Assembly: GCF_025345565.1 (NCBI RefSeq)
Contig: NZ_CP054475.1
Location: forward strand, 3,823,129-3,887,128
Length of the DNA stretch: 64,000 nucleotides
Source of the DNA: Thalassolituus hydrocarboniclasticus
Lineage (GTDB): Bacteria; Pseudomonadota; Gammaproteobacteria; Pseudomonadales; Oceanobacteraceae
Direction of reading: 5' to 3'
Positions 1-64,000 of this stretch are shown here, in pieces (the stretch's first letter is position 1; every line of letters begins with the position of its first letter). The position numbers were made by a program, and so were the translations under genes. The notes beneath the pieces were generated by a model, which did not search any database, was not told where the DNA came from, and saw only the letters and a program-made list of their open reading frames with translations.

Positions 1-94
1 GGTTTTTCAGCGTCACCAGGGTGTTGTAGATATTGATGGCATAGACCACCAACAGCGCCAATACGACCAGAATCACGATGGTTGAAGTCGACAT
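1..94 (-). CDS. LemA family protein (N-terminal fragment, cut by window edge)
   Basis: Only the first 31 codons are inside the window. They encode an N-terminal hydrophobic segment (residues about 5-20) followed by NIYNTLVTLKN, the membrane-proximal motif of LemA proteins, which then fold as a helical bundle. An AAGGA ribosome site lies 7 bases before the ATG. LemA proteins are membrane-anchored helical proteins of unsettled function. The gene follows ydbL at a short distance on the same strand and may share its transcript. The family call rests on the N-terminus alone. Confidence 0.7.
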   Translation of the reverse strand, partial: MSTSTIVILVVLALLVVYAINIYNTLVTLKN

Positions 95-139
95 AAATAT
101 TCCTTGTAGGTTTTCCGTTGTTTTCTGCGCGGGCTGCGT

Positions 140-460
140 TCAGCGGTTCCAGCTGCCGGTCGCACTCTGATAGTACTGACCTGCGGAGGCGGCTTTCTGC
201 GTCAGTTTGTCACCGGCGATTTTTTCGATATTGGCCAGCGTGGTGTTCTGCTTGGCAGCAATTTCCTGATACTTGGCTTTGCGCTGCTGGTTGATTTCCA
301 CCACCAGAGCGGCGGCTTCGCTGTTACCGCTGGCCACCAGCCCTAAGTAACCGTTGGTCTGTTCACCGACCAGCCCCATCTGTTTGGCGCCATCGAGGTC
401 CAGTGCCCAGCTGCTGAGCGATACCAGCAAAGCGGCGGTAAATAATGCGATTTTTTTCAT
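140..460 (-). CDS. ydbL: YdbL family (DUF1318) periplasmic protein
   Basis: A 106-residue secreted protein. The ATG at 460 starts a clear signal peptide (MKKIALFTAALLVSLSSWA, then LDLDGAK) and is preceded by GGAGAAGG; an upstream in-frame ATG would add 26 polar residues and is unlikely. The mature part, with QMGLVGEQTNGYLGLV and a helical C-terminus, fits the DUF1318/YdbL family in length and pattern. In E. coli YdbL is encoded with YnbE and YdbH, which form a bridge between inner and outer membrane for lipid homeostasis, and YdbL is thought to modulate that complex. Here it directly follows ynbE, but ydbH is elsewhere (56.2 kb). Confidence 0.88.
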   Translation of the reverse strand: MKKIALFTAALLVSLSSWALDLDGAKQMGLVGEQTNGYLGLVASGNSEAAALVVEINQQRKAKYQEIAAKQNTTLANIEKIAGDKLTQKAASAGQYYQSATGSWNR

Positions 461-488
461 AGCTAATTCCTTCTCCGTCGGTTTCGGC

Positions 489-686
489 TCAGAACAGTCC
501 GTCTTCTTCTTCGAACAGGTTTTCCAGTTCTTTCTCAACCTTCACCCGCACTTCATGTTCAATCTTCACGTTCAGATTAATGGTGATGGGTTTTTCCGGC
601 GCTGCCACTTTTAACGTGCAGGCACTGAGGGGCGCCAGCAGCAACAGTGCCAGCAGCGTGTTTTTCGCCAGCAGGATTATTTTCAT
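489..686 (-). CDS. ynbE: YnbE-like outer membrane lipoprotein
   Basis: A 65-residue lipoprotein with a lipobox ending LSAC at about residue 23. The short mature part (ITINLNVKIEHEVRVKVEKEL) is a beta-strand-like stretch followed by an acidic tail. Length and sequence match YnbE, which in E. coli multimerises and caps the C-terminus of YdbH at the outer membrane. AAGGA sits 8 bases before the ATG. ydbL starts 28 bases downstream, giving a conserved ynbE-ydbL pair. The partner YdbH is encoded at 56237-59041, so the three-gene operon seen in enterobacteria is split. Confidence 0.87.
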   Translation of the reverse strand: MKIILLAKNTLLALLLLAPLSACTLKVAAPEKPITINLNVKIEHEVRVKVEKELENLFEEEDGLF

Positions 687-733
687 ACACTCGATCCTTG
701 GTGAGGGAGCTGATTCAGCGGTTACTCTATCTG

Positions 734-762
734 CCTGTCAGGCCAATGCAAAGCCTGACGGG
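734..762 (-). terminator. Inverted repeat downstream of rhlE
   Basis: CCTGTCAGGC (734-743) can pair with GCCTGACGGG (753-762), a 10-base stem with one G-U wobble and a 9-base loop. It lies between the rhlE stop and the ynbE start. No run of T follows, so it may be a weak or Rho-assisted terminator, or simply a processing hairpin. Confidence 0.35.
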
Positions 763-777
763 CCGTGATTGTTCATG

Positions 778-2013
778 CTATTTCTTCTTGCGGATACCGT
801 AAGTCGCCTGCGCTTTGGCCTTTGCCTTGGCTTTGGCCCGTTGCTTACGCGGATTACCGCGTCGCTCCAGACCTTCATCAAAGCTGGGTTCAAACCCGGT
901 CAGCCAGATCATCGGCAGCGGCCGTTTGATCAGCGCTTCGATATCGGCGAGCAGATTTTCTTCGTCCCGCGCCACCAGACTGATGGCATGACCATCGTTG
1001 CCTGCGCGTCCGGTACGGCCGATACGGTGCACGTAATCTTCGGCATTAAACGGCAGTTCAAAGTTCACCACATGGCTTAAGGCAACGATATCGATACCGC
1101 GCGCGGCTACGTCGGTGGCAATTAAGGCGCGGATTTTACCTTCGCGGAAGTCGTCCAGCGCCCGCTGACGCGCGCCCTGACTCTTATCGCCATGCAGGGC
1201 ATCGGCTTTGATACCGTCCAGCGCCAGTTCTTTTACCAGTGCATCGGCGCCTTGTTTGGTACGCACGAACACCAGCACCTGCTGCCAGTTGCCGGAGCCG
1301 ATCAGAAACGCCAGCGCCGCCGCTTTTTTGCCTTTATCCAACTGATACAGGGTCTGCTGAATGGCATCGACGGTGCTGTTCTGTGGCGTGACTTCCACCA
1401 GCAGCGGATCGTTGAGCATACCGTACGCCAGATCCTTTACCGTTTTGGGAAAAGTGGCGGAGAAAAACAGCGTCTGCCGCTCTTTTGGCAGGGCGCGCAG
1501 AATGGCGAAGATTTCATCACTGAAACCCAGATCAAGCATACGGTCGGCTTCATCCAGCACCAGCGTGCTGACCGCATCCAGCGTCAGTGCTTCCTGACGC
1601 AGCAGATCCAGCAACCGCCCTGGCGTGGCCACCAGAATCTCCAGCCCCTGAGCCAGCGCATCAATCTGTACCTTCAGGCTGACGCCACCATAGGCCACAC
1701 CGGTACGCAGGCGCGTGCCCTGACTGTAGCGCACGCTGCTGTCGGCTACCTGCTGCGCCAGCTCACGGGTCGGGGCAATCACCAGCAGGCGGGGCTGCTT
1801 AGCGGCTGCGGGTTCCTGTGCCAGTAAACGCTGGATCTGCGGTAACAGAAAGGCGGCGGTTTTACCGGTACCGGTCTGCGCTCCGGCCAGCACATCGCGC
1901 CCGGCCAGCACCGCAGGAATCGCGCCCTGCTGCACCGCCGTTGGCTGTGCATAACCCAGAGCGGCAAGGGTAGAAAGAAGCGGGTCAGTAATACCCAGAT
2001 CGGCGAACGCCAT
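778..2013 (-). CDS. rhlE: DEAD-box ATP-dependent RNA helicase, RhlE type
   Basis: A 411-residue helicase that unwinds RNA using ATP. Motifs in order: Q motif region (FADLGI, then QPTAVQQGAIP), Walker A AQTGTGKT, PTRELA, DEAD within VLDEADRMLDLGF, SAT in FFSATF, and motif VI HRIGRTGRAG. The C-terminus is short and lysine/arginine rich (RKQRAKAKAKAKAQ), typical of the RhlE group and suited to RNA binding. I chose the ATG at 2013 because family members start just before the F of the Q motif; an ATG 45 bases upstream would add a non-homologous extension. It is transcribed towards ynbE but ends 92 bases before it. A related DEAD-box subtype is possible. Confidence 0.93.
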   Translation of the reverse strand: MAFADLGITDPLLSTLAALGYAQPTAVQQGAIPAVLAGRDVLAGAQTGTGKTAAFLLPQIQRLLAQEPAAAKQPRLLVIAPTRELAQQVADSSVRYSQGTRLRTGVAYGGVSLKVQIDALAQGLEILVATPGRLLDLLRQEALTLDAVSTLVLDEADRMLDLGFSDEIFAILRALPKERQTLFFSATFPKTVKDLAYGMLNDPLLVEVTPQNSTVDAIQQTLYQLDKGKKAAALAFLIGSGNWQQVLVFVRTKQGADALVKELALDGIKADALHGDKSQGARQRALDDFREGKIRALIATDVAARGIDIVALSHVVNFELPFNAEDYVHRIGRTGRAGNDGHAISLVARDEENLLADIEALIKRPLPMIWLTGFEPSFDEGLERRGNPRKQRAKAKAKAKAQATYGIRKKK

Positions 2014-2042
2014 GGTGAAATTCTCAGGCCAGAAAAGCCCGC

Positions 2043-2051
2043 ATTGTAGCA
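2043..2051 (-). promoter_or_regulatory. Extended -10 element for rhlE
   Basis: On the minus strand the bases read TGCTACAAT, an extended -10 (TGn plus TACAAT), about 30 bases before the rhlE start codon. I see no convincing -35, which extended -10 promoters can lack. Confidence 0.4.
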
Positions 2052-2117
2052 TGAGCAACCCTGCGCTATGGCCTGTCTCGGCTATAGTCAGAACATGCCT
2101 GTTCAGCGGAAAAGCCT

Positions 2118-2918
2118 GTGCCCCATTTCCTGTTTATCCGTCTTTTACCGCCGTTAGTGCTGTCGCTGTTGTTGTCACTGCTGCTAACGGTAACGCTCCG
2201 CAGCCATGCCGACACCATCCGCATGGCGGTCGGCCTGGCGCTGCCACCTTATGTGATCGCCACAGAAAACCGGGGAATGGAGCTGGACATAGTGCGCGAA
2301 GCGCTGGCCCTCGGTGGACACCAGCTGTTACCGGTTTATGTGCCCTTTGCCCGGGTTCCGGACAGTTTTAAGCTGGGCCATGCCGATGCTGCGATGACGG
2401 TTACCGAAGCTGCGGGTCTGGCCGCGTTTTATTCGGATGAGCATATCGAATACCGCAATACCGTGGTGGCACTGGCAGAACGTGGGCTGACAATCACGGC
2501 CTTCAGTGATTTGCTGGATTATTCTTTGCTCGCTTTTCAGAACGCCAGCCATTATCTGCCCGCGGCTTATCAGACGATGGCGGCACACCATCAGGACTAC
2601 CGTGAAATAGCCCAGCAGAACATTCAGGTTGCCATGCTGTTCAGCGGGCGCATCGATGCCATCGTGCTGGATATCAATATCTTTAATTACTACCGCCGCC
2701 AGGAAAGGAAAATCGATGTCAGTGCGGAGGTGCAGTTTTTTATGCTGTTCCCGCCCACGCATTACAAGATCGCCTTTGCCCGGCAATCATGGCGTGATGA
2801 CTTTAACCGTGGCCTGCAACAACTGCGCAGCAGTGGCCGCTACCAGCAAATTCTCGACGCTTATCTGCGCCCGGAAGGCGTCAGTGTCAGCCCTGATACT
2901 GCGCCAGTGCCGCAGTAA
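2118..2918 (+). CDS. Periplasmic solute-binding protein, SBP_bac_3-like
   Basis: A 266-residue secreted protein starting at GTG. It has a long hydrophobic signal peptide (residues about 5-30, ending RSHA), then TIRMAVGLALPPYVI and GMELDIVREAL, which match the start of family 3 solute-binding domains. HADAAMTV and FSGRIDAIVLD correspond to the second-lobe region. No ABC permease or ATPase is nearby, so it is an orphan of the kind that may act with a distant transporter or a sensor. Its ligand cannot be read from the sequence. The last 32 bases overlap the 3' end of the convergent mltC-like gene. Confidence 0.75.
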   Translation: MPHFLFIRLLPPLVLSLLLSLLLTVTLRSHADTIRMAVGLALPPYVIATENRGMELDIVREALALGGHQLLPVYVPFARVPDSFKLGHADAAMTVTEAAGLAAFYSDEHIEYRNTVVALAERGLTITAFSDLLDYSLLAFQNASHYLPAAYQTMAAHHQDYREIAQQNIQVAMLFSGRIDAIVLDINIFNYYRRQERKIDVSAEVQFFMLFPPTHYKIAFARQSWRDDFNRGLQQLRSSGRYQQILDAYLRPEGVSVSPDTAPVPQ

Positions 2919-3996
2919 CCTTCTGCACGTAGTTGCGTGTTTCTTCGTATTTAAGCCGCGTGCGCAAATGGGCGTATACCTGCTTCGGGCTCATGGCATT
3001 AATGCGCCGCGCCGCCTCTTTAACCGAGGTGTTGCCACTGAAAGCGCGGGCAACGTTACCGGCCCCGGTGTTGTATGCGGCAATCACGCAATAAAGGCGG
3101 CTTTGCGGATCGGTAATGGCACTCAGATACTGGCGGTCGAGAATATGCAGATACGCACAGCCTAACTCGATGTTGGTCTGTGGTTTAAACAGCTCGGCAC
3201 CGGTGAGCAGGCGCTCTTTGCCATACACCTTTTTCGTCGCATCGCGCCCGGCACTGCCCGGCACAATCTGCATCAGACCAAAGGCCGGTACATGGCTCTG
3301 CGCCATCGGGTTAAACGCCGACTCGGTCTGCATAATGGCCATGACCAGAGCCGGAGATACCTGCCATTTAGCAGAAGCCGTCTGCACCAGCGGCAGGAAA
3401 TTCTGTGCCCGTGCCGGTAATGCACCGGCCTGCAGCGGAATGGTGACGGTAATCACCTTACCTTTGCTGGTGTTCTGCTGTTGCTGTTTGGCCTGACGCA
3501 GCAGGGCATCGATATCTTCCTGACGGATACCACTGACCCCCTGCGAACTCGACGGCGGCTGACTGCCGGCCACTTTGTTGAGCAGCGGGTCCTGCTGATA
3601 CGACTGGCGGATACTGGCCTGCACCACCTTTTCGAATTCGGCGCGGATGCGCGCTTCACTCAGCCGGGCCGCGTCTTCACCGGTAAACGACAGGCGGACT
3701 TCGTTGTGCTCAAAGTCCACCACACGGCGGGTCTGCAGGCGGTTATCGTATTCCACCCAGACCTTCTTGTCGGACAGCTCCGGGCGGCTCCAGACCCGCC
3801 CAAGGCGGTTCTGATAATCTTTGTAGGCCGCCAGATAAGCCTGACGGTACTGCAGCCATTCCTGCTGAATCGATGCCGCACCTTCCCGCTGCAGGCGCTG
3901 ATAGCGCTCAAACCCTGTCTCGGCACGCACGCCCACAGGCAGCAGCAAACCGGTACAAAGAGACATACTGAAGGCAAGCAGATCACGGCGTTTCAT
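2887..3996 (-). CDS. MltC-like lytic transglycosylase with twin-arginine-type signal
   Basis: A 369-residue murein hydrolase that cleaves the MurNAc-GlcNAc bond of peptidoglycan. An N-terminal DUF3393-like region (about 35-180) precedes an SLT domain with the catalytic Glu in MQTESAFNPMA, then FGLMQIVP and AAYNTGAGNVARAF. The ATG at 3996 has AAGGA upstream; the in-frame ATG 33 bases earlier lacks support. The N-terminus KRRDLLAFS resembles a Tat signal with cleavage after VRA, and there is no lipobox, whereas E. coli MltC is an outer membrane lipoprotein. The enzyme would then be soluble in the periplasm. The 3' end overlaps the convergent upstream gene. Confidence 0.88.
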   Translation of the reverse strand: MKRRDLLAFSMSLCTGLLLPVGVRAETGFERYQRLQREGAASIQQEWLQYRQAYLAAYKDYQNRLGRVWSRPELSDKKVWVEYDNRLQTRRVVDFEHNEVRLSFTGEDAARLSEARIRAEFEKVVQASIRQSYQQDPLLNKVAGSQPPSSSQGVSGIRQEDIDALLRQAKQQQQNTSKGKVITVTIPLQAGALPARAQNFLPLVQTASAKWQVSPALVMAIMQTESAFNPMAQSHVPAFGLMQIVPGSAGRDATKKVYGKERLLTGAELFKPQTNIELGCAYLHILDRQYLSAITDPQSRLYCVIAAYNTGAGNVARAFSGNTSVKEAARRINAMSPKQVYAHLRTRLKYEETRNYVQKVTAALAQYQG

Positions 3997-4149
3997 GGGT
4001 TTTCCTTTAACTTTCCTGAAGCGGGACACAGCAGAGCGACTACAGGGTAGTGCATCTGCCGGCGCAAACGAAGTATGACCGTTTTTTGCGCTGGATCGTT
4101 TTTCCGTCAGGCAATCGGAGTTTTAATTTAAACCCCTACAAAATGCCGC

Positions 4150-4155
4150 TATAAT
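4150..4155 (+). promoter_or_regulatory. Consensus -10 (TATAAT) upstream of cytochrome c5
   Basis: A perfect TATAAT lies 120 bases before the cytochrome start in an otherwise gene-free stretch. No good -35 is seen at 16-18 bases, only an AT-rich block (TTTTAATTTAAA), so an activator or UP-like element might be needed. Confidence 0.35.
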
Positions 4156-4274
4156 CCCCGCGATTTCAATAACGGTAAGCCGTGAAACCACAGTGTTCGC
4201 GCCTTGACTGAAGAATTTATTACCCCCAGGTGCTGCTACCTAGCTGGTAACAGGCCCTATAAGAGGACTCTTCC

Positions 4275-4676
4275 GTGAAACAACTGAAAGCACTGATCCT
4301 GGCTGCTGCCACTCTGCTGATGGCCCAAGCCCACGCTGCAACTGACGCCCAGAACGACAAAATCGCTGAACGCATCAAGCCGGTTGGCACGGTATGCGTT
4401 GGCGCTGAGTGTGGTGGCGCGGCGGTTGCTCCGGCAGAACCTCGCTCTGGCAAAGAAGTGTATCAAAGCGCTTGTACCGCCTGTCACGGTATGGGTGTAC
4501 TGGGCGCGCCAAAAACTGGCGATACTGCTGCCTGGGATGCCCGTCTGGCGAAAGGAATGGATGCCACACTGAAAAACGCCCTGAATGGTCTGAACGCCAT
4601 GCCGCCTAAAGGCAATTGCATGAACTGTTCTGATGACGAAATCCTGGCTGCGATCAAGTTTATGTCAGGACGTTAA
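4275..4676 (+). CDS. Cytochrome c5 family protein
   Basis: A 133-residue periplasmic monohaem cytochrome c. The signal peptide (residues 1-21, ending AQAHA) is followed by a short linker and the haem-binding motif CTACH at about residues 70-74, with the distal Met supplied by the NAMPPKG segment. CMNC near the C-terminus is the cysteine pair typical of cytochrome c5. It probably carries electrons between respiratory complexes. AAGAGGA lies upstream of the ATG. The gene is closed by a strong terminator and stands alone as a transcription unit, next to a SutA-like gene. Confidence 0.92.
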   Translation: MKQLKALILAAATLLMAQAHAATDAQNDKIAERIKPVGTVCVGAECGGAAVAPAEPRSGKEVYQSACTACHGMGVLGAPKTGDTAAWDARLAKGMDATLKNALNGLNAMPPKGNCMNCSDDEILAAIKFMSGR

Positions 4677-4690
4677 TACGTCAGAACGTA

Positions 4691-4724
4691 AAAAGCCGCA
4701 TCCAACGATGCGGCTTTTTTTTTT
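4691..4724 (+). terminator. Rho-independent terminator after cytochrome c5
   Basis: AAAAGCCGCA pairs with TGCGGCTTTT around a short loop and is followed by an unbroken T tract. It begins 15 bases after the cytochrome stop codon. Confidence 0.92.
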
Positions 4725-4833
4725 GCCTTCAGGCAATGAAAAACCAGCGTTTAACAGCTGCCAGCCAGCAGCATTAATAAACGGTTATTCAGCCATAGCG
4801 CATATCCATCGCCTCCGGAAAACCACAGAATTT

Positions 4834-4846
4834 GCACAAAATGTGC
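4834..4846. promoter_or_regulatory. Palindrome GCACA-AAA-TGTGC upstream of sutA
   Basis: A 13-base perfect inverted repeat lies in the AT-rich, gene-free stretch (4725-4966) before the SutA-like gene. It has the shape of a dimeric regulator site. No regulator can be named from it. The rest of this stretch holds A/T tracts but no promoter I can defend. Confidence 0.3.
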
Positions 4847-4966
4847 GCTTTTCGTGATTTTTTTCGTAAAAATTTTTTGCTCCCTCTGGCGGAAATCTGA
4901 ACCTCGGCTATATGTTATGCGAAATAAATTTTCCTCTTCACTTCCCTCAGTAGCGGAGATCAAAAC

Positions 4967-5275
4967 ATGGCTGAAGAAGAACTGGATATGCAGGACGAAA
5001 ACATGGAAGACGATGACGAACTGGAAGCGTCTGCCGATGATGACAGCAGCGACGATTCTGACTCGGATTCCGATAATAACGATAACGAAGATCTGGCCGC
5101 AGCGGCTGCCAGCGCACACTCCTCTCTGGCGGCACGCAATAAAGTGCGCGAATCCATGGCGGCCGAAATAGAGGCATTCCTCGCCCGCGGTGGTCAGATT
5201 CAGCAGGTTGACGATAACGTCATGGCCGATCCCCCACGCAAACCACAATCCAGCTACGGCAGTCGTCCGATCTGA
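4967..5275 (+). CDS. sutA: SutA-like RNA polymerase-binding transcriptional regulator
   Basis: A 102-residue, extremely acidic protein. Residues 1-45 are nearly all Asp, Glu and Ser; a helical middle follows (NKVRESMAAEIEAFLARGG), then a conserved tail DNVMADPPRKP and YGSRPI. This acidic head, central helix and YGSRPI end match SutA of Pseudomonas aeruginosa, a small disordered protein that binds RNA polymerase and boosts transcription of rRNA and housekeeping genes during slow growth. AGCGGAG precedes the ATG. From memory, sutA also lies near the dapF/xerC/cycB region in Pseudomonas, which agrees with the neighbours here. The assignment is by eye from the C-terminal motif. Confidence 0.8.
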   Translation: MAEEELDMQDENMEDDDELEASADDDSSDDSDSDSDNNDNEDLAAAAASAHSSLAARNKVRESMAAEIEAFLARGGQIQQVDDNVMADPPRKPQSSYGSRPI

Positions 5276-5448
5276 ACGGAGCGCCTGTCCGCCACTGGCA
5301 TTAGGCCGGCGCTGTCAGCCACTGACGGAGCCGGTCTGCCACTTACGGGCCAGATTGTGCAGACCGGCCACTATTTACCGCGTTTTACTCACACCTCCGT
5401 TTTTTTAGCTGTTATGCTCCACCCAATTTCAGGCAGGAAGCCAGAATT

Positions 5449-6129
5449 ATGTTCACTTATTCCAAGAAGTCCCGGCGTCGTATGCATGCAATTCCCGCAG
5501 CCATTGCCCTGCTAGTGGTTACCCTTTTCTGGCTCTTTACCGATGCCAGTAAAGCTCAGGCAGAAACCCTGTTCTCGTCTGCAGAACTGGCTAACTGGTC
5601 GGTTGACTGCGACGACTGCCGCCTGGAGGCCCAGTACGATGTGATGGCCGGTGATGTGGTGCGTCTCGAAAGCCGTGAGCATCTGGCGTTACAACGCAGC
5701 GTTAAAGAGCAGCCAACACAGCCGCAATTAAGCTGGCGCTGGAGTGTCGACCGCTCTGTCGACAGTGGTCCGCTGGTAAGGGTTTCGGTTTATCTGCAGG
5801 ATACCGATGACTGGCCGGAGCGCATTATCCATTACGTCTGGGACAACAGCCGCGAAGCCGGAAGCCATGAAGCTTTATCGGATTTTGAATACCTGATTGT
5901 TGCCACAGGCCTTGGCAGCAAAGCTGAGAGATGGGAAGAAGTCAGCGCCGATCTGAGTGCCGACTGGCAGAAACTTTATAACGAACCGCTGCCACCGCTG
6001 GAGCAGCTGGAAGTGGCACTGGGTATGCCGGAGCAGGATATTGTTGCCGGTGCTTTTATCGAAAAAATCAGTCTGACATCCGCTCAGCCAGCGCCGCAAC
6101 CGCAGCCGGCAATTGCGATAAATGAGTAA
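5449..6129 (+). CDS. DUF3047-like secreted protein
   Basis: A 226-residue protein with a basic N-terminus (KKSRRR), one hydrophobic segment (about 15-30) and a probable cleavage after KAQA. The mature part has the DUF3047 pattern: LSWRWSVD, a strand with VRVSVYL, IIHYVWD, and a C-terminal acidic loop followed by GAFIEKISL. DUF3047 proteins are predicted beta-sandwich periplasmic proteins of unknown role. AGGAAG lies 9 bases before the ATG. The last 62 bases overlap the convergent HAD phosphatase gene. Confidence 0.7.
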   Translation: MFTYSKKSRRRMHAIPAAIALLVVTLFWLFTDASKAQAETLFSSAELANWSVDCDDCRLEAQYDVMAGDVVRLESREHLALQRSVKEQPTQPQLSWRWSVDRSVDSGPLVRVSVYLQDTDDWPERIIHYVWDNSREAGSHEALSDFEYLIVATGLGSKAERWEEVSADLSADWQKLYNEPLPPLEQLEVALGMPEQDIVAGAFIEKISLTSAQPAPQPQPAIAINE

Positions 6130-6784
6130 TTTCCTGATCGGGCTGAACCTCTGCTTCTGCCCAGGCCGCATCGCTTAAATTCACCCAGATCGTTTTTATC
6201 CCCAAACGCGCCGCCGCCACAATATCCTGTTCCTGATGATCACCGATATGAATGCACTCCTGTGCACTCACGCCGGCATGCTGCAGTGCCGCCTGAAATA
6301 AATCCGGCTGCGGTTTCGGTGCCCCCAGCTGCTCGGCGCTGAAATGCGCACGGAACAAAGTGTTAATACCAATTAATTCAAGATCGGCGTTGCCGTTGGT
6401 CAGCGCGATTAACGGATACTCAGCCGCCAGCTGTTGCAATGCCTCTGCGGCACCATCAAACAGCGTGACCTCACTGCGCGCGCGGTAAAACACCTGAAAG
6501 GCTTCAGCTGCGAGTGCCGCTGCGCGTTCACGTTCCACACCGCTTTGCATAAATACCCGGCGCAGCACTTCTTCGCGCAGTTTGGAAACCTGAAAACGCA
6601 GCTGCGGATAGCACTCAGCAATCTGATTGCGGTACTCGCGCAGCGCTTCAAGGCTGTAGAAAGAGGCCGCCTGCGGGCAGTGTTCACTGATCCAGGCATG
6701 GGTTTTACGCTCGGCCGCGACAATCACCGGGTCGGTTTCCCACAGGGTATTGTCGAGGTCGAGGGTCAGCAGACGTAATGCCAA
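6068..6784 (-). CDS. HAD-superfamily hydrolase, YigB-like
   Basis: A 238-residue HAD phosphatase with nucleophile motif LDLDNTLW (residues 8-15), motif II TNGN, motif III Lys in GAPKPQPDLF and motif IV GDHQEQDI. It resembles YigB, which dephosphorylates the pyrimidine intermediate of riboflavin synthesis as well as FMN. The start is TTG, 2 bases after the DUF484 stop codon; there is no ATG before the nucleophile, so translational coupling is likely. Position at the end of the lptM-lysA-dapF-DUF484 operon supports the YigB call, although xerC, which normally separates DUF484 and yigB, is missing. Confidence 0.85.
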   Translation of the reverse strand: MALRLLTLDLDNTLWETDPVIVAAERKTHAWISEHCPQAASFYSLEALREYRNQIAECYPQLRFQVSKLREEVLRRVFMQSGVERERAAALAAEAFQVFYRARSEVTLFDGAAEALQQLAAEYPLIALTNGNADLELIGINTLFRAHFSAEQLGAPKPQPDLFQAALQHAGVSAQECIHIGDHQEQDIVAAARLGIKTIWVNLSDAAWAEAEVQPDQEITHLSQLPAAVAALAERMSD

Positions 6785-6786
6785 AC

Positions 6787-7458
6787 TCAGGCCACCGGAA
6801 TCTGTGGCAGACGCAGGGCGAGAATGTCGGCGATATAGTCGAGGAACAGGGTGTCCATCGAGCTGCGGTAGTAACCCGGATCGGCACTGGCAATGGTCAG
6901 TACACCGTTATTGCCCTGACCACGGATCTGCGCCGCGGCCACAGAACGGGAGTCGGTGGTATCCAGACCCAACAGACGGGCAATATCTTCAGCACCCAGC
7001 TGACCGCAAAGGGCACGATGGCCTTTGAATAAGCGATGAATATTACGCTGGGTGTCGGCATTACGGATCGCCACCAGCGGTGCATCAAGATTACGCTCGG
7101 TAAAGTGCAGCAATGCCCAGGCATCCACGCCAAAATCTTTGCGCAGGGAATCATCCAGTGCCGCCTGCACCGCCAGCCAGTTTTCTGCTTCCACCAGCGC
7201 CAGCACCAGACGACGGCTTTTCTCAAACAGCTGGTCATTACGGCGGGCGTTTTCCAGCAGATCAGACAGACGCTGACGCAGCTCTACGTTGCGCTGGCGG
7301 TGTACCGACAACTGGCGTTCAACCAGACTGGTGGCCGCGCCGGCATTGTGCGGTACACGCAGATCGGCCAGTAAGTCGTCTTTGCCGATAAAAAAGTCCG
7401 GGTGGTCCTGCAGGTACTGCACGACATCGGCATCGGTTAAGCGGGGTTGCTGGCTCAT
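6787..7458 (-). CDS. DUF484 family protein
   Basis: A 223-residue protein that starts MSQQPRLTDADVVQYLQDHPDFF, the hallmark of DUF484. A coiled-coil stretch (about 45-95) leads to a GAF-like C-terminal domain with NNGVLTIASAD near the end. GGAAGGACAGGA precedes the ATG at 7458; an upstream in-frame start would run back into dapF. DUF484 proteins are soluble, of unknown function, and almost always lie between dapF and xerC. Here the next gene is the HAD phosphatase. Confidence 0.9.
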   Translation of the reverse strand: MSQQPRLTDADVVQYLQDHPDFFIGKDDLLADLRVPHNAGAATSLVERQLSVHRQRNVELRQRLSDLLENARRNDQLFEKSRRLVLALVEAENWLAVQAALDDSLRKDFGVDAWALLHFTERNLDAPLVAIRNADTQRNIHRLFKGHRALCGQLGAEDIARLLGLDTTDSRSVAAAQIRGQGNNGVLTIASADPGYYRSSMDTLFLDYIADILALRLPQIPVA

Positions 7459-7469
7459 TCCTGTCCTTC

Positions 7470-8300
7470 CTAAATATTGATCCGGCCTTCGAAGACCGTC
7501 ACCGCCGGGCCAGTCATGCGTACACTCGACTGACCATCCCATTCTATAAACAAATCACCGCCGGGCAATGACACGGTAACACCGGGCTTCAGCCAGCCAC
7601 GCAGCTGACCGGACACCACAGCCGCACAGGCACCGGTGCCACAGGCGAGAGTTTCGCCCGCACCGCGTTCATACACGCGCAGGCGGATATGGTGCTCGTC
7701 CACCACCTGCATAAAGCCGACATTCACTTTGCGCGGGAACAAACGGTGCGGTTCGATCAGTGGTCCCCACTGCTCAACCGGCGCCGTGTCGATATCCTCA
7801 ACACGCAGTACCGCATGCGGGTTGCCCATAGAAACGGCACCCAGCGCCACCTCACCAATGCCTTCGATATTCACCTGATATTCAGGTGCAAAGCCATCGG
7901 CGATAAACGGAATCTGCGCCGGTTCGAGTACCGGCTTGCCCATATCGACCACCACCTGACGATCGTCGGTCAGGTGCAGCTCCATAATGCCACTGGCGGT
8001 TTCAACGCGGATATCACGCTTGCCGGTCAGGTGCTGATCGTAAACAAAACGGGCGAAACAGCGCGCGCCGTTGCCACAGTTTTCTACTTCGCTGCCATCG
8101 GCGTTAAAAATACGGTAGCGGAAATCCACATCCGGCTTACTAGGCTGTTCAACGATCAGCAGCTGATCGAAGCCGATACCGAAATTCCGGTCTGCCAGTT
8201 CACGCACCCGGTCCGGACGGATATGACCACTCTGAGTGACCAGATCGATCACCATAAAGTCATTTCCCAGACCGTGCATTTTGCTGAACTTTAACCACAT
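7470..8300 (-). CDS. dapF: Diaminopimelate epimerase
   Basis: A 276-residue enzyme that converts LL- to meso-diaminopimelate for lysine and peptidoglycan synthesis. It opens with [16 protein letters not shown], and both catalytic cysteines are present: [13 protein letters not shown] and [10 protein letters not shown]. Length is standard. It follows lysA by 12 bases and is followed 11 bases later by the DUF484 gene, so the segment from lptM to the HAD gene reads as one operon. Confidence 0.98.
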
Positions 8301-8312
8301 AGTTGTATTCGC

Positions 8313-9566
8313 TCAGTTGGCCGGCAGAACAGATTCACCAGCATAGAGGCTGGCAATGGTTTCGCGCTCTCGCACCACATGGGCCTGAGTACCATCGACC
8401 ATAATCTCGGCGGCGCGGCCACGGGTGTTGTAGTTGGACGCCATAACAAAACCATAAGCACCGGCCGACATGACCGCCAGCAGATCGCCTTCGCTCAGTG
8501 CCAGCTCGCGGTTCTTACCGAGGAAGTCACCGGTTTCACACACCGGGCCCACCAGATCGTAAGTACGCAGCGGCGCATCGCTGTTCTCGACCACAGGTTT
8601 GATGTCCTGCCAGGCGCTGTACAGTGCCGGACGGATCAGGTCGTTCATCGCACCGTCAATGATGGCAAAGTTTTTGTGGTCGTTCAGCTTCAGGTATTCC
8701 ACACGGGTAAGGAATACACCGGCATTGGCCGCCACAGAACGGCCCGGCTCAAAAATCAGTTTAAAGCGACGCTCGCCCAGACGGGCTTTAACCGCGGCGA
8801 TATATTCTTCGGCACTGGCTGGCGTTTCATCGCGGTACTGCACGCCCAGACCACCACCCAGATCGAGGTGCTCGATGGTGATGCCCTGCTCTGCCAGCGT
8901 GTCGATCAGCACCAGCAGACGATCCAGCGCATCGAGGAATGGGCGGATCTCGGTCAGCTGACTGCCGATATGGCAATCCACACCTTTCACTTCAAGGCCC
9001 GGCAGGCTCGCCGCTTTGGCGTACACGCGCGGCGCATCGTTGATATCGACGCCGAACTTGTTGTCTTTCAGACCGGTAGAAATATAAGGGTGGGTCTGGG
9101 CATCGACATCCGGGTTAACGCGCAGGGAAACGTGCGCCACCTGACCGCGCTCGGTGGCTACCGCACTCAGACGCTCCAGCTCGGCTTCGGACTCGACGTT
9201 AAAGCAGTAAACGCCCACTTCCAGCGCACGCGCCATTTCATGAGCCTGTTTGCCCACACCGGAGAACACCACTTTTTTCGGGTCTCCGCCTGCCGCCAGC
9301 ACACGCTCCAGTTCGCCCAGACTGACGATATCGAAACCGGCACCCTGTTGCGCCAGTACGTTCAGTACTGCCAGGTTGGAGTTGGCTTTAACGGCGTAGC
9401 ACACCAGATGCGGCCATTCGCCCAGAGCTTTGGTGTACGCGTTGAAATGTTGTTCCAGAGCGGTACGGGAATACACGTACAGCGGTGTACCGTGCTGGCT
9501 GGCCAGTGCGGCAAGAGAAACCTGTTCGGCGTGCAGCACGCCATTCTGATAGGTAAACATCGGCAT
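8313..9566 (-). CDS. lysA: Diaminopimelate decarboxylase
   Basis: A 417-residue PLP enzyme that makes lysine from meso-diaminopimelate. The PLP lysine is in YAVKANSN, the phosphate-binding loop includes LDLGGGLG, GVDCHIGSQ is present, and the active-site cysteine is in GPVCETGDFLG. The ATG at 9566 (MPMFTYQNGVLHAE) matches the family start; the longer frame upstream is merely the lptM gene read in another frame. It sits 8 bases after lptM and 12 before dapF. Confidence 0.97.
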   Translation of the reverse strand: MPMFTYQNGVLHAEQVSLAALASQHGTPLYVYSRTALEQHFNAYTKALGEWPHLVCYAVKANSNLAVLNVLAQQGAGFDIVSLGELERVLAAGGDPKKVVFSGVGKQAHEMARALEVGVYCFNVESEAELERLSAVATERGQVAHVSLRVNPDVDAQTHPYISTGLKDNKFGVDINDAPRVYAKAASLPGLEVKGVDCHIGSQLTEIRPFLDALDRLLVLIDTLAEQGITIEHLDLGGGLGVQYRDETPASAEEYIAAVKARLGERRFKLIFEPGRSVAANAGVFLTRVEYLKLNDHKNFAIIDGAMNDLIRPALYSAWQDIKPVVENSDAPLRTYDLVGPVCETGDFLGKNRELALSEGDLLAVMSAGAYGFVMASNYNTRGRAAEIMVDGTQAHVVRERETIASLYAGESVLPAN

Positions 9567-9574
9567 GGTGAGAA

Positions 9575-9709
9575 TTACTTTTCCATAGAATCTGCGGTGG
9601 CAGGAGCATCCTCCGGCAGATACAGCGGGCCTTTTTGTCCACAGGCAGACAGTCCGGCTGCCAGCAGCAGGGACAGTAAGATGAAAACAACAGGGCATGC
9701 ACGCATCAT
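9575..9709 (-). CDS. lptM: LptM (YifL) lipoprotein, LptDE maturation factor
   Basis: A 44-residue lipoprotein in the gap between lysA and cyaA. The hydrophobic signal ends LSAC, then GQKGPLYLPEDAP, the signature CGQKGPLYLP of LptM/YifL. In E. coli LptM assists oxidative maturation of the LPS translocon LptD-LptE. GGAG lies 7 bases before the first of two adjacent ATGs (9709 and 9706), so either could serve. It heads the lysine operon behind a good promoter and ends 8 bases before lysA, the same order as in Pseudomonas. Confidence 0.92.
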   Translation of the reverse strand: MMRACPVVFILLSLLLAAGLSACGQKGPLYLPEDAPATADSMEK

Positions 9710-9733
9710 CGGGAATCTCCGGAATTTGGCGGC

Positions 9734-9762
9734 ATTATACGGGGATTCACGCAGACTGTCGC
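9734..9762 (-). promoter_or_regulatory. Sigma-70 promoter of the lptM-lysA-dapF operon
   Basis: On the minus strand GCGACA (-35, 4 of 6 to consensus) is followed after exactly 17 bases by a perfect TATAAT (-10) at 9739-9734. Transcription would start about 20 bases before the lptM ATG. Confidence 0.6.
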
Positions 9763-9784
9763 GGCTGCAGACAGCGGATAAAAC

Positions 9785-12568
9785 TCAGGAACCGGTATCG
9801 GCCAGCGCCTGATTCAGGCGGTTTTCGAGGCGTTGTTTTACCTGCAGATGCTCAATAATGCTCAGGCTGTCAGGCAACACCACATCGCTCAGGCAAAGAG
9901 GATAGGCTTCATGACTGCTGCGCAGACGACGCACCTCCGCCGCCACCTCGCGGTAGAGATCACCACCAAATTGCCAGGCACTGTACTCCAGATTATTGCA
10001 GTACAGGGTGGGCTGCTGTTGTGCATCCAGCACCGCACGCAGGTCGATGCTGGCACTCTGCTCCGCCAGCTCCGGCAAGCGCCGGCGCACCATCTCAAAC
10101 TCATAGCTCTGTGGTTTACGGCGCAATTCAAACAGCATCAGTTTGCGCGGCTGGGTACGCCCGCTCTGCTGCTGCCAGCGCTGATCAAGCTGACGCAGAA
10201 AACGCACCAACGGCAATAACCACTGGCTGCTGTTGCCCGTGTCCGGCCATTGCTGATGCAGCAGTGCGCCTTTTTCGTCGAGAAAATAAAAGAACAAGCG
10301 CCCGTCTTTACGCCAGTAAAACAGCTGCCATAAACCACTGCGGCTTTGCTCAAAGATCAGCCGCAACGGGCTGGAATGCAGCGCCGCGCGGTCGAGGATA
10401 TAGGGCGTAAAATGCGTCAGTGGCCGCTGCAGCAGCGCCAGCAGTTTCATCGGGGAATCAGCAATGCGCAGCTGTACACCCTCGCGGCTGTTTTCCAGCA
10501 GGTAGTAAGTTTCGGCGGCTTCAATCAGATAAGGCGAGCGCGGCTGTTCGCTGAAATGATTGAGCACATCATCCAGCAGTTGCTCGACACGGATGCGAAT
10601 GGCACTGGAGCGGGTGGCGCAGTGGCACTGAATATTCATCGCCGGCCAGCCAAACTGTTTCACCTGCGGCAGGTACTGCAGCATATGCTGCAGACACTGC
10701 AGCATGGCGGCATCGCCGCTGAAGCGTTCCACCAGCCATTCGCCCCAGCTGTTAATGCTGACCAGATCGATGGTCAGAATCAGGTTTTCACGCGCGGCAC
10801 TGTAGCCCAGCGCATCGTCGCGGTTACTGATTTTCTGCATACCGCGGCGGCTCAGCTGATGCTGCGGATCGACACCGACGTTAACCATTAAATGCCATTG
10901 CAGCGGCCGCGCCGGGTGACGGAAATCTTCGGCCTGCGGCTGGTAAGGCTGCAGCGAACGGATCACCTGCAGCACTTCTTTCAGCTCGTAGGTACTGAGC
11001 GGGTTGTACTGCGGATAGAGCGCAATCCGCGTATGGCTCTGCAGCAGCTCATTAAAGCGTGCGAAACACAGCAGCTCGACCAGACTGGGCGATTGTTTCA
11101 GCACCTGCTCACGATCAGGTGCAGCACCGGGATCAGCCTCGTTACGGCGGAACTGACCGGGAATTAATTGCCAGACATTCTTACGCAGATTCAGCGACAG
11201 TTTCTCCTGCCCCAGCGACGGACTGATGCCGGGATTAATGCTGATTATTTTTCCCGGCCGGGTATCGAAGGCAGCGTATAAGCGGTTACCCAGCACCTGC
11301 AGATCACCTTTGCTGATATGCAGGCGCGGCGCGTATTTCTGACTGAAGCCGGCCAGAAAGCGATAGCTGCTGAGCATCTCGCTGATCAGCGCATTACGCT
11401 CGCGGGCAATGCGCACCGGCGACCATTGCGGGCGCTGATCCAGTTCGTAAAAATCGTGCTCGCTCCAGCCCCAGCCGGCGCACAGTTTGCGCATCACTCC
11501 GGCACGCCAGCTGTTCTGCTGGGCGCTGCTCAGCTCCGACATCGGGAGTCTGGCTTTGTAATAAAACGCGCGCCGTGCCAGCTGAATACGCACATCGCTG
11601 CCTTCGCTCTGCAGCTGTGCAGTCAGGCGGGTCAGCATCAGCAGGTAGGCATCGTTACTTTCGACATCCACCAGCCCCTGATGCACCTGATCTTTCAGGT
11701 CCCAGCACAGTGGGCGGATACGCGGATACTGGCTGGCATAGTGGCGGGTCAGCAGCAGTTTAAGCAGCGATTTATAAGGGTCACTCAACCCCTTGTTCAG
11801 CTGCCATAAACCGGCACCGACAAACTCGGCTGGGGGAATGCTGGGGATGGCACCAAAATCCAGCCAGTGGTCAGCATGCACACGATGATGATGGACCAGC
11901 CCCTGCCAGAAAGCCTCGGCATTACGCTCTTCTTCATTGGGAATAATCCACCAGCGCGGCTGGCAACCGGCTAACCACAACGCACTGCGGTAAAACTCAT
12001 CCAGCAACAGCAGGTGCTGGGTACTGCCGCAATCTTCGCCCTGCGCCGACTGACTCTGGCCACGGCGGAAATCGCTCAGATTCATCAGGAAAAAATGCAG
12101 CTCAACGTTCTGGCTTTCTGCCCAGCGCTCAATCAGTTCACACTTTTTTCCCAGCGCACTCAGCTGGCCGTTATTCAGGCTCTCGTCGTAGCACAGCCAC
12201 ACATCCAGATCACTGGAGCGCGCCTGCGCCAGCGAGCCGACACTGCCCATTAAATACAAACCGGTGATCTGGCGGTTGCTGAACCCGCGTGGCGGCTGCA
12301 CGCCACGGGCAATGCTCTGCAGACTCTGCAATTGCTGCGCGCTGGCGTTGTAATGGGCGATGCCACAGGGCACCTGATGGTCAATGAAACCGGGAAGTTG
12401 CTGGTGATTAAGATGCAGCAGCAGTGGCAGCACATCGAGCACGATCTGCTGGCGGCTGGTCATCAGGCTGCGGGTACACTCAAGCCGCGCTTTATTGAGT
12501 TGCAGAAACGCGCTGTGCCACTGGTGAACCTGCTGCTGAGAGATCGGACTGGTGATGGCTGGTGTCAT
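9785..12568 (-). CDS. cyaA: Class I adenylate cyclase
   Basis: A 927-residue enzyme making cAMP. The N-terminal nucleotidyltransferase domain carries GSVGSLAQARSSDLDVWLCY at roughly residues 108-127, the conserved Gly-Ser and Asp-X-Asp-X-Trp catalytic pattern of enterobacterial-type class I cyclases. The long remainder is the C-terminal regulatory region. Length is close to that of Pseudomonas CyaA. It lies just upstream of lptM on the same strand, with a separate promoter for lptM in between. cpdA, the cAMP phosphodiesterase, is also in this window at 23.7-24.5 kb. Confidence 0.96.
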   Translation of the reverse strand: MTPAITSPISQQQVHQWHSAFLQLNKARLECTRSLMTSRQQIVLDVLPLLLHLNHQQLPGFIDHQVPCGIAHYNASAQQLQSLQSIARGVQPPRGFSNRQITGLYLMGSVGSLAQARSSDLDVWLCYDESLNNGQLSALGKKCELIERWAESQNVELHFFLMNLSDFRRGQSQSAQGEDCGSTQHLLLLDEFYRSALWLAGCQPRWWIIPNEEERNAEAFWQGLVHHHRVHADHWLDFGAIPSIPPAEFVGAGLWQLNKGLSDPYKSLLKLLLTRHYASQYPRIRPLCWDLKDQVHQGLVDVESNDAYLLMLTRLTAQLQSEGSDVRIQLARRAFYYKARLPMSELSSAQQNSWRAGVMRKLCAGWGWSEHDFYELDQRPQWSPVRIARERNALISEMLSSYRFLAGFSQKYAPRLHISKGDLQVLGNRLYAAFDTRPGKIISINPGISPSLGQEKLSLNLRKNVWQLIPGQFRRNEADPGAAPDREQVLKQSPSLVELLCFARFNELLQSHTRIALYPQYNPLSTYELKEVLQVIRSLQPYQPQAEDFRHPARPLQWHLMVNVGVDPQHQLSRRGMQKISNRDDALGYSAARENLILTIDLVSINSWGEWLVERFSGDAAMLQCLQHMLQYLPQVKQFGWPAMNIQCHCATRSSAIRIRVEQLLDDVLNHFSEQPRSPYLIEAAETYYLLENSREGVQLRIADSPMKLLALLQRPLTHFTPYILDRAALHSSPLRLIFEQSRSGLWQLFYWRKDGRLFFYFLDEKGALLHQQWPDTGNSSQWLLPLVRFLRQLDQRWQQQSGRTQPRKLMLFELRRKPQSYEFEMVRRRLPELAEQSASIDLRAVLDAQQQPTLYCNNLEYSAWQFGGDLYREVAAEVRRLRSSHEAYPLCLSDVVLPDSLSIIEHLQVKQRLENRLNQALADTGS

Positions 12569-12649
12569 CCCCAGAGTATAGATGGCATTTCAGGCCGGGG
12601 ACGTTTGCGGGCGGACAGAACGCCCTGAACAGGGCAGAAAAAGAAGGGA

Positions 12650-12685
12650 AATCCCGTCAGCGCAGAAAGCAGAACCGACGGGATT
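12650..12685 (-). terminator. Hairpin downstream of speE
   Basis: AATCCCGTC (12650-12658) pairs perfectly with GACGGGATT (12677-12685) around an 18-base loop. Read on the minus strand it is followed by TTCCCTTCTTTTTC, a pyrimidine-rich but interrupted tail, so it is a plausible though imperfect terminator for speE. Confidence 0.5.
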
Positions 12686-12705
12686 AAGCCGATATAAACC
12701 GGCGC

Positions 12706-13560
12706 TTATTTCATCAGGGCGCGTACATAGTTCGGCAGCGCAAAAGCGGCAACGTGTACGTCGGCATTGTAGAAACGGGTTTCAAAACCGGCAGCGGCAA
12801 CGCGTTCAGCAATCTGCTCAACGCTCTGCTTACGCAGAGCTTCATTGTCGGTCGCCCAGGCCAGAGACATCACACCACCAATGTAGGTGGGTACTGGCGC
12901 CACGTAGAAGCTGGCATCGCTGTACAGCTTGCTCAGACGCTGGAAAGTATTGGTGACTTCCTGACCCTGCATAAAGGGAACACCGTTCTGCGCCACCATA
13001 ATGCCGCCGGCGTTCAGGCAGGTTTTTTCGTCTTTGTAGAAATCGGAGGTGAACAGCACTTCGCCCGGACCGATAGGGTCGGTGGAGTCGGAGATGATAA
13101 CGTCAAAGGTATCCTGGCACTGGGCCACAAACTCTTTGCCATCGGCAATCACGATATTGGCGCGCGGGTCGTCGAAGGCACCATTGGAATGCTTGGGGAA
13201 ATACTCTTTGCACATGTCGATCACGCTGCCGTCGATCTCCACCTGAGTCACGTGTTCAACGTTCTTGTGACGCAGCACTTCACGCAGAATGCCGCCATCA
13301 CCGCCGCCGATAATCAGCACACGCTTGGGTGCCGGATGGGCAAACAGCGGCACGTGTACCATCATTTCGTGGTAAATAAATTCATCACGCTCGGTGGTCT
13401 GCACCACACCATCCAGCAGCATTACCCGGCCCATAAACGGCGTATCAATAATCTGCAGATGCTGGTGCTCGGTTTTCACCTCAAATAACACTTCGCTGAC
13501 GGAGAAGGACTGGGCATAGCCGTCGTACAGACTTTCAGAAACAACGTTTTTTGCAGACAT
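12706..13560 (-). CDS. speE: Spermidine synthase (polyamine aminopropyltransferase)
   Basis: A 284-residue enzyme that transfers aminopropyl from decarboxylated S-adenosylmethionine to putrescine. It has the beta N-terminal region, the cofactor motif VLIIGGGDGGILREVLRH, the acidic strand QVEIDGSVID, and the catalytic loop ISDSTDPIGPGEVLF with both aspartates. It is a single transcription unit with its own promoter and terminator-like hairpin. A diverged paralogue without these catalytic residues is at 38668-39435. Confidence 0.96.
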   Translation of the reverse strand: MSAKNVVSESLYDGYAQSFSVSEVLFEVKTEHQHLQIIDTPFMGRVMLLDGVVQTTERDEFIYHEMMVHVPLFAHPAPKRVLIIGGGDGGILREVLRHKNVEHVTQVEIDGSVIDMCKEYFPKHSNGAFDDPRANIVIADGKEFVAQCQDTFDVIISDSTDPIGPGEVLFTSDFYKDEKTCLNAGGIMVAQNGVPFMQGQEVTNTFQRLSKLYSDASFYVAPVPTYIGGVMSLAWATDNEALRKQSVEQIAERVAAAGFETRFYNADVHVAAFALPNYVRALMK

Positions 13561-13597
13561 GGGGATTCCTGTAATGCAGAGCTTAAGTTCGGGCGGG

Positions 13598-13626
13598 ATT
13601 ATAACGGAATGATGTGCCGGAGTCAG
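13598..13626 (-). promoter_or_regulatory. Sigma-70 promoter of speE
   Basis: On the minus strand CTGACT (-35) and a perfect TATAAT (-10, at 13603-13598) are separated by 17 bases. The -10 is about 38 bases before the speE start codon. Confidence 0.55.
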
Positions 13627-13679
13627 ACCGCAGAATGAACGTCAGTGCTTGACGGCAAGTTTGGCAGGAACGAAAGAAG

Positions 13680-13708
13680 GTGGTCAGGAAGCCGCGCTTC
13701 CTGACCAC
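13680..13708 (-). terminator. Strong hairpin terminator of parC
   Basis: GTGGTCAGGAAG (13680-13691) pairs perfectly with CTTCCTGACCAC (13697-13708), with one more C-G pair inside, leaving a 3-base loop. On the minus strand it is followed by CTTCTTTCGTTCC. It begins 20 bases after the parC stop. Confidence 0.75.
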
Positions 13709-13727
13709 TGTTCACAGCAAAAGCGCG

Positions 13728-15989
13728 TTATGCGTCTTTGCTGACCACTTCCATCAGATCAACATTCTGGAAGCCACGCGGCAGTTTATTACCACGACGG
13801 CCACGCTCACCCAGGTAGTGCTCCAGATCGGCGAACTTCAGTTTCAGATGACGCTTACCGGCATACACCAGCAGCGTGTCTTCCTGACTGAAGGCTACCG
13901 CGCCGACCATCAGCTCTTCGCGCGCCGCGGCTTTGGCGCTGTTGATGCTGATCATCTTGTTGCCCTTACCGCGCGCCATCTGTGGCAGATCGGCGGCCGG
14001 GAACACCAGCATACGGCCTTCATTGCTGACCGCCGCAATCCAGGATTTCTCCGGATCGCTGATCTTCGCTGGCGCCAGAATGCGGGCGTTATCCGGCACG
14101 GTAATCAGATTTTTACCGGCTTTGTTTTTGCTCTGCATATCGGCAATGGTGCCGACGAAACCGTAACCGGCATCGGTGCTGAGCAGATACTGTTCTTCGT
14201 CTTTGCCCATCAGGGTGCAGATAAAGCTGCTGCCCGCCGGCGGATTGAGCTTACCGGTCAGAGGCTCGCCCTGCCCCCGCGCCGATGGCAGGGTATGCGC
14301 CTGCAGGCTGTAAGAGCGACCGCTGCTATCGAGGAAAATCGCATTCTGATTCGACTTACCTTTGGCGCTGACCAGGAAGCTGTCACCGGCTTTATAGCTC
14401 AGGTTTTCAGCATCCACGTCATGGCCCTTGGCGGCACGTACCCAACCTTTCTGCGACAGCACAACCGTCACAGCTTCGGCCGATACCAGCTCGGTTTCGC
14501 TGAAGGCGCGGGCTTCACCACGAACCACCACCGGCGAGCGGCGTTCGTCGCCGTATTGTTCGGCATCGGCACTGATTTCTTTCTTGATCAGGGTTTTCAG
14601 ACGACGCTCAGAGCCGAGGGTTTTTTCCAGATAATCGCGCTCTTTTTCCAGCTCATCCTGTTCACCGCGAATTTTCATTTCTTCCAGTTTGGCTAAATGA
14701 CGCAGTTTTAATTCGAGGATGGCTTCGGCCTGAATATCGGAAATGCCAAAACGCTGCATCAGCACCGCTTTCGGTTCTTCTTCACGACGAATGATTTCGA
14801 TCACTTCATCGATATTGAGGAAAGCGACCAGTAAACCTTCGAGGATATGCAGACGCGCCAGTACTTTGTCGAGGCGGAACTGCAGGCGGCGACGTACGGT
14901 TTCGGTACGGTAGCTGAGCCACTCGCTCAGCATCAGCTTCAGGTTTTTCACCTGTGGGCGACCGTCCAGACCAATCACGTTCATGTTAACGCGGTAGTTC
15001 TTTTCCAGATCGGTGGTGGCAAACAGGTGCGCCATCACCGCATCGGTATCGACCCGGTTCGACTTGGGCACAATCACCAGGCGGGTCGGGTTTTCGTGAT
15101 CCGACTCATCGCGCAGATCGGTGACCAGAGGCAGTTTTTTCGCCTGCATCTGGGCGGCAATCTGCTCCAGAATCTTGGCACCGGAGACCTGATGCGGCAG
15201 TGCGGTAATAACGATATCGCCATCTTCAATGGTATAAACCGCGCGCATTTTTACGCTGCCACGGCCATCGCGGTACAGCTTACGCAGATCTTCACGCGGC
15301 GTGATGATTTCTGCCTCAGTCGGGAAATCCGGTGCGGTTACATGTTCGCACAGGGCTTCGATGCTGGCATCCGGATCATCCAGCAGGTGAATACAGGCGC
15401 TGGCCACTTCGCGGATATTGTGCGGCGGAATATCCGTCGCCATACCCACGGCAATACCGGTGGTGCCGTTAAGCAGAATATTCGGCAGACGCGCAGGCAG
15501 CGTGCAGGGCTCGTCCATAGTGCCGTCGAAGTTCGGCTGCCACTCCACCGTACCCTGACCCAGCTCGCTGAGCAGCACTTCGGCGTAAGGCGCCAGTTTG
15601 GCTTCGGTATAACGCATGGCAGCGAAGGATTTCGGATCGTCCGGCGCACCCCAGTTACCCTGACCATCGACCAGCGGGTAGCGGTAAGAGAACGGCTGTG
15701 CCATCAGCACCATGGCTTCATAACAGGCGCTGTCGCCGTGCGGGTGGTATTTACCCAGCACGTCACCCACGGTACGGGCCGACTTCTTATATTTGGCGGT
15801 ATGCTTTAACCCCAGCTCGCTCATGGCGTAGACGATGCGGCGCTGCACCGGCTTGAGGCCATCACCAACGTGCGGCAGCGCACGGTCGAGGATGACGTAC
15901 ATGGAGTAGTTGAGGTAAGCGTTTTCGGTGTATTGCTTCAGCGACTGGCGCTCGACACCATCATCGGTGTAACTGATCTGATCCGTCAT
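13728..15989 (-). CDS. parC: DNA topoisomerase IV subunit A
   Basis: A 753-residue subunit that cuts and reseals DNA to unlink daughter chromosomes. The breakage domain holds the active-site Tyr in [11 protein letters not shown], preceded by [14 protein letters not shown]; the Ser and Glu at the quinolone-resistance positions are the wild-type ones. The C-terminal half is the DNA-wrapping beta-pinwheel. Length matches E. coli ParC (752). Its partner parE is at 21.1-23.0 kb on the same strand, separated by a pirin gene on the other strand and four inserted genes. Confidence 0.97.
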
Positions 15990-16085
15990 AAGTCCTGCAG
16001 GGCTGAGTTCTGATGGAATGAATGCCGCCGATTGTGACCGACCCGGCGACAGAGAACAATCTGTGCGGCAGTTCAGCGAAGAATA

Positions 16086-16100
16086 TTCTAAAAATTAGAA
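16086..16100. promoter_or_regulatory. Palindromic operator candidate between parC and pirin gene
   Basis: TTCTAA-AAA-TTAGAA is a perfect 15-base inverted repeat in the 203-base divergent region. It has the T-N11-A geometry of LysR-type sites. A -10-like TATACT (16145-16150) lies further on towards the pirin gene, without a good -35. Confidence 0.4.
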
Positions 16101-16192
16101 CGATACCGGCTTATTTTTGTGATTTTCATTCCAACCGGCAGAAATATACTAACCTCCGACAATCAACGATCTGAACAGCAGCTAAGGAGTTC

Positions 16193-17056
16193 ATGATGGC
16201 CAGCCTGATCAATGGTGAAACAAAAGACCTCGACGGCTTCAGCGTTACCCGGATTCTGCCCAGTGCGGTGAAGAAAATGGTCGGGCCCTTTATCTTCCTC
16301 GATCATATGGGGCCGGCGCTGTTCAAACCGGGTGAAGGGGTGAATGTACGCCCGCATCCGCATATCGGCCTGTCGACCCTGAGTTACCTGTTCAGCGGCA
16401 GCATGCTGCACCGCGACAGCCTGGGCAATGTGCAGGAAATCTTTCCCGGCGAAGTAAACTGGATGACCGCCGGTCGCGGCATTGTGCACTCAGAACGCGA
16501 AACGCTGGAGGTACGCTCGCGTGAGCACGAGCTGAATGGTCTGCAGTTCTGGCTGGCACTGCCTCCGGAAAAAGCCGAAATCGAGCCATCATTCCAGCAT
16601 GTGAAAAAAGAGCAGCTGCCGCATTATTATCTGGAAAAAACCATCATGCGTCTGATTGCCGGGGAAGCCTACGGCATGACCTCGCCGGTACGCACTCACT
16701 CGCCGATGTTTTTTATCGATATTATCAGCGCCGCCGGTGAGCAGATTGCACTGCCGCACCCGAACTACGAAAGCGCGGTTTATATTCAGAGCGGCTCGCT
16801 GAATATCAGCGGCCAGAGTTTTAATGCCGGTGATTTTATTCTGCTCGACGGCGATGAAAGCATTCAGGTCGAAAGCCACAGCCGTTTTGTGCTGCTCGGT
16901 GGCGAGCGCTATGAACAGGTGCCTTATATCCGCTGGAATTTTGTTGCCTACAGCCGCGAGCGCATCGCTCAGGCCGAAGCCGACTGGCAGGCGCAGCGTT
17001 TTGCTAAAGTACCCGGGGATGAGCGTGAATATACGCCGTTGCCGGGTAAGAAATAA
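16193..17056 (+). CDS. Pirin family protein
   Basis: A 287-residue bicupin. The N-terminal cupin has the metal ligands in RPHPHIGLSTLSY and the His/Glu of GIVHSERE, so iron binding is probably intact. Pirins include quercetin dioxygenases and redox-sensing cofactors; the actual role here cannot be read. Two adjacent ATGs (16193 and 16196) follow AAGGAG; spacing slightly favours the second, which would shorten the protein by one Met. It is transcribed alone, away from parC, and ends in a good terminator. Confidence 0.93.
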   Translation: MMASLINGETKDLDGFSVTRILPSAVKKMVGPFIFLDHMGPALFKPGEGVNVRPHPHIGLSTLSYLFSGSMLHRDSLGNVQEIFPGEVNWMTAGRGIVHSERETLEVRSREHELNGLQFWLALPPEKAEIEPSFQHVKKEQLPHYYLEKTIMRLIAGEAYGMTSPVRTHSPMFFIDIISAAGEQIALPHPNYESAVYIQSGSLNISGQSFNAGDFILLDGDESIQVESHSRFVLLGGERYEQVPYIRWNFVAYSRERIAQAEADWQAQRFAKVPGDEREYTPLPGKK

Positions 17057-17086
17057 CGCAGAAGAATTGCGCGAGAAAGTAATAAG

Positions 17087-17113
17087 AAATCCCGGCGTTG
17101 GCCGGGATTTTTT
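17087..17113 (+). terminator. Rho-independent terminator after pirin gene
   Basis: AAATCCCGGC pairs with GCCGGGATTT around GTTG and runs into a T tract. It lies between the convergent pirin gene and the small lipoprotein gene; the A-rich left arm could let it work in both directions. Confidence 0.88.
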
Positions 17114-17119
17114 ATTGCA

Positions 17120-17428
17120 TCAGCCTTCGCTGCACAATCCCTGCATGCGGATCTTATTGGTCCAGTGCAGAAAACCGTGGCTGGTTGAATACTGAGTGGT
17201 TACCGCGCTCAGGCGGCCGTTACACTGAGCCATCAACTGCTGTTTTGCCTGATCGACATAGTCAGTATCAAAGACAAATCCCAGCACAACGGTCTGTTCA
17301 GTTTCAGCCGTTACCACGCTGCGCTTTTCTGCAGCAGGCACATCATCAAAGTCGCTGACGTGCTGCATATGAACCGAATGGGTACATCCGGTCAGCAGCA
17401 TCAGTGGCAGTAATATACGGATTTTCAT
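17120..17428 (-). CDS. Small lipoprotein, third gene of a lipoprotein trio
   Basis: A 102-residue predicted lipoprotein with lipobox LLTGC at residues 11-15. The mature part shares a pattern with the gene just upstream: VVLGFVFDTDYVDQAKQQL, then QCNGRLSAV and a C-terminal GLCSEG. The two conserved cysteines could form a disulphide in the periplasm. The ribosome site overlaps the end of the upstream gene, 6 bases away, so the two are probably translated from one mRNA. I do not recognise the family and assign no function. Confidence 0.75.
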   Translation of the reverse strand: MKIRILLPLMLLTGCTHSVHMQHVSDFDDVPAAEKRSVVTAETEQTVVLGFVFDTDYVDQAKQQLMAQCNGRLSAVTTQYSTSHGFLHWTNKIRMQGLCSEG

Positions 17429-17434
17429 TCCTGC

Positions 17435-17740
17435 TTACCCCTTGTGGCAGTAGCCAGTGGCAACCACTTCGCGGATTACAACCGGGATAAATACCGTGTG
17501 CTGAAACTTGGTCAGAATGCCTTCTACCTTACCGCCGGCACACTGGCTTTTCAGATCCAGAATGGCTTCATCAACGAAGTCGTTGCTGAAGGCAATACCA
17601 AGGAAAGTCCAGCTGCTGGAAGTCGCGCTGATTTCGTTGCTGCGCTCGGCCGGTACCTGGGTCAGGGAAACAGAGTTGAGGCTGACACAACCAGTCAGGG
17701 CCGTCATCAATACCGCCAGGGTGATAAAACGTTTAAACAT
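17435..17740 (-). CDS. Small lipoprotein, second gene of the trio
   Basis: A 101-residue predicted lipoprotein with lipobox ALTGC at residues 14-18. The core reads FLGIAFSNDFVDEAILDL, then SQCAGGKVEGILTKFQ and a C-terminal GYCHKG, which aligns by eye along its length with the neighbour downstream (LG-x-x-F-x-x-D-aromatic-VD-x-A, later QC-x-G, ending G-x-C-x-x-G). This suggests tandem duplication. It starts 20 bases after the first lipoprotein stop codon. Function unknown. Confidence 0.75.
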   Translation of the reverse strand: MFKRFITLAVLMTALTGCVSLNSVSLTQVPAERSNEISATSSSWTFLGIAFSNDFVDEAILDLKSQCAGGKVEGILTKFQHTVFIPVVIREVVATGYCHKG

Positions 17741-17760
17741 ATTCTTTATTTCCTTATTTC

Positions 17761-18171
17761 TCAGCGGATGCAGTAAGCATCAACACCTACGATTTCACCC
17801 GACACCGGGCCTGCTGTTTTTGCTTCACGAATAGCGCGGATACCGGTCAGGCGGCCACTCGGGCATTCCACCAGCAGATATTCCTGCAGTCGCTGTGCAT
17901 AGGCATCGTCGAATACCGGGTTACCGGTACGCGGGCCCATATTAATCAGCGCCAGAATATCGCGCAGTTGTTTAAAGTTTTCAGCTGTTCTGCCGCGACT
18001 GGCAACGCGGCCAATTTCGGCGGCGGCCGTTGCATCAAAACCGGTTTCACTCAACCGTACGGAAACGGGTACTAATTCACCCTGAGACTGATCAATACTG
18101 CCGATCTGAACATGATCCAGACGCGCGCAGCCAGCCGTCAGGGCAAGCACCAGTAGTGCTGTCCAACGCAT
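17761..18171 (-). CDS. Small lipoprotein, first gene of the trio
   Basis: A 136-residue predicted lipoprotein with lipobox LTAGC at residues 11-15 and AAGGAG 6 bases before the ATG. The mature part is longer and more helical than its two neighbours, but its end, VECPSGRLTGIRAIREA then GVDAYCIR, repeats their scheme of a Cys-x-x-Gly strand pair and a C-terminal Cys. It may be a distant relative or a partner. The three genes form a clear operon downstream of the GGDEF-EAL gene. Function unknown. Confidence 0.75.
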   Translation of the reverse strand: MRWTALLVLALTAGCARLDHVQIGSIDQSQGELVPVSVRLSETGFDATAAAEIGRVASRGRTAENFKQLRDILALINMGPRTGNPVFDDAYAQRLQEYLLVECPSGRLTGIRAIREAKTAGPVSGEIVGVDAYCIR

Positions 18172-18273
18172 ATTTGCTCCTTAAGTAAATGGCAATGAAC
18201 TATTGCCGGCGCGGATTATAAAGAGAAAAAACTATGATGACGAAAAATTTCAGATATTTTGTCGCTGTTAAAA

Positions 18274-21084
18274 TCAGTCAGGCTGAACAGCCTCTGTGCA
18301 ATAGCGCTGATAAAATTCTTCACCGTCCATTGGCATGGCATAGTAATAGCCCTGAACCCATTCACAGCCAAGACGATGCAGCGTTCCTTCCTGCTCTTTG
18401 GTTTCCACACCTTCGGCGACAACAATAAGTCCCAGACTTTTAGCCATAAGCACAATAGCGCGGGCAATTTCGTAATCGTTGATATCGTCGTTGATATCGC
18501 GCACAAACGACTGGTCTATTTTTAATACAGTTACCGGCATGGATTTAATTTTGCTCAATGAGGAATAGCCGGTACCGAAATCGTCGATGGCAAAATCAAC
18601 ACCCATCGCCCGTAATTCACTGATTTGTTGCGACACTTCGGTCGTGCCGGACATCATCAGGCTTTCGGTGACTTCCAGCTCCAGCCAGCGCGGATCAAAA
18701 TCCAGATGCTGAAGAATGTCGGCTACGGTAGATGCAAAGCTGGAGTTAATCTGAATCGGCGATACATTGACCGATATTTTTTCCAGCTTTAGTCCCTGCT
18801 GACGCCAGAACAAAAACTGCTGACAGGCCGAGCGTAATACCCAATAACCCAGCTCCACGATCATGCCACTGGTTTCGGCCAGAGGAATAAAATCATGGGG
18901 TGAAATAAGCCCGCGAACCGGGTGCGGCCAGCGCAACAGGGCTTCTACCCTTTTCGGAATGCTGTCACCTACGCGGAACTGTGGCTGGTAATAAAGAGTA
19001 AAGCTGTGCTGTTCCAGCGCCGAGCGTAAATCCTGCTCCAGTGACATGCGCGAGTGAATACTGTCGGTCAGCTCACGCTGATAATAACAGCTGCGGTTAC
19101 GTCCCAGCTCTTTGGCTTTATGCAAAGCAGCATCCGCATTGCGGATCAGCTCATCCACACTGTTACCGTGCTGCGGATAAATACTGATACCGGCACTGGC
19201 AAACACACTGAGCAGATGACCCTGCAGGCTGTATGGCCGGGAGATAACCTGCAGCAACCGGTCACACTTTTCCTGTATACGCTCTTCGTCATCAATCCGG
19301 CTGAGTATCACAACAAACTCATCACCACCCAGGCGCGCACAGATATCGGAATCACGGACATTGTTATGCAGGCGATGGGCAACGTCTTTCAGCAGCAGGT
19401 CACCGATATCGTGACCTATGGTGTCGTTAATATCTTTAAAGCGGTCGAGGTCGAGGAAAATAACCGCCAGTAACTCTCCGCCGCGGCGTGCCATATTCAG
19501 TGCATATTCGAGTTTTTTATTCAGCGACAGACGATTCGGTAAACCGGTTAATACATCATGGTGGGCGATATGCTCCAGATTCTGCTGGGCTTTTTTCAGT
19601 TCGGTAATATCACGGCTCAGACCAAACACACCAATACAGCGTCCGCGTTTGTCATAAATAGGGGTTTTCTGGGTTTCCAGCAGCATCACACTGCCATCCA
19701 CGCTATGTACCCACTCTTCATTGACATTCATATGTTTCCGGGCGACCGCTTCTTTATCTTTGGCACGGAAGAACTCGGCAGTTTCCTGATCGAATACATC
19801 AAAGTCTGTATAACCAACCGGATTTTTTCCCATCAGATTCACAAACTGTTTATTGCAGAAAACATAAACGCCATTGCGGTCTTTATAAAAAATAATGTCC
19901 GGAATCGAGTCGAGGATATTTTTGATCAGTTCAGTGCGTTCATCCAGTTGCTGATCACTGAACTTCCGCCGGCGGATTTCCGACCAGATAAATAATCCGA
20001 TTGAGGTAAAGAATACCGTTACCGACAACAGCAATAAAAAGAGATTACGATAGCTCTGCCAGAAGCCGGGGGGCTGGTTCATAAATATGGTTTTTTGCGG
20101 AAAATCGTCCGCTTCAAAGCCCATGCTTATCGCCTGTTCTGCATCCACCAGAGTCAGAATTTCCGGATGCCAGTCGATTATAATACGATCCGGATTTTCT
20201 CCATCCAGAATACGCAGAGCCATAGCCGCTGCCCGTTCAGTGCTCAGTTGTAAGTCTGTTACCACACCACCTAACAGACCATCACCGATACCGGAGGGAG
20301 ATAATGACCAGAGCGGTGAACCTGAATGAGCACTCAGAAACCGATTGGACTTGTGCAGCGGTTTGATGGCTTTTTCAACATCCTGATAAGCCGATAACAG
20401 CAATAAAGGCTCGCCATCCAGTCCGGCCAGCTCATCGGCCAGCTGCTGCCAGCTCAGTGTCGCCAGTGAGTGCACTACCAGTTTTTGCTTCAGACTGTCT
20501 GCCGCCTGTTGCAGCTGCAATAACCGCTGGCCACTGCGTGGCAGACCATCGTTAATAACATGCAGCTGCTCAAAGCCCGGGTAGAGATAGCGCATCAGCG
20601 CCATAAACTCATAGACAGGCAGAGCATCATAAATACCGGTAAACCCACCCAGATTCTGGGCGTTACGGATCAGCTGACTGTCATTAACACCAAGAAACAC
20701 CACCGGCACCTGGCCGAGAACCTCCCGCCCTGCCGTAACCAGCAGCTTTAATGCGCCATCACCGGCAGCAACCACCAGATCATAACGTTCCCCCTGCTGT
20801 TGCTTGGCCCGTAAAAGCTGCGCATAGGCATGGAGATAAGCATCGCCGGCCTGCAGGTCTAAGTCCATATATTCGACATGCAGGGTGATATCGTTATGCG
20901 GGTTGTTATTCAGCTCACGCCGCATTGTGCTGACGATGTTATCAGCGGCAGGAAATACAGGCTCGTACGACAGCAGCAACAGAACCTGAGCAGTCCGGGC
21001 AGAAGGGACAGCGGCATCTGCCGCCGCAGCAATGGCAGGAAACAGAAGCAGCATAAACAACAGCAGATGCCGGCAGATCATCAT
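18274..21084 (-). CDS. Membrane sensor with ABC-type binding, PAS, GGDEF and EAL domains
   Basis: A 936-residue inner membrane protein. Order: signal peptide (1-22), periplasmic ABC substrate-binding-like domain (about 30-320), a transmembrane helix (about 347-368), PAS domain (about 385-500), GGDEF (about 505-665) and EAL (about 680-925). The GGDEF motif is intact (RLGGDEFVVIL) with an I-site RDSD five residues before it, and the EAL motif EALLRW and DDFGTGYSSL are intact, so it could both make and break cyclic-di-GMP. The ATG at 21084 follows GAGGGGG; an ATG 24 bases earlier is less likely. It begins 63 bases after parE, so read-through is possible. The ligand is unknown. Confidence 0.93.
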   Translation of the reverse strand: MMICRHLLLFMLLLFPAIAAAADAAVPSARTAQVLLLLSYEPVFPAADNIVSTMRRELNNNPHNDITLHVEYMDLDLQAGDAYLHAYAQLLRAKQQQGERYDLVVAAGDGALKLLVTAGREVLGQVPVVFLGVNDSQLIRNAQNLGGFTGIYDALPVYEFMALMRYLYPGFEQLHVINDGLPRSGQRLLQLQQAADSLKQKLVVHSLATLSWQQLADELAGLDGEPLLLLSAYQDVEKAIKPLHKSNRFLSAHSGSPLWSLSPSGIGDGLLGGVVTDLQLSTERAAAMALRILDGENPDRIIIDWHPEILTLVDAEQAISMGFEADDFPQKTIFMNQPPGFWQSYRNLFLLLLSVTVFFTSIGLFIWSEIRRRKFSDQQLDERTELIKNILDSIPDIIFYKDRNGVYVFCNKQFVNLMGKNPVGYTDFDVFDQETAEFFRAKDKEAVARKHMNVNEEWVHSVDGSVMLLETQKTPIYDKRGRCIGVFGLSRDITELKKAQQNLEHIAHHDVLTGLPNRLSLNKKLEYALNMARRGGELLAVIFLDLDRFKDINDTIGHDIGDLLLKDVAHRLHNNVRDSDICARLGGDEFVVILSRIDDEERIQEKCDRLLQVISRPYSLQGHLLSVFASAGISIYPQHGNSVDELIRNADAALHKAKELGRNRSCYYQRELTDSIHSRMSLEQDLRSALEQHSFTLYYQPQFRVGDSIPKRVEALLRWPHPVRGLISPHDFIPLAETSGMIVELGYWVLRSACQQFLFWRQQGLKLEKISVNVSPIQINSSFASTVADILQHLDFDPRWLELEVTESLMMSGTTEVSQQISELRAMGVDFAIDDFGTGYSSLSKIKSMPVTVLKIDQSFVRDINDDINDYEIARAIVLMAKSLGLIVVAEGVETKEQEGTLHRLGCEWVQGYYYAMPMDGEEFYQRYCTEAVQPD

Positions 21085-21147
21085 TGTCTTGCCCCCTCTG
21101 TTAACCAATGCCTGAGACCCGGGACATCATTGTCCGCAGTGTCGGCG

Positions 21148-23037
<1,890 letters not shown>

Positions 23038-23126
23038 TCAAACCTCTGGCTGCCAGCGGAAATCCATAATCAACGGCGGAGTATAACGGGAAGGCAGTGG
23101 GAAGTCAGAGGGGCACTTCTAATAAT

Positions 23127-23726
23127 TCAGCAATGAAAACGGGCGGCAAAAGCCAGCAGCATCGGCATGCGTTCAATAAAGTGCTCAAAACTGTGGTTGC
23201 CACCGCCTTCCAGCCAGGCCGGGCTGTTGCGGTAGAGCTCTGCCGCCAGACGGTAGTCGAGGGTTTCGTCGCCGGTCTGCAACAGCAGTAACAGTCGCTC
23301 AGGGTGCTGAATCTGCGCACAATCGAGCGCCCGCAACTGCCCGATATGCTCATGGGTCAGCTCATGCACCTCGCCGCTGTAGTAATGGGTGTTTGGCCCC
23401 AGATAGTGTTCAAACAGATCGAACGGCCGTACTGCCGGATTCACCAGCACCGCCGGTACACCTTCGGTTTCGGCCAGATGGGTAGCGTAAAACCCGCCCA
23501 GTGAACTGCCGATGATATACACCTGAGAAAAACGCTGCTGCAGCCGCTTAAGCTCAGCGCGGGCAACCTCAATGGCATCCGCCGGAGCAAACGGCAGGTC
23601 GGGTACAGACAGTTGTTGCGCAGTCAGGTGGGTCTCATAAAAGCGCACTAACTGCTGCGCTTTCAGGGATTGCGGGGAACTGAGAAAGCCGTGCAGATAC
23701 AGACAGCCAATAGCGGAAGAATACAA
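23127..23726 (-). CDS. yqiA: YqiA-like alpha/beta-hydrolase (esterase)
   Basis: A 199-residue hydrolase with oxyanion region CLYLHGFLSSPQS, nucleophile elbow GSSLGG, acid residue in TGDETLDY and catalytic His in GGNHSFEHF. YqiA proteins cleave short acyl esters in vitro; the cell substrate is unknown. The start is TTG directly after the cpdA stop codon, with AAAGG 8 bases upstream, and no ATG is available, so it is probably coupled to cpdA translation. Confidence 0.9.
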   Translation of the reverse strand: MYSSAIGCLYLHGFLSSPQSLKAQQLVRFYETHLTAQQLSVPDLPFAPADAIEVARAELKRLQQRFSQVYIIGSSLGGFYATHLAETEGVPAVLVNPAVRPFDLFEHYLGPNTHYYSGEVHELTHEHIGQLRALDCAQIQHPERLLLLLQTGDETLDYRLAAELYRNSPAWLEGGGNHSFEHFIERMPMLLAFAARFHC

Positions 23727-24533
23727 TCAGTAGCCTTTTACCGAGTAATCGATTTCAAATTCAATGCCCTCAACACGGCTGACGCCGGTATCGATTGAGC
23801 CATCGGCATGCAGATCCAGCCAGCGGTAACCGGGCGCCAGAGTATCCACCGAGAACTCTTCGGACTGCGGCGTAAACTGTACGCAGGTTGAAGGCGTCGA
23901 CATATAACGCACGCCATCAATCATCTGGTCGCTTTCCTGATGCACATGCCCCCAGAGCACACAGCGCACATTGCTGTGACGGCGGATAACGGCCAGCACC
24001 TCATCGGCATTTTTTACACCGATGCGGTCAATCCAGCGGCTGCCCATCGGCAACGGGTGATGATGAAAGCTGACCAGAGAATGCAGATCGGGACGTTCGC
24101 TCAGGGCGCGCTCAAGCAGTTCGAGCTGATCTGGCGCGAGACGGCCATGCACCGACCCTTCAACCTGTGAGTTCAGCAGAATCAGCTGCCAGTGCTTGTT
24201 GCGCACGATGCGCTGCAGGTGTTCTGTGTCTTCGGCGACTTCCTGCATGCTGGCCGGCACATCATGGTTGCCTTCAAACCAGAAGACCGGGCAGCCGAAG
24301 GGTTGCAGGGCATTATGCAGATGCTGATAAGCACGCACACTGCCGTCCTGCGCCAGATCGCCGGTGACGATGATGGTATCGATATCGGGACGTTCCTGAC
24401 GCACGATATCAAGCACACAGTGCATGCTGTGCAGGGTTTTCATACCGAGCAGATGACCCTCTTCGGGGCCATTCAGATGGGTATCGGTAATCTGTACCAG
24501 CCGCAGCGTATCTTCCGTATCCAGTGAATACAA
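23727..24533 (-). CDS. cpdA: 3',5'-cyclic-AMP phosphodiesterase CpdA
   Basis: A 268-residue metallophosphoesterase that hydrolyses cAMP. Metal ligands are visible in order: QITDTHL, VTGDLAQDG, EGNHDVP, SFHHHPLP and LWGHVHQE. The position in nudF-yqiB-cpdA-yqiA-parE supports CpdA rather than another family member. With cyaA also in the window, both synthesis and breakdown of cAMP are encoded here. Confidence 0.95.
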   Translation of the reverse strand: MYSLDTEDTLRLVQITDTHLNGPEEGHLLGMKTLHSMHCVLDIVRQERPDIDTIIVTGDLAQDGSVRAYQHLHNALQPFGCPVFWFEGNHDVPASMQEVAEDTEHLQRIVRNKHWQLILLNSQVEGSVHGRLAPDQLELLERALSERPDLHSLVSFHHHPLPMGSRWIDRIGVKNADEVLAVIRRHSNVRCVLWGHVHQESDQMIDGVRYMSTPSTCVQFTPQSEEFSVDTLAPGYRWLDLHADGSIDTGVSRVEGIEFEIDYSVKGY

Positions 24534-24622
24534 ACTGCACCCCTGTCCCTAGTTGTTTTTGTCAGTTTCCAACTTTATCGGCAAATGAGCAAATCAACAG
24601 GAACGAAGTTCACAATTAATTG

Positions 24623-25093
24623 TCACCTGACAGGAAATACACGGTCAGGAAGCACGACAGGTTGAATGGTCTGACCGTATTTTAAGCAGTGATCAAGCCA
24701 TTCCGCCAGAAAACGATTCAATTGTACTTTTTCGTCCGGCATACGCATTGCCGGGTTAGGGTAAGTATAGCGGCCATCGAAGCGCTGCTGATTCTGATAA
24801 CTGAGCACCTCAGCCATACTGGCATCGTGATACAGCCGCACCTGCATCGACAGTGGCTGTAACCATTCAGGGCTGATGCCTTCCTGCATTACCGACACCA
24901 TGGTGGTGTAACGGTGATCTTCATCCACACACAGCCGAACCCGCGCACTGTGGCGGTCATTACTGAGCTGGAAAACGCGTTCTTCCCCGACTTCTGCACC
25001 TGTCAGAAGCTTGAGCAAGCGCAGGTAGTTGGCTTCACACAGTGCCGCCATTTCCTGCAGATCGGGAACATAACGCTGGCGTTTTTTAAGCAA
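24623..25093 (-). CDS. yqiB: YqiB family (DUF1249) protein
   Basis: A 156-residue soluble protein beginning with RQRYVPDLQEMAALCEANYLRLLKLL, the conserved DUF1249 start. Members have no settled function and sit in this same operon between nudF and cpdA. An ACAATTAATTGT perfect palindrome (24612-24623) overlaps its stop and might serve as an operator or promoter element for cpdA. Confidence 0.92.
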   Translation of the reverse strand: MLKKRQRYVPDLQEMAALCEANYLRLLKLLTGAEVGEERVFQLSNDRHSARVRLCVDEDHRYTTMVSVMQEGISPEWLQPLSMQVRLYHDASMAEVLSYQNQQRFDGRYTYPNPAMRMPDEKVQLNRFLAEWLDHCLKYGQTIQPVVLPDRVFPVR

Positions 25094-25212
25094 TCACTTT
25101 CTCCTTTCCTCTGCCCATCTTCTGAACCTTTGTTCAAGCTCAGCGCAGCCTAGCGAATCCGTTCAGGCGCCGCCAGTATCAGAATAAATGAGGCTAACAC
25201 GGCGCCTGACTA

Positions 25213-25830
25213 TTACTTTTTCTGCAACAGCTGCTGATGATGTATATGCAGCCACTGCAGGGCAATGATGGTCGCAGCGTTATTAATACGGCCGCTTTCC
25301 ACCGCCGCATAAGCTTCAGCAGTGCTCATTTCAGCCAGACGGATATCTTCATTTTCATCCGCCAGACCATGCACACCACCGACGCCTTCACTGTCGATCA
25401 GCGCGCAATACAGCTGCACCCGCTCACTGGTGCCACCCGGCGAAACCCAGTAATTACAGATGGGTAACAGCTCGTTAAAGCTGCAGCCGGCCTCTTCTTC
25501 TGTTTCACGCTGCGCCACCTCAGCATAGCTCTCACCCGGCTCGACCATACCGGCGACCAGTTCCAGCAGCCACGGCGAGTGCTCATCGGCCAGCGCACCA
25601 ATACGGAACTGTTCCGTCAGCACCACACAATCACGTTGTGGATCAAACAGCAGCACACAGACAGCTTCGCCACGCTCGAACAGTTCACGCTCAAAATAAC
25701 CGCTCCAGCCGCCGGCAAACATGCGGTGACGCAGGCGGATTTTCTCAATGCGGAAAAATCCTTTGAAGGCCACGTCACGCGCTGCAATCTCAACGTCGTC
25801 GCGGCCATACTGCAATGGCTTTTGCGCCAT
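25213..25830 (-). CDS. nudF: ADP-ribose pyrophosphatase (Nudix), NudF
   Basis: A 205-residue Nudix hydrolase that splits ADP-ribose to AMP and ribose-5-phosphate. The Nudix box GMVEPGESYAEVAQRETEEE (then AGC) is complete. The ATG at 25830 (MAQKPLQYGRDDVEI) fits the family; an in-frame start 57 bases upstream adds an unrelated leader lying in the tolC promoter region. It leads the operon to parE and is divergent from tolC, as in E. coli. Confidence 0.95.
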   Translation of the reverse strand: MAQKPLQYGRDDVEIAARDVAFKGFFRIEKIRLRHRMFAGGWSGYFERELFERGEAVCVLLFDPQRDCVVLTEQFRIGALADEHSPWLLELVAGMVEPGESYAEVAQRETEEEAGCSFNELLPICNYWVSPGGTSERVQLYCALIDSEGVGGVHGLADENEDIRLAEMSTAEAYAAVESGRINNAATIIALQWLHIHHQQLLQKK

Positions 25831-26006
25831 ACTTGACCTACCTATATTACTGAATAAGAATATTGCCTGTTTGTACTGCAACAGCACACAGAGCTATTGC
25901 ACGCTGTGTTCTTATTTATGGAACAATCAGCATCATTTTTAACCGATTTTTTCTGTTAGAATCCTTCGGACCAAACGAATTCATACCCGCTGCGAAAGGC
26001 ACCCCT

Positions 26007-27338
26007 ATGAAAAAACTGCTCTCTCTGACGATTGCACTGTTAGCATCCGGCGCTGCAAATGCGGCGGACCTTAGCACCATCTACCAGCAGGCGGCCAGCA
26101 ACGACGCGGAAATCGCCGCTGCCCGTGCGATCCGTGAAGCCAACAGCTACAACGTTACTATTGCCCGCGGTGCCCTGCTGCCTCAGGCTCAGGTTTCTTA
26201 CAGCCAGACCAGCATCAGCTCAGAAGCCGATTCCATCGATCTGGTGAACGGTGGCTATGTCAAAACCGATAAAGATTATGACCTCAGCAGCCTGGAAGTC
26301 AGCGCTTCCCAGACCCTGTTTAATCTGAACAGCTGGTACACCTATCAGGCCGCTGTCAGTGGCGATGATGCGGCCGGTCTGCAGCTGCAACTGGCGGAAC
26401 AGCAACTGCTGTTACGCACCGCTCAGGCGTATTTCAACGTTCTGCGTGCCCAGGACAACCTGTCCACCGCTCAGGCAGAAGAGAAAGCCGTAAAACGCTC
26501 TCTGGAACAAACCAAGCAACGCTTTGAAGTGGGCCTGATTGCCATCACTGACGTTCACGAAGCTCAGGCCGGTTACGATCTGTCTTACGTAAACCTGCTG
26601 GGTCAGGAAGCGGCGCTGGATATCAGCTACGAAGCTCTGGAGCAGCTTACCGGCCAGCGCTTTGAAGATGTATCGCCGCTGAAAGCCGATGTTGCGATGG
26701 AAATGCCACAGCCAGCGAACGCCGCTGACTGGGTACAGTCTGGCCTGGATAAGTACGCCGGTGTCCTGATCGCCGAAGCGAGCAAAGACGGTGTTCGTCT
26801 GCAGCGTAATGCCGCGCGCTCTAACCACCTGCCAAGCGTCAGTCTGTTCGGTAGCTACACCGACGCCGATCAGGCGCCTTTTGTTGGTGATGATCCGACC
26901 GACAGTACTGTTACTGCCATCGGCGTGAAGATCTCCATGCCGCTGCTGGCCGGTGGTTCGCTCTACGGTCAGAGCAAGCAATCTGCCCTGAACTACGCCG
27001 CCGCCGATTATCAGCTGGAAAAGCAACGCCGCGATGTTAAACAGAATATCCGCAGCCTGTTCCGTCAGGTGCAGACCGATACGCTGAATATCAAGGCCCG
27101 TAAGCAGGCGATTACCTCCGCCCAGAGTGCTCTGGAAGCCACTCAGACCGGCTACAAGGTAGGTACCCGTAACATCGTTGAAGTACTGAACGCGCAGAAA
27201 AACCTGTTCAGCGCCCAGCGTGACTACGCCAACGCCCGTTACGATTACATCATCAATCTGCTGAGCCTGAAGTTCTACGCCGGCACCCTGAACGAAGGCG
27301 ATATCCAGACGCTGAACAGCTGGCTGGCCAGCGCTTAA
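26007..27338 (+). CDS. tolC: TolC family outer membrane channel protein
   Basis: A 443-residue outer membrane trimer subunit used by type I secretion and RND efflux. The signal peptide (1-21, ending AANA) is followed by the duplicated helix-strand pattern: DLSTIYQQAASNDAEI and ASQTLFNLNSWYTYQAA in the first half, KISMPLLAGGSLYGQ and GTRNIVEVLNAQKNLF in the second. AAAGG lies 8 bases before the ATG at 26007; the open frame upstream is non-coding leader. It is divergent from nudF and closed by a bidirectional terminator. No pump genes adjoin it, as is usual for the general-purpose TolC. Confidence 0.95.
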   Translation: MKKLLSLTIALLASGAANAADLSTIYQQAASNDAEIAAARAIREANSYNVTIARGALLPQAQVSYSQTSISSEADSIDLVNGGYVKTDKDYDLSSLEVSASQTLFNLNSWYTYQAAVSGDDAAGLQLQLAEQQLLLRTAQAYFNVLRAQDNLSTAQAEEKAVKRSLEQTKQRFEVGLIAITDVHEAQAGYDLSYVNLLGQEAALDISYEALEQLTGQRFEDVSPLKADVAMEMPQPANAADWVQSGLDKYAGVLIAEASKDGVRLQRNAARSNHLPSVSLFGSYTDADQAPFVGDDPTDSTVTAIGVKISMPLLAGGSLYGQSKQSALNYAAADYQLEKQRRDVKQNIRSLFRQVQTDTLNIKARKQAITSAQSALEATQTGYKVGTRNIVEVLNAQKNLFSAQRDYANARYDYIINLLSLKFYAGTLNEGDIQTLNSWLASA

Positions 27339-27357
27339 TTCCGCGTATTACGGATAA

Positions 27358-27386
27358 TAAAAAACCCGCCGCGGCGGGTTTTTTAT
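27358..27386. terminator. Bidirectional terminator between tolC and waaA
   Basis: AAAACCCGCCG and CGGCGGGTTTT form a perfect palindrome with T runs on both strands. It lies between the convergent tolC and waaA genes and can serve both. Confidence 0.92.
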
Positions 27387-27406
27387 TGCCTGCTTATCGG
27401 GCCATC

Positions 27407-28675
27407 TTACAGCTTCAGATGCGCCCCACAGAGTTCGGTCAGGCGCTTCACCGCACCACGGTTGGCATCGACTGCCGCCTGTCCGGCAGCGCCCATACGG
27501 CTGCGCAGGTCGGCATCGCTCAGATAATTCTGTAGTTGCTCCAGCAACTCATCCGCCTGATCGCTGACCAGTGCCAGCGCGCCGGCATTCTGCAGATTAT
27601 CGACGATCACCGCGAAGTTCATATGGTGCGGGCCAATCAGGGTGGCTTTACCCAGCGCTGCCGGTTCAATCGGATTGTGTCCGCCGTGGGCAATCAGGCT
27701 GCCACCAACCAGCACCAGATCGGCGGCGGCCAACAACTGCAGCATCTCGCCCATGGTGTCGGCCACGTAAACCTGCGTTTGCTCAGAGGCACTGCCGCTG
27801 CTGCGGCGCTGCACCCGCAAGCCACGGCTGCGTACTGCATTGGTTACGACTTCAAAGCGCTCCGGATGACGCGGAATCAGCAACAGCAACAACTGCGGAC
27901 AAGCCGCCAGCAGTCGCGGATACAGATCGAGCAGCAACTCATCTTCACCGGCATGGCTGGAAGCCAGCGCCAGCACCGGACGCTCAGCCCCCCACTGCTC
28001 ACGCAACGCCACTCCCTGTGCCTGTACCATTGGCGGCACATCCATATCGAATTTCACACTGCCGGTCACCTCAAGCCGCTCTGGCGGCAGGCCGAGGTCG
28101 AGAAAGCGCCGGCCATCGGCAGCATTCTGCACCGCTACTGTAGTCAGGCGTTGCAGCATCGGTTGGGTCAGTGCGGCAAATTTTTCATAACCACGGGCTG
28201 ATTTTTCTGACAGCCGGGCATTGGCCAGCATCACCGGAATGCGCCGCTGCTCACAGCAGGCCAGCAGGTTAGGCCAGAGTTCAGTTTCCATCACCACCAG
28301 CAAACCGGGACGCAGGGCATTGAGAAAGTTACGCCAGAACCAGGGCAGGTCGTAAGGCAGATACATATGGTAAACACCGGCACCAAACAGGCGTTGCACC
28401 TGCTCCGACCCCGTTGGGGTTGTGGTGGTGACGATCACCGGAACATTCGGATGGCGTACCTGAAAGGACTTAACCAGAGGCGCCGCCGCCAGGGTTTCGC
28501 CTACCGATACTGCATGTATCCATAACCCATTGGCCGGCGGACGATGCGGCAGAATACCGAAGCGCTCACGCAGACGCTGGCGATATCCCGGATTCAGCCG
28601 GCCACGCCACCACAAACGCAATACCAGTACAGGCAGTAAGAAAGCGTACAACAGAGAATAAAAAAAACGCGCCAC
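27407..28675 (-). CDS. waaA: 3-deoxy-D-manno-octulosonic acid (Kdo) transferase
   Basis: A 422-residue GT-B glycosyltransferase that adds Kdo to lipid IVA at the inner membrane. An N-terminal anchor (FFYSLLYAFLLPVLVLRL) is followed by ERFG, WIHAVSVGETLAA, VVMETELWPNLL, and VGGSLIAHGGHNPIEPAA, all typical of WaaA. GGGAG lies just before GTG at 28675, which I take as the start; a TTG 27 bases upstream has no ribosome site. It is divergent from the hldE operon, grouping LPS core genes together. Confidence 0.95.
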   Translation of the reverse strand: MARFFYSLLYAFLLPVLVLRLWWRGRLNPGYRQRLRERFGILPHRPPANGLWIHAVSVGETLAAAPLVKSFQVRHPNVPVIVTTTTPTGSEQVQRLFGAGVYHMYLPYDLPWFWRNFLNALRPGLLVVMETELWPNLLACCEQRRIPVMLANARLSEKSARGYEKFAALTQPMLQRLTTVAVQNAADGRRFLDLGLPPERLEVTGSVKFDMDVPPMVQAQGVALREQWGAERPVLALASSHAGEDELLLDLYPRLLAACPQLLLLLIPRHPERFEVVTNAVRSRGLRVQRRSSGSASEQTQVYVADTMGEMLQLLAAADLVLVGGSLIAHGGHNPIEPAALGKATLIGPHHMNFAVIVDNLQNAGALALVSDQADELLEQLQNYLSDADLRSRMGAAGQAAVDANRGAVKRLTELCGAHLKL

Positions 28676-28864
28676 AGAACTCCCGCCGTTAACCCGGATC
28701 AAAGCGCGGCATCATACCACAGGCTGATGATGCGGCAGTGGCTGGCGCAATTTGAAACATAAAAACACGGCCGCGACCGTGCGCACGGAGTAGCACACCG
28801 CTGCCGGGCTCTATGTTAAACTCCTCCGCTCATTTTTCTGACAGCTGCAGACGTGTAAAACACT

Positions 28865-30295
28865 ATGGATGTAACCGTTCCCGATTTTCACCAGGCCCGC
28901 GTACTGGTGTTTGGCGATGTAATGCTCGACCGCTACTGGCAGGGCCCGACATCACGTATCTCGCCGGAGGCACCGGTTCCCGTAGTAAAGATTCAGGACG
29001 TGGAAAACCGCGCCGGTGGTGCCGGTAACGTTGCCCTGAACATTGCCACCTTAGGCGCTGGCGTCGATCTGCTGGGCATTACCGGTAACGACGAAAACGG
29101 TAAAGCGCTGGCCGCCATGCTCGAACTGGCCAATGTGAACTGCAGCTTCCTTGAACACCCGAGTCACCCGACCATCACCAAATTACGGATTATGAGCCGC
29201 CACCAGCAGCTGATCCGCCTCGACTTTGAAGAAGCCTTCGACGCTACCGATCTCAGCAATCTGTACGCCGACTTCAATCAGCGTCTGGCCGCCGCCAACG
29301 TCGTGATTTTGTCCGACTACGGCAAAGGCGCGCTGAGCAATCCGCAGGATCTGATCAGTGCCGCGCGGAAAATTTCTGTACCGGTTCTGGTTGATCCAAA
29401 AGGCACCGATTTTGAGCGCTACCGCGGCGCTACCCTGATCACGCCGAATCTGAGCGAGTTTGAAGCCGTGGTTGGCCCTGCCGCAGACGATGACACCCTG
29501 GTTACCAAGGCCCGGAAACTGATCAGTGATTACGACCTGCAGGCCATTCTGGTGACCCGCAGCGAAAAAGGCATGACCCTGGTCCAGCGCGGGCAGGAAC
29601 CTTTCCACCTGCCGGCGCGGGCACGTGAGGTTTACGATGTTACCGGTGCCGGCGATACCGTAATCTCCGTACTGGCCGCCGCACTGGCCGCCGGCCAGCC
29701 GCTGGAACAAGCCACCGTGCTGGCCAATACCGCCGCCGGTATCGTGGTCGGCAAACTGGGTACCGCCACGGTCACCACGGAAGAATTACGCCGCGACCTG
29801 CGCAGCGAAAACCGTCTTGGCGCCGGTATTTTCGACGAAGACAGCCTGCAATTACTGGTAGAGGAAGCCCGCAGCCGTGGCGAAACCCTGGTGATGACCA
29901 ACGGCTGTTTTGACATTATTCACCCCGGCCATGTGCAGTATTTAAAAGAAGCCAAAGCGCTGGGCGACCGTTTACTGGTGGCGGTGAATTCCGATGAATC
30001 CGTCAGCCGTTTAAAAGGCCCGACCCGGCCGATTAATCCGCTTGACCACCGTATGGCCGTACTGGCCGGACTGGAAAGTGTCGACTGGGTTGTGCCCTTC
30101 GCCGAAGATACCCCGGAGCGTTTAATCTGCCGTATTCTGCCGGATATTCTGGTGAAAGGTGGCGACTACACCATTGAGCAGATTGCCGGTGGTCAGTGTG
30201 TACAGAACAACGGCGGCGACGTAATTATTCTGAGCTTTAAAGACAACTGCTCAACGTCCGCGATTGTGAAAAAAATTCAGGAGACCGAAGCATGA
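28865..30295 (+). CDS. hldE: Bifunctional heptose-7-phosphate kinase / heptose-1-phosphate adenylyltransferase
   Basis: A 476-residue fusion for ADP-heptose synthesis. The N-terminal PfkB-like kinase (about 1-315) has [21 protein letters not shown] and the [10 protein letters not shown] catalytic motif. The C-terminal nucleotidyltransferase (about 345-476) has [16 protein letters not shown]. The stop codon overlaps the hldD start (ATGA). An AT-rich TATGTTAAA upstream is a possible -10 but no -35 is clear. Confidence 0.98.
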
Positions 30296-31260
30296 TTATC
30301 GTAACCGGCGGCGCCGGCTTTATTGGCAGCAACATCGTTAAAACCCTGAACGAACAGGGCCGTAAAGACATTATCGTGGTCGATGACCTGAGCGATGGTA
30401 AAAAGTTTTATAACATCAGCGACTGCGATATCGCCGACTATCTGGATAAAGACGATTTCCTGCAACGGGTAAAAAATAACGACGGCATCCTTGATAACGT
30501 CGAAGTGATTTTCCACGAAGGCGCCTGCTCCTCCACCACCGAGTGGGACGGCAAATTTATGATGGAAAATAACTACGAATATTCCAAAGTGCTGCTGCAC
30601 GCCTGCCAGGCTAAAGGCATTGCCTTTTTGTACGCCTCCAGCGCTTCCGTTTACGGCGGCAGCGATGTGTTTAAAGAAGAACGCAGCCACGAAAAACCGC
30701 TGAATGTTTATGGCTACAGCAAATGGCAGTTCGACCAGTATGTGCGTTCCATTCAGCACACACTGACCAGCCAGGTCGTCGGTTTCCGTTATTTCAATGT
30801 CTACGGCCCGCGCGAACAGCACAAAGGCTCGATGTCATCGGTGGCCTTCCACTTTAATAACCAGCTGAAAGACAATGGCGTATGCAAACTGTTCGGCGGC
30901 AGTGGCGGTTATGGTGATGGTGAACAGCGCCGCGATTTTGTCTTTGTCGGCGATGTGGTGAAGGTGAACCTGTGGTTCTGGGCCAACCCGGACAAGAGTG
31001 GCATTTTCAACCTGGGTACCGGCCAGTGCCAGAGCTTTAACGACGTCGCCGATGCCGTTATTAAATGGCACAGCGAGCGCCCGGCGGCAGAACAAATCAA
31101 CGGCAGAAAAGAATACGTTCCTTTCCCGGATCATTTAAAAGGCGCCTACCAGAGCTTTACCGAAGCCGATATCAGCGCCCTGCGCGCGGCTGGTTACAGC
31201 GCTGATTTCGCGACCGTAGAACAGGGTGTGTTCAGCTATATGGACTGGTTAAATGGCTGA
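30292..31260 (+). CDS. hldD: ADP-L-glycero-D-manno-heptose 6-epimerase
   Basis: A 322-residue short-chain dehydrogenase-fold epimerase, final step of ADP-heptose synthesis. It has the NAD(P)-binding [11 protein letters not shown], the catalytic YGYSK (Tyr-x-x-x-Lys), and [17 protein letters not shown]. It overlaps hldE by 4 bases and the acyltransferase by 8, so the three genes are translationally coupled. Confidence 0.98.
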
Positions 31261-32182
31261 GCAGCATTTCCCTAAAGCCCTGTTAAAACCGCAACACTGG
31301 CCGGTCTGGCTGCTGGTCGGACTGATGGTATGCATTACCCGCCTGCCGTTTGCCGTGCAGCTGCGTATCGGCAAAGGCCTCGGACTGCTGCTGCATAAAG
31401 CCGCCAGAAGCCGGCGTAATATTGTTGAGGTCAATATCCGTCTGTGTTTCCCGGAGAAATCTGCGCAGGAACAGCGTGCTCTGGTACGTCAGGTGTTTAT
31501 CGACAACGGTATCGGCATCATGGAAACCATGATTGCCTGGTTCCGCAAACCGGATTATCTGGTCAACAGAACCACCTTTGTGGGCCTGGAAAAAGTGGCG
31601 GCGGCTCAGGCCGAAGGACGCGGCATTATGCTGCTCGGCGCGCACTACTCCATGCTTGATCTGGCGGGTACGCTGCTCAGTAATAAACTGACCTTTAACG
31701 TCAGTTACCGGCCGCAGAATAATCTGGTGATGAATTATCTGATGGAGCAGAACCGTGGCCGTCTGTATAAGCATTGCTTTACCCGTAAAGATATCCGCGG
31801 TTTTATCCGCACCCTGAAACAGGGCGATATTCTCTGGTACGCGCAGGATCAGGATTTTGGCCGTAAAAACAGTGTCTTTGTCGATTTCTTCGGCGTACCT
31901 GCAGCAACCATTACGGCAACTTCACGTATCGCCAAAGCCGGTAACGCACTGGTGATGCCGATCACCTATTTCCGCAACGACGATAACCGTGGTTACACCA
32001 TGACCATTCATGATCCGTTGCCGATTCCCGGTGAAGACGACAGCACCGACGCCCGTGTGGCCAATGCTTTCCTTGAAGAGCAACTGCGCCAGCATCCAAG
32101 CCAGTATTTATGGCTGCACCAGCGCTTTAAAACGCGCCCGGACGCGAAAGAGAAAAAAGGGATGCTGTATCGTCGTGCATGA
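31253..32182 (+). CDS. lpxL: Lipid A late acyltransferase, LpxL/HtrB family
   Basis: A 309-residue inner membrane acyltransferase with an N-terminal hydrophobic anchor (about 15-30), the catalytic HX4D motif in GAHYSMLD, then [20 protein letters not shown] and [13 protein letters not shown] near the C-terminus. These features define the LpxL/LpxM/LpxP family that adds secondary acyl chains to Kdo2-lipid IVA. LpxL is favoured by length and its place behind hldD, but chain specificity cannot be judged. It ends at a strong terminator. Confidence 0.9.
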
Positions 32183-32204
32183 CTCTGTATTGCCGTGCGA
32201 ACAT

Positions 32205-32234
32205 AAAAAACGAGCCACTGGGGCTCGTTTTTTT
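32205..32234. terminator. Terminator after lpxL
   Basis: AAAAAACGAGCC pairs with GGCTCGTTTTTT around ACTGG. A and T runs on both sides suit use by lpxL and by the convergent exonuclease gene. Confidence 0.92.
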
Positions 32235-32265
32235 ATGGGCGGCTGATACGTTTTCGCAATCAGGC

Positions 32266-32763
32266 TCAGACCGTACTGGCGGTTACCCGCAAAAACGTTT
32301 CCTGCAGTACCTGCACATCATTAGCCGCACGGTGGCGCTCAATATTCATGGTATGCCAGAGGGATTTTTTGGTGTCGTGCCAGGCTTCCATCTGCTCTGC
32401 GGTCAGCAGTTTGTTGATGGTCTCAATACGGAAACGCTGCACCAGTTCGGCTTCGTCGAACAGACGTCCCATCCACGAGCTGTCAAAGCTCCAGGCATCG
32501 GAATAGAGGGTTTTGCCGCGCAGGATTTCGTTCATTTTCAGCGCCACTTCGCGCGGGGTCATGCCTTCTTCCTGCAGCTGTTCGCGCGAGATACCGTGAA
32601 TCAGCTCAGCCTCCACACTCCAGTGCAGCCAGGTCGGCGCCGGCTTGATCAGAAAGCTGTGTACCATGCGATCTTCCAGCGCAAAGCCCACCTCAATCGG
32701 ATAGCTGCCCCGTCCGAAACCGGAGGCCTCAAGGTCGATAATGGGGGGTACGCTGATATCCAC
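32266..32763 (-). CDS. DnaQ-fold 3'-5' exonuclease
   Basis: A 165-residue protein with the DEDDh exonuclease scheme: Asp and Glu in IIDLEASGFG, an Asp in YSDAWSFDSSW, and His and Asp in ERHRAANDVQ. Family members trim DNA or RNA 3' ends. It lacks the extra domains of DNA polymerase III epsilon and is shorter, so it is one of the small uncharacterised exonucleases rather than DnaQ, RNase T or Orn. It is transcribed alone, before the GspE-like gene. Confidence 0.82.
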   Translation of the reverse strand: MDISVPPIIDLEASGFGRGSYPIEVGFALEDRMVHSFLIKPAPTWLHWSVEAELIHGISREQLQEEGMTPREVALKMNEILRGKTLYSDAWSFDSSWMGRLFDEAELVQRFRIETINKLLTAEQMEAWHDTKKSLWHTMNIERHRAANDVQVLQETFLRVTASTV

Positions 32764-32843
32764 GAGGGCATTTCCTTACTGTTCTTATTTAAATATTCAT
32801 TCTAGTCGCTGCAGCGCTGGCTCTCTACGCAGCGGCTGACACT

Positions 32844-34616
32844 TTACGACTGCATTTTCGACAAAGGCGCCACACGCATCACTTCTGCGACGGTGGTCAT
32901 ACCGGCGGCGACCTTATGTGCACCGCTTAAGCGCAGACTGTGCATACCTTCTTTCATCGCACTCTGACGCAGTTTGATGTGATCCATCTGGTCGTTGATC
33001 ATCATTTCCAGATTCTCGGTCATAGGCATCACTTCATAAATCCCCATCCGCCCCATATAACCGGTGCCACGGCATTCGAGGCATCCTTTGGCGGCGTACA
33101 CATGCTCGGGCGTTTTCACCAGCCAGGGAGCGGTCAGCTGTTTCCAGGCGTGCTCATCGACTTTTTCTTTCACCTTGCAGTGCGGGCATAACGTCCGCAC
33201 CAGACGCTGCGCCATCACGCCCAGTACGCTGGAGCGGATTAAATAGGCCGGCAATCCCAGTTCCATTAAACGGGTAAAGGCCGAAGGCGCATCATTGGTG
33301 TGCAGAGTGGATAAGACAAGGTGGCCAGTTAATGCTGCCTGAACAGCAATTTCGGCGGTCTCGAGGTCACGCACCTCACCGACCATGATGATGTCAGGGT
33401 CCTGACGGAGTAAGGCGCGTACGCCACTGGCGAAGGTCAGGTCGATGCCGGGGTGTACCTGCATCTGGTTAAACGCCGGCTCCACCATTTCGATCGGATC
33501 TTCGATGGTGGACACGTTCACTTCCGGGGTCGCCAGCTGTTTCAGGGTGGAATACAGCGTGGTGGTTTTACCGGAACCGGTCGGCCCGGTAACAAAAATG
33601 ATGCCGTGGTTGTTGCGCGTCATTTCCGCCCAGCGGCGGTTGTCTTCTTTGCTGAAACCCAGCTCAGAGAAACTGCGTACCAGCACCTGCGGATCAAATA
33701 CCCGCATCACCAGTTTTTCACCAAAGGCGGTCGGCAGCGTCGACAAACGCAGCTCCACTTCCTGACCGGACGGGGTTTTGGTTTTTAAGCGGCTGTCCTG
33801 GGGTTTGCGCTTTTCGGCGATGTTCATCCGCCCCAGCGATTTGATCCGCGCCACCACTGCCATCGCAACCTGCGCCGGCAGTTCATAAACATTGTGCAGC
33901 ACGCCGTCGATTCGGAAGCGCACATGGCCGACTTCGCGCCGTGGCTCGAGGTGAATATCACTGGCGCGCTGATCGAAAGCGTACTGCAGTAACCAGTCAA
34001 CGATATTGACGATGTGCTCGTCGTTGGCATCCGGCGCGCGGGCTTTGCCCAGCTCCAGCATGGACTCCAGATTCTGCACCACGCTGGCGCCTTTATGGCT
34101 CTGGCGGGCACGGTTGACCGAGTTAGCCAGCTGATAGAACTCTACGCGGTAACGTTCGATATCACTGGGCGCGGCCAGCACACGTTTCACCTGACGACGG
34201 GTCACGTGTTCAACGTCGGCAATCCAGCTGTCCACTTCCGGCTCGGCACAGGCGACCACCACGGTATCGGTGCTGACTTTCACCGCCAGAATACGGTGAC
34301 GCTCAGCAAAGGCGTAAGACATCACATCCGTCACCGCCGACACATCCACTTCCAGCGGATCAATCTGTACGGCTTCCATTTTATGGCGCTCAGCCAGCCA
34401 GTCGATCAGCAGATGCTCATTCAACACCCGGCCTTTATGGCGGGCGTCAGCGAAATTCTGTTTAGCCAGCAGGGTGAGGACGTGCAGGCTTTTCTCTTCC
34501 GGTTTACGGCGGATGCTCAGTGCCAGCTGATGATCTTCGTCGTTGAGCAGCTGGTCGCGGCGCAGATCTTCAATCAGCGATGGTAATGAGAGTTGGCGTT
34601 CCGCCTGAGCCTGCAT
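32844..34616 (-). CDS. GspE/PilB-type secretion ATPase (stand-alone)
   Basis: A 590-residue hexameric ATPase. The N-terminal N1 domain (about 80-160) leads to ASDIHLEPRREVGHVRFRIDG, Walker A VTGPTGSGKTTTLYS, the Asp box IEDPIE, Walker B-like IIMVGEVRDLETAE, the His-box HLVLSTLHTNDAP, and a four-cysteine zinc site (CPHC, CLEC). It looks fully active. No other type II secretion or type IV pilus gene is nearby, so its apparatus must be elsewhere in the genome or it serves an unassigned role. Confidence 0.9.
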   Translation of the reverse strand: MQAQAERQLSLPSLIEDLRRDQLLNDEDHQLALSIRRKPEEKSLHVLTLLAKQNFADARHKGRVLNEHLLIDWLAERHKMEAVQIDPLEVDVSAVTDVMSYAFAERHRILAVKVSTDTVVVACAEPEVDSWIADVEHVTRRQVKRVLAAPSDIERYRVEFYQLANSVNRARQSHKGASVVQNLESMLELGKARAPDANDEHIVNIVDWLLQYAFDQRASDIHLEPRREVGHVRFRIDGVLHNVYELPAQVAMAVVARIKSLGRMNIAEKRKPQDSRLKTKTPSGQEVELRLSTLPTAFGEKLVMRVFDPQVLVRSFSELGFSKEDNRRWAEMTRNNHGIIFVTGPTGSGKTTTLYSTLKQLATPEVNVSTIEDPIEMVEPAFNQMQVHPGIDLTFASGVRALLRQDPDIIMVGEVRDLETAEIAVQAALTGHLVLSTLHTNDAPSAFTRLMELGLPAYLIRSSVLGVMAQRLVRTLCPHCKVKEKVDEHAWKQLTAPWLVKTPEHVYAAKGCLECRGTGYMGRMGIYEVMPMTENLEMMINDQMDHIKLRQSAMKEGMHSLRLSGAHKVAAGMTTVAEVMRVAPLSKMQS

Positions 34617-34657
34617 GTGTCATTCCCCAATCCGTGTATGTTCTCTGCGCAGCCGCC

Positions 34658-36064
34658 TCAGAGTTGTCTGGCCAGATGCTGCAGATGCTCTTCTGCCCAG
34701 CCGCTGTAGTCATCAGCTGTGCGCTGCTCAGCACCGGCAGCCGGGTTCAGCGGCGGCAGGGGCCAGGGTCTTTGTAACAAAGTTTCTGCGTTAAGCATAT
34801 CAGACAGCGCGCGCCACACTGTTTCGCCGGGCGCATTTACCTGCGGCAAGGCACGGCCATAATCACAGGCCATGCACAGCAGAGCCAGCTCGTGTGCCAT
34901 ACCACGCCACTGCTCGGTCGACTGTGGCCGCTGTCGCTTAAGCTGTTCCAGCAATGGCTGATGCTGACGCAGTAAATGACGCAGCCAGTGACCGGCCTGC
35001 TCGCTGCCTTCTTTTAACGGCGGCAACGCATACAACGCCGCCGCTGCCTGTGTCAGCGCGCTGGCGAGCCCGGCGTCATCACGCAGCTGTTGCAGGCGCT
35101 GCATCCAGACCGCCTGCAGGCTATTTAGTTCTTCGTGTACGTCACTTTCTTCATCGGCAGAGCGCAGATAGCTGAGCAGCTGGGCCGTAGCCGCCAGTTG
35201 CTGCAATGGCTGTTGCAGCTGGTCCAGCGCATCGCGCAGGGCGCGGGTCTGATTACGGCGGATCACTTTACCCGCCAGCTGCGGCAGGGCACGCAGCGCC
35301 TGCCAGTGGGTCCAGGCATCCAGCGCTGCGTGGATATTGCTGTCCCACAGACAATGCTCCAGCGCACGCTGCAGGTGTAAGAATTCATAGCTCAGCCACT
35401 GCGGCAGAGCTTCGGCCATATCGTCTGCGGCGCTGACGTCCGGCGTCTGTGCCCAGGGCTGACTTAGGCGCGCCAGACGGTAGCCACGTTCAGCCTTGCT
35501 GATATCACTCAGCCAGAGTGGCGCCTGTTCAGCCAGCTGCAGGGCAATTGCCCACAAACCGGCGGCATCGCCCTGTTTTAATTCCAGCTCGACTTCGCAC
35601 AACGGCAGGGTCTTGCGCCCGCTGCTCACCTCACCCTGATCCAGCACCACTTCGGCTTCACAGCCATCCAGCTGCCACAGCCAGGCCTGGCGTTCAAAAT
35701 GGGTGGTGAAGATTTCGCCCAGTTCAGCAACATTGATGCTGGCTGGCCAGTGCTCAGCCACTTCGGCCCTCTGCAGTAGGGTACTGTCGAGCTGTGGGGA
35801 GGTTAATGGCCAGTTCCATTCACCACGCTGATGTATGCCAGCCTGGCTCTGGCCACGGGTTTTAAGCGTCTGTTCGTAGCCATCGCCGTGCTGGCGGATA
35901 CGCAAAGCCGCACGGGCCGACGATAACGCCGCTGCGGGCGTATCGAGGTACCAGTTTTTCAGCGTAGAATGGCTCAGAGGCCGGGCCTGAGTGTTCAGGA
36001 ATTGAGTCAGCGCAGGCAAAGATTGCGGGCTGATACGGAGCTTGAGTTCGGTTTCTTTAGTCAT
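34658..36064 (-). CDS. CYTH and CHAD domain protein (YgiF-like inorganic triphosphatase)
   Basis: A 468-residue protein. The N-terminal CYTH domain (about 1-200) begins with the signature TKETELKL (ExExK) and has the basic RAALRIRQHGDGYEQTLK strand pair that binds triphosphate. The C-terminal CHAD domain (about 215-465) is helical with regular His and Arg residues, which bind polyphosphate in other CHAD proteins. E. coli YgiF has the same layout and hydrolyses tripolyphosphate. It is divergent from argE. Confidence 0.92.
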   Translation of the reverse strand: MTKETELKLRISPQSLPALTQFLNTQARPLSHSTLKNWYLDTPAAALSSARAALRIRQHGDGYEQTLKTRGQSQAGIHQRGEWNWPLTSPQLDSTLLQRAEVAEHWPASINVAELGEIFTTHFERQAWLWQLDGCEAEVVLDQGEVSSGRKTLPLCEVELELKQGDAAGLWAIALQLAEQAPLWLSDISKAERGYRLARLSQPWAQTPDVSAADDMAEALPQWLSYEFLHLQRALEHCLWDSNIHAALDAWTHWQALRALPQLAGKVIRRNQTRALRDALDQLQQPLQQLAATAQLLSYLRSADEESDVHEELNSLQAVWMQRLQQLRDDAGLASALTQAAAALYALPPLKEGSEQAGHWLRHLLRQHQPLLEQLKRQRPQSTEQWRGMAHELALLCMACDYGRALPQVNAPGETVWRALSDMLNAETLLQRPWPLPPLNPAAGAEQRTADDYSGWAEEHLQHLARQL

Positions 36065-36138
36065 GGCGCTATTGTCATGAGGCGCCTGACGATAAGCAAG
36101 CCGGAATACATCAATATGCGAACCGCAAAGGGCCAGTT

Positions 36139-37287
36139 ATGGATCTGATCAGCCGTCTTACCACTCTTATTGCTCACAACAGCATCAGCTCGGTGTTGCC
36201 GGAATACGATGAAAGCAATCTGCCGGTGATCAACACCCTCGCCCAATGGTTCAGTGAGCTGGGCTTTGCCTGCGAAATCCTGCCGCTTGAGGGCTTCCCC
36301 GGTAAAGCCAACCTGATTGCCACCTTGGGGCGTGGTGATGGTGGCCTGGTGCTCAGCGGTCATACCGATACCGTGCCCTGTAATCCGGAACGCTGGCAGT
36401 CCGACCCTTTTACCCTGACTGAGCGTGACGGCCGTTTTTACGGGCTCGGCACCTGCGATATGAAAGGCTTCTTCGCTCTGGTTCTCGAAGCCCTTAAGCA
36501 CTATCAGGCCAGCGACTTTAAACAGCCGCTGATTATTCTCGCCACCGCCGATGAAGAAAGCTCCATGTGCGGCGCGCGCGCGCTGGCGCAGCAGGGTAAG
36601 CCGAAAGCGCGCTATGCGGTGGTCGGTGAACCCACCAGCTTAAAACCCATCCGTATGCACAAAGGCATCATGATGGAGAGCGTGCGCTTAACCGGTAAAG
36701 CCGGGCATTCATCCAACCCGGATCTGGGCACCAACGCCCTCGATGCCATGGTGCCGGTGATGAATGAATTAATGAATCTGCGCCGCGATCTGGCCGGCCG
36801 TTATCAGAACGCGCATTTTGCCGTGCAGGTACCGACGCTCAACCTTGGCTGTATTCACGGTGGCGATAACCCCAACCGTATCTGTGGCAGCTGTGAACTG
36901 GCGTTCGATTTGCGCACCCTGCCGGGTATGAGCAACGACGATCTGCGCGAAGAAATCCGCCAGCGGTTAAACCCCATTGCCGAGCAGAACCGCGTCGAGT
37001 TTTCTTTCGAGCCGTTATTTCCCGGCGTGAATTCGTTTGAAACCGCCGCCACCAGCCCACTGGTTCAGGCCGCCGAACGCTTAACCGGCCATACCAGTGC
37101 AGCGGTTAATTACGCCACTGAAGCACCTTTCTTACAGGAACTGGGCATCGACACCATTGTGCTAGGGCCGGGTAATATCGATCAGGCGCATCAGGTGGAT
37201 GAATATCTGGCGCAGGATCAGATTGAACCCTGTGTGGAATTATTACGCGGCCTGATTGAGCGCTTCTGTCTGCACCCTTCTGTCTGA
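36139..37287 (+). CDS. argE: Acetylornithine deacetylase
   Basis: A 382-residue zinc M20-family enzyme giving ornithine from N-acetylornithine. Metal and catalytic motifs: SGHTDTVPC, GLGTCDMKGFFA, TADEESSMCGAR and VVGEPTSLKPI; a dimerisation domain occupies about 180-290. It is followed 62 bases later by argA, so arginine synthesis enzymes are paired. No clear ARG box was found upstream. Confidence 0.95.
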   Translation: MDLISRLTTLIAHNSISSVLPEYDESNLPVINTLAQWFSELGFACEILPLEGFPGKANLIATLGRGDGGLVLSGHTDTVPCNPERWQSDPFTLTERDGRFYGLGTCDMKGFFALVLEALKHYQASDFKQPLIILATADEESSMCGARALAQQGKPKARYAVVGEPTSLKPIRMHKGIMMESVRLTGKAGHSSNPDLGTNALDAMVPVMNELMNLRRDLAGRYQNAHFAVQVPTLNLGCIHGGDNPNRICGSCELAFDLRTLPGMSNDDLREEIRQRLNPIAEQNRVEFSFEPLFPGVNSFETAATSPLVQAAERLTGHTSAAVNYATEAPFLQELGIDTIVLGPGNIDQAHQVDEYLAQDQIEPCVELLRGLIERFCLHPSV

Positions 37288-37349
37288 GCGCGGCTCATGC
37301 TTAAATCAACGCCAACATTAAAAACCTGTTTCAGGAGTGAAAAAGCCGA

Positions 37350-38654
37350 GTGAATCCAGATACCACCGCTTACGTGCAATGGTTCCGTCAATCATCGCCG
37401 TACATTAATGCGCACCGCGGTAAAACCTTCGTCATCATGTTCGAAGGCGATGCCATTGCGCACGACAATTTCAATCATGTGGTGCAGGACATCGCCCTGC
37501 TGACCAGCCTTGGCGTACGCCTGGTACTGGTGCATGGCGCGCGACCACAGATTGATGCGGTATTAAGCAAGCTGGATATCCAGAGCCGTTTTCACAACGA
37601 TTTACGCATCACCGATGGCGAAGCACTGGATGCAGTAAAAGCGGCGGTCGGCATGGTAAAGGCCGATGTCGAATCACGTCTGTCCATCGGCCTGCCCAAC
37701 TCGCCGATGCACGGCGCACGCATCCGCGTGGTCAGCGGTAATTTCGTCACCGCCAAACCACTGGGCGTGATTGACGGTGTTGATTATCAGCACACCGGCG
37801 AAGTGCGGCGCATTGAACATCAGGCCATCAGCGAATTACTGGCACAGCGTAACGTCGTGCTGCTGTCATCGGCCGGTTACTCGCCGTCGGGCGAAATGTT
37901 TAACCTCACGGTTGAAGACGTAGCACAGCACACCGCCGTGGCACTGCGCGCCGATAAATTAATTATTATGGGCGAGCAATCCGGATTGCTGGATGACGAC
38001 GGCGAGCTGATTAAAGAATTAACCTGTATGGATCTTGAACCGCGTCTGCAGGCCTGGAAAGGCGAAGTGCGCTGCCATGCCGAAGCGGCGATAAAAAGCG
38101 TGCGTCAGGGCGTGCCACGGGTACACCTGCTGAGTTACGCCGACGACGGTGCCCTGCTGCAGGAATTATTCTCACGCGAAGGGCGTGGCACCATGGTCAC
38201 GCAATACGCCTACGATCAGCTGCGTAATGCCAGAAGCGACGATGTGGTTGGTATTCTTGAATTACTGCGTCCGCTGGAAGAGCAGGGCATTCTGGTGCGC
38301 CGTTCACGGGAATTACTGGAAAACGAAATTCAGCGTTTTTATGTGATTGAACGCGACGGCATGATCACCGCCTGTGCGGCGCTCTATCCTTACTCCGACG
38401 ACAAAGCCGAGCTGGCCTGCGTGGCGGTGCATGCCGATTATCGCGGTACCAATCGCGGTCAGCGTCTGCTCGAACAGATTGAGCAGGAAGCCCAGCGGCG
38501 TCAGTACAAACAATTATTTGTGTTAACCACACGTACCGCCCACTGGTTTATCGAAAATGGTTTTGTTGCCGGTGCCGTCAGCGAATTACCGCAGGAACGG
38601 CAGAAGCTGTATAACTTCCAGCGTAATTCCAAGGTATTTTTCAAATCCTTGTGA
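37350..38654 (+). CDS. argA: N-acetylglutamate synthase
   Basis: A 434-residue enzyme for the first arginine-pathway step. The amino-acid-kinase-like N-terminal domain (about 20-285) contains VLVHGARPQID and NVVLLSSAGYSPSGE; the C-terminal GNAT domain contains AELACVAVHADYRGTNRGQRLL, the acetyl-CoA site. This classical two-domain layout matches E. coli ArgA. The start is GTG with AGGAG about 12 bases upstream, rather far, but no better start exists. Confidence 0.96.
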   Translation: MNPDTTAYVQWFRQSSPYINAHRGKTFVIMFEGDAIAHDNFNHVVQDIALLTSLGVRLVLVHGARPQIDAVLSKLDIQSRFHNDLRITDGEALDAVKAAVGMVKADVESRLSIGLPNSPMHGARIRVVSGNFVTAKPLGVIDGVDYQHTGEVRRIEHQAISELLAQRNVVLLSSAGYSPSGEMFNLTVEDVAQHTAVALRADKLIIMGEQSGLLDDDGELIKELTCMDLEPRLQAWKGEVRCHAEAAIKSVRQGVPRVHLLSYADDGALLQELFSREGRGTMVTQYAYDQLRNARSDDVVGILELLRPLEEQGILVRRSRELLENEIQRFYVIERDGMITACAALYPYSDDKAELACVAVHADYRGTNRGQRLLEQIEQEAQRRQYKQLFVLTTRTAHWFIENGFVAGAVSELPQERQKLYNFQRNSKVFFKSL

Positions 38655-38667
38655 GCAATAAGCAACC

Positions 38668-39435
38668 GTGATTTCACTCTCTCACCTGGGGCGCGAAATT
38701 CATCGGCGTTACGATGAATTCGGCCCCATTCTGGTGTTCGACGACGGCAATAAACGCTATTTAAGTTTTGGCACCGCCGACGAACAAAGCTGCCAGCTGA
38801 AAAGTGCGCCACTGCAGTTACAGCACGAATATGCCCGTGCCATGGTCGCCGTGCTGATGCAATCCGACGCCTCGACACCACCGGCGAATATCACGCTGCT
38901 GGGAACCGGCGGCGGTACTCTGGCCAGCACACTGTTCCACTGGCTGCCGCAGGCGACAATTCAGGCGGTGGATATCCGGCAGGCGGTGTTTCAGATCGCG
39001 CAGCAGTATTTTGCTCTGCCCCGTGATAAGCGTCTGAGCACCCATGTCAGCGATGCCGCCGAATTTTTACGCAACAGCGAGCAGGGACAGTGCGATTTAT
39101 TAATCTGCGATCTGTATCTGGCCGATGGCCTTGATCCTTTGGTATTGCAGAGCGACTTTCTCGATTTATGCGAACGCCATTTATCGGCCCACGGCTGGCT
39201 GGTACTGAATTTATGGAAAGAACACCGCGAACAGACCGACTGTCTGGCGCAGTTAAAACAGCGCTTCCCGCAATTACTGCAAAGCACCACCACCGATGGC
39301 AACTGGATTCTCTGGGCCAGTAAATACGCAGAAATTGCCGATAAAAAAACGGCCCGCGAACGCTGCGTGCAGCGCTCACCGCTGGCCGGTTTTAATCTGT
39401 GGAATGTGGTGAAAGGCTTTTATCGTCACCGCTGA
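38668..39435 (+). CDS. Spermidine synthase-like protein, probably not a spermidine synthase
   Basis: A 255-residue Rossmann-fold protein starting at GTG, 13 bases after argA. It has the N-terminal strand region and ITLLGTGGGTLASTLFHWLP in place of the cofactor loop GGGDGG, and CDLYLADGLDP where SpeE has DSTDPIGP. The Asp in the first loop is lost, and the catalytic Asp appears replaced, so aminopropyl transfer is doubtful. It could be a methyltransferase or a regulator. The true speE is at 12.7 kb. Confidence 0.75.
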   Translation: MISLSHLGREIHRRYDEFGPILVFDDGNKRYLSFGTADEQSCQLKSAPLQLQHEYARAMVAVLMQSDASTPPANITLLGTGGGTLASTLFHWLPQATIQAVDIRQAVFQIAQQYFALPRDKRLSTHVSDAAEFLRNSEQGQCDLLICDLYLADGLDPLVLQSDFLDLCERHLSAHGWLVLNLWKEHREQTDCLAQLKQRFPQLLQSTTTDGNWILWASKYAEIADKKTARERCVQRSPLAGFNLWNVVKGFYRHR

Positions 39436-39589
39436 TACAGCCACATCATGCACTGGCGCCTACAAAGAATTACAAACTTCCCGGTTTAGTGACACGAACA
39501 GCCGTTGCCGCAGCTGCAGCCATAGGGTAGCGTGCTGATGACAAGATCAGCATGGAGCAGCCCCCTGACTGCCCACGTCTGATCAGCAG

Positions 39590-39629
39590 AATAACAACCG
39601 CCAATAAATAACAGCCAGAATAACAACAA
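39590..39629 (+). promoter_or_regulatory. Repeated AAYAAYAA motifs in the leader of the BASS gene
   Basis: AATAACAA occurs at 39590-39597 and 39619-39626, the second running into AACAACAA (39622-39629). All fit the AAYAAYAA pattern bound by Hfq with Crc in Pseudomonas. They lie 12-51 bases before the start codon of a carbon-compound transporter. Catabolite control is an inference. Confidence 0.35.
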
Positions 39630-39640
39630 GAGTACTCAGT

Positions 39641-40516
39641 ATGTTGCAGTCACTAATTCAGATCGGCCTGCCGGTCGCCCTGATTTTAATTATGGTCGGC
39701 GTTGGTCTCGGCCTCACTCCGGAAGATTTCCGCCGTGTATTCCGCCAGCCAAGGGGCTTTCTGATCGGTGCTTTCTGTCAGATGTTATTGCTGCCACTGA
39801 TCGCAATGGCGGTCATCGCCATTACCGGTCTGCATGGTGAAATGGCTATCGGTCTGTTTATTCTTGCCCTTTGCCCCGGTGGTACCACCTCCAATCTGTA
39901 CAGTTTTCTCGCCCGGGCCGATGTTGGCCTGTCGGTATCACTGACCGCGGTGATTGGTTTTATTACACCGTTCAGCATTCCGTTACTCGGCGTCTGGGCC
40001 ATTAACCATTACAGCGATGCCGGCTCACACTTTGAGCTGCCGATTGTCAGCACCTGGATCAAGCTGATGATTATCACCGTGATTCCGGTGGTGATTGGTA
40101 TGGCGATCCGCGCAAAATGGCAGCACTTCGCGCGCCGTATGGAGCCACTGATCACTCGCTTCTCTGTGATTGTGCTGATTGCGGTGATCGTCTCTATCTG
40201 TATTAACCTCGGCGATAAGCTGATTGGCTTTACCCTGCAGGCCGGACCGGCTGCATTGCTGCTGAACATCAGCACCATGGGCCTTGGCTATCTGGCCGGA
40301 CGCTGGTTCCTGCACAGCGAAGCGCAGGCACGCGCCATCAGTCTTGAAGTCGGTTTACAGAACGGAACCCTGGCCCTGCTGATCACCACCAGCATCCTGC
40401 AGAGCGCCGAAATGTCGATCGCCCCGAGCGTTTACAGCCTGATCATGTTTATCAGTGCCAGCCTGTTTACCATTGCGGTGTTACGTCGCGACCGCCGCCA
40501 GGTCGCCGTGGCCTGA
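39641..40516 (+). CDS. Bile acid:sodium symporter (BASS) family transporter
   Basis: A 291-residue inner membrane protein with about nine to ten hydrophobic helices. It has the two BASS signatures: LALCPGGTTSNLYSFLARAD in the first half and LEVGLQNGTLALL in the second, at the crossover helices that hold the sodium sites. Bacterial members move organic anions such as pantoate or 2-oxo acids, so bile acid need not be the substrate. It stands alone after a 205-base gap that holds no other gene. Confidence 0.9.
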   Translation: MLQSLIQIGLPVALILIMVGVGLGLTPEDFRRVFRQPRGFLIGAFCQMLLLPLIAMAVIAITGLHGEMAIGLFILALCPGGTTSNLYSFLARADVGLSVSLTAVIGFITPFSIPLLGVWAINHYSDAGSHFELPIVSTWIKLMIITVIPVVIGMAIRAKWQHFARRMEPLITRFSVIVLIAVIVSICINLGDKLIGFTLQAGPAALLLNISTMGLGYLAGRWFLHSEAQARAISLEVGLQNGTLALLITTSILQSAEMSIAPSVYSLIMFISASLFTIAVLRRDRRQVAVA

Positions 40517-40693
40517 AGAACACACTCCCTGACGGACAGCATGGCCGGGCCAAAAGCGCCCGGCCCGTTCAGTTTGTCCCGGGATGCAGCCGTATGCGTT
40601 TTTGTGACGCACATCCCGCAAAATATCCGCCGCAAATACACAACTAAAGTACCATTTAAGCTAGAATCCGCGCCGTCATTCACGGAGGACTCT

Positions 40694-41920
40694 ATGCGAA
40701 CCCGAATTCTATCCACGACCAAAAGCCTGCTGCCAGGCGCGCTGTTACTGTGCGCAACCAGTCAGGCGATCGCCGACAACGGCCTTAACGTATACGGCTT
40801 CCTTAATGCCGGTGCTTATTACCTTGATGAGGATGACATCACCATCGAGGCCTACGAATCAGGCGACCCGCAATTTTTCAACCGCGACACCATGATGGGC
40901 CTGCAGATCAGTAAAGAGATCAGTGAGCGCACTAACGCCACTATCCAGCTGACCGCCAAAGGTGAAGAAGACTTCGCGGTACGCACCTCACTGGCCTTTA
41001 TCAGCCACGCACTGAATGACAGCACCGACATCCGTTTTGGTCGTCTGCGTATTCCGTTCTTCTATTACTCAGAATTCCTTGATGTTGGTTACGCCTACAA
41101 CTGGATCCGCCCGACCGGTGATGCTTACGGTATCCCGTTCTCTGATTACAACGGTGCTGACATCATCAAACGCTTCAGCTTTGACAGCTTCGACGGCCAG
41201 ATTCAGCTGAACTACGGTCGCCGTGACAAAGAACTCATGCTGTTTAACGAAGCCTATGAGGCTGAGCTGAACAACTTCGCCGGTGCCACCCTGAATCTGT
41301 ATATGGGCAACTTCGGTCTGCGCTTTGGTATGCAACAGACGCAGATGACGCTGGATACTGCCGCGGATATGCAGACCCTGATCGACGTCGCCGGCGGTAA
41401 AAACCCGGATATCGCGCTTTACGACCTGGCCGCCAGCGGTGCCCGCCGTATCGATATCGCCCAGACCGCCGCCACCCTGCTGACAGACGGTATGAGTGAA
41501 GAAACACAGAAGACCTTCAACTTCGACGACAAAAAAGCCCGCTACTACAACCTGGCAACGACCTGGGATAACGGCGACTGGAGCTTTATCGCCGAAACCG
41601 CGGTTATCAACTTCGACTCCGGTCTGTATATCGATAACTTCGCCTGGCTGGCGTCGCTGGCCAAGCGTTTTGACGCTCTGACCATCCATACCACCTACTC
41701 GACCTCCCGTGACCGTCTTGACGGTGGTGAAGTGGGTGACGTGCAGAAAGCCATGGGCACACGCGGTGAAGACGAAAGTATCACCCTCGGTATGCGCTAC
41801 GACCTGGATGAAGCAACCGCCTTCAAACTGGAAGCGACCCACCACATAGAGGAAACCAACCAGGGCCTGCCAGGCGCCTCCGGAACTCTCTATCGCGCCG
41901 CATTACAGCTGGTATTCTGA
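40694..41920 (+). CDS. Outer membrane porin-like beta-barrel
   Basis: A 408-residue protein with signal peptide (1-27, ending AIA), then LNVYGFLNAGAYYLDED, alternating strand patterns and a C-terminal Phe in ALQLVF, the sorting signal of outer membrane barrels. The segment RFGRLRIPFFYYSEF resembles porin strand-loop constrictions. ACGGAGGA precedes the ATG at 40694; the longer upstream frame is leader. It is followed 11 bases later by a small periplasmic binding-protein-like gene, and the two probably work together. Substrate unknown. Confidence 0.85.
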   Translation: MRTRILSTTKSLLPGALLLCATSQAIADNGLNVYGFLNAGAYYLDEDDITIEAYESGDPQFFNRDTMMGLQISKEISERTNATIQLTAKGEEDFAVRTSLAFISHALNDSTDIRFGRLRIPFFYYSEFLDVGYAYNWIRPTGDAYGIPFSDYNGADIIKRFSFDSFDGQIQLNYGRRDKELMLFNEAYEAELNNFAGATLNLYMGNFGLRFGMQQTQMTLDTAADMQTLIDVAGGKNPDIALYDLAASGARRIDIAQTAATLLTDGMSEETQKTFNFDDKKARYYNLATTWDNGDWSFIAETAVINFDSGLYIDNFAWLASLAKRFDALTIHTTYSTSRDRLDGGEVGDVQKAMGTRGEDESITLGMRYDLDEATAFKLEATHHIEETNQGLPGASGTLYRAALQLVF

Positions 41921-41931
41921 GGAGCTGACAC

Positions 41932-42363
41932 ATGAAATTTATCAAAGCCCTGGGAATGACCACTCTGCTGAGCCTGAGCGCCGCCAGCTGGGCCGACATC
42001 GCAGTGATCGTCAATCTGAAAAATAATAATACTTACACAGGTATCGATGCCGACCTGATTGAGCGTATCTATCTGGGTAAGGCCAGCAAGTTTCCTGATG
42101 GGACGGCGGCCGTGCCTTACGATCTGGCCAAAGGCGACAGTGTGCGCGAACAGTTCGGTGTCAAAATACTGAACAAAACGCCATCCCAGCTGCACGCGTT
42201 CTGGTCGCGTTCAATCTTCGCCGGTAAGAAACAGCCACCACGTGAAGTCAGCAATGCCGATGCCATGAAGGCTGCGGTTGCCGCCGACCCACACGCCATC
42301 GGTTATATCAACGCCTATGCCGTTGATCCGAGTGTGGCCGTGCTCTACACCATCAAAGACTGA
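41932..42363 (+). CDS. Small PstS-like periplasmic protein
   Basis: A 143-residue secreted protein with a signal peptide ending SASWA-like (about 1-21). The mature part ADIAVIVNLKNNNTYTGID, then IERIYLGKASKFPDG and ADPHAIGYINAYAV, resembles a single lobe of PstS-type phosphate-binding proteins, much shorter than full PstS. Such short forms may bind a ligand as a dimer or hand it to another protein. It is cotranscribed with the porin and closed by a strong terminator. The ligand is not evident. Confidence 0.8.
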   Translation: MKFIKALGMTTLLSLSAASWADIAVIVNLKNNNTYTGIDADLIERIYLGKASKFPDGTAAVPYDLAKGDSVREQFGVKILNKTPSQLHAFWSRSIFAGKKQPPREVSNADAMKAAVAADPHAIGYINAYAVDPSVAVLYTIKD

Positions 42364-42368
42364 GCCGG

Positions 42369-42399
42369 GCCCCGGACGCATGCGTCCGGGGCTGTTTTT
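42369..42399 (+). terminator. Terminator after the porin/PstS-like pair
   Basis: A 24-base perfect palindrome (GCCCCGGACGCA with its complement) is followed by TGTTTTTA. It starts 6 bases after the stop codon. Confidence 0.9.
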
Positions 42400-42453
42400 A
42401 TCACAGCAATCCGTCTTACTCTTGCCCGCCCCATAGCAACAAGGATGCGAAAT

Positions 42454-44040
42454 ATGATCCGAGCATTACTGATGATCGCTCTGCTGGCCGGACCCCTGCC
42501 ATTTTCACAGCTACAGGCAGCAGAACTGGTACTCAACGGCAGCGCGTCCTATTACTACCTGACCCGCGAATACTATGTCGCCGGATTATATCTGCCCGCT
42601 CCGGAACAAAATCCGGATGCCATTCTTTCCCCTTCCACCGCCAAGCGCATGCAGCTGATTGTCAGCACCGAACGCTGGTCACCGCGCAAATGGGCGCAGC
42701 AGTGGCAGAACAACATCTCCATCAATAACGATCTCAGCGGCGATACCCAGCTGCAGCAGGCAGTGATGGAATTTACCCAGTTTCCGCGCGATGACCTGCA
42801 GCGCGATGATGAAATCAGCATTGAATACCAGCCCGGCGGTAACACCCGCGTTCTGCTTAACCGCGAAGCGGTGATCGAAAGCAGCGGCGTCGAACTGTTT
42901 AACTACCTGCTCAATACCTGGATCGGCAAGCTGCCGCCATCACGTGAATTCCGCCAGCAGATCCTGCAGCAGGACAACTCCGCCGCCGCCGAGAAAAACC
43001 GCCGCCTGCTGCTGACCCACGAAATTCCGGCCGCACGCAAACAGCTGTATTCCGGCTGGCTGAATGCCGAACGGGCCAAGCGCGAACGCGAGCAGCAGAT
43101 GGCGCTTAAAGCCGAGCAGGAAGCCGAAAAAGCCGCTCAACAGGCTGAACAGCAGCGCCAGGCTGAAGCCCGCCGTCTGGCCGAAGAACGCGCCGCCCGT
43201 GAAGCCGCTGAAAAGCTCGCCAGACAACGTGCCGAGCAACTGCGCCTGGCCCAGGCCACCGCGATCAAGGCTCAGGCTGAGCGTCTGGCAAAAGCGTCCC
43301 GGCAACCGGCCAGCAACAAAAACGCCGCCAGCGCGAACAACACCGGCAGCAAGAGCGCAGCGGTTCTTGCCGCCGAGCAGGACTACTACCTGCAGCAGCT
43401 GCAGTGGCAGTTACAGCGCCAGCTGGAAGCCGAAGTCAGCTACCCGGCCTGGGCCAAACAGTTTGCTCAGGAAGGTCTGGTGGAAATGGATCTGGAGCTG
43501 AACCGCACCGGAGAAGCCTTTAACCTGCGCCCCCGTGACGAAAGTGTTGCCAAGTTATTAATCACCGAAGTGCAGCGTGCGGTGCAGAGTGCCGCCGGCA
43601 AAATCCGCATCAGTGATGATCTCGAAGGTCAGCAGTGGCCGCTCAGCGTACGCTACCTGTTCTCACTGCAGGGCGCAGAACAACAGCCGCTGACCATGCC
43701 GCAACCGCCGAAATCCTTACAGGTGAAGAAGGCGCCACCAGCACAACAGGAACAGCTGAGCCAGAGCTACGAAGAAGTGCAGCGCGAACGTATTCTGAGT
43801 GCGGTGGAATACCCGAAAGCCGCACAGATTCTGAAGAAAAGAGGCCTGATTGAGCTGCAGGTGGAAATTCTGCGCGACGGCAAACTGGGCGAAATTAAAG
43901 AACTCAGCAACAACCGTCACCGCGAACTGACCCAGGCATTAATCAATGCCGTCAAACAGAGCGCACCCTTTCCGCCGCTGCCAGCCGGACTGGCAGCGTC
44001 CGGGCTGAAGTTTAAAGTCAGCTACGACTTCAAGCTCTGA
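42454..44040 (+). CDS. Secreted CHI-like, coiled-coil, double TonB C-terminal domain protein
   Basis: A 528-residue predicted periplasmic protein. A cleavable signal peptide (1-22, ending LQA) replaces the membrane anchor of ordinary TonB. Residues about 24-175 resemble a chalcone-isomerase-like domain (YYVAGLYLP, RMQLIVSTERWS). A charged Ala/Glu/Gln/Arg coiled coil spans about 200-285. Two TonB C-terminal-like domains follow: VSYPAWAKQFAQEGLVEMDL (about 318-400) and VEYPKAAQILKKRGLIELQV (about 435-528). AAGGA lies 8 bases before the ATG at 42454; an ATG 9 bases earlier has no spacing for a ribosome site. No ExbB/ExbD is near. It follows the porin pair. Function unknown. Confidence 0.8.
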   Translation: MIRALLMIALLAGPLPFSQLQAAELVLNGSASYYYLTREYYVAGLYLPAPEQNPDAILSPSTAKRMQLIVSTERWSPRKWAQQWQNNISINNDLSGDTQLQQAVMEFTQFPRDDLQRDDEISIEYQPGGNTRVLLNREAVIESSGVELFNYLLNTWIGKLPPSREFRQQILQQDNSAAAEKNRRLLLTHEIPAARKQLYSGWLNAERAKREREQQMALKAEQEAEKAAQQAEQQRQAEARRLAEERAAREAAEKLARQRAEQLRLAQATAIKAQAERLAKASRQPASNKNAASANNTGSKSAAVLAAEQDYYLQQLQWQLQRQLEAEVSYPAWAKQFAQEGLVEMDLELNRTGEAFNLRPRDESVAKLLITEVQRAVQSAAGKIRISDDLEGQQWPLSVRYLFSLQGAEQQPLTMPQPPKSLQVKKAPPAQQEQLSQSYEEVQRERILSAVEYPKAAQILKKRGLIELQVEILRDGKLGEIKELSNNRHRELTQALINAVKQSAPFPPLPAGLAASGLKFKVSYDFKL

Positions 44041-44047
44041 TACATGC

Positions 44048-44085
44048 CTGCCATGCCAGTCTGCCAGCTCAGACAGGCATGGCAG
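44048..44085. terminator. Long hairpin between convergent TonB-like and patatin genes
   Basis: CTGCCATGCC and GTCTG on the left pair with CAGAC and GGCATGGCAG on the right, a 15-pair stem interrupted by one A-A mismatch with a 6-base loop. No T tract follows on either strand, so it may stop transcription with Rho or protect 3' ends. Confidence 0.5.
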
Positions 44086-44093
44086 CCGCTACC

Positions 44094-45167
44094 TCACCAG
44101 GGCAGCGGCTCTGCCACTTCCGCCCAGCGCTGCTGCTGATCAATATCCGCCAGCTCATCCCCCAGCCGTTCACAGGCGGCCAGCGCAATATCCCAGCGCC
44201 GGCGACGCGCGCTGTAATCCGGGTAATCGTAAAAATCTTCAAGATCGGGAATACGTCCACCCGGCAATGTCGCTGCAAACTCCCATGACGGAGCGATGAT
44301 GATGGTGCGGCGATAGTTCTCCCGCGAGGCCGTACGCCAGCGCAGTTTCTTATCAAACCAGCCGCCTTTCGGGGCTTTGGCAAAATAGTGCGGATACAGC
44401 ACAAAGCCTTTTTCCGGCAGCACCGGCAGATCAAACTGGTAATCGGTAATACCACCATCGCGGTAGGTTCCGGGCGGAGCACCGGGAATATTACGCACCC
44501 CGGCAATCACCAGCGGAATCGCGCCACTGGCCAGAATCGCCGGACGCAGATTATCTTCAGTCAGGGTTACATGACGGGCAGGCAGATGCGGGTAATGATC
44601 AATCGGCGCCCGCTGCGGATGATGAAACACCACCCGCTCAATCCACGGGCGCATGGCGCTGCGGGCGATCAGATTGGCCGCCATGGCGCCGGCCAGACCT
44701 AAACTCTGCGTTATTTTATGATCGGCAGCAGCCAGACCACGGCAGCGCGCCACCATCGTGTGGTAACGCACCAGCGGGTTATTGATAATTTCCTGTGTAC
44801 CGGTTTCGCCAAGAATCACATCCAGAATATGGCGACAAACCGCTGCCACTTCCTGCGCTGTCGGTTTGGCCGAGGCGTACTGCTGACTGATATAGGCTTC
44901 CTGCAGGCGGGCATGAGCCGCCAGCGGGTCTTTCTGAGCGTAACAGGCCATGCGCCAGGCACCGGCGGAAGTGCCCATTACATGCAGTGGCTGCCGGCGG
45001 TCGCGTACCCACTCGCTCAGCAGATAACGATCCATTGCCGCCAGCGTCAGCCATTTAGGACCGCCGGAAGCGCCCAGTATCATGTCTATATCTGATGATT
45101 GCAGACCATTGGCGCGGATATGCGCCAATGCTTCACGTCCGGCAAAAATTTTTAAGGCAGGCTTCAT
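44094..45167 (-). CDS. Patatin-like phospholipase
   Basis: A 357-residue acyl hydrolase. The oxyanion loop GASGGPKWL, the nucleophile elbow GTSAG and the catalytic Asp in YRDGGITDY form the Ser-Asp dyad. No signal peptide is seen, so it acts in the cytoplasm or at the inner membrane face, or is exported by another route. GGAG lies 6 bases before the ATG at 45167; two ATGs 12-15 bases upstream are less well placed. It is convergent with the TonB-like gene. Confidence 0.9.
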   Translation of the reverse strand: MKPALKIFAGREALAHIRANGLQSSDIDMILGASGGPKWLTLAAMDRYLLSEWVRDRRQPLHVMGTSAGAWRMACYAQKDPLAAHARLQEAYISQQYASAKPTAQEVAAVCRHILDVILGETGTQEIINNPLVRYHTMVARCRGLAAADHKITQSLGLAGAMAANLIARSAMRPWIERVVFHHPQRAPIDHYPHLPARHVTLTEDNLRPAILASGAIPLVIAGVRNIPGAPPGTYRDGGITDYQFDLPVLPEKGFVLYPHYFAKAPKGGWFDKKLRWRTASRENYRRTIIIAPSWEFAATLPGGRIPDLEDFYDYPDYSARRRRWDIALAACERLGDELADIDQQQRWAEVAEPLPW

Positions 45168-45336
45168 GCCCCGCTCCATCATAATGAAAGGGCTCTTTGT
45201 ACCCTGTTCATATGACAGACTTAAGGGGCAAAGATGCTAAGGAACCGCTAAATAGCCATTCTACCCGGACTGCGGTAGCCAAAACGTCAGCCATAAGGCG
45301 GTAGCTGCAGCAATTCATAACATTCCGGACCAAATA

Positions 45337-45351
45337 CGGGCACTGCGCCCG
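45337..45351 (-). terminator. Weak hairpin after the chemoreceptor gene
   Basis: CGGGC and GCCCG form a 5-pair stem with a 5-base loop just beyond the chemoreceptor stop, followed on the minus strand by TATTTGG. The rest of the 45168-45360 gap shows no gene. Confidence 0.3.
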
Positions 45352-45360
45352 CATCTGACA

Positions 45361-47271
45361 CTACAGCCGGAACTGCATCATTTGCTGCGCCAGTTGTTGC
45401 GCCAGCTTGGCCAGCTCTTTCACTTCCTGCTGGCAAGTGGTCAGGCCGTCACTGGAACGGCTGCTCAACTCCGCAATATTCTGCACGTTACGGCTGATAT
45501 CTTCCGTTACCGAACTCTGCTCTTCCGTTGCCGTGGCAACCTGATGACTCAGACCCACCACATCACCGACGTTTTCGCTGATATTGCTCAGCGCTTCGCC
45601 CATACGCTTGGCTGCCGATACCGTTTCAGAGGTCGCCCCTTCACCAGCCTCCATTGCCTTAACCGCACGCTGCGAGCCCTGCTGCAGACGTTCGATAATG
45701 GCTTCAATCTCACTGGTTGATTCCTGGGTACGGCGCGCCAGATTACGCACTTCATCGGCCACTACCGCAAAACCACGGCCATGTTCGCCGGCACGGGCCG
45801 CTTCGATGGCGGCATTCAGTGCCAGCAGGTTGGTCTGCTCAGAAATCGCGCTGATGACCTGAATCACCTGACCAATATCGTTCACCTGCTGCGCCAGCTG
45901 GCCAATGGCTTCTGCTGACTCGCGGATATCCCCGGACATGCTGTTTACCTGAGTAACCGAGCGCTCCATATCGCCACGGATACGACCGGCATCGCCACTA
46001 ACGCTTTCCAGCTTGGTAGCGGTTTCCGTGGCGTTGCGCGCCACTTCCTGTACCGTCGCTTCCATTTCGTAAATTGCGGTCGCAACCGAATCGGTCAGTT
46101 TGCTCTGCTCAGACGCCCAGCTGTGATTGGTGGTGACCACTTCTTCAATCTGCTCGGTATAGGTTTTTACCTGCTGAGCGGTATCGAGAATGCCGCGGAT
46201 CATCTGCCGCTGCGATTCCATAAAGTCGTTAAAGCCACGCGCCAGCTGACCCAGTTCATCTTTACTGTCCGCCTTCAGGGTCTGGGTCAGGTCGCCTCCC
46301 CCCTGACCAATACTGACCAGTGCCTGAGTGATACGGCGCAAAGGCAATGTCATGCGGTCGGCCAGCACGGCAATCAGGCCGAGAAATACCAGAGCAGTGA
46401 CAATACCAACGGTCAGCGACAGCAGCGTCGCCTTGTGTAATACCCCGTAAATCTCATCGCGCGGCACCTCGACCACCAGATGCCAGTCGACAGTGTCCAG
46501 CTGCATGGCGGAAGCAATGACGGCTTCGCCATCGCGTTCAAACTCGGTCAGATCACCGGCTTTGGCTGCCAGCAGGGCTTGTGCTGCAGTTGCAGGAACA
46601 TGCTGAGCCAGATCGATACCGGACAATTTAAGATCGGGATGAATGAGGATTTTTCCGGCATTGTCGGTCAGATACACAATGCCGGTTTCAGCGAAGCGGA
46701 ATTTGCGGATACGTTCCGCCATTTCCTCAAGACCAATGCCTAAGCCACTGATGCCAAGCGCTTTGCCATTGCGCTCAATACGGATATTAATGAATAAAGT
46801 CGGCTTACCTGTGCTTTTATCCACATCCAGCTGCAGCGCGCGTTTAAGGCCTTTATCGAGGAAACCGAAAAACCAGCCGTCATTTTCTGTGGTAACCGTA
46901 CGGCTGAGGCCTTGCTGGGTGTAGTAGTTGCGGGTCAGCGCCGACACAAAATGAGCGCTGTCGGCCTTTTGCCGGCGGGCAATATTGCCGAGAAACTCCT
47001 GATTCAGCGCCCACTCATCCTGTGGCTCACCACGCTCAATCCAGTCCTGCATCAGAGTGTTGCTGGCGATAAGCTCAGAAGCGGTGATACCACCAACCAG
47101 ATCTTTTTCAATTTCATGGGCAATGGAGCGGATGTTCGCCGGCAGGGCAGAGCCCAGCCAGTAGGTCTCAAGTTGTTGGCGGTTTTGCCAGATACCGACA
47201 CCGACAACCAGTGCCACACTCAGCAACAAAGCACCGCCCATAGTAAGCAGTAATTTCTGGCGGATGGTCAT
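45361..47271 (-). CDS. Methyl-accepting chemotaxis protein with dCache-like sensor
   Basis: A 636-residue chemoreceptor. Transmembrane helix 1 (about 8-28), a periplasmic region of about 250 residues with the dCache look ([47 protein letters not shown]), helix 2 (about 285-308), HAMP (about 309-362) and the signalling domain with the hairpin tip [20 protein letters not shown] then [15 protein letters not shown]. No C-terminal tethering pentapeptide is present. The ligand is unknown; the cytoplasmic end should couple to CheA/CheW encoded elsewhere. Confidence 0.95.
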
Positions 47272-47348
47272 GAAGGACTCCTGAAGGGAAAAAAATCATC
47301 CTTTCAGACTAGCAGTCAAAAACGGCACCTGCCGCCTGACAACCAACT

Positions 47349-48692
47349 TCAGTTCACTTCGGCCGTTGCCATCTGTAACTGGTAATGCCGCACCCGCCAC
47401 AGCAACAGCGCGCCCATCAGCAGATTACCTGCCGCCGCACCTATCAGCAGGCCCGGGTAGCCGCCCATCTCCGCACCGATAAAGGCACCCGGCACATAAA
47501 AGGCAAACAGGCGGACAAAGTTAATCACCATCGAGGTCTGGGTGCGCTGCAGGGAATTCAGCGCAGAATTCACACACAGCACAATACCCATGCCGGCATA
47601 GCCCAGCGGCAGCCAGCGTATGTACTCAACAATGCTTTGCTGTACGGCAGGCTCAGCGGAGAACAGCTGCGCCAACCAATGGCCCGTAACCCAGAAAATC
47701 AAACACACTGCTCCCTGCCACAAGGCCAGAAAACGGAAGCTGCTGTACAGGGCCTGCCAGATACGGTCGTACTGAGCCGCCGCATGATTCTGCGCGACAA
47801 ATACCGGCAGAGTTGAAGTCAGCGCCAGAATCACCACGATGGCGAACGGCTCCAGACGCATGCCGACACCAAAACCAGCCACGGCTTCCGGCCCCAGCGG
47901 CGCCACCATCACCAGCAGAATGGCACCGGCCACCGGCACCATCATATTGGTCACCATCGCCGGAACACCCAGCTGCAGCATTCGTTTCCACAACACCCGT
48001 ACTTCGTGCCAGCCCATGCCATGACGGCTGATATAACCTTCACGGCGCTGGCGGGTCATAATCACCAGCAGCACCAGAATCCAGCACAGCGCACTGGCCA
48101 GCGCCGCGCCACCAATCCCCATACCCGGCAATGGCCCCCAGCCAAAAATCAGCAGCGGATCGAGTAACGCATTCAGCACCGCTGCCACCATCATCATCTG
48201 TGACGGCAGCCTGGTATTACCGGTCGCCCGCATGGCGCTGTTCTGCATCATCATCAGCAGCAGTACGATGGCGCCGGGCCACCAGAACACCATATAGCGG
48301 CGGATCTCCGGCAGCAGTTCATCTCCGGCGCCCAGCAGGCGGAACAACGCGTCATTGCTCAGCCAACCCGCCACGGCAATCACCACGCCCAGCAATAAAC
48401 TGAGCAGCAAGCCCGCCATCGCGGCACGCTGTGCCTGCAGGTTGTCATCAGCACCCACCGCGCGCGCAATTAAAGCGGACATGGCAATGCCCAGACCAAT
48501 CGCCAGATTCATCACCAGCATGGTGACCGGCATAGTAAAGCCCACTGCTGCCAGACTTTCGGTTCCGAGCAAGCTGATAAACCAGGTATCCACCATGTTG
48601 AAAAAGAAGACAGCCATAATGCCCAGCACCATCGGCTGGGTCAGGCTGTAGAGTGTGCGGTTGACCGGGCCGCTGAGAATGGCTTGGCGCAC
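47349..48692 (-). CDS. MATE family efflux transporter
   Basis: A 447-residue inner membrane protein with about twelve hydrophobic helices in two halves, starting PVNRTLYSLTQPMVLGIMAVFFFNMVDTWFIS and with LAIGLGIAMSALIARAVGA, typical of MATE multidrug or toxin exporters driven by sodium or proton. It lies downstream of nothing on its strand and 77 bases before the chemoreceptor start. Substrate cannot be predicted. Confidence 0.93.
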   Translation of the reverse strand: MRQAILSGPVNRTLYSLTQPMVLGIMAVFFFNMVDTWFISLLGTESLAAVGFTMPVTMLVMNLAIGLGIAMSALIARAVGADDNLQAQRAAMAGLLLSLLLGVVIAVAGWLSNDALFRLLGAGDELLPEIRRYMVFWWPGAIVLLLMMMQNSAMRATGNTRLPSQMMMVAAVLNALLDPLLIFGWGPLPGMGIGGAALASALCWILVLLVIMTRQRREGYISRHGMGWHEVRVLWKRMLQLGVPAMVTNMMVPVAGAILLVMVAPLGPEAVAGFGVGMRLEPFAIVVILALTSTLPVFVAQNHAAAQYDRIWQALYSSFRFLALWQGAVCLIFWVTGHWLAQLFSAEPAVQQSIVEYIRWLPLGYAGMGIVLCVNSALNSLQRTQTSMVINFVRLFAFYVPGAFIGAEMGGYPGLLIGAAAGNLLMGALLLWRVRHYQLQMATAEVN

Positions 48693-48834
48693 AGTGGCCT
48701 CCTTATGAATTATTTTTCTGCGCTCACTCTACACTAAAACGCTGTCATGACAGGCCTGTAACTCCCCGCCTGAACTTGCACTGAGCACACCCGCTCGCTA
48801 CCCTGCGGCAAGATTTTTGCTCAAAGAGGATGCT

Positions 48835-49590
48835 ATGCGTCACCAGACCCTGATTATTTCATCACTTTCTGTATTGTCTCTGTTACTGCCGGCTGCGCAC
48901 GCAAGCGCAGAAGAAGCAGCGGCCGATGCAGCCACTGCAGCGGAATTTCCGATCTGGGGTGGTTCCGCAGAGCTGGGTACCATCCGTACTTCAGGCAACA
49001 CCGATACTTCCAGCATTAACGGTAAATTTGCGGTTAAGCGTGACGGTGAACTGTGGGACTCCGCTCTCAAGCTGGATGCCCTGACCAGTAAGGAAGATGG
49101 TGTAACCTCCAAGGAAAAATACGGCGGTACGATTCAGCTTGACCGTAATTTCAGTGAATATTCCTACCTTGCCATTGTCGGCGATCAGGAACGCGACCGT
49201 TTCAGCGGTTTTGAATATCAGTCAACGTTCGCTGCCGGTTATGGTTACCGTGCGATCCACCAGCAGAATATGGAACTCGATCTCGAAGCCGGCCCCGGTT
49301 ACCGTCGCGACAAACTGAAAGAAAGCGGTGAAATCGACGAAGAGGCTATTGCCCGTCTGGCGGTCAAATATCACTGGACCATTCAGAAAGGCGTCGAGTT
49401 TATTGAAGAATTCAGTGCCGAGCTGGGTGAAAGCAACAGCATTTATAAATCGGAAACCGGCCTTAAAAGCCAGATCAACGGCAGCCTGGCGACCAAACTG
49501 ACGTACAAAGTGAAGTACGTTGATAAGGTGCCGGCAGACAGCGAAAACACCGATACCGAGTTTGGTGTCACTCTGGTGTACAGCTTCTGA
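48835..49590 (+). CDS. DUF481 outer membrane beta-barrel protein (YdiY-like)
   Basis: A 251-residue secreted protein. The signal peptide ends at about residue 25 (HASA), followed by an Ala/Glu linker and the DUF481 start IWGGSAELGTIRTSGNTDTS. Strand repeats and a C-terminal Phe (LVYSF) indicate an outer membrane barrel. GAGG lies before the ATG at 48835; an in-frame ATG 18 bases upstream lacks a site. DUF481 proteins respond to salt or acid in some bacteria; the role here is unknown. Confidence 0.88.
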   Translation: MRHQTLIISSLSVLSLLLPAAHASAEEAAADAATAAEFPIWGGSAELGTIRTSGNTDTSSINGKFAVKRDGELWDSALKLDALTSKEDGVTSKEKYGGTIQLDRNFSEYSYLAIVGDQERDRFSGFEYQSTFAAGYGYRAIHQQNMELDLEAGPGYRRDKLKESGEIDEEAIARLAVKYHWTIQKGVEFIEEFSAELGESNSIYKSETGLKSQINGSLATKLTYKVKYVDKVPADSENTDTEFGVTLVYSF

Positions 49591-49617
49591 TCGGATTGTT
49601 CTGCCACCGCAGATAAC

Positions 49618-49647
49618 AAAAAGCCCGCGTTATTACGCGGGCTTTTT
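49618..49647. terminator. Bidirectional terminator after DUF481 gene
   Basis: AAAAGCCCGCG pairs with CGCGGGCTTTT around TTATTA. It separates the convergent DUF481 and Spy-like genes and has A/T runs on both sides. Confidence 0.92.
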
Positions 49648-49667
49648 GTATCCGATAAACCGGATTA

Positions 49668-50288
49668 TTAATCGCAGTCTTTTTCTTTATAACGGCCATG
49701 GTGAGCATCCAGACCTTCTTCGTCAGGATGATGCCACTTACGCACTTGTTTTTCTTTCATCGCCGCCCACTTTTCCTGCTGTTCGGCAGTCAGCACGCTC
49801 TGCACCAGTTGCTCAAACTGCTGACGCGCAGCCTCACGCTGAAGCTGATCCAGCGGCCACTGATAGTTGTCCCTGAGTTCTTTAACGCCTTTTAACAGCG
49901 CACTTCTCTGCTCGTCGCTCAGATCCAGTTTACGCGCCAGCTCTTTGGCGTGTTTTTTCTGCATTTTCGCGTGCTGCTCGCGCATCAGACTCTGCGCCTG
50001 CTGACGCTGCTCCTCTGTCAGCACCTGCTGAATTTCCGCCCGCATAGTCTGTACTAAACCGTGCACTTTGCCGCGGTTTTCACCTTTCCCGCCGGCCGCT
50101 TTGCGCAATTCGCAGATCTGCTTTTCGTACTTATGTTCAATTTCCTCGATGCGTTCTTCCTGAGCATCGGTTAATTCCAGTTCATCATCCCAGTCTATTT
50201 CGCGATGCTTGCCACCAAAGGCCAGACTCTGGCCGGCCAGTAACAGGATCAAGGCGGCGCCAGCGGCTTTGATTAGGGTCTGTCTCAT
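49668..50288 (-). CDS. Spy/CpxP-like periplasmic LTxxQ protein
   Basis: A 206-residue secreted helical protein. The signal peptide (1-23, ending SLAF) is followed by four LTxxQ-type motifs: LTDAQEERI, LTEEQRQQA, LSDEQRSAL and LTAEQQEKW. Such proteins are ATP-independent chaperones (Spy) or stress-response sensors (CpxP). The tail HPDEEGLDAHHGRYKEKDCD, rich in His and Asp with a terminal Cys, is unusual and might bind metal. GAGGAACG precedes the ATG at 50288. Confidence 0.85.
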   Translation of the reverse strand: MRQTLIKAAGAALILLLAGQSLAFGGKHREIDWDDELELTDAQEERIEEIEHKYEKQICELRKAAGGKGENRGKVHGLVQTMRAEIQQVLTEEQRQQAQSLMREQHAKMQKKHAKELARKLDLSDEQRSALLKGVKELRDNYQWPLDQLQREAARQQFEQLVQSVLTAEQQEKWAAMKEKQVRKWHHPDEEGLDAHHGRYKEKDCD

Positions 50289-50474
50289 TATTCGTTCCTC
50301 AGGCTTTGCCGGGCTATGTTTACGCTGATCAGTGTACGGATTACCACACAAAGTTGTGTCCGCCATTGCAAAGAATTGTCACAGGAAATCCATGGATATA
50401 TTCCATTGTGTTCTGCGAGACGGACGCCGTAAATGTTCGTTATCATAGGGCATCTGTGCTGTACGACGAAGACC

Positions 50475-51074
50475 ATGAGCGATACCAACAACGATCCCGA
50501 AGAGCAGCTGTTTCTGCAGGAAATGCAGGGCGTTAAACCACTGCAAACAAAAGAGCGGGTAGAGCTGCGTAAAGGTGATGTGTCACAGGCCAGCGCTGCG
50601 GCACGCCGTCTGGCCGCACAACAAAAGCCCGAAGAGCAGGATGGTAACCGCCTGCAGACCAGCGAAGTAAAACGCGTTGGCCCGCACGATGTGATTGGCT
50701 ATAAACGTCCCGGTATTCAGGATGGGGTATTCCGCAAACTGCGGCTGGGTAAATACGAAACCGAAGCCCGCCTCGATCTGCACCGCCGCACCATCGACGA
50801 AGCACGGCGCGAACTTTACCGCTTTATTCAGGATTGTATGGCGCACGATATCCGCAGCGTGCTGATACTGCCCGGTAAAGGCGACCGCAATATCAATGAC
50901 CCGGCGGTATTAAAAAGTTATCTGGTGCACTGGCTCGAAGAGCTGGACGACGTTCAGGCCTACCACACCGCCCAGCCCCATCATGGCGGCGCCGGAGCCT
51001 TTTACGTACTGCTGCGTAAAAGCGAGCGGAAAAAACAGGCCGCGCGCGAACAGTTCAGTAAAGGCCGCCTCTGA
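50475..51074 (+). CDS. Smr domain protein
   Basis: A 199-residue soluble protein with a charged N-terminal region and a C-terminal Smr domain (about 95-185): LDLHRRTIDEARREL, VLILPGKGDRN and HHGGAGAFYVLLRKS. Smr domains nick DNA or cleave RNA in stalled ribosome rescue (SmrB). Here the usual DLHG is DLHR and the usual HGKG is PGKG, so a His often thought catalytic is missing. The ATG at 50475 fits the family better than an upstream start. Confidence 0.85.
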   Translation: MSDTNNDPEEQLFLQEMQGVKPLQTKERVELRKGDVSQASAAARRLAAQQKPEEQDGNRLQTSEVKRVGPHDVIGYKRPGIQDGVFRKLRLGKYETEARLDLHRRTIDEARRELYRFIQDCMAHDIRSVLILPGKGDRNINDPAVLKSYLVHWLEELDDVQAYHTAQPHHGGAGAFYVLLRKSERKKQAAREQFSKGRL

Positions 51075-51169
51075 TCACTCGCTTGCGGCTGTAGTAATCC
51101 GCTGTTACCAGTCACGCCTCACAATCCGCCAGACTCGCTGTTCCACAACAACAATACGGAGCAGCGCTC

Positions 51170-51730
<561 letters not shown>

Positions 51731-51763
51731 TCAGTACCTGTCAGAATCGGCATGATGCTGAGT

Positions 51764-51803
51764 GCGCGTAAAGGAGGGTGCAATCCCTTTCCTTTGCGCG
51801 ACA
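51764..51803. repeat. Imperfect inverted repeat before the RHH gene
   Basis: GTAAAGGAGGG and CCCTTTCCTTTGCGCG form a bulged hairpin around TGCAAT, upstream of the ribbon-helix-helix gene. It may be a regulatory leader or the end of the DJ-1 transcript. A CATAAT just after it could be a -10. Confidence 0.3.
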
Positions 51804-51840
51804 TAATGGGCACCGGACTGATTGCCTCAGGAAGCTTTCC

Positions 51841-52176
51841 ATGTGTGAAATTTATTCAGGTGCCGAACCGGAACTGTTTGAACTGAAGACCCGTTCCATC
51901 CGTATCGATGGCGTCGTCACCAGTATTCGTCTGGAGGCTGTTTTCTGGCAATTGCTGGAGCAGATTGCTGCCGATGCCGGGCTGACACTGGGTACTTTTA
52001 TTACCCGTATTTATCGTGAAGTGCTGGAGCGCCGTGGCGAGACCGGTAACTTTACTTCTTTACTGCGTGTCGCCTGCACAACACATCTGAATCAGGGGCA
52101 GCGTCTGACACTCACCACCAGTGCCTATCAGGACACCATCAGCGACAACCAGGAACCGGTACGTAAAGTTTCCTGA
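51841..52176 (+). CDS. Ribbon-helix-helix domain protein (RHH_4-like)
   Basis: A 111-residue protein. Residues about 18-85 have RSIRIDGVVTSIRLEAVFWQ, then GLTLGTFITRIYRE and FTSLLRVACTTHL, the RHH_4 pattern of a beta-strand followed by two helices, which in related proteins binds DNA. AGGAAG lies 6 bases before the ATG at 51841. No target operator is evident nearby. Its stop lies 5 bases from the stop of the convergent binding-protein gene. Confidence 0.82.
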   Translation: MCEIYSGAEPELFELKTRSIRIDGVVTSIRLEAVFWQLLEQIAADAGLTLGTFITRIYREVLERRGETGNFTSLLRVACTTHLNQGQRLTLTTSAYQDTISDNQEPVRKVS

Positions 52177-52181
52177 GATGT

Positions 52182-52982
52182 TCAGTCATCCGCTGTTTGC
52201 AGGTGGTGCTCACTCCACAGGTATTGCGCCTGCTGCAGCAAGGGTTGCATCCAGTTTTCTTCACCTGCTTTTACCAGCACTCTCTCAATGCGCGCACGCA
52301 GCTCCGGCGTATTACAGGCCGACTTTTTCGACAGCGTGAGGTACAGCGGCTCGCTGCTGATATTCTGTTCAAGCGGATGAATATTACGGTAACGGTTACG
52401 GGCGGCGTAGGCGCGGGCCGGATTTTCTTCGTACAACATATAGTCGACGCGCTGACCGTTCAGCATTCTCAGCCCCTGTTCCAGACTGCCGACCTGATGC
52501 ACCGTGAGATGTTTGCGCGAGAATTCATCAAATTCCTGACCGAAACTGTTATGAATAACGGTCACCCCCTGACGGCCGATCAGGTCTTCCCAGCGGTTAA
52601 ATTCAAAAGGCCGTTCGTTATTCACCCAGACGACCGTGCGGGTCAGCTGAAAAGCAGGGCGCAGGTAATCCATACGTTCTGAGCGGGCAGCGGTATAAAA
52701 AGCACCGGCAATAAAATCAATCCGTCCGGCGGCGACTTCTTCCTGAGTTCTGCCCCACGGGCCGCTGTACTGCAGATCAATAACGAGATCGAGCTCCTTT
52801 GCAACTTTCTGTAAAAAAGCCGCAATTGCACCCGTTAACACTTCAGGCTTCTGTGGAGAACGCCAGAGGTAAGGCGGATACTCGGCATTACCACTGGCGC
52901 TGAAAATACGGCAGGCATCCTGTTCTGCACTGGCAGGTATGGCGGTAATCATTACCAGCCAGAACACGACTATCTGTTTCAT
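52182..52982 (-). CDS. Periplasmic solute-binding protein, family 3-like
   Basis: A 266-residue secreted protein with signal peptide (1-19, ending PASA), then CRIFSASGNAEYPPYLW, GAIAAFLQKVAKEL, AAGRIDFIAGAFYTAARSERMDYLRPAF and RVDYMLYEENPARAY, all matching the two-lobed family 3 fold. Like the gene at 2118-2918 it has no transporter neighbours. The C-terminus is complete. Ligand unknown, though similar orphans bind polar amino acids or act in sensing. Confidence 0.85.
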   Translation of the reverse strand: MKQIVVFWLVMITAIPASAEQDACRIFSASGNAEYPPYLWRSPQKPEVLTGAIAAFLQKVAKELDLVIDLQYSGPWGRTQEEVAAGRIDFIAGAFYTAARSERMDYLRPAFQLTRTVVWVNNERPFEFNRWEDLIGRQGVTVIHNSFGQEFDEFSRKHLTVHQVGSLEQGLRMLNGQRVDYMLYEENPARAYAARNRYRNIHPLEQNISSEPLYLTLSKKSACNTPELRARIERVLVKAGEENWMQPLLQQAQYLWSEHHLQTADD

Positions 52983-53050
52983 GGCGAACAGACCCCAACA
53001 CAATAATCCGGGACAGGCTTCAGTATAGGCTGACTATAAATAATTACCGG

Positions 53051-53767
53051 TTACTTTGCCGCCAGTTTTACATCCAGTTCATCAATGGCCTGCTGCATCC
53101 GTTCTCGGGTCATCTCAGCCAGACGCTTCACATCACCCTCACCCATACCTTCGGTGCTGATTGGTTCCAGATAACGGGACAAAACCTTACCACTACGGAA
53201 GCGATGCAGATTGATGTTTTTATGGGTGCTGCTGTAAACCACAGGTACGACGGGCAGTCCGGCCTCAATCGCCAGGGCAAAGGCACCGCTTTTAAACGGC
53301 AACAGTCCCTTACCGCGCGAACGGGTACCTTCCGGAAAAATATAAACCGCACACCCGCGTTTTTTGACCGTACGGGCTACTGCGGCCATGGTTTCCCAGG
53401 CTTTGGCTTTATTGGCGCGGTTAATAAAAATATTGCCGGCCAGCCAGAACAGCAAACCAAAAACAGGAATAAAACGCAGACTGCTCTTGCCTAAAATGGC
53501 GATGTTACCCGGCAACATGCCCGGGTAAATAAATACGTCCAGTGTGTCCTGATGATTTCCGACATAAATCGCCTGCCCATCTCCGACCGGTGATTGATTA
53601 AGCGCCGTCATTTTAATGTTCAGCAACCAGCGTCCGAGGGAAAATATTTTGGCACAGTCGCGGGTGTTATTACGGTGAAAAGGGCGCACGATGCACAGCA
53701 TCAGACCCAGTATGCAGCCGAACAGAAAATAGCTGGTTAATACGACAGCACGGAAAGCAAACAGCAT
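53051..53767 (-). CDS. plsC: 1-acyl-sn-glycerol-3-phosphate acyltransferase
   Basis: A 238-residue inner membrane enzyme that makes phosphatidic acid. The acyltransferase motifs are NHQDTLD (HX4D), FINRANKAKA, FPEGTRSRGKG and GLPVVPVVYSS. An N-terminal hydrophobic helix (about 8-27) anchors it. In E. coli plsC adjoins parC; here it stands between ilvA and a binding protein, so it may be PlsC or a paralogue. Confidence 0.9.
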   Translation of the reverse strand: MLFAFRAVVLTSYFLFGCILGLMLCIVRPFHRNNTRDCAKIFSLGRWLLNIKMTALNQSPVGDGQAIYVGNHQDTLDVFIYPGMLPGNIAILGKSSLRFIPVFGLLFWLAGNIFINRANKAKAWETMAAVARTVKKRGCAVYIFPEGTRSRGKGLLPFKSGAFALAIEAGLPVVPVVYSSTHKNINLHRFRSGKVLSRYLEPISTEGMGEGDVKRLAEMTRERMQQAIDELDVKLAAK

Positions 53768-53853
53768 GATGAAGTCTCTTATTATTGTTTATATATGCCG
53801 CTGAACTCCATCTCCGGGCGGCGCATACATCAGAAGCGCTATTGTTATGACAG

Positions 53854-53883
53854 GGCAGACCGGCAGCAAGGTGCCGGCCTGCC
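53854..53883 (-). terminator. Hairpin after ilvA
   Basis: GGCAGACCGGCA (53854-53865) pairs with TGCCGGCCTGCC (53872-53883) except for one position, which can form a G-U wobble in the minus-strand RNA; the loop is 6 bases. No T tract follows on the minus strand, so its strength as a terminator is uncertain. Confidence 0.45.
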
Positions 53884-53920
53884 ATTATCCTGTGAACGTC
53901 TGGCATTAATACCTGTATTA

Positions 53921-55438
53921 TTAACGCAGAAACAGCTGGTAAGCGGTGTTATCGGTTTCATCCCAATAACCGTAGCCCAGCTCTTCCAGAAAGCTGTGCA
54001 ACTGTTGCTGACGGTCATCGGCAACCTGCAAACCAACCAGAACACGGCCGTAAGCTGCACCGTGGTTACGGTAATGGAACAGCGAAATATTAAAGTGCTT
54101 ACCCAGCTTGCGCAGAAAATTCAGCAGCGCTCCCGGACGCTCCGGAAATTCAAAACGGTAAACCCGCTCGTCATTCACTGTTGCCGGAGCATGTCCGCCG
54201 ACCATATGGCGGATATGGTATTTGGCCATTTCATCGTCGGTAATATCCAGCACCGGATAATTCTCACCGTGCAGCTCATCCAGCAACGCCTGACGTGAAC
54301 CCGGCTCTGCAGCAACTTTAACGCCGACATAAATCTGCGCCTGATGATCATCGCTGTAGCGATAATTAAATTCAGTAATCGGACGTTTGCCGATTAAGCT
54401 GCAGAATTTCTGGAAGCTGCCCGGTTGTTCCGGAATGGTTACCGCCAGAATAATTTCCCGGCCTTCGCCGATTTCGGCAACTTCTGAGATATAACGCAGC
54501 CGATCGAAGTTAACGTTGGCGCCACTTAAAATGGCTACCAGATTCTGATTTTCGCAACCTTCGCGTTCAACGTACTTTTTCACCCCGGCAATACTTAAAG
54601 CACCGGCCGGCTCACACACCGCACGGGTATCGTCGAACACGTCTTTAATGGCCGCACAGATTTCATCCGGCGTACAGGTGATCACTTCGTCGATATGATC
54701 TTTGCAGATTTCCCAGGTATTTTTACCGATCTGGGCCACCGCCACGCCGTCAGCAAAAATGCCAACCTGCGGCAGGATAACGCGCTTTTTCACAGCCAGT
54801 GCCGCTGCCAGACACGCCGACTCGGTACTCTCTACACCAATCACTTTTATTTCCGGACGCAGCGCTTTGATATAAGCCGCCACCCCGGCCGCCAGACCGC
54901 CGCCACCGACCGGAATAAACACAGCATCGACCGGGCCACTGAGCTGACGCAGGATTTCCATGCCGATGGTGCCCTGTCCGGCAATCACTTCCGGGTCATC
55001 GTAGGGATGGATATAGGTCATGCCTTTTTCTTCAACCAGCTTCTGCGAATAGGCAAAGGCATCGTCAAAGGCATCGCCCTGCAGTACCACTTTGGCACCA
55101 CGGGCTTTAACCGATTTCACTTTAATATCGGGCGTGGTGCGCGGCATAACGATGGTGGCTTTAATGCCCAGCTTCTGTGCCGCCAGCGCCAGCCCCTGCG
55201 CGTGGTTACCGGCGGAAGCCGCCACCACGCCCTTGGCTTTTTCTTCTTCGGTCAGCTGCACCACCTTGTTGTAAGCGCCGCGCAGCTTAAATGAGTACAC
55301 CGCCTGCTGGTCTTCACGCTTTACCCAAATCCGGTTGCCCAGCCGTTCGCTCAGAAAGGGGGCAATATGCAGCGGCGATTCGATAGCAACATCGTAAACG
55401 CGGGCAGCGAGAATTTTCTTCAGGTAATCGTTAAGCAT
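53921..55438 (-). CDS. ilvA: Threonine ammonia-lyase, biosynthetic
   Basis: A 505-residue PLP enzyme making 2-oxobutanoate for isoleucine. The PLP lysine is in YSFKLRGAYNKV, with ASAGNHAQGLALAAQ and PVGGGGLAAGVAAYI. The two C-terminal ACT-like regulatory domains (about 320-505) bind isoleucine and valine. The ATG at 55438 (MLNDYLKKIL) matches the family; the longer frame crosses into the divergent rpiA promoter. rpiA is divergent, as in Pseudomonas. Confidence 0.97.
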   Translation of the reverse strand: MLNDYLKKILAARVYDVAIESPLHIAPFLSERLGNRIWVKREDQQAVYSFKLRGAYNKVVQLTEEEKAKGVVAASAGNHAQGLALAAQKLGIKATIVMPRTTPDIKVKSVKARGAKVVLQGDAFDDAFAYSQKLVEEKGMTYIHPYDDPEVIAGQGTIGMEILRQLSGPVDAVFIPVGGGGLAAGVAAYIKALRPEIKVIGVESTESACLAAALAVKKRVILPQVGIFADGVAVAQIGKNTWEICKDHIDEVITCTPDEICAAIKDVFDDTRAVCEPAGALSIAGVKKYVEREGCENQNLVAILSGANVNFDRLRYISEVAEIGEGREIILAVTIPEQPGSFQKFCSLIGKRPITEFNYRYSDDHQAQIYVGVKVAAEPGSRQALLDELHGENYPVLDITDDEMAKYHIRHMVGGHAPATVNDERVYRFEFPERPGALLNFLRKLGKHFNISLFHYRNHGAAYGRVLVGLQVADDRQQQLHSFLEELGYGYWDETDNTAYQLFLR

Positions 55439-55513
55439 GCCGGGAATTCCAAACAGACTGAAAAAATCGGTGCGGGAAGCACTCAGGGGTGAGCATTGTA
55501 ACGCATCAGCGCA

Positions 55514-55519
55514 TATAAT
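55514..55519 (+). promoter_or_regulatory. -10 element (TATAAT) for rpiA
   Basis: A perfect TATAAT lies 38 bases before the rpiA start codon in the divergent ilvA-rpiA region. A -35 at 17-18 bases is poor. Confidence 0.4.
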
Positions 55520-55556
55520 TCGCTGCATCTGACACACATAAGCCCGAGCTGCCATC

Positions 55557-56231
55557 ATGACACAAGACGAACTGAAACGCGCCACAGGCATCGCCGCCGC
55601 CGACTATATCCGCCCTCACCTCGACGATAAAAGCATCATCGGTGTCGGCACAGGCTCTACCGCCAACTGCTTTATTGATGCTCTGGCCGAACACAAGAAC
55701 CTGTTTGATGGCGCGGTGGCCAGTTCTGAAGCCTCAGCCCAGCGTCTGCGTGATCATGGAATTCCGGTATACGATCTGAATAACGTCAGCAACCTCGACT
55801 TCTATATCGACGGTGCCGACGAAATCAATAAACACCTGGAAATGATCAAAGGTGGTGGCGCCGCCTTAACCCGCGAAAAAATCGTCGCCGCGGTGGCCAG
55901 AGAATTTATCTGCATCGCCGATGAAACCAAGCTGGTTGGGCGTCTGGGCGCTTTCCCGCTGCCGGTAGAAGTGATTCCGATGGCGCGTTCTTATGTCGCC
56001 CGTGAACTGGTCAAACTGGGCGGTGACCCGGTTTACCGCGAAGGTGTGATTACCGACAACGGTAACTGCATTCTGGATGTGCACAACCTGTTTATCGCTT
56101 CCGCCATCGAACTGGAAAGCAAAATCAACCAGATTACCGGTGTAGTCACCAACGGTCTGTTTGCCCTGCGTCCGGCCGACGTACTGCTGCTCGGCACCCA
56201 GAATGGCGTTCAGACCATCAAGGCTGAATAA
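55557..56231 (+). CDS. rpiA: Ribose-5-phosphate isomerase A
   Basis: A 224-residue enzyme interconverting ribose- and ribulose-5-phosphate. It has [24 protein letters not shown] with the catalytic aspartates, [14 protein letters not shown] with the catalytic Lys, and [13 protein letters not shown]. Its stop is 5 bases before the ydbH start, so these two share a transcript. Confidence 0.97.
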
Positions 56232-56236
56232 AACCC

Positions 56237-59041
56237 GTGCCTGAGTCCGGCAAAGGATTGCTGCACGCCGTTCAGGCACGGCTGACGTCTGTCCGCCTGC
56301 CGAAGCTGCTGTTGCGCCTGCTGCTTATTCTGCTGGCTGCCGTTGTGCTTATTATTGCGCTGCTGGCAGCCTTGCCGTCCCTGCTCAAACCCGCCCTCAA
56401 CCGCTGGCTGCCGGACCTGCTGGCCGATGCCGCCGCCCCCGGCAGCAGCGTGGTGGTGCAGATCGACACCTTCAGCTGGCAGCGTTTTCAGCTGAGTAAA
56501 CTGCAGTTGCCATTAGCCGATGGCAGTCTGATTCAGCTTACCGATCTGGATCTGCGCTACCGTCCGTCGCAATTACTGCGGGGGCAGCTGCAAACCCTCA
56601 ATATCGCCGAACTGCAACTCAGCCTGCCGGACGAAAGTGCGCGCAAAGTTGCAGCCGTGGCCGCTCAGAATGCCGGCAATGCCGCCCGTGAGCAGTTGCA
56701 CCAGTTGCTGGAAATCCCGCAACTCAGCCAGTGGCTGCAACTGCCGCTGGAACAGGTCAGCATTGACCATATTGTGTTGCAACACCCCGCCGCAGTGGCC
56801 GAACTCAGCGCCAGCCTGACGCAGGAACAGTGGCGCATTCATGGCAGCACCCAGCTTGATAACCTGCCACTGCCGTGGCAGATCGAACTGCAGTTACAAC
56901 ACAGCGGCGACTGGCTGCTGCTGGTTGCCGAGCAGAGCCAATTACTGTTGCAGCAGTATGGCCATATTGAACAGGACGCCGACAATACCCGCCTGACCCT
57001 CGATCAGCGCCTCGACTTTGCCGCCCTGAGTGAACGCTTACCTCAGCTCAGCGGGTTGCCTCTCCCCCTGCGCCAGCTGCAACTGAATGCTCAGCTGCAA
57101 TTACCGAACCGCGCCTATCTGCCACAGGATCTGAGCCTCAGCCTCAGCGCCGAACTCGACACCCGCCAGCAACAACTGGCTGACACTATGCGCTGGCACA
57201 GCGGCCGCTGGCATTTTGCCCTGAATAAAGAAGACGCAGCTGCCGACTGGCAGTGGCAGCTGCGCAGCGAACAACAACAGCTGCAGCTGAGTGATGTTCT
57301 GCCCAACAGCAAACAGCCGCTCACGCTCAGCAGCGGGCAGCAACTCAGTGGCCACTGCAACGCAGCACTCACCACCTGCGAAGCCGAAGGCCAGCTGCAG
57401 AACCGCCTGCAAAGCGCAGACGGCAAACAACTGCTGGCACAGTTTAATCTGACCCCGGCGCTGAACTGGCAACAGGGCAACGCCCTCAGTCTGGTACTGC
57501 CGCTGGATATGAATATCAGTGCGCAGACCCCGGATCTGCCACTGCAAAGCCTGCACAGCCAGGGCGAGCTGATCGCCCTGCTCGACGCCAGCGGCGACTG
57601 GCAACTGAGCAGCATTCCCGGCATCAGCAACAGCCTGCAATTAACCTCGCCTGAGGGCTGGCAGCTACCGCCACTGGAATTTCAGCTGCTGCCCACGCTG
57701 TATATCAACGGCAACCTGCACAGCAACGAAAACGGCAATAACAGCAACCGCCTGCACAGCGACCCGCTGCGGCTGACCATTAAGCCCTGGCATATACAAC
57801 ACGGGGCAGACAGCTTCCTGCAATTACAGACCAGCGAGTTCAGCTGCCAGCCAGCTCCGGGCAGCTCGTTGCTGGTTGCATTGCAAACGGTGTTCAGCGG
57901 CCAGTGTGATATCAGCCTGCAACTGGCCAAGTCGCGCTGGCAGGGCTGGCCGGTTCCTGAACTCAGCGCCAGCGGCCCGCTGAAACTGCTGTATTCATTG
58001 CAGGATGATCAGCAAAACAGCCAACAACAACTCAACGGCGAACTGCAGCTCAGTGGCGCCGGCAACCAACTGCATTTACGCCTGCAACTGCAGCACGACC
58101 TGCGGCAACAGCGTGGCAGTATGCAGTGGCACCTCGATGATCTGGCGCTTCACTGGGACAAACTCAACCTGCCGGAAATGACAGCCTTAACCAAACTCGA
58201 ATTTTTAAACGGCGCATTGGCCGGACAAGGCTGGGTCGACTGGCAACAGGTTAATAATGTCTGGCAAATAAAACCCGACCTGATGCTGCGCAGCGACAAT
58301 ATCAGCGCGATCTACGATAACAGCATCGGCTTTGAACAATGGAATGCGTTAATTGCCCTGCGCCGGCCATTCAGCGGCGATTATTTACTCGACGCACAAA
58401 TCAGCGGCAAAAGCCTGAACCCGGGTATCGAATTAAAAGACATACTGGCACGCAGCCAGACGCGCATACCGGCCGACTTTTCTTATGCACTGGCTGAGAT
58501 TTATGAAATGCACACCGACGTACTCGGTGGACGCATCCATACGCCATTAATCCGCTTTGATACACGTAAAGACATAAACGCCTTTGGTATCGAGCTGGAG
58601 CATATTCAGCTGGCACAGATCGCCGCGCTGGAAGCCAAGGCCGAGGTTCAGGCAAGCGGTACTCTCGATGGCGTCTTACCTATTGTGTTAACCAAAGAAG
58701 GTCCACAGATTCCCGGTGGCAGTTTATTTGCCCGTGACCCGGGTGGCGTTATCCGCTACCAGAACGCCACCTCAGAAGCGCTGCAACAATCCGATCAGAC
58801 CGTGGGGCTGGCCATGCAACTACTGCAGAATTTTAACTACGACAAACTGCAATCCAATATTCAGTACCAACCCGACGGTGCGCTCAATTTAGGCCTGCAG
58901 TTTCAGGGAAAAAATCCGGATTTCTTTGGTGGTCAGGCAACACACCTGAATGTGAATCTTGATTATAACCTGCTCGATTTTCTCGAAAGCCTGCGCGTAA
59001 CACAGGACGTAATCAGTCGGCTGGAAAACAAATACCAGTAA
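56237..59041 (+). CDS. ydbH: YdbH family intermembrane lipid-transport bridge protein
   Basis: A 934-residue AsmA-like protein starting at GTG. A single N-terminal transmembrane helix (about 24-48) is followed by a very long periplasmic region rich in Gln and Leu and predicted beta-strand, fitting a hydrophobic groove. The C-terminus (GKNPDFFGGQATHLNVNLDY, then NLLDFLESLRVTQDVI) matches the conserved YdbH end, which meets lipoprotein YnbE at the outer membrane in E. coli. It follows rpiA by 5 bases and lies about 55 kb from ynbE-ydbL. Length is close to E. coli YdbH (879). Confidence 0.88.
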   Translation: MPESGKGLLHAVQARLTSVRLPKLLLRLLLILLAAVVLIIALLAALPSLLKPALNRWLPDLLADAAAPGSSVVVQIDTFSWQRFQLSKLQLPLADGSLIQLTDLDLRYRPSQLLRGQLQTLNIAELQLSLPDESARKVAAVAAQNAGNAAREQLHQLLEIPQLSQWLQLPLEQVSIDHIVLQHPAAVAELSASLTQEQWRIHGSTQLDNLPLPWQIELQLQHSGDWLLLVAEQSQLLLQQYGHIEQDADNTRLTLDQRLDFAALSERLPQLSGLPLPLRQLQLNAQLQLPNRAYLPQDLSLSLSAELDTRQQQLADTMRWHSGRWHFALNKEDAAADWQWQLRSEQQQLQLSDVLPNSKQPLTLSSGQQLSGHCNAALTTCEAEGQLQNRLQSADGKQLLAQFNLTPALNWQQGNALSLVLPLDMNISAQTPDLPLQSLHSQGELIALLDASGDWQLSSIPGISNSLQLTSPEGWQLPPLEFQLLPTLYINGNLHSNENGNNSNRLHSDPLRLTIKPWHIQHGADSFLQLQTSEFSCQPAPGSSLLVALQTVFSGQCDISLQLAKSRWQGWPVPELSASGPLKLLYSLQDDQQNSQQQLNGELQLSGAGNQLHLRLQLQHDLRQQRGSMQWHLDDLALHWDKLNLPEMTALTKLEFLNGALAGQGWVDWQQVNNVWQIKPDLMLRSDNISAIYDNSIGFEQWNALIALRRPFSGDYLLDAQISGKSLNPGIELKDILARSQTRIPADFSYALAEIYEMHTDVLGGRIHTPLIRFDTRKDINAFGIELEHIQLAQIAALEAKAEVQASGTLDGVLPIVLTKEGPQIPGGSLFARDPGGVIRYQNATSEALQQSDQTVGLAMQLLQNFNYDKLQSNIQYQPDGALNLGLQFQGKNPDFFGGQATHLNVNLDYNLLDFLESLRVTQDVISRLENKYQ

Positions 59042-59072
59042 AAAATCCGTTATTTATTCAGAGGGATTTTTT
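59041..59072 (+). terminator. AT-rich hairpin after ydbH
   Basis: AAAAATCC pairs with GGATTTTT around a 15-base loop and ends in T. The right arm is part of a direct repeat (ATTCAG-x-GGGATTTTT at 59057 and again at 59080). A second hairpin (59106-59137) lies before the DUF3297 gene. Confidence 0.4.
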
Positions 59073-59151
59073 CAGATAAATTCAGCGGGATTTTTAAGGC
59101 AGGATGCAACGCACAGAAACAGTCATCTGTGCATTGCCTTGGGCGAAATCT

Positions 59152-59400
59152 TTACTTATAAAAAGCTTCTACTTCGCCTTTCAGTTTAATCAGAATAGGA
59201 CGGCCAAAACGGTCTTTCGCTTTAGGCGAAGGGATTTTTACCCAACCTTCACTGATGCAATACTCTTCAACATCGTTGCGTTCCTTACCATTCAGGCGGA
59301 TACCGATATCGTGTTCAAAGCACTCAGCGACATGATGTGGGCTGCGTGGATTACCGGAGAGATGATCCGGCAAAGCCGGCTTGGCGTTAGTGTCGCTCAT
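59152..59400 (-). CDS. DUF3297 family protein
   Basis: An 82-residue soluble protein: LPDHLSGNPRSPHHVAECFE, then DIGIRLNGKERNDVEEYCIS and GRPILIKLKGEVEAFYK, which match DUF3297 along its length. The function of this family is not known. It is transcribed alone, convergent with ydbH. Confidence 0.9.
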   Translation of the reverse strand: MSDTNAKPALPDHLSGNPRSPHHVAECFEHDIGIRLNGKERNDVEEYCISEGWVKIPSPKAKDRFGRPILIKLKGEVEAFYK

Positions 59401-59576
59401 GTTTATAACCTGATATCAGAAAAAGTGCCCCATTGTAGACAAGGCGGGTTGGCGACTCAATCGGCCTGCGCGCTATTTTCATCAGCACACAGACCTGCCA
59501 GCCAGCACCTCTTCCAACACCCCTCCCAGACCCTGACAGAGTCTTGCTATCGGCGGACACAGCCCCGGAAAGACTA

Positions 59577-59888
59577 TCAGGAGCCCTGCGCCAGATTGGT
59601 AGCGGCAGCCTGCTCATTCTTTAACAGCTCTTTGCGCACAAACAGCTCAACCGGAATAAAGGCGAAAGGAACCAGCGACGCCAGCAACACCAGCAGCCAG
59701 GTCATTACCGACCAACCCTGCTTATGCGACGCCGCCAGCGAAAGAACAAAATACAGCATAAACAGCACACCGTGCGTCATCCCAAGCACATAAACGAAAT
59801 CCCGGCTGATAACGCCCAGCGTGACACACAGAATAACCAGATACGAAATGCCTTCCAGCAGGCTTGAGATCCTGAACAGCTTTAACAT
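59577..59888 (-). CDS. DUF3817 family membrane protein
   Basis: A 103-residue membrane protein with three hydrophobic helices. FRISSLLEGISYLVIL and GMTHGVLFMLYFVLSL are the DUF3817 hallmarks. The ATG at 59888 fits this family, while the longer frame adds a Pro-rich leader. Function unknown. Confidence 0.88.
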   Translation of the reverse strand: MLKLFRISSLLEGISYLVILCVTLGVISRDFVYVLGMTHGVLFMLYFVLSLAASHKQGWSVMTWLLVLLASLVPFAFIPVELFVRKELLKNEQAAATNLAQGS

Positions 59889-60097
59889 GAAATATTCACT
59901 CAGATATGGACAGTAAGGCGGTATAGCACCACATTGGCCGGCGAAGGTAGCAAGGCGCGGAATCGGAGGCAATAAACAATAGGGCTAAAGGTGTAATGTT
60001 TGGTAAATCCGGGCAGGGCTGATAATCAGGCCTGTGCTTGCAAACACAGGCCGGAGGTCTGTCCGAAGGGGTGATTGTGTCTGACTTTGCCAACCAT

Positions 60098-60553
60098 TTA
60101 TTGATTCAGGAAAAAGATCCCTGCAGCGATGAATAAACACCCTGTGATCATCGGAGTGAAATTCCATATTCTGGCTCCGGGCAATAATACGCTATCACTA
60201 TGATTCTTGGGGTTGTAGTAAACCTCAATACTCTCCGTTGAAAGGTACTCTTTTAAGATTTTATTCAGGGAAGACATAGGTTTGTTAACCATGTCAGAGA
60301 AAGTAGCTCTTTTCGATACATACTTTACTCCATCGACTTCATATTCATACTCAACATCAATATGCACGCTCTTCCAGTCGACTACATTTGTCTGAATATC
60401 CTTTGAGATATTCAAACGAGTCCCTTTCTTTAACAGAAATCCGGACGTTTTCTTCCAGCTCCTGCTTTTTACGGCCCTTACAGCAATGTAAGAAAGAGAA
60501 GCAATGATTGCTGTTCCAATAGCAATTAAAATATGTGGCAGATAGTCTTCCAT
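60098..60553 (-). CDS. DUF3592-like membrane protein
   Basis: A 151-residue protein with transmembrane helices near both ends (about 6-25 and 130-148) and a beta-rich soluble middle: VHIDVEYEYEVDGVKYVSKR and SIEVYYNPKNHSDSVL, the DUF3592 pattern. AAGGAAC precedes the ATG at 60553. The gene is clearly richer in A and T than its surroundings, suggesting transfer. Function unknown. Confidence 0.8.
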   Translation of the reverse strand: MEDYLPHILIAIGTAIIASLSYIAVRAVKSRSWKKTSGFLLKKGTRLNISKDIQTNVVDWKSVHIDVEYEYEVDGVKYVSKRATFSDMVNKPMSSLNKILKEYLSTESIEVYYNPKNHSDSVLLPGARIWNFTPMITGCLFIAAGIFFLNQ

Positions 60554-60845
60554 AGATAGTTCCTTAATAGCTAACAGTGTATTAGTGTGCGTGCACATTT
60601 ATTCCGGGCGACTCTTTCGGGAAGCCCCGTGTAATCTATTGACCACGCTGAGAAATCATCCATAACTCAAAAATCTCTTCCGGAAACGCGCACACCTGTT
60701 AACCCAGTTTCCTTCGAGCTGTAAGCTTTTAAACCATATCTTCAGGTTGTTGATGCATTTAACCTTTAACTTACTACCCTCCGGCAAAGCGGGCAAGCAC
60801 GAACACATAGCGGCCACCTGAAGACAGTTGCTATTCGTATCTGTT

Positions 60846-60866
60846 GGTGGGCAGTGCCCACCCTAC
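60846..60866 (-). repeat. REP-like palindrome 1 (GTAG type)
   Basis: On the minus strand GTAG is directly followed by a perfect inverted repeat, GGTGGGCA and TGCCCACC around one base. A GTAG tetranucleotide beside a palindrome is the mark of REP elements mobilised by RAYT transposases. Confidence 0.55.
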
Positions 60867-60901
60867 AACATTTCAATGCGAATAAAGTGCTCTGGTCTGT
60901 C

Positions 60902-60922
60902 GTGGATAAAATCCACTCCTAC
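60902..60922 (-). repeat. REP-like palindrome 2 (GTAG type)
   Basis: On the minus strand GTAGGA precedes GTGGAT-TTT-ATCCAC, a perfect 6-pair stem. It has the layout of Pseudomonas REPs (GTAGGAG, stem, CGA) and the same orientation as palindrome 1, 36 bases away. Confidence 0.55.
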
Positions 60923-61021
60923 AATACAGCGTCTGATTTACCACGCGTCGTTGCGCCTGAATTATGCGCTTACAGGCCGCCGCAGCGAGCGATGATTTTT
61001 CTGATCTGACCCGTCCAACGG

Positions 61022-61360
61022 CTACTCTCTGCCTTTACCCGGCGCATCCATAAACTTAAAACTCACCCACAATAAGCACAAAAAAATCACCGGGAAAATC
61101 TCCGGGAAAACGTCCACCAGCAGCGAATATTCACCGCTGATTACAGCATCCGCTTTACTCAATTTATAACAGCCAAAAAACACCAGCGGATACAGCAGCG
61201 TTCCCCATAAGAAGAATTTGTTCATCAGGCGGTTAAACAGGGGAATTTTTATGCCGGGCTTACTGGCCAGGCCCATCAGGCTGGCTACTGCCACAAAAGG
61301 ATACGCCAGCAAGGGTAAGGCACCGGCGGTGAGGAAAATAATTCTGAGCAGTTCATCCAT
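61022..61360 (-). CDS. Small membrane protein of unknown family
   Basis: A 112-residue protein with three hydrophobic helices (about 7-30, 48-66 and 84-103), short charged loops and a basic C-terminal end (APGKGRE). I do not recognise the family. The ATG at 61360 is the only good start. An inverted repeat lies 24 bases upstream. Confidence 0.6.
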   Translation of the reverse strand: MDELLRIIFLTAGALPLLAYPFVAVASLMGLASKPGIKIPLFNRLMNKFFLWGTLLYPLVFFGCYKLSKADAVISGEYSLLVDVFPEIFPVIFLCLLWVSFKFMDAPGKGRE

Positions 61361-61382
61361 GAGTTATATCCTGTGGGTTGAA

Positions 61383-61408
61383 TACTGCCTGATGTTAATC
61401 AGGCAGTA
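61383..61408. repeat. Inverted repeat between yigI and a membrane protein gene
   Basis: TACTGCCTGA (61383-61392) pairs perfectly with TCAGGCAGTA (61399-61408) around a 6-base loop. It could end yigI or structure the leader of the next gene; no T tract follows. Confidence 0.4.
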
Positions 61409-61448
61409 AGACCGGAATCAGCACGCTGTCAGCCGAATATCAACGATA

Positions 61449-61940
61449 TCAGCCGCACAGATAGGTGCCGGTACCCACCGCAATTAACAGCCCGTCTTCA
61501 TTATGAAATTCCATGCGCGTTACGGCCACTTTATTGCCGATACGCAACAGGGTTGCACTGGCAATAAATTCTTTGCCTTTACCGGGATGGAGAAAATCCA
61601 CACGCATATCAATGGTGCCGAGTTTAGCCAGTTGTTTGGGCCGGTCTTCTTTCGGGATTTCATTTTTGTGCATGCGCTGCCAGGTGGCGATTAACGCCAT
61701 CGCCCCGCCGGTTACATCAAGCGCGGTAGAAATCGCGCCGCCATGCAGAATGCCCTGCAGCCAGTTACCAACCAGATCGTCGCGCATATTCATGCTGAAT
61801 TCACAGCGGGTATCGCTGAGCAGTTTGGGTTTAAGGCCGAGCAGTTTGTTAAACGGAATCTGGTCGAGAAAGTTCATCGCCAGTGTCAGCTCGGTTTTGC
61901 TGAAGCCTTCAGCTTGTGTGGTCATGCCCTCTGCGGTCAT
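61449..61940 (-). CDS. yigI: YigI-like acyl-CoA thioesterase (hotdog fold)
   Basis: A 163-residue hotdog protein. MPFN-like region IPFNKLLG, then LVGNWLQGILHGGAISTALD and GTIDMRVDFLHPGKG match E. coli YigI closely by eye, and LRIGNKVAVTRMEFHNEDG follows. Such proteins hydrolyse acyl-CoA. Two starts are possible: ATG 61940 with AGGGG and ATG 61925 with GAGGG; I took the first. It is divergent from the TetR gene with a paired operator between them. Confidence 0.88.
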   Translation of the reverse strand: MTAEGMTTQAEGFSKTELTLAMNFLDQIPFNKLLGLKPKLLSDTRCEFSMNMRDDLVGNWLQGILHGGAISTALDVTGGAMALIATWQRMHKNEIPKEDRPKQLAKLGTIDMRVDFLHPGKGKEFIASATLLRIGNKVAVTRMEFHNEDGLLIAVGTGTYLCG

Positions 61941-62108
61941 GAAATGCCCCTTTGTCTTTATTGTTATGACTCTGGCCCGCTCTGGTAAAACGGCGGGCAG
62001 GGCATTGTTCACAGGGGACAGGGTGGAGTCAAAGAAAACGCTGGCAAAATCTGCTGCCGGCAGCGGGATTCAGGGGTTCCGCTTTTTTGCCATGGCCCAT
62101 TGACTCAT

Positions 62109-62150
62109 TAGGTCGGCCGTCCTAAATTTAACATTAGGACGTATGACCTA
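62109..62150. promoter_or_regulatory. Paired palindromic operator between yigI and TetR gene
   Basis: Two boxes, TAGGTC-GGCC-GTCCTA (62109-62124) and TAGGAC-GTAT-GACCTA (62135-62150), are mirror images of each other, so the 42 bases form one larger palindrome as well. The shape resembles NemR-type boxes (TAGACC-N4-GGTCTA). It is well placed for control of both divergent units by the TetR protein. Confidence 0.65.
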
Positions 62151-62180
62151 GATCATAAATACCCAGTGGAGCACAAACCT

Positions 62181-62768
62181 GTGGCCAATCAACCAACCAG
62201 AGAACGCATCGTTGCCGAGGCCGATCAGCTGTTTTACCAGCAGGGTTTTGAGCACACCTCGTTTGCGCAAATCGCAGAAGTGCTGGGGATTTCGCGGGGG
62301 AATTTCTATTACCACTTCAAAACCAAAGACGACATTCTGCACGCGGTCATCAGCCATCGCCTTGCCCGCACAGATTCGATGCTCAGTCACTGGGAGCTGG
62401 AAGGGGAAACCCCCACCGACAGAATCCGCAGCTTTATCCATATCCTGCTGACCAATCAGGCCAAAATTACACGTTACGGCTGCCCGGTCGGCACGCTCTG
62501 CACAGAGCTGGGCAAGCTTGATCATCCGGCCAGAGATAACGCCAATGAGCTGTTCACCTTATTCCGCAGCTGGCTGCGGCGACAATTTGAGCAGCTTGGC
62601 CGCCATGCCGATGCCGATGAACTGGCAATGCATTTGCTGGCCTGCAGTCAGGGCGTAGCAACACTGGCCAGCGCATTTCAGGATGAACAATTTCTTCACA
62701 ACGAGGTTAACCGTCTTGAACACTGGTTAACGTCCATCACAACAACAGAGCAACAGGAGTCGCTTTAA
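62181..62768 (+). CDS. TetR family regulator
   Basis: A 195-residue repressor. The N-terminal helix-turn-helix reads TSFAQIAEVLGISRGNFYYH, followed by FKTKDDIL. The ligand domain holds GCPVGTLCTELGKLD with two cysteines, at a place comparable to the redox-active Cys of NemR, so electrophile sensing is possible. GGAG lies 9 bases before the GTG at 62181; another GTG 15 bases upstream is less likely. Its stop overlaps the next start (TAATG). Confidence 0.9.
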   Translation: MANQPTRERIVAEADQLFYQQGFEHTSFAQIAEVLGISRGNFYYHFKTKDDILHAVISHRLARTDSMLSHWELEGETPTDRIRSFIHILLTNQAKITRYGCPVGTLCTELGKLDHPARDNANELFTLFRSWLRRQFEQLGRHADADELAMHLLACSQGVATLASAFQDEQFLHNEVNRLEHWLTSITTTEQQESL

Positions 62769-63055
62769 TGTTTATCGTGCTGTTACGTTTTTCACAGAAT
62801 AAGGCACAGGCCGCTGCCTTTATGGATGCTCACAATGAGTGGCTCAGACAAGGCTTTGCTGATGGAGCTTTTCTGCTGGCAGGCAGCCTGCAACCGGGCC
62901 TTGGCGGCGCGCTTATCGCTCACGGTATTACACGTGATGCTCTTGAGGCCCGGGTAAATCAGGACCCCTTTGTAGCGGAAAATATCGTCAGTGCAGAAAT
63001 ACTGGAAATTGATCCGAAAAAGGCCGATGAGCGCCTGAGTTTTCTGCTGAGTTAA
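62768..63055 (+). CDS. YCII-related (YciI-like) protein
   Basis: A 95-residue protein with MDAHNEWLRQGFADGAFLLA and NQDPFVAENIV, where the His and Asp of the YCII fold are conserved. YCII proteins are small alpha-beta dimers of mostly unknown chemistry, one shown to be a dehydrochlorinase-like enzyme. It is coupled to the TetR gene by a one-base overlap, so it is probably a target of that regulator. Confidence 0.88.
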   Translation: MFIVLLRFSQNKAQAAAFMDAHNEWLRQGFADGAFLLAGSLQPGLGGALIAHGITRDALEARVNQDPFVAENIVSAEILEIDPKKADERLSFLLS

Positions 63056-63077
63056 ACCCTGAATACCGGAGCACATT

Positions 63078-63683
63078 ATGAATACGGAAATTAAAGGCCC
63101 GGATGGTAAACCGCGCTGTCGCTGGTGTGCTGCCGCCCCGGAGTTTTTTGCCTACCACGACGAAGAATGGGGTTTCCCGGTCGACAACGATATCCGCCTG
63201 TTTGAAAAACTTTGCCTGGAAAGTTTTCAGTCCGGACTGAGCTGGCGCACTATTCTGGCCAAGCGGGATAACTTTCGCGCAGCCTTTGCCGGTTTCGATT
63301 TCAACAAAGTCGCGCTGTTTGATGAGTCTGACGTTAAGCGCTTATTAGCGGATGAAGGTATTGTCCGTCATCGCGGAAAAATCGAAGCTGTTATTAATAA
63401 TGCTGCCAAAGCCCGCGACATCGTTGCGGAATACGGTTCGCTTGCTGCGTATTTCTGGCATTTCGAATCCGATAAAAACAGCCTGCCAAAGCCTCAGACG
63501 GTCTCGGCCTCTGAGGCTTCTGCTGCGCTTTCCAAAGCACTGAAAAAACAGGGTTGGAAGTTTGTAGGCCCGACAACGGTGTATGCATTTATGCAGGCCA
63601 TGGGACTTGTTAATGACCATTCCGGCGGCTGCATAATCCGGAAGAAAGTGGAGCAGGCACGCAAGGACTTTAAACGTCCCTGA
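63078..63683 (+). CDS. tag: DNA-3-methyladenine glycosylase I
   Basis: A 201-residue base-excision repair enzyme that removes 3-methyladenine. The zinc site is formed by RCRWCAAAPEF and the C-terminal NDHSGGCI; EEWGFPVDND, SFQSGLSW and VGPTTVYAFMQAMG are typical of Tag. It follows the YCII gene by 22 bases in the TetR operon, tying alkylation repair to that regulator. Confidence 0.96.
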   Translation: MNTEIKGPDGKPRCRWCAAAPEFFAYHDEEWGFPVDNDIRLFEKLCLESFQSGLSWRTILAKRDNFRAAFAGFDFNKVALFDESDVKRLLADEGIVRHRGKIEAVINNAAKARDIVAEYGSLAAYFWHFESDKNSLPKPQTVSASEASAALSKALKKQGWKFVGPTTVYAFMQAMGLVNDHSGGCIIRKKVEQARKDFKRP

Positions 63684-63740
63684 TCTGCAGATATCAGACG
63701 GTGAGTCTGCCCCATCCGCTCAGCAGACTCAGCCGGTTAT

Positions 63741-64000
63741 TCAGACGCCGGCTTCTGCTTCGGCACGCTGTGCCGCCGGAGAGCGGGCGATATAAGCCAG
63801 AGCCTGAGCGGTATCACCTTCGGTGATCGGGTGGAAGCGTGGTGATAACCAGCGCAGCGTGGCCTTTACCAGAAAGCTGAAGCTCGGTACGTGGTCGGTG
63901 TTGCGGCCACAGCGCTCCATTTTCCGGGTCATTTTCAGCCAGCCCCAGCGGCCGATTTTCCGCACTTCTGCATCTTTATCCTGTGCGGCGAGAAAGCGCG
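63741..64000 (-). CDS. Putative metal-dependent hydrolase (C-terminal fragment)
   Basis: The frame is open to the window edge, so only the last 86 residues are seen. They read DKDAEVRKIGRWGWLKM, then SFLVKATLRWLSPRFHPITE, which resembles the C-terminal part of COG3687/PF10118 metal-dependent hydrolases (a WGW/FHP pattern). The start and active site are outside the window. An internal GTG is not the true start. Confidence 0.5.
   Translation of the reverse strand, partial: RFLAAQDKDAEVRKIGRWGWLKMTRKMERCGRNTDHVPSFSFLVKATLRWLSPRFHPITEGDTAQALAYIARSPAAQRAEAEAGV

Follow-up and report, generated by a model that had tools for sequence, protein, structure and literature searches.

A predicted secreted protein of Thalassolituus hydrocarboniclasticus combining a chalcone-isomerase-like domain, a helical rod and two TonB-type C-terminal domains

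The stretch of the Thalassolituus hydrocarboniclasticus genome analysed here (64,000 nucleotides, positions 3,823,129 to 3,887,128 of the forward strand of contig NZ_CP054475.1, hereafter the window) carries a gene whose product has the layout of TolA with a chalcone-isomerase-like (CHI-like) head in place of the membrane anchor and with a doubled C-terminal domain. The CHI-TonB family to which it belongs is real, conserved and unusual, and the architecture of CHI domain, rod and two TonB-type domains appears to be undescribed; the initial annotation knew of no described system with such a layout, and a full-text search of open-licence PMC papers, mostly judged by title, likewise found no paper on the protein. 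Our tentative reading, put forward as a good possibility and not as a settled role, is that it may be a secreted, non-energised adaptor of the TolA/TonB type with a non-catalytic CHI head.

C-terminal domains of the TonB/TolA type are usually taken for the part of a proton-driven lever that meets the outer membrane, and if the adaptor reading is true then a secreted family that keeps and duplicates the docking end, the anchor apparently having been discarded, shows that the docking domain has an independent life. It would also give the first physical context for bacterial CHI-like secreted proteins, for which no described periplasmic role was found in open-licence PMC papers. Our guess is that automatic annotation often names such proteins "energy transducer TonB".

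Domains and residues of the CHI-TonB protein

The gene and the parts of its product are as follows.

42454..44040, + strand: whole gene, encoding a predicted secreted CHI-like / rod / TonB_C / TonB_C protein of 528 aa (ORF, Pfam, AlphaFold)
42454..42522, + strand: signal peptide, residues 1-23, with a hydrophobic core and a small-x-small motif before the CHI domain (sequence)
42523..42969, + strand: CHI-like domain, residues 24-172, with Tyr33 where CHI enzymes have the catalytic Arg (PF16036, structure matches, residue counts)
43030..43296, + strand: long predicted rod helix, residues 193-281, of TolA-like composition (AlphaFold secondary structure; sub-threshold NCBIfam tolA_full match over 176-381)
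43384..43671, + strand: TonB-type domain D1, residues 311-406, sequence-divergent (sub-cut-off Pfam, hhalign of D1 against D2, TolA structure match)
43750..44037, + strand: TonB-type domain D2, residues 433-528, canonical (Pfam TonB_C, NCBIfam TIGR01352, H. pylori TonB structure match)

The reading frame runs uninterrupted from an ATG at 42454 to the stop ending at 44040, with an alternative ATG at 42445. The signal peptide is called from the sequence only: the N-terminal segment is the one strongly hydrophobic segment in the protein, 34 of 40 fused proteins have a small-x-small motif just ahead of their CHI domain (a permissive pattern, counted without a chance control), and the first predicted strand of the CHI domain begins as early as residue 26 in the AlphaFold model. 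The initial annotation had called this signal cleavable; the signal itself stands, and its cleavage is what we infer from these features. The protein contains no Cys and hence has no lipobox, and it is probably secreted and periplasmic without a membrane anchor.

That the protein joins a CHI-like domain to two TonB C-terminal domains, as first proposed from the sequence, is agreed upon by Pfam, hhalign, and AlphaFold with structure matches. Chalcone_3 (PF16036) was found by hmmscan over residues 19-171 (E 5.2e-20, 72.6 bits against a cut-off of 27), and structure comparison of the AlphaFold model matched residues 22-176 to many CHIs and, as the best structural match, to the Arabidopsis protein FAP1 (AtFAP1, Z 10.2). 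The catalytic Arg of CHI is reported to sit in an LxGxGxR motif (PMC9996372). In none of 40 fused proteins is that position an Arg, it being Tyr in 33, Phe in 3, His in 3 and Glu in 1; Arg is found there in 17 of 18 unfused bacterial relatives, which came from 34 loci tried, most of them found with the fused profile, of which 27 had an ORF and 18 passed. By domain the window protein is therefore a Chalcone_3 member and, as far as its residues can be read, it is not a chalcone isomerase. Among ten unfused CHI genes that lie beside fused genes, read by eye, that of L066 has LNGAGIR and the other nine have no Arg there. As those nine, which stand beside single-TonB fused genes, lack the Arg although unfused, its loss is not strictly tied to fusion; judged from these alignments it marks the fused group together with its unfused relatives and is no mark of fusion in itself.

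Other positions of the CHI domain are strictly kept. R78 is invariant in all 39 fused CHI domains, with Arg there in 4 of the 18 unfused ones, and D119 and N136 are equally invariant (39/39) and also present in 17 and 15 of the 18 unfused domains respectively. Non-catalytic proteins of the CHI fold are described as binding fatty acids or heme, the motif Arg being invariant in fungal homologues of the heme-binding Aim18p type (PMC9996372). That Arg is absent from the window protein, which, being without Cys, would not carry a c-type heme.

Between the CHI domain and D1 lies a region which in the window protein is 70% Ala, Glu, Lys, Arg and Gln and which ranges from 80 to 262 aa across the 40 fused proteins, a variable length that might fit the role of a spacer. 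The NCBIfam model tolA_full matches residues 176-381 at 31.6 bits, under its cut-off of 59.45. A coiled coil had been suggested for this region at the outset, and what AlphaFold predicts there is one long helix (193-281).

The TonB_C family (PF03544) matches the protein in two stretches, of which the best is 451-528; the whole protein scores 51.5 bits, the cut-off being 24.6. TIGR01352 is above its NCBIfam cut-off over 452-528 (36.4 bits against 27.1), a YP motif is present as in the C-terminal domains of TonB and HasB, and PF06519 (TolA) reaches only E 0.1 on D2. Taken alone D1 matches TonB_C over 327-388 at 19.3 bits, under the same cut-off of 24.6. Its reading as a chance match or artefact is ruled out by a structure match, given below, and by hhalign, in which profiles of D1 and D2, each built from 17 double-domain proteins including that of the window, align with 99.3% probability (E 2.5e-20, 87 columns).

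In the AlphaFold model, which was built from 5 sequences with a mean pLDDT of 69.5 (ten-residue means of 62-84 in D1 and 75-89 in D2) and from which the arrangement of the domains relative to one another is not to be read, both domains have the order helix-helix-strand-strand-helix-strand; a model of residues 301-528 made without an alignment had a pLDDT of 41.6 and was set aside. Residues 301-403 match the C-terminal domain of Vibrio cholerae TolA (Z 10.2) and residues 433-528 that of Helicobacter pylori TonB (Z 9.9). In TonB-type C-terminal domains, strand beta3 is described as the one with which TonB boxes pair (PMC11658791; PMC3602595), and AlphaFold gives both D1 and D2 a third strand. 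As D1 has diverged, its partner may be of another kind than that of D2.

Distribution and descent of the fused family

In 55 genomes of relatives many fused homologues were found, with one TonB domain or two, together with many matches to one domain, and the double form occupies 20 places in 19 of the 44 genomes from the family. Matches that cover both CHI and TonB were listed for one of 370 genomes of the class, that of the window itself, and for three of 397 genomes of the phylum (its own, G048 and G567), all from the same order; these counts come from up to four candidates scored per genome, among the best matches listed. In the genomes sampled the fused family is thus seen confined to its own taxonomic order, as far as such matches can tell. 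Pfam, run on 33 of the fused proteins, finds Chalcone_3 in all 33 and TonB_C in 30.

In a tree of CHI domains the 39 fused ones form one clade against the 18 unfused bacterial CHIs (100/99; 200 of 200 bootstrap trees), L040 being excluded from the trees (Ns in its sequence). When the ten unfused neighbours are added, nine of them join the single-TonB fused group and that of L066 joins the ordinary short forms. In this enlarged tree the fused row L069 nears the short forms (94/77), and the fused label needs two changes. One fusion with later loss would fit as the simplest reading of the CHI trees, rather than as a proven single origin.

The TonB-type domains were placed in a tree of few columns, with two canonical TonBs of the same genome as outgroup, in which the D1-like label was set after earlier trees had been seen. 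It contains a D2 clade of 16 rows (99/91) and a D1-like clade of 21 rows (96/93), the two joining each other (99/94) inside a fused family that stands apart from the canonical TonBs (100/100). Because D1 and D2 are each other's closest relatives, the second TonB domain arose by internal duplication, with D1 diverging later. Recent gain of the second domain from a true TonB was considered and is unsupported, D1 and D2 grouping within the fused family. Six loci carry a D1-type domain only, and one of these, L034, groups with L047-L049 (89/77 in the CHI tree, 96/91 with the unfused neighbours added); as the CHI trees place such loci beside a double form, it is probable that some of them have lost D2.

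The genome of the window holds a second fused gene, encoding a protein of 391 aa with a single canonical TonB domain that is 26% identical to the window protein. An unfused CHI-like gene is found directly downstream of it, and the two (L054 7057-9058, own genome 2612089-2614057) lie beside suf/iscR-type genes, named by eye. This combination of a fused and an unfused CHI-like gene at a suf/iscR-type site, again named by eye, recurs in 9 loci, and in the CHI tree the unfused CHI-like genes of the site cluster with the fused genes. Apart from this site, no shared neighbourhood was found among the other fused genes. Four short CHI-like proteins are encoded elsewhere in the same genome. In genome G794 a full double-domain gene lies close to a second stretch on the same strand that matches residues 219-527 of the window protein (L144 5039-8596).

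Neighbouring genes

Upstream of the CHI-TonB gene are two genes that recur beside its relatives, and a hairpin.

40694..41920, + strand: porin (Porin_4), recurrent neighbour (Pfam; its tree clade holds adjacent copies only)
41932..42363, + strand: small PstS-like secreted protein of 143 aa, recurrent neighbour (NCBIfam ptsS_2 sub-threshold, E 0.003, 16.8 bits against 206.6)
42368..42403, + strand: terminator-like hairpin of 11 perfect pairs and then a T-run, between the PstS-like and CHI-TonB genes (sequence)

The PstS-like protein has no Pfam match. In a tblastn survey covering the window, L031-L069 and L143-L147, some of these loci being short contigs, a porin gene and a PstS-like gene were found directly upstream in 11 of the 26 loci of the window gene's clade (8 of 20 double loci and 3 of 6 single-D1 loci) and in 0 of the 18 loci of other fused genes. 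In a tree with 21 non-adjacent porins, hand-chosen from those listed in the porin search, the 11 adjacent ones make up a single clade (89/83), ten of them grouping at 97/96. Furthermore, among the matches listed, linked porins with a single full-length match score at least 311 bits and no unlinked porin scores more than 278. As the adjacent porins form one clade the linkage is inherited, yet the CHI-TonB gene persists without the pair. That the porin and PstS-like genes would travel with the CHI-TonB gene, which the initial annotation had left as something to be checked, is thus borne out for this part of the clade. The linked pair occupies several genomic sites, namely an argE-argA-SBF site (argE and argA named by eye), another in L047/L048, and that of L034.

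The pair cannot be the sole partner of the CHI-TonB protein, since it is missing from 15 of the 26 loci of the clade and from all 18 others. A strict functional unit with the porin and the PstS-like protein is weakened by these 15 loci and also by how common such genes are elsewhere, genome G054 alone having 15 PstS-like and 14 porin matches.

A hairpin between the PstS-like and CHI-TonB genes was found in 9 of the 11 linked loci. Read by eye, six of these hairpins (in the window, L031, L032, L033, L034 and L146) run into at least five T and those of L047 and L048 into four T, while that of L039 has no T-run after it; in L041 and L042 the gaps between the two genes are 5 and 11 bases, with no hairpin. 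Because the hairpin intervenes, simple co-expression of the pair and the CHI-TonB gene is doubtful in the window and a simple three-gene operon is weakened. Partial read-through into the CHI-TonB gene may occur, as far as the hairpin allows it to be judged.

The adjacent porin starts directly with its barrel and has no obvious TonB box (by eye). Among the window ORFs at 36000-50000, identified by eye and some by Pfam, no TonB-dependent receptor was recognised, nor, among those of at least 100 aa, any of tolQR, tolB and pal. The statement that no ExbB/ExbD was nearby holds for its ExbD half, as none of the eight ExbD matches in the genome falls within the window; two canonical TonBs with adjoining ExbD are found elsewhere in it. 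TonB-dependent receptors do occur within six genes of fused genes at L041 (2734-4815), L042 (2434-4584), L061 (13565-16000), L063 (3924-6074) and L068 (2-2698), five receptors found among the 10 scanned of 38 large neighbours listed, without a chance control; they are candidate partners only. L061 and L068 also have a phytase gene, situated between the receptor and the fused gene or beside them. A role in defence was dropped, PADLOC giving no match for the CHI-TonB protein, the porin or the PstS-like neighbour.

Several further genes were seen in these surroundings. A second porin and PstS-like pair of the own genome (L147 6871-9968, about 715370-718470) stands behind a 478-aa membrane protein, the C-terminal half of which is adenylate cyclase-like by eye. 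Genes for SBP_bac_1 and GGDEF proteins lie near the fused gene of L050 (3720-6902), and one for SBP_bac_3 near that of L034 (1383-2210), the locus that also has the porin pair. Solute-binding-like proteins, so named by eye and with no Pfam match, are encoded near the fused genes of L060 (7276-8076) and L063 (6304-7089).

Possible roles and known systems

Like TolA, the window protein has a C-terminal domain of the TonB/TolA type at the end of a long periplasmic helix rich in Ala, Lys and Glu, the predicted rod corresponding to the helical domain II and D1 to the TolA-type C-terminal fold (Z 10.2). It differs from TolA in having no evident anchor, a CHI domain in front and two C-terminal domains, which Pfam calls TonB_C, the matches to TolA family models being below cut-off. 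With TonB and HasB it shares the PF03544 C-terminal family, the YP motif and the fold; unlike them it has no evident anchor, SxxxH motif or adjacent ExbD, and it has an added CHI domain and a duplicated C-terminal domain. By defining features (anchor motif, motor neighbours, TolA models) it is, on the sequences at hand, neither a TonB nor a TolA, and it may nonetheless dock as they do.

We take the nearest modular relatives to be GltG and GltJ of Myxococcus gliding. These too are modular and TolA/TonB-like, with a periplasmic helical domain and TonB_C motifs. Their TonB_C motifs are thought to contact outer-membrane barrels, whereas, in contrast with the window protein, they keep a transmembrane helix, GltG being in contact with the Agl motor (PMC5349195), and passages of that paper on them mention no CHI domain. 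A CHI fold is shared with the short secreted bacterial Chalcone_3 proteins, the plant FAPs and yeast Aim18p/Aim46p; the short bacterial proteins differ in being unfused and, in 17 of 18, in keeping the catalytic-type Arg, and the fused CHIs are separate from them (100/99).

In the adaptor reading that we tentatively favour, removal of the signal peptide would leave the protein with no inner-membrane anchor and no coupling to a motor. As a non-catalytic head, the CHI-like domain would bind a protein or a small hydrophobic molecule; the rod would let the protein reach across the periplasm, and the two C-terminal domains would dock on envelope partners by edge-strand addition, D2 probably being the canonical site and D1 a specialised one. 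Where a lineage has the porin/PstS-like pair, the protein and the pair would together capture or sense a solute at the outer membrane. The ligand binding, the mode of docking and the partners are what we infer here. The initial annotation had proposed that such an adaptor could touch two TonB-box partners or join the outer membrane to peptidoglycan, both of them conjectures. A bolder version, more conjectural and somewhat doubtful, is that the family is a new class of soluble, motor-free adaptors that span the periplasm with a ligand-binding CHI head, a TolA-like rod and duplicated docking heads, a class which arose in ancestors of the order and which, joined by a porin and a small PstS-like protein of its own, later became specialised in passing or sensing a solute at the outer membrane, with no use of proton-motive energy.

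It would seem unlikely, although well worth weighing, that the protein is a structural spacer or tether, in which the rod and the TonB-type domains fasten the outer membrane, or the barrels in it, to Tol-Pal or peptidoglycan and the CHI domain is a mere globular head. The TolA-like layout of rod and C-terminal domain, the structural match of D1 to TolA and the variable length of the rod would all be in keeping with this; however the protein has no lipid anchor, no peptidoglycan-binding family is among its Pfam matches, and the invariance of R78, D119 and N136 goes beyond the apparent need of a plain head.

Less probable again is an uncleaved N-terminus in a TonB/TolA variant that has a CHI domain inserted beside the membrane and draws its energy from an ExbBD/TolQR motor whose genes lie elsewhere in the genome. 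An anchor is possible given the hydrophobicity of the signal, and the eight ExbD-type matches mean that a motor is available in trans. The SxxxH membrane motif is a feature of the N-terminal anchor of TonB and TolA, but His occurs in the window protein at residues 189 and 489 only, so the motif is absent, the first CHI strand begins already at residue 26, and the permissive cleavage-like motif precedes the CHI domain in most fused proteins.

We give slightly less credence still to the idea of a decoy or regulator, in which the TonB-type domains, being unanchored, would occupy TonB boxes or TolB, thereby damping the activity of TonB or Tol as the state of the CHI domain dictates. Two such domains in a cell with canonical TonBs of its own, and receptors within six genes of some relatives, speak for it; against it, such binding is conjecture, D1 has diverged in sequence, and the window ORFs at 36000-50000 include no recognised receptor. 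Finally, an enzyme held at the outer membrane, with chalcone isomerase or a related activity, has a clear CHI fold and the existence of active bacterial CHIs (PMC8361940) in its favour and is dismissed as scarcely credible, since all 40 fused proteins have Tyr, Phe, His or Glu in place of the catalytic Arg.

One other gene was observed next to members of the family: in two relatives, L038 (4392-5060) and L039 (7509-8165), the CHI-TonB gene is directly followed by one for a small, secreted, Gln/Ala/Glu-rich and probably helical protein of ~220 aa.
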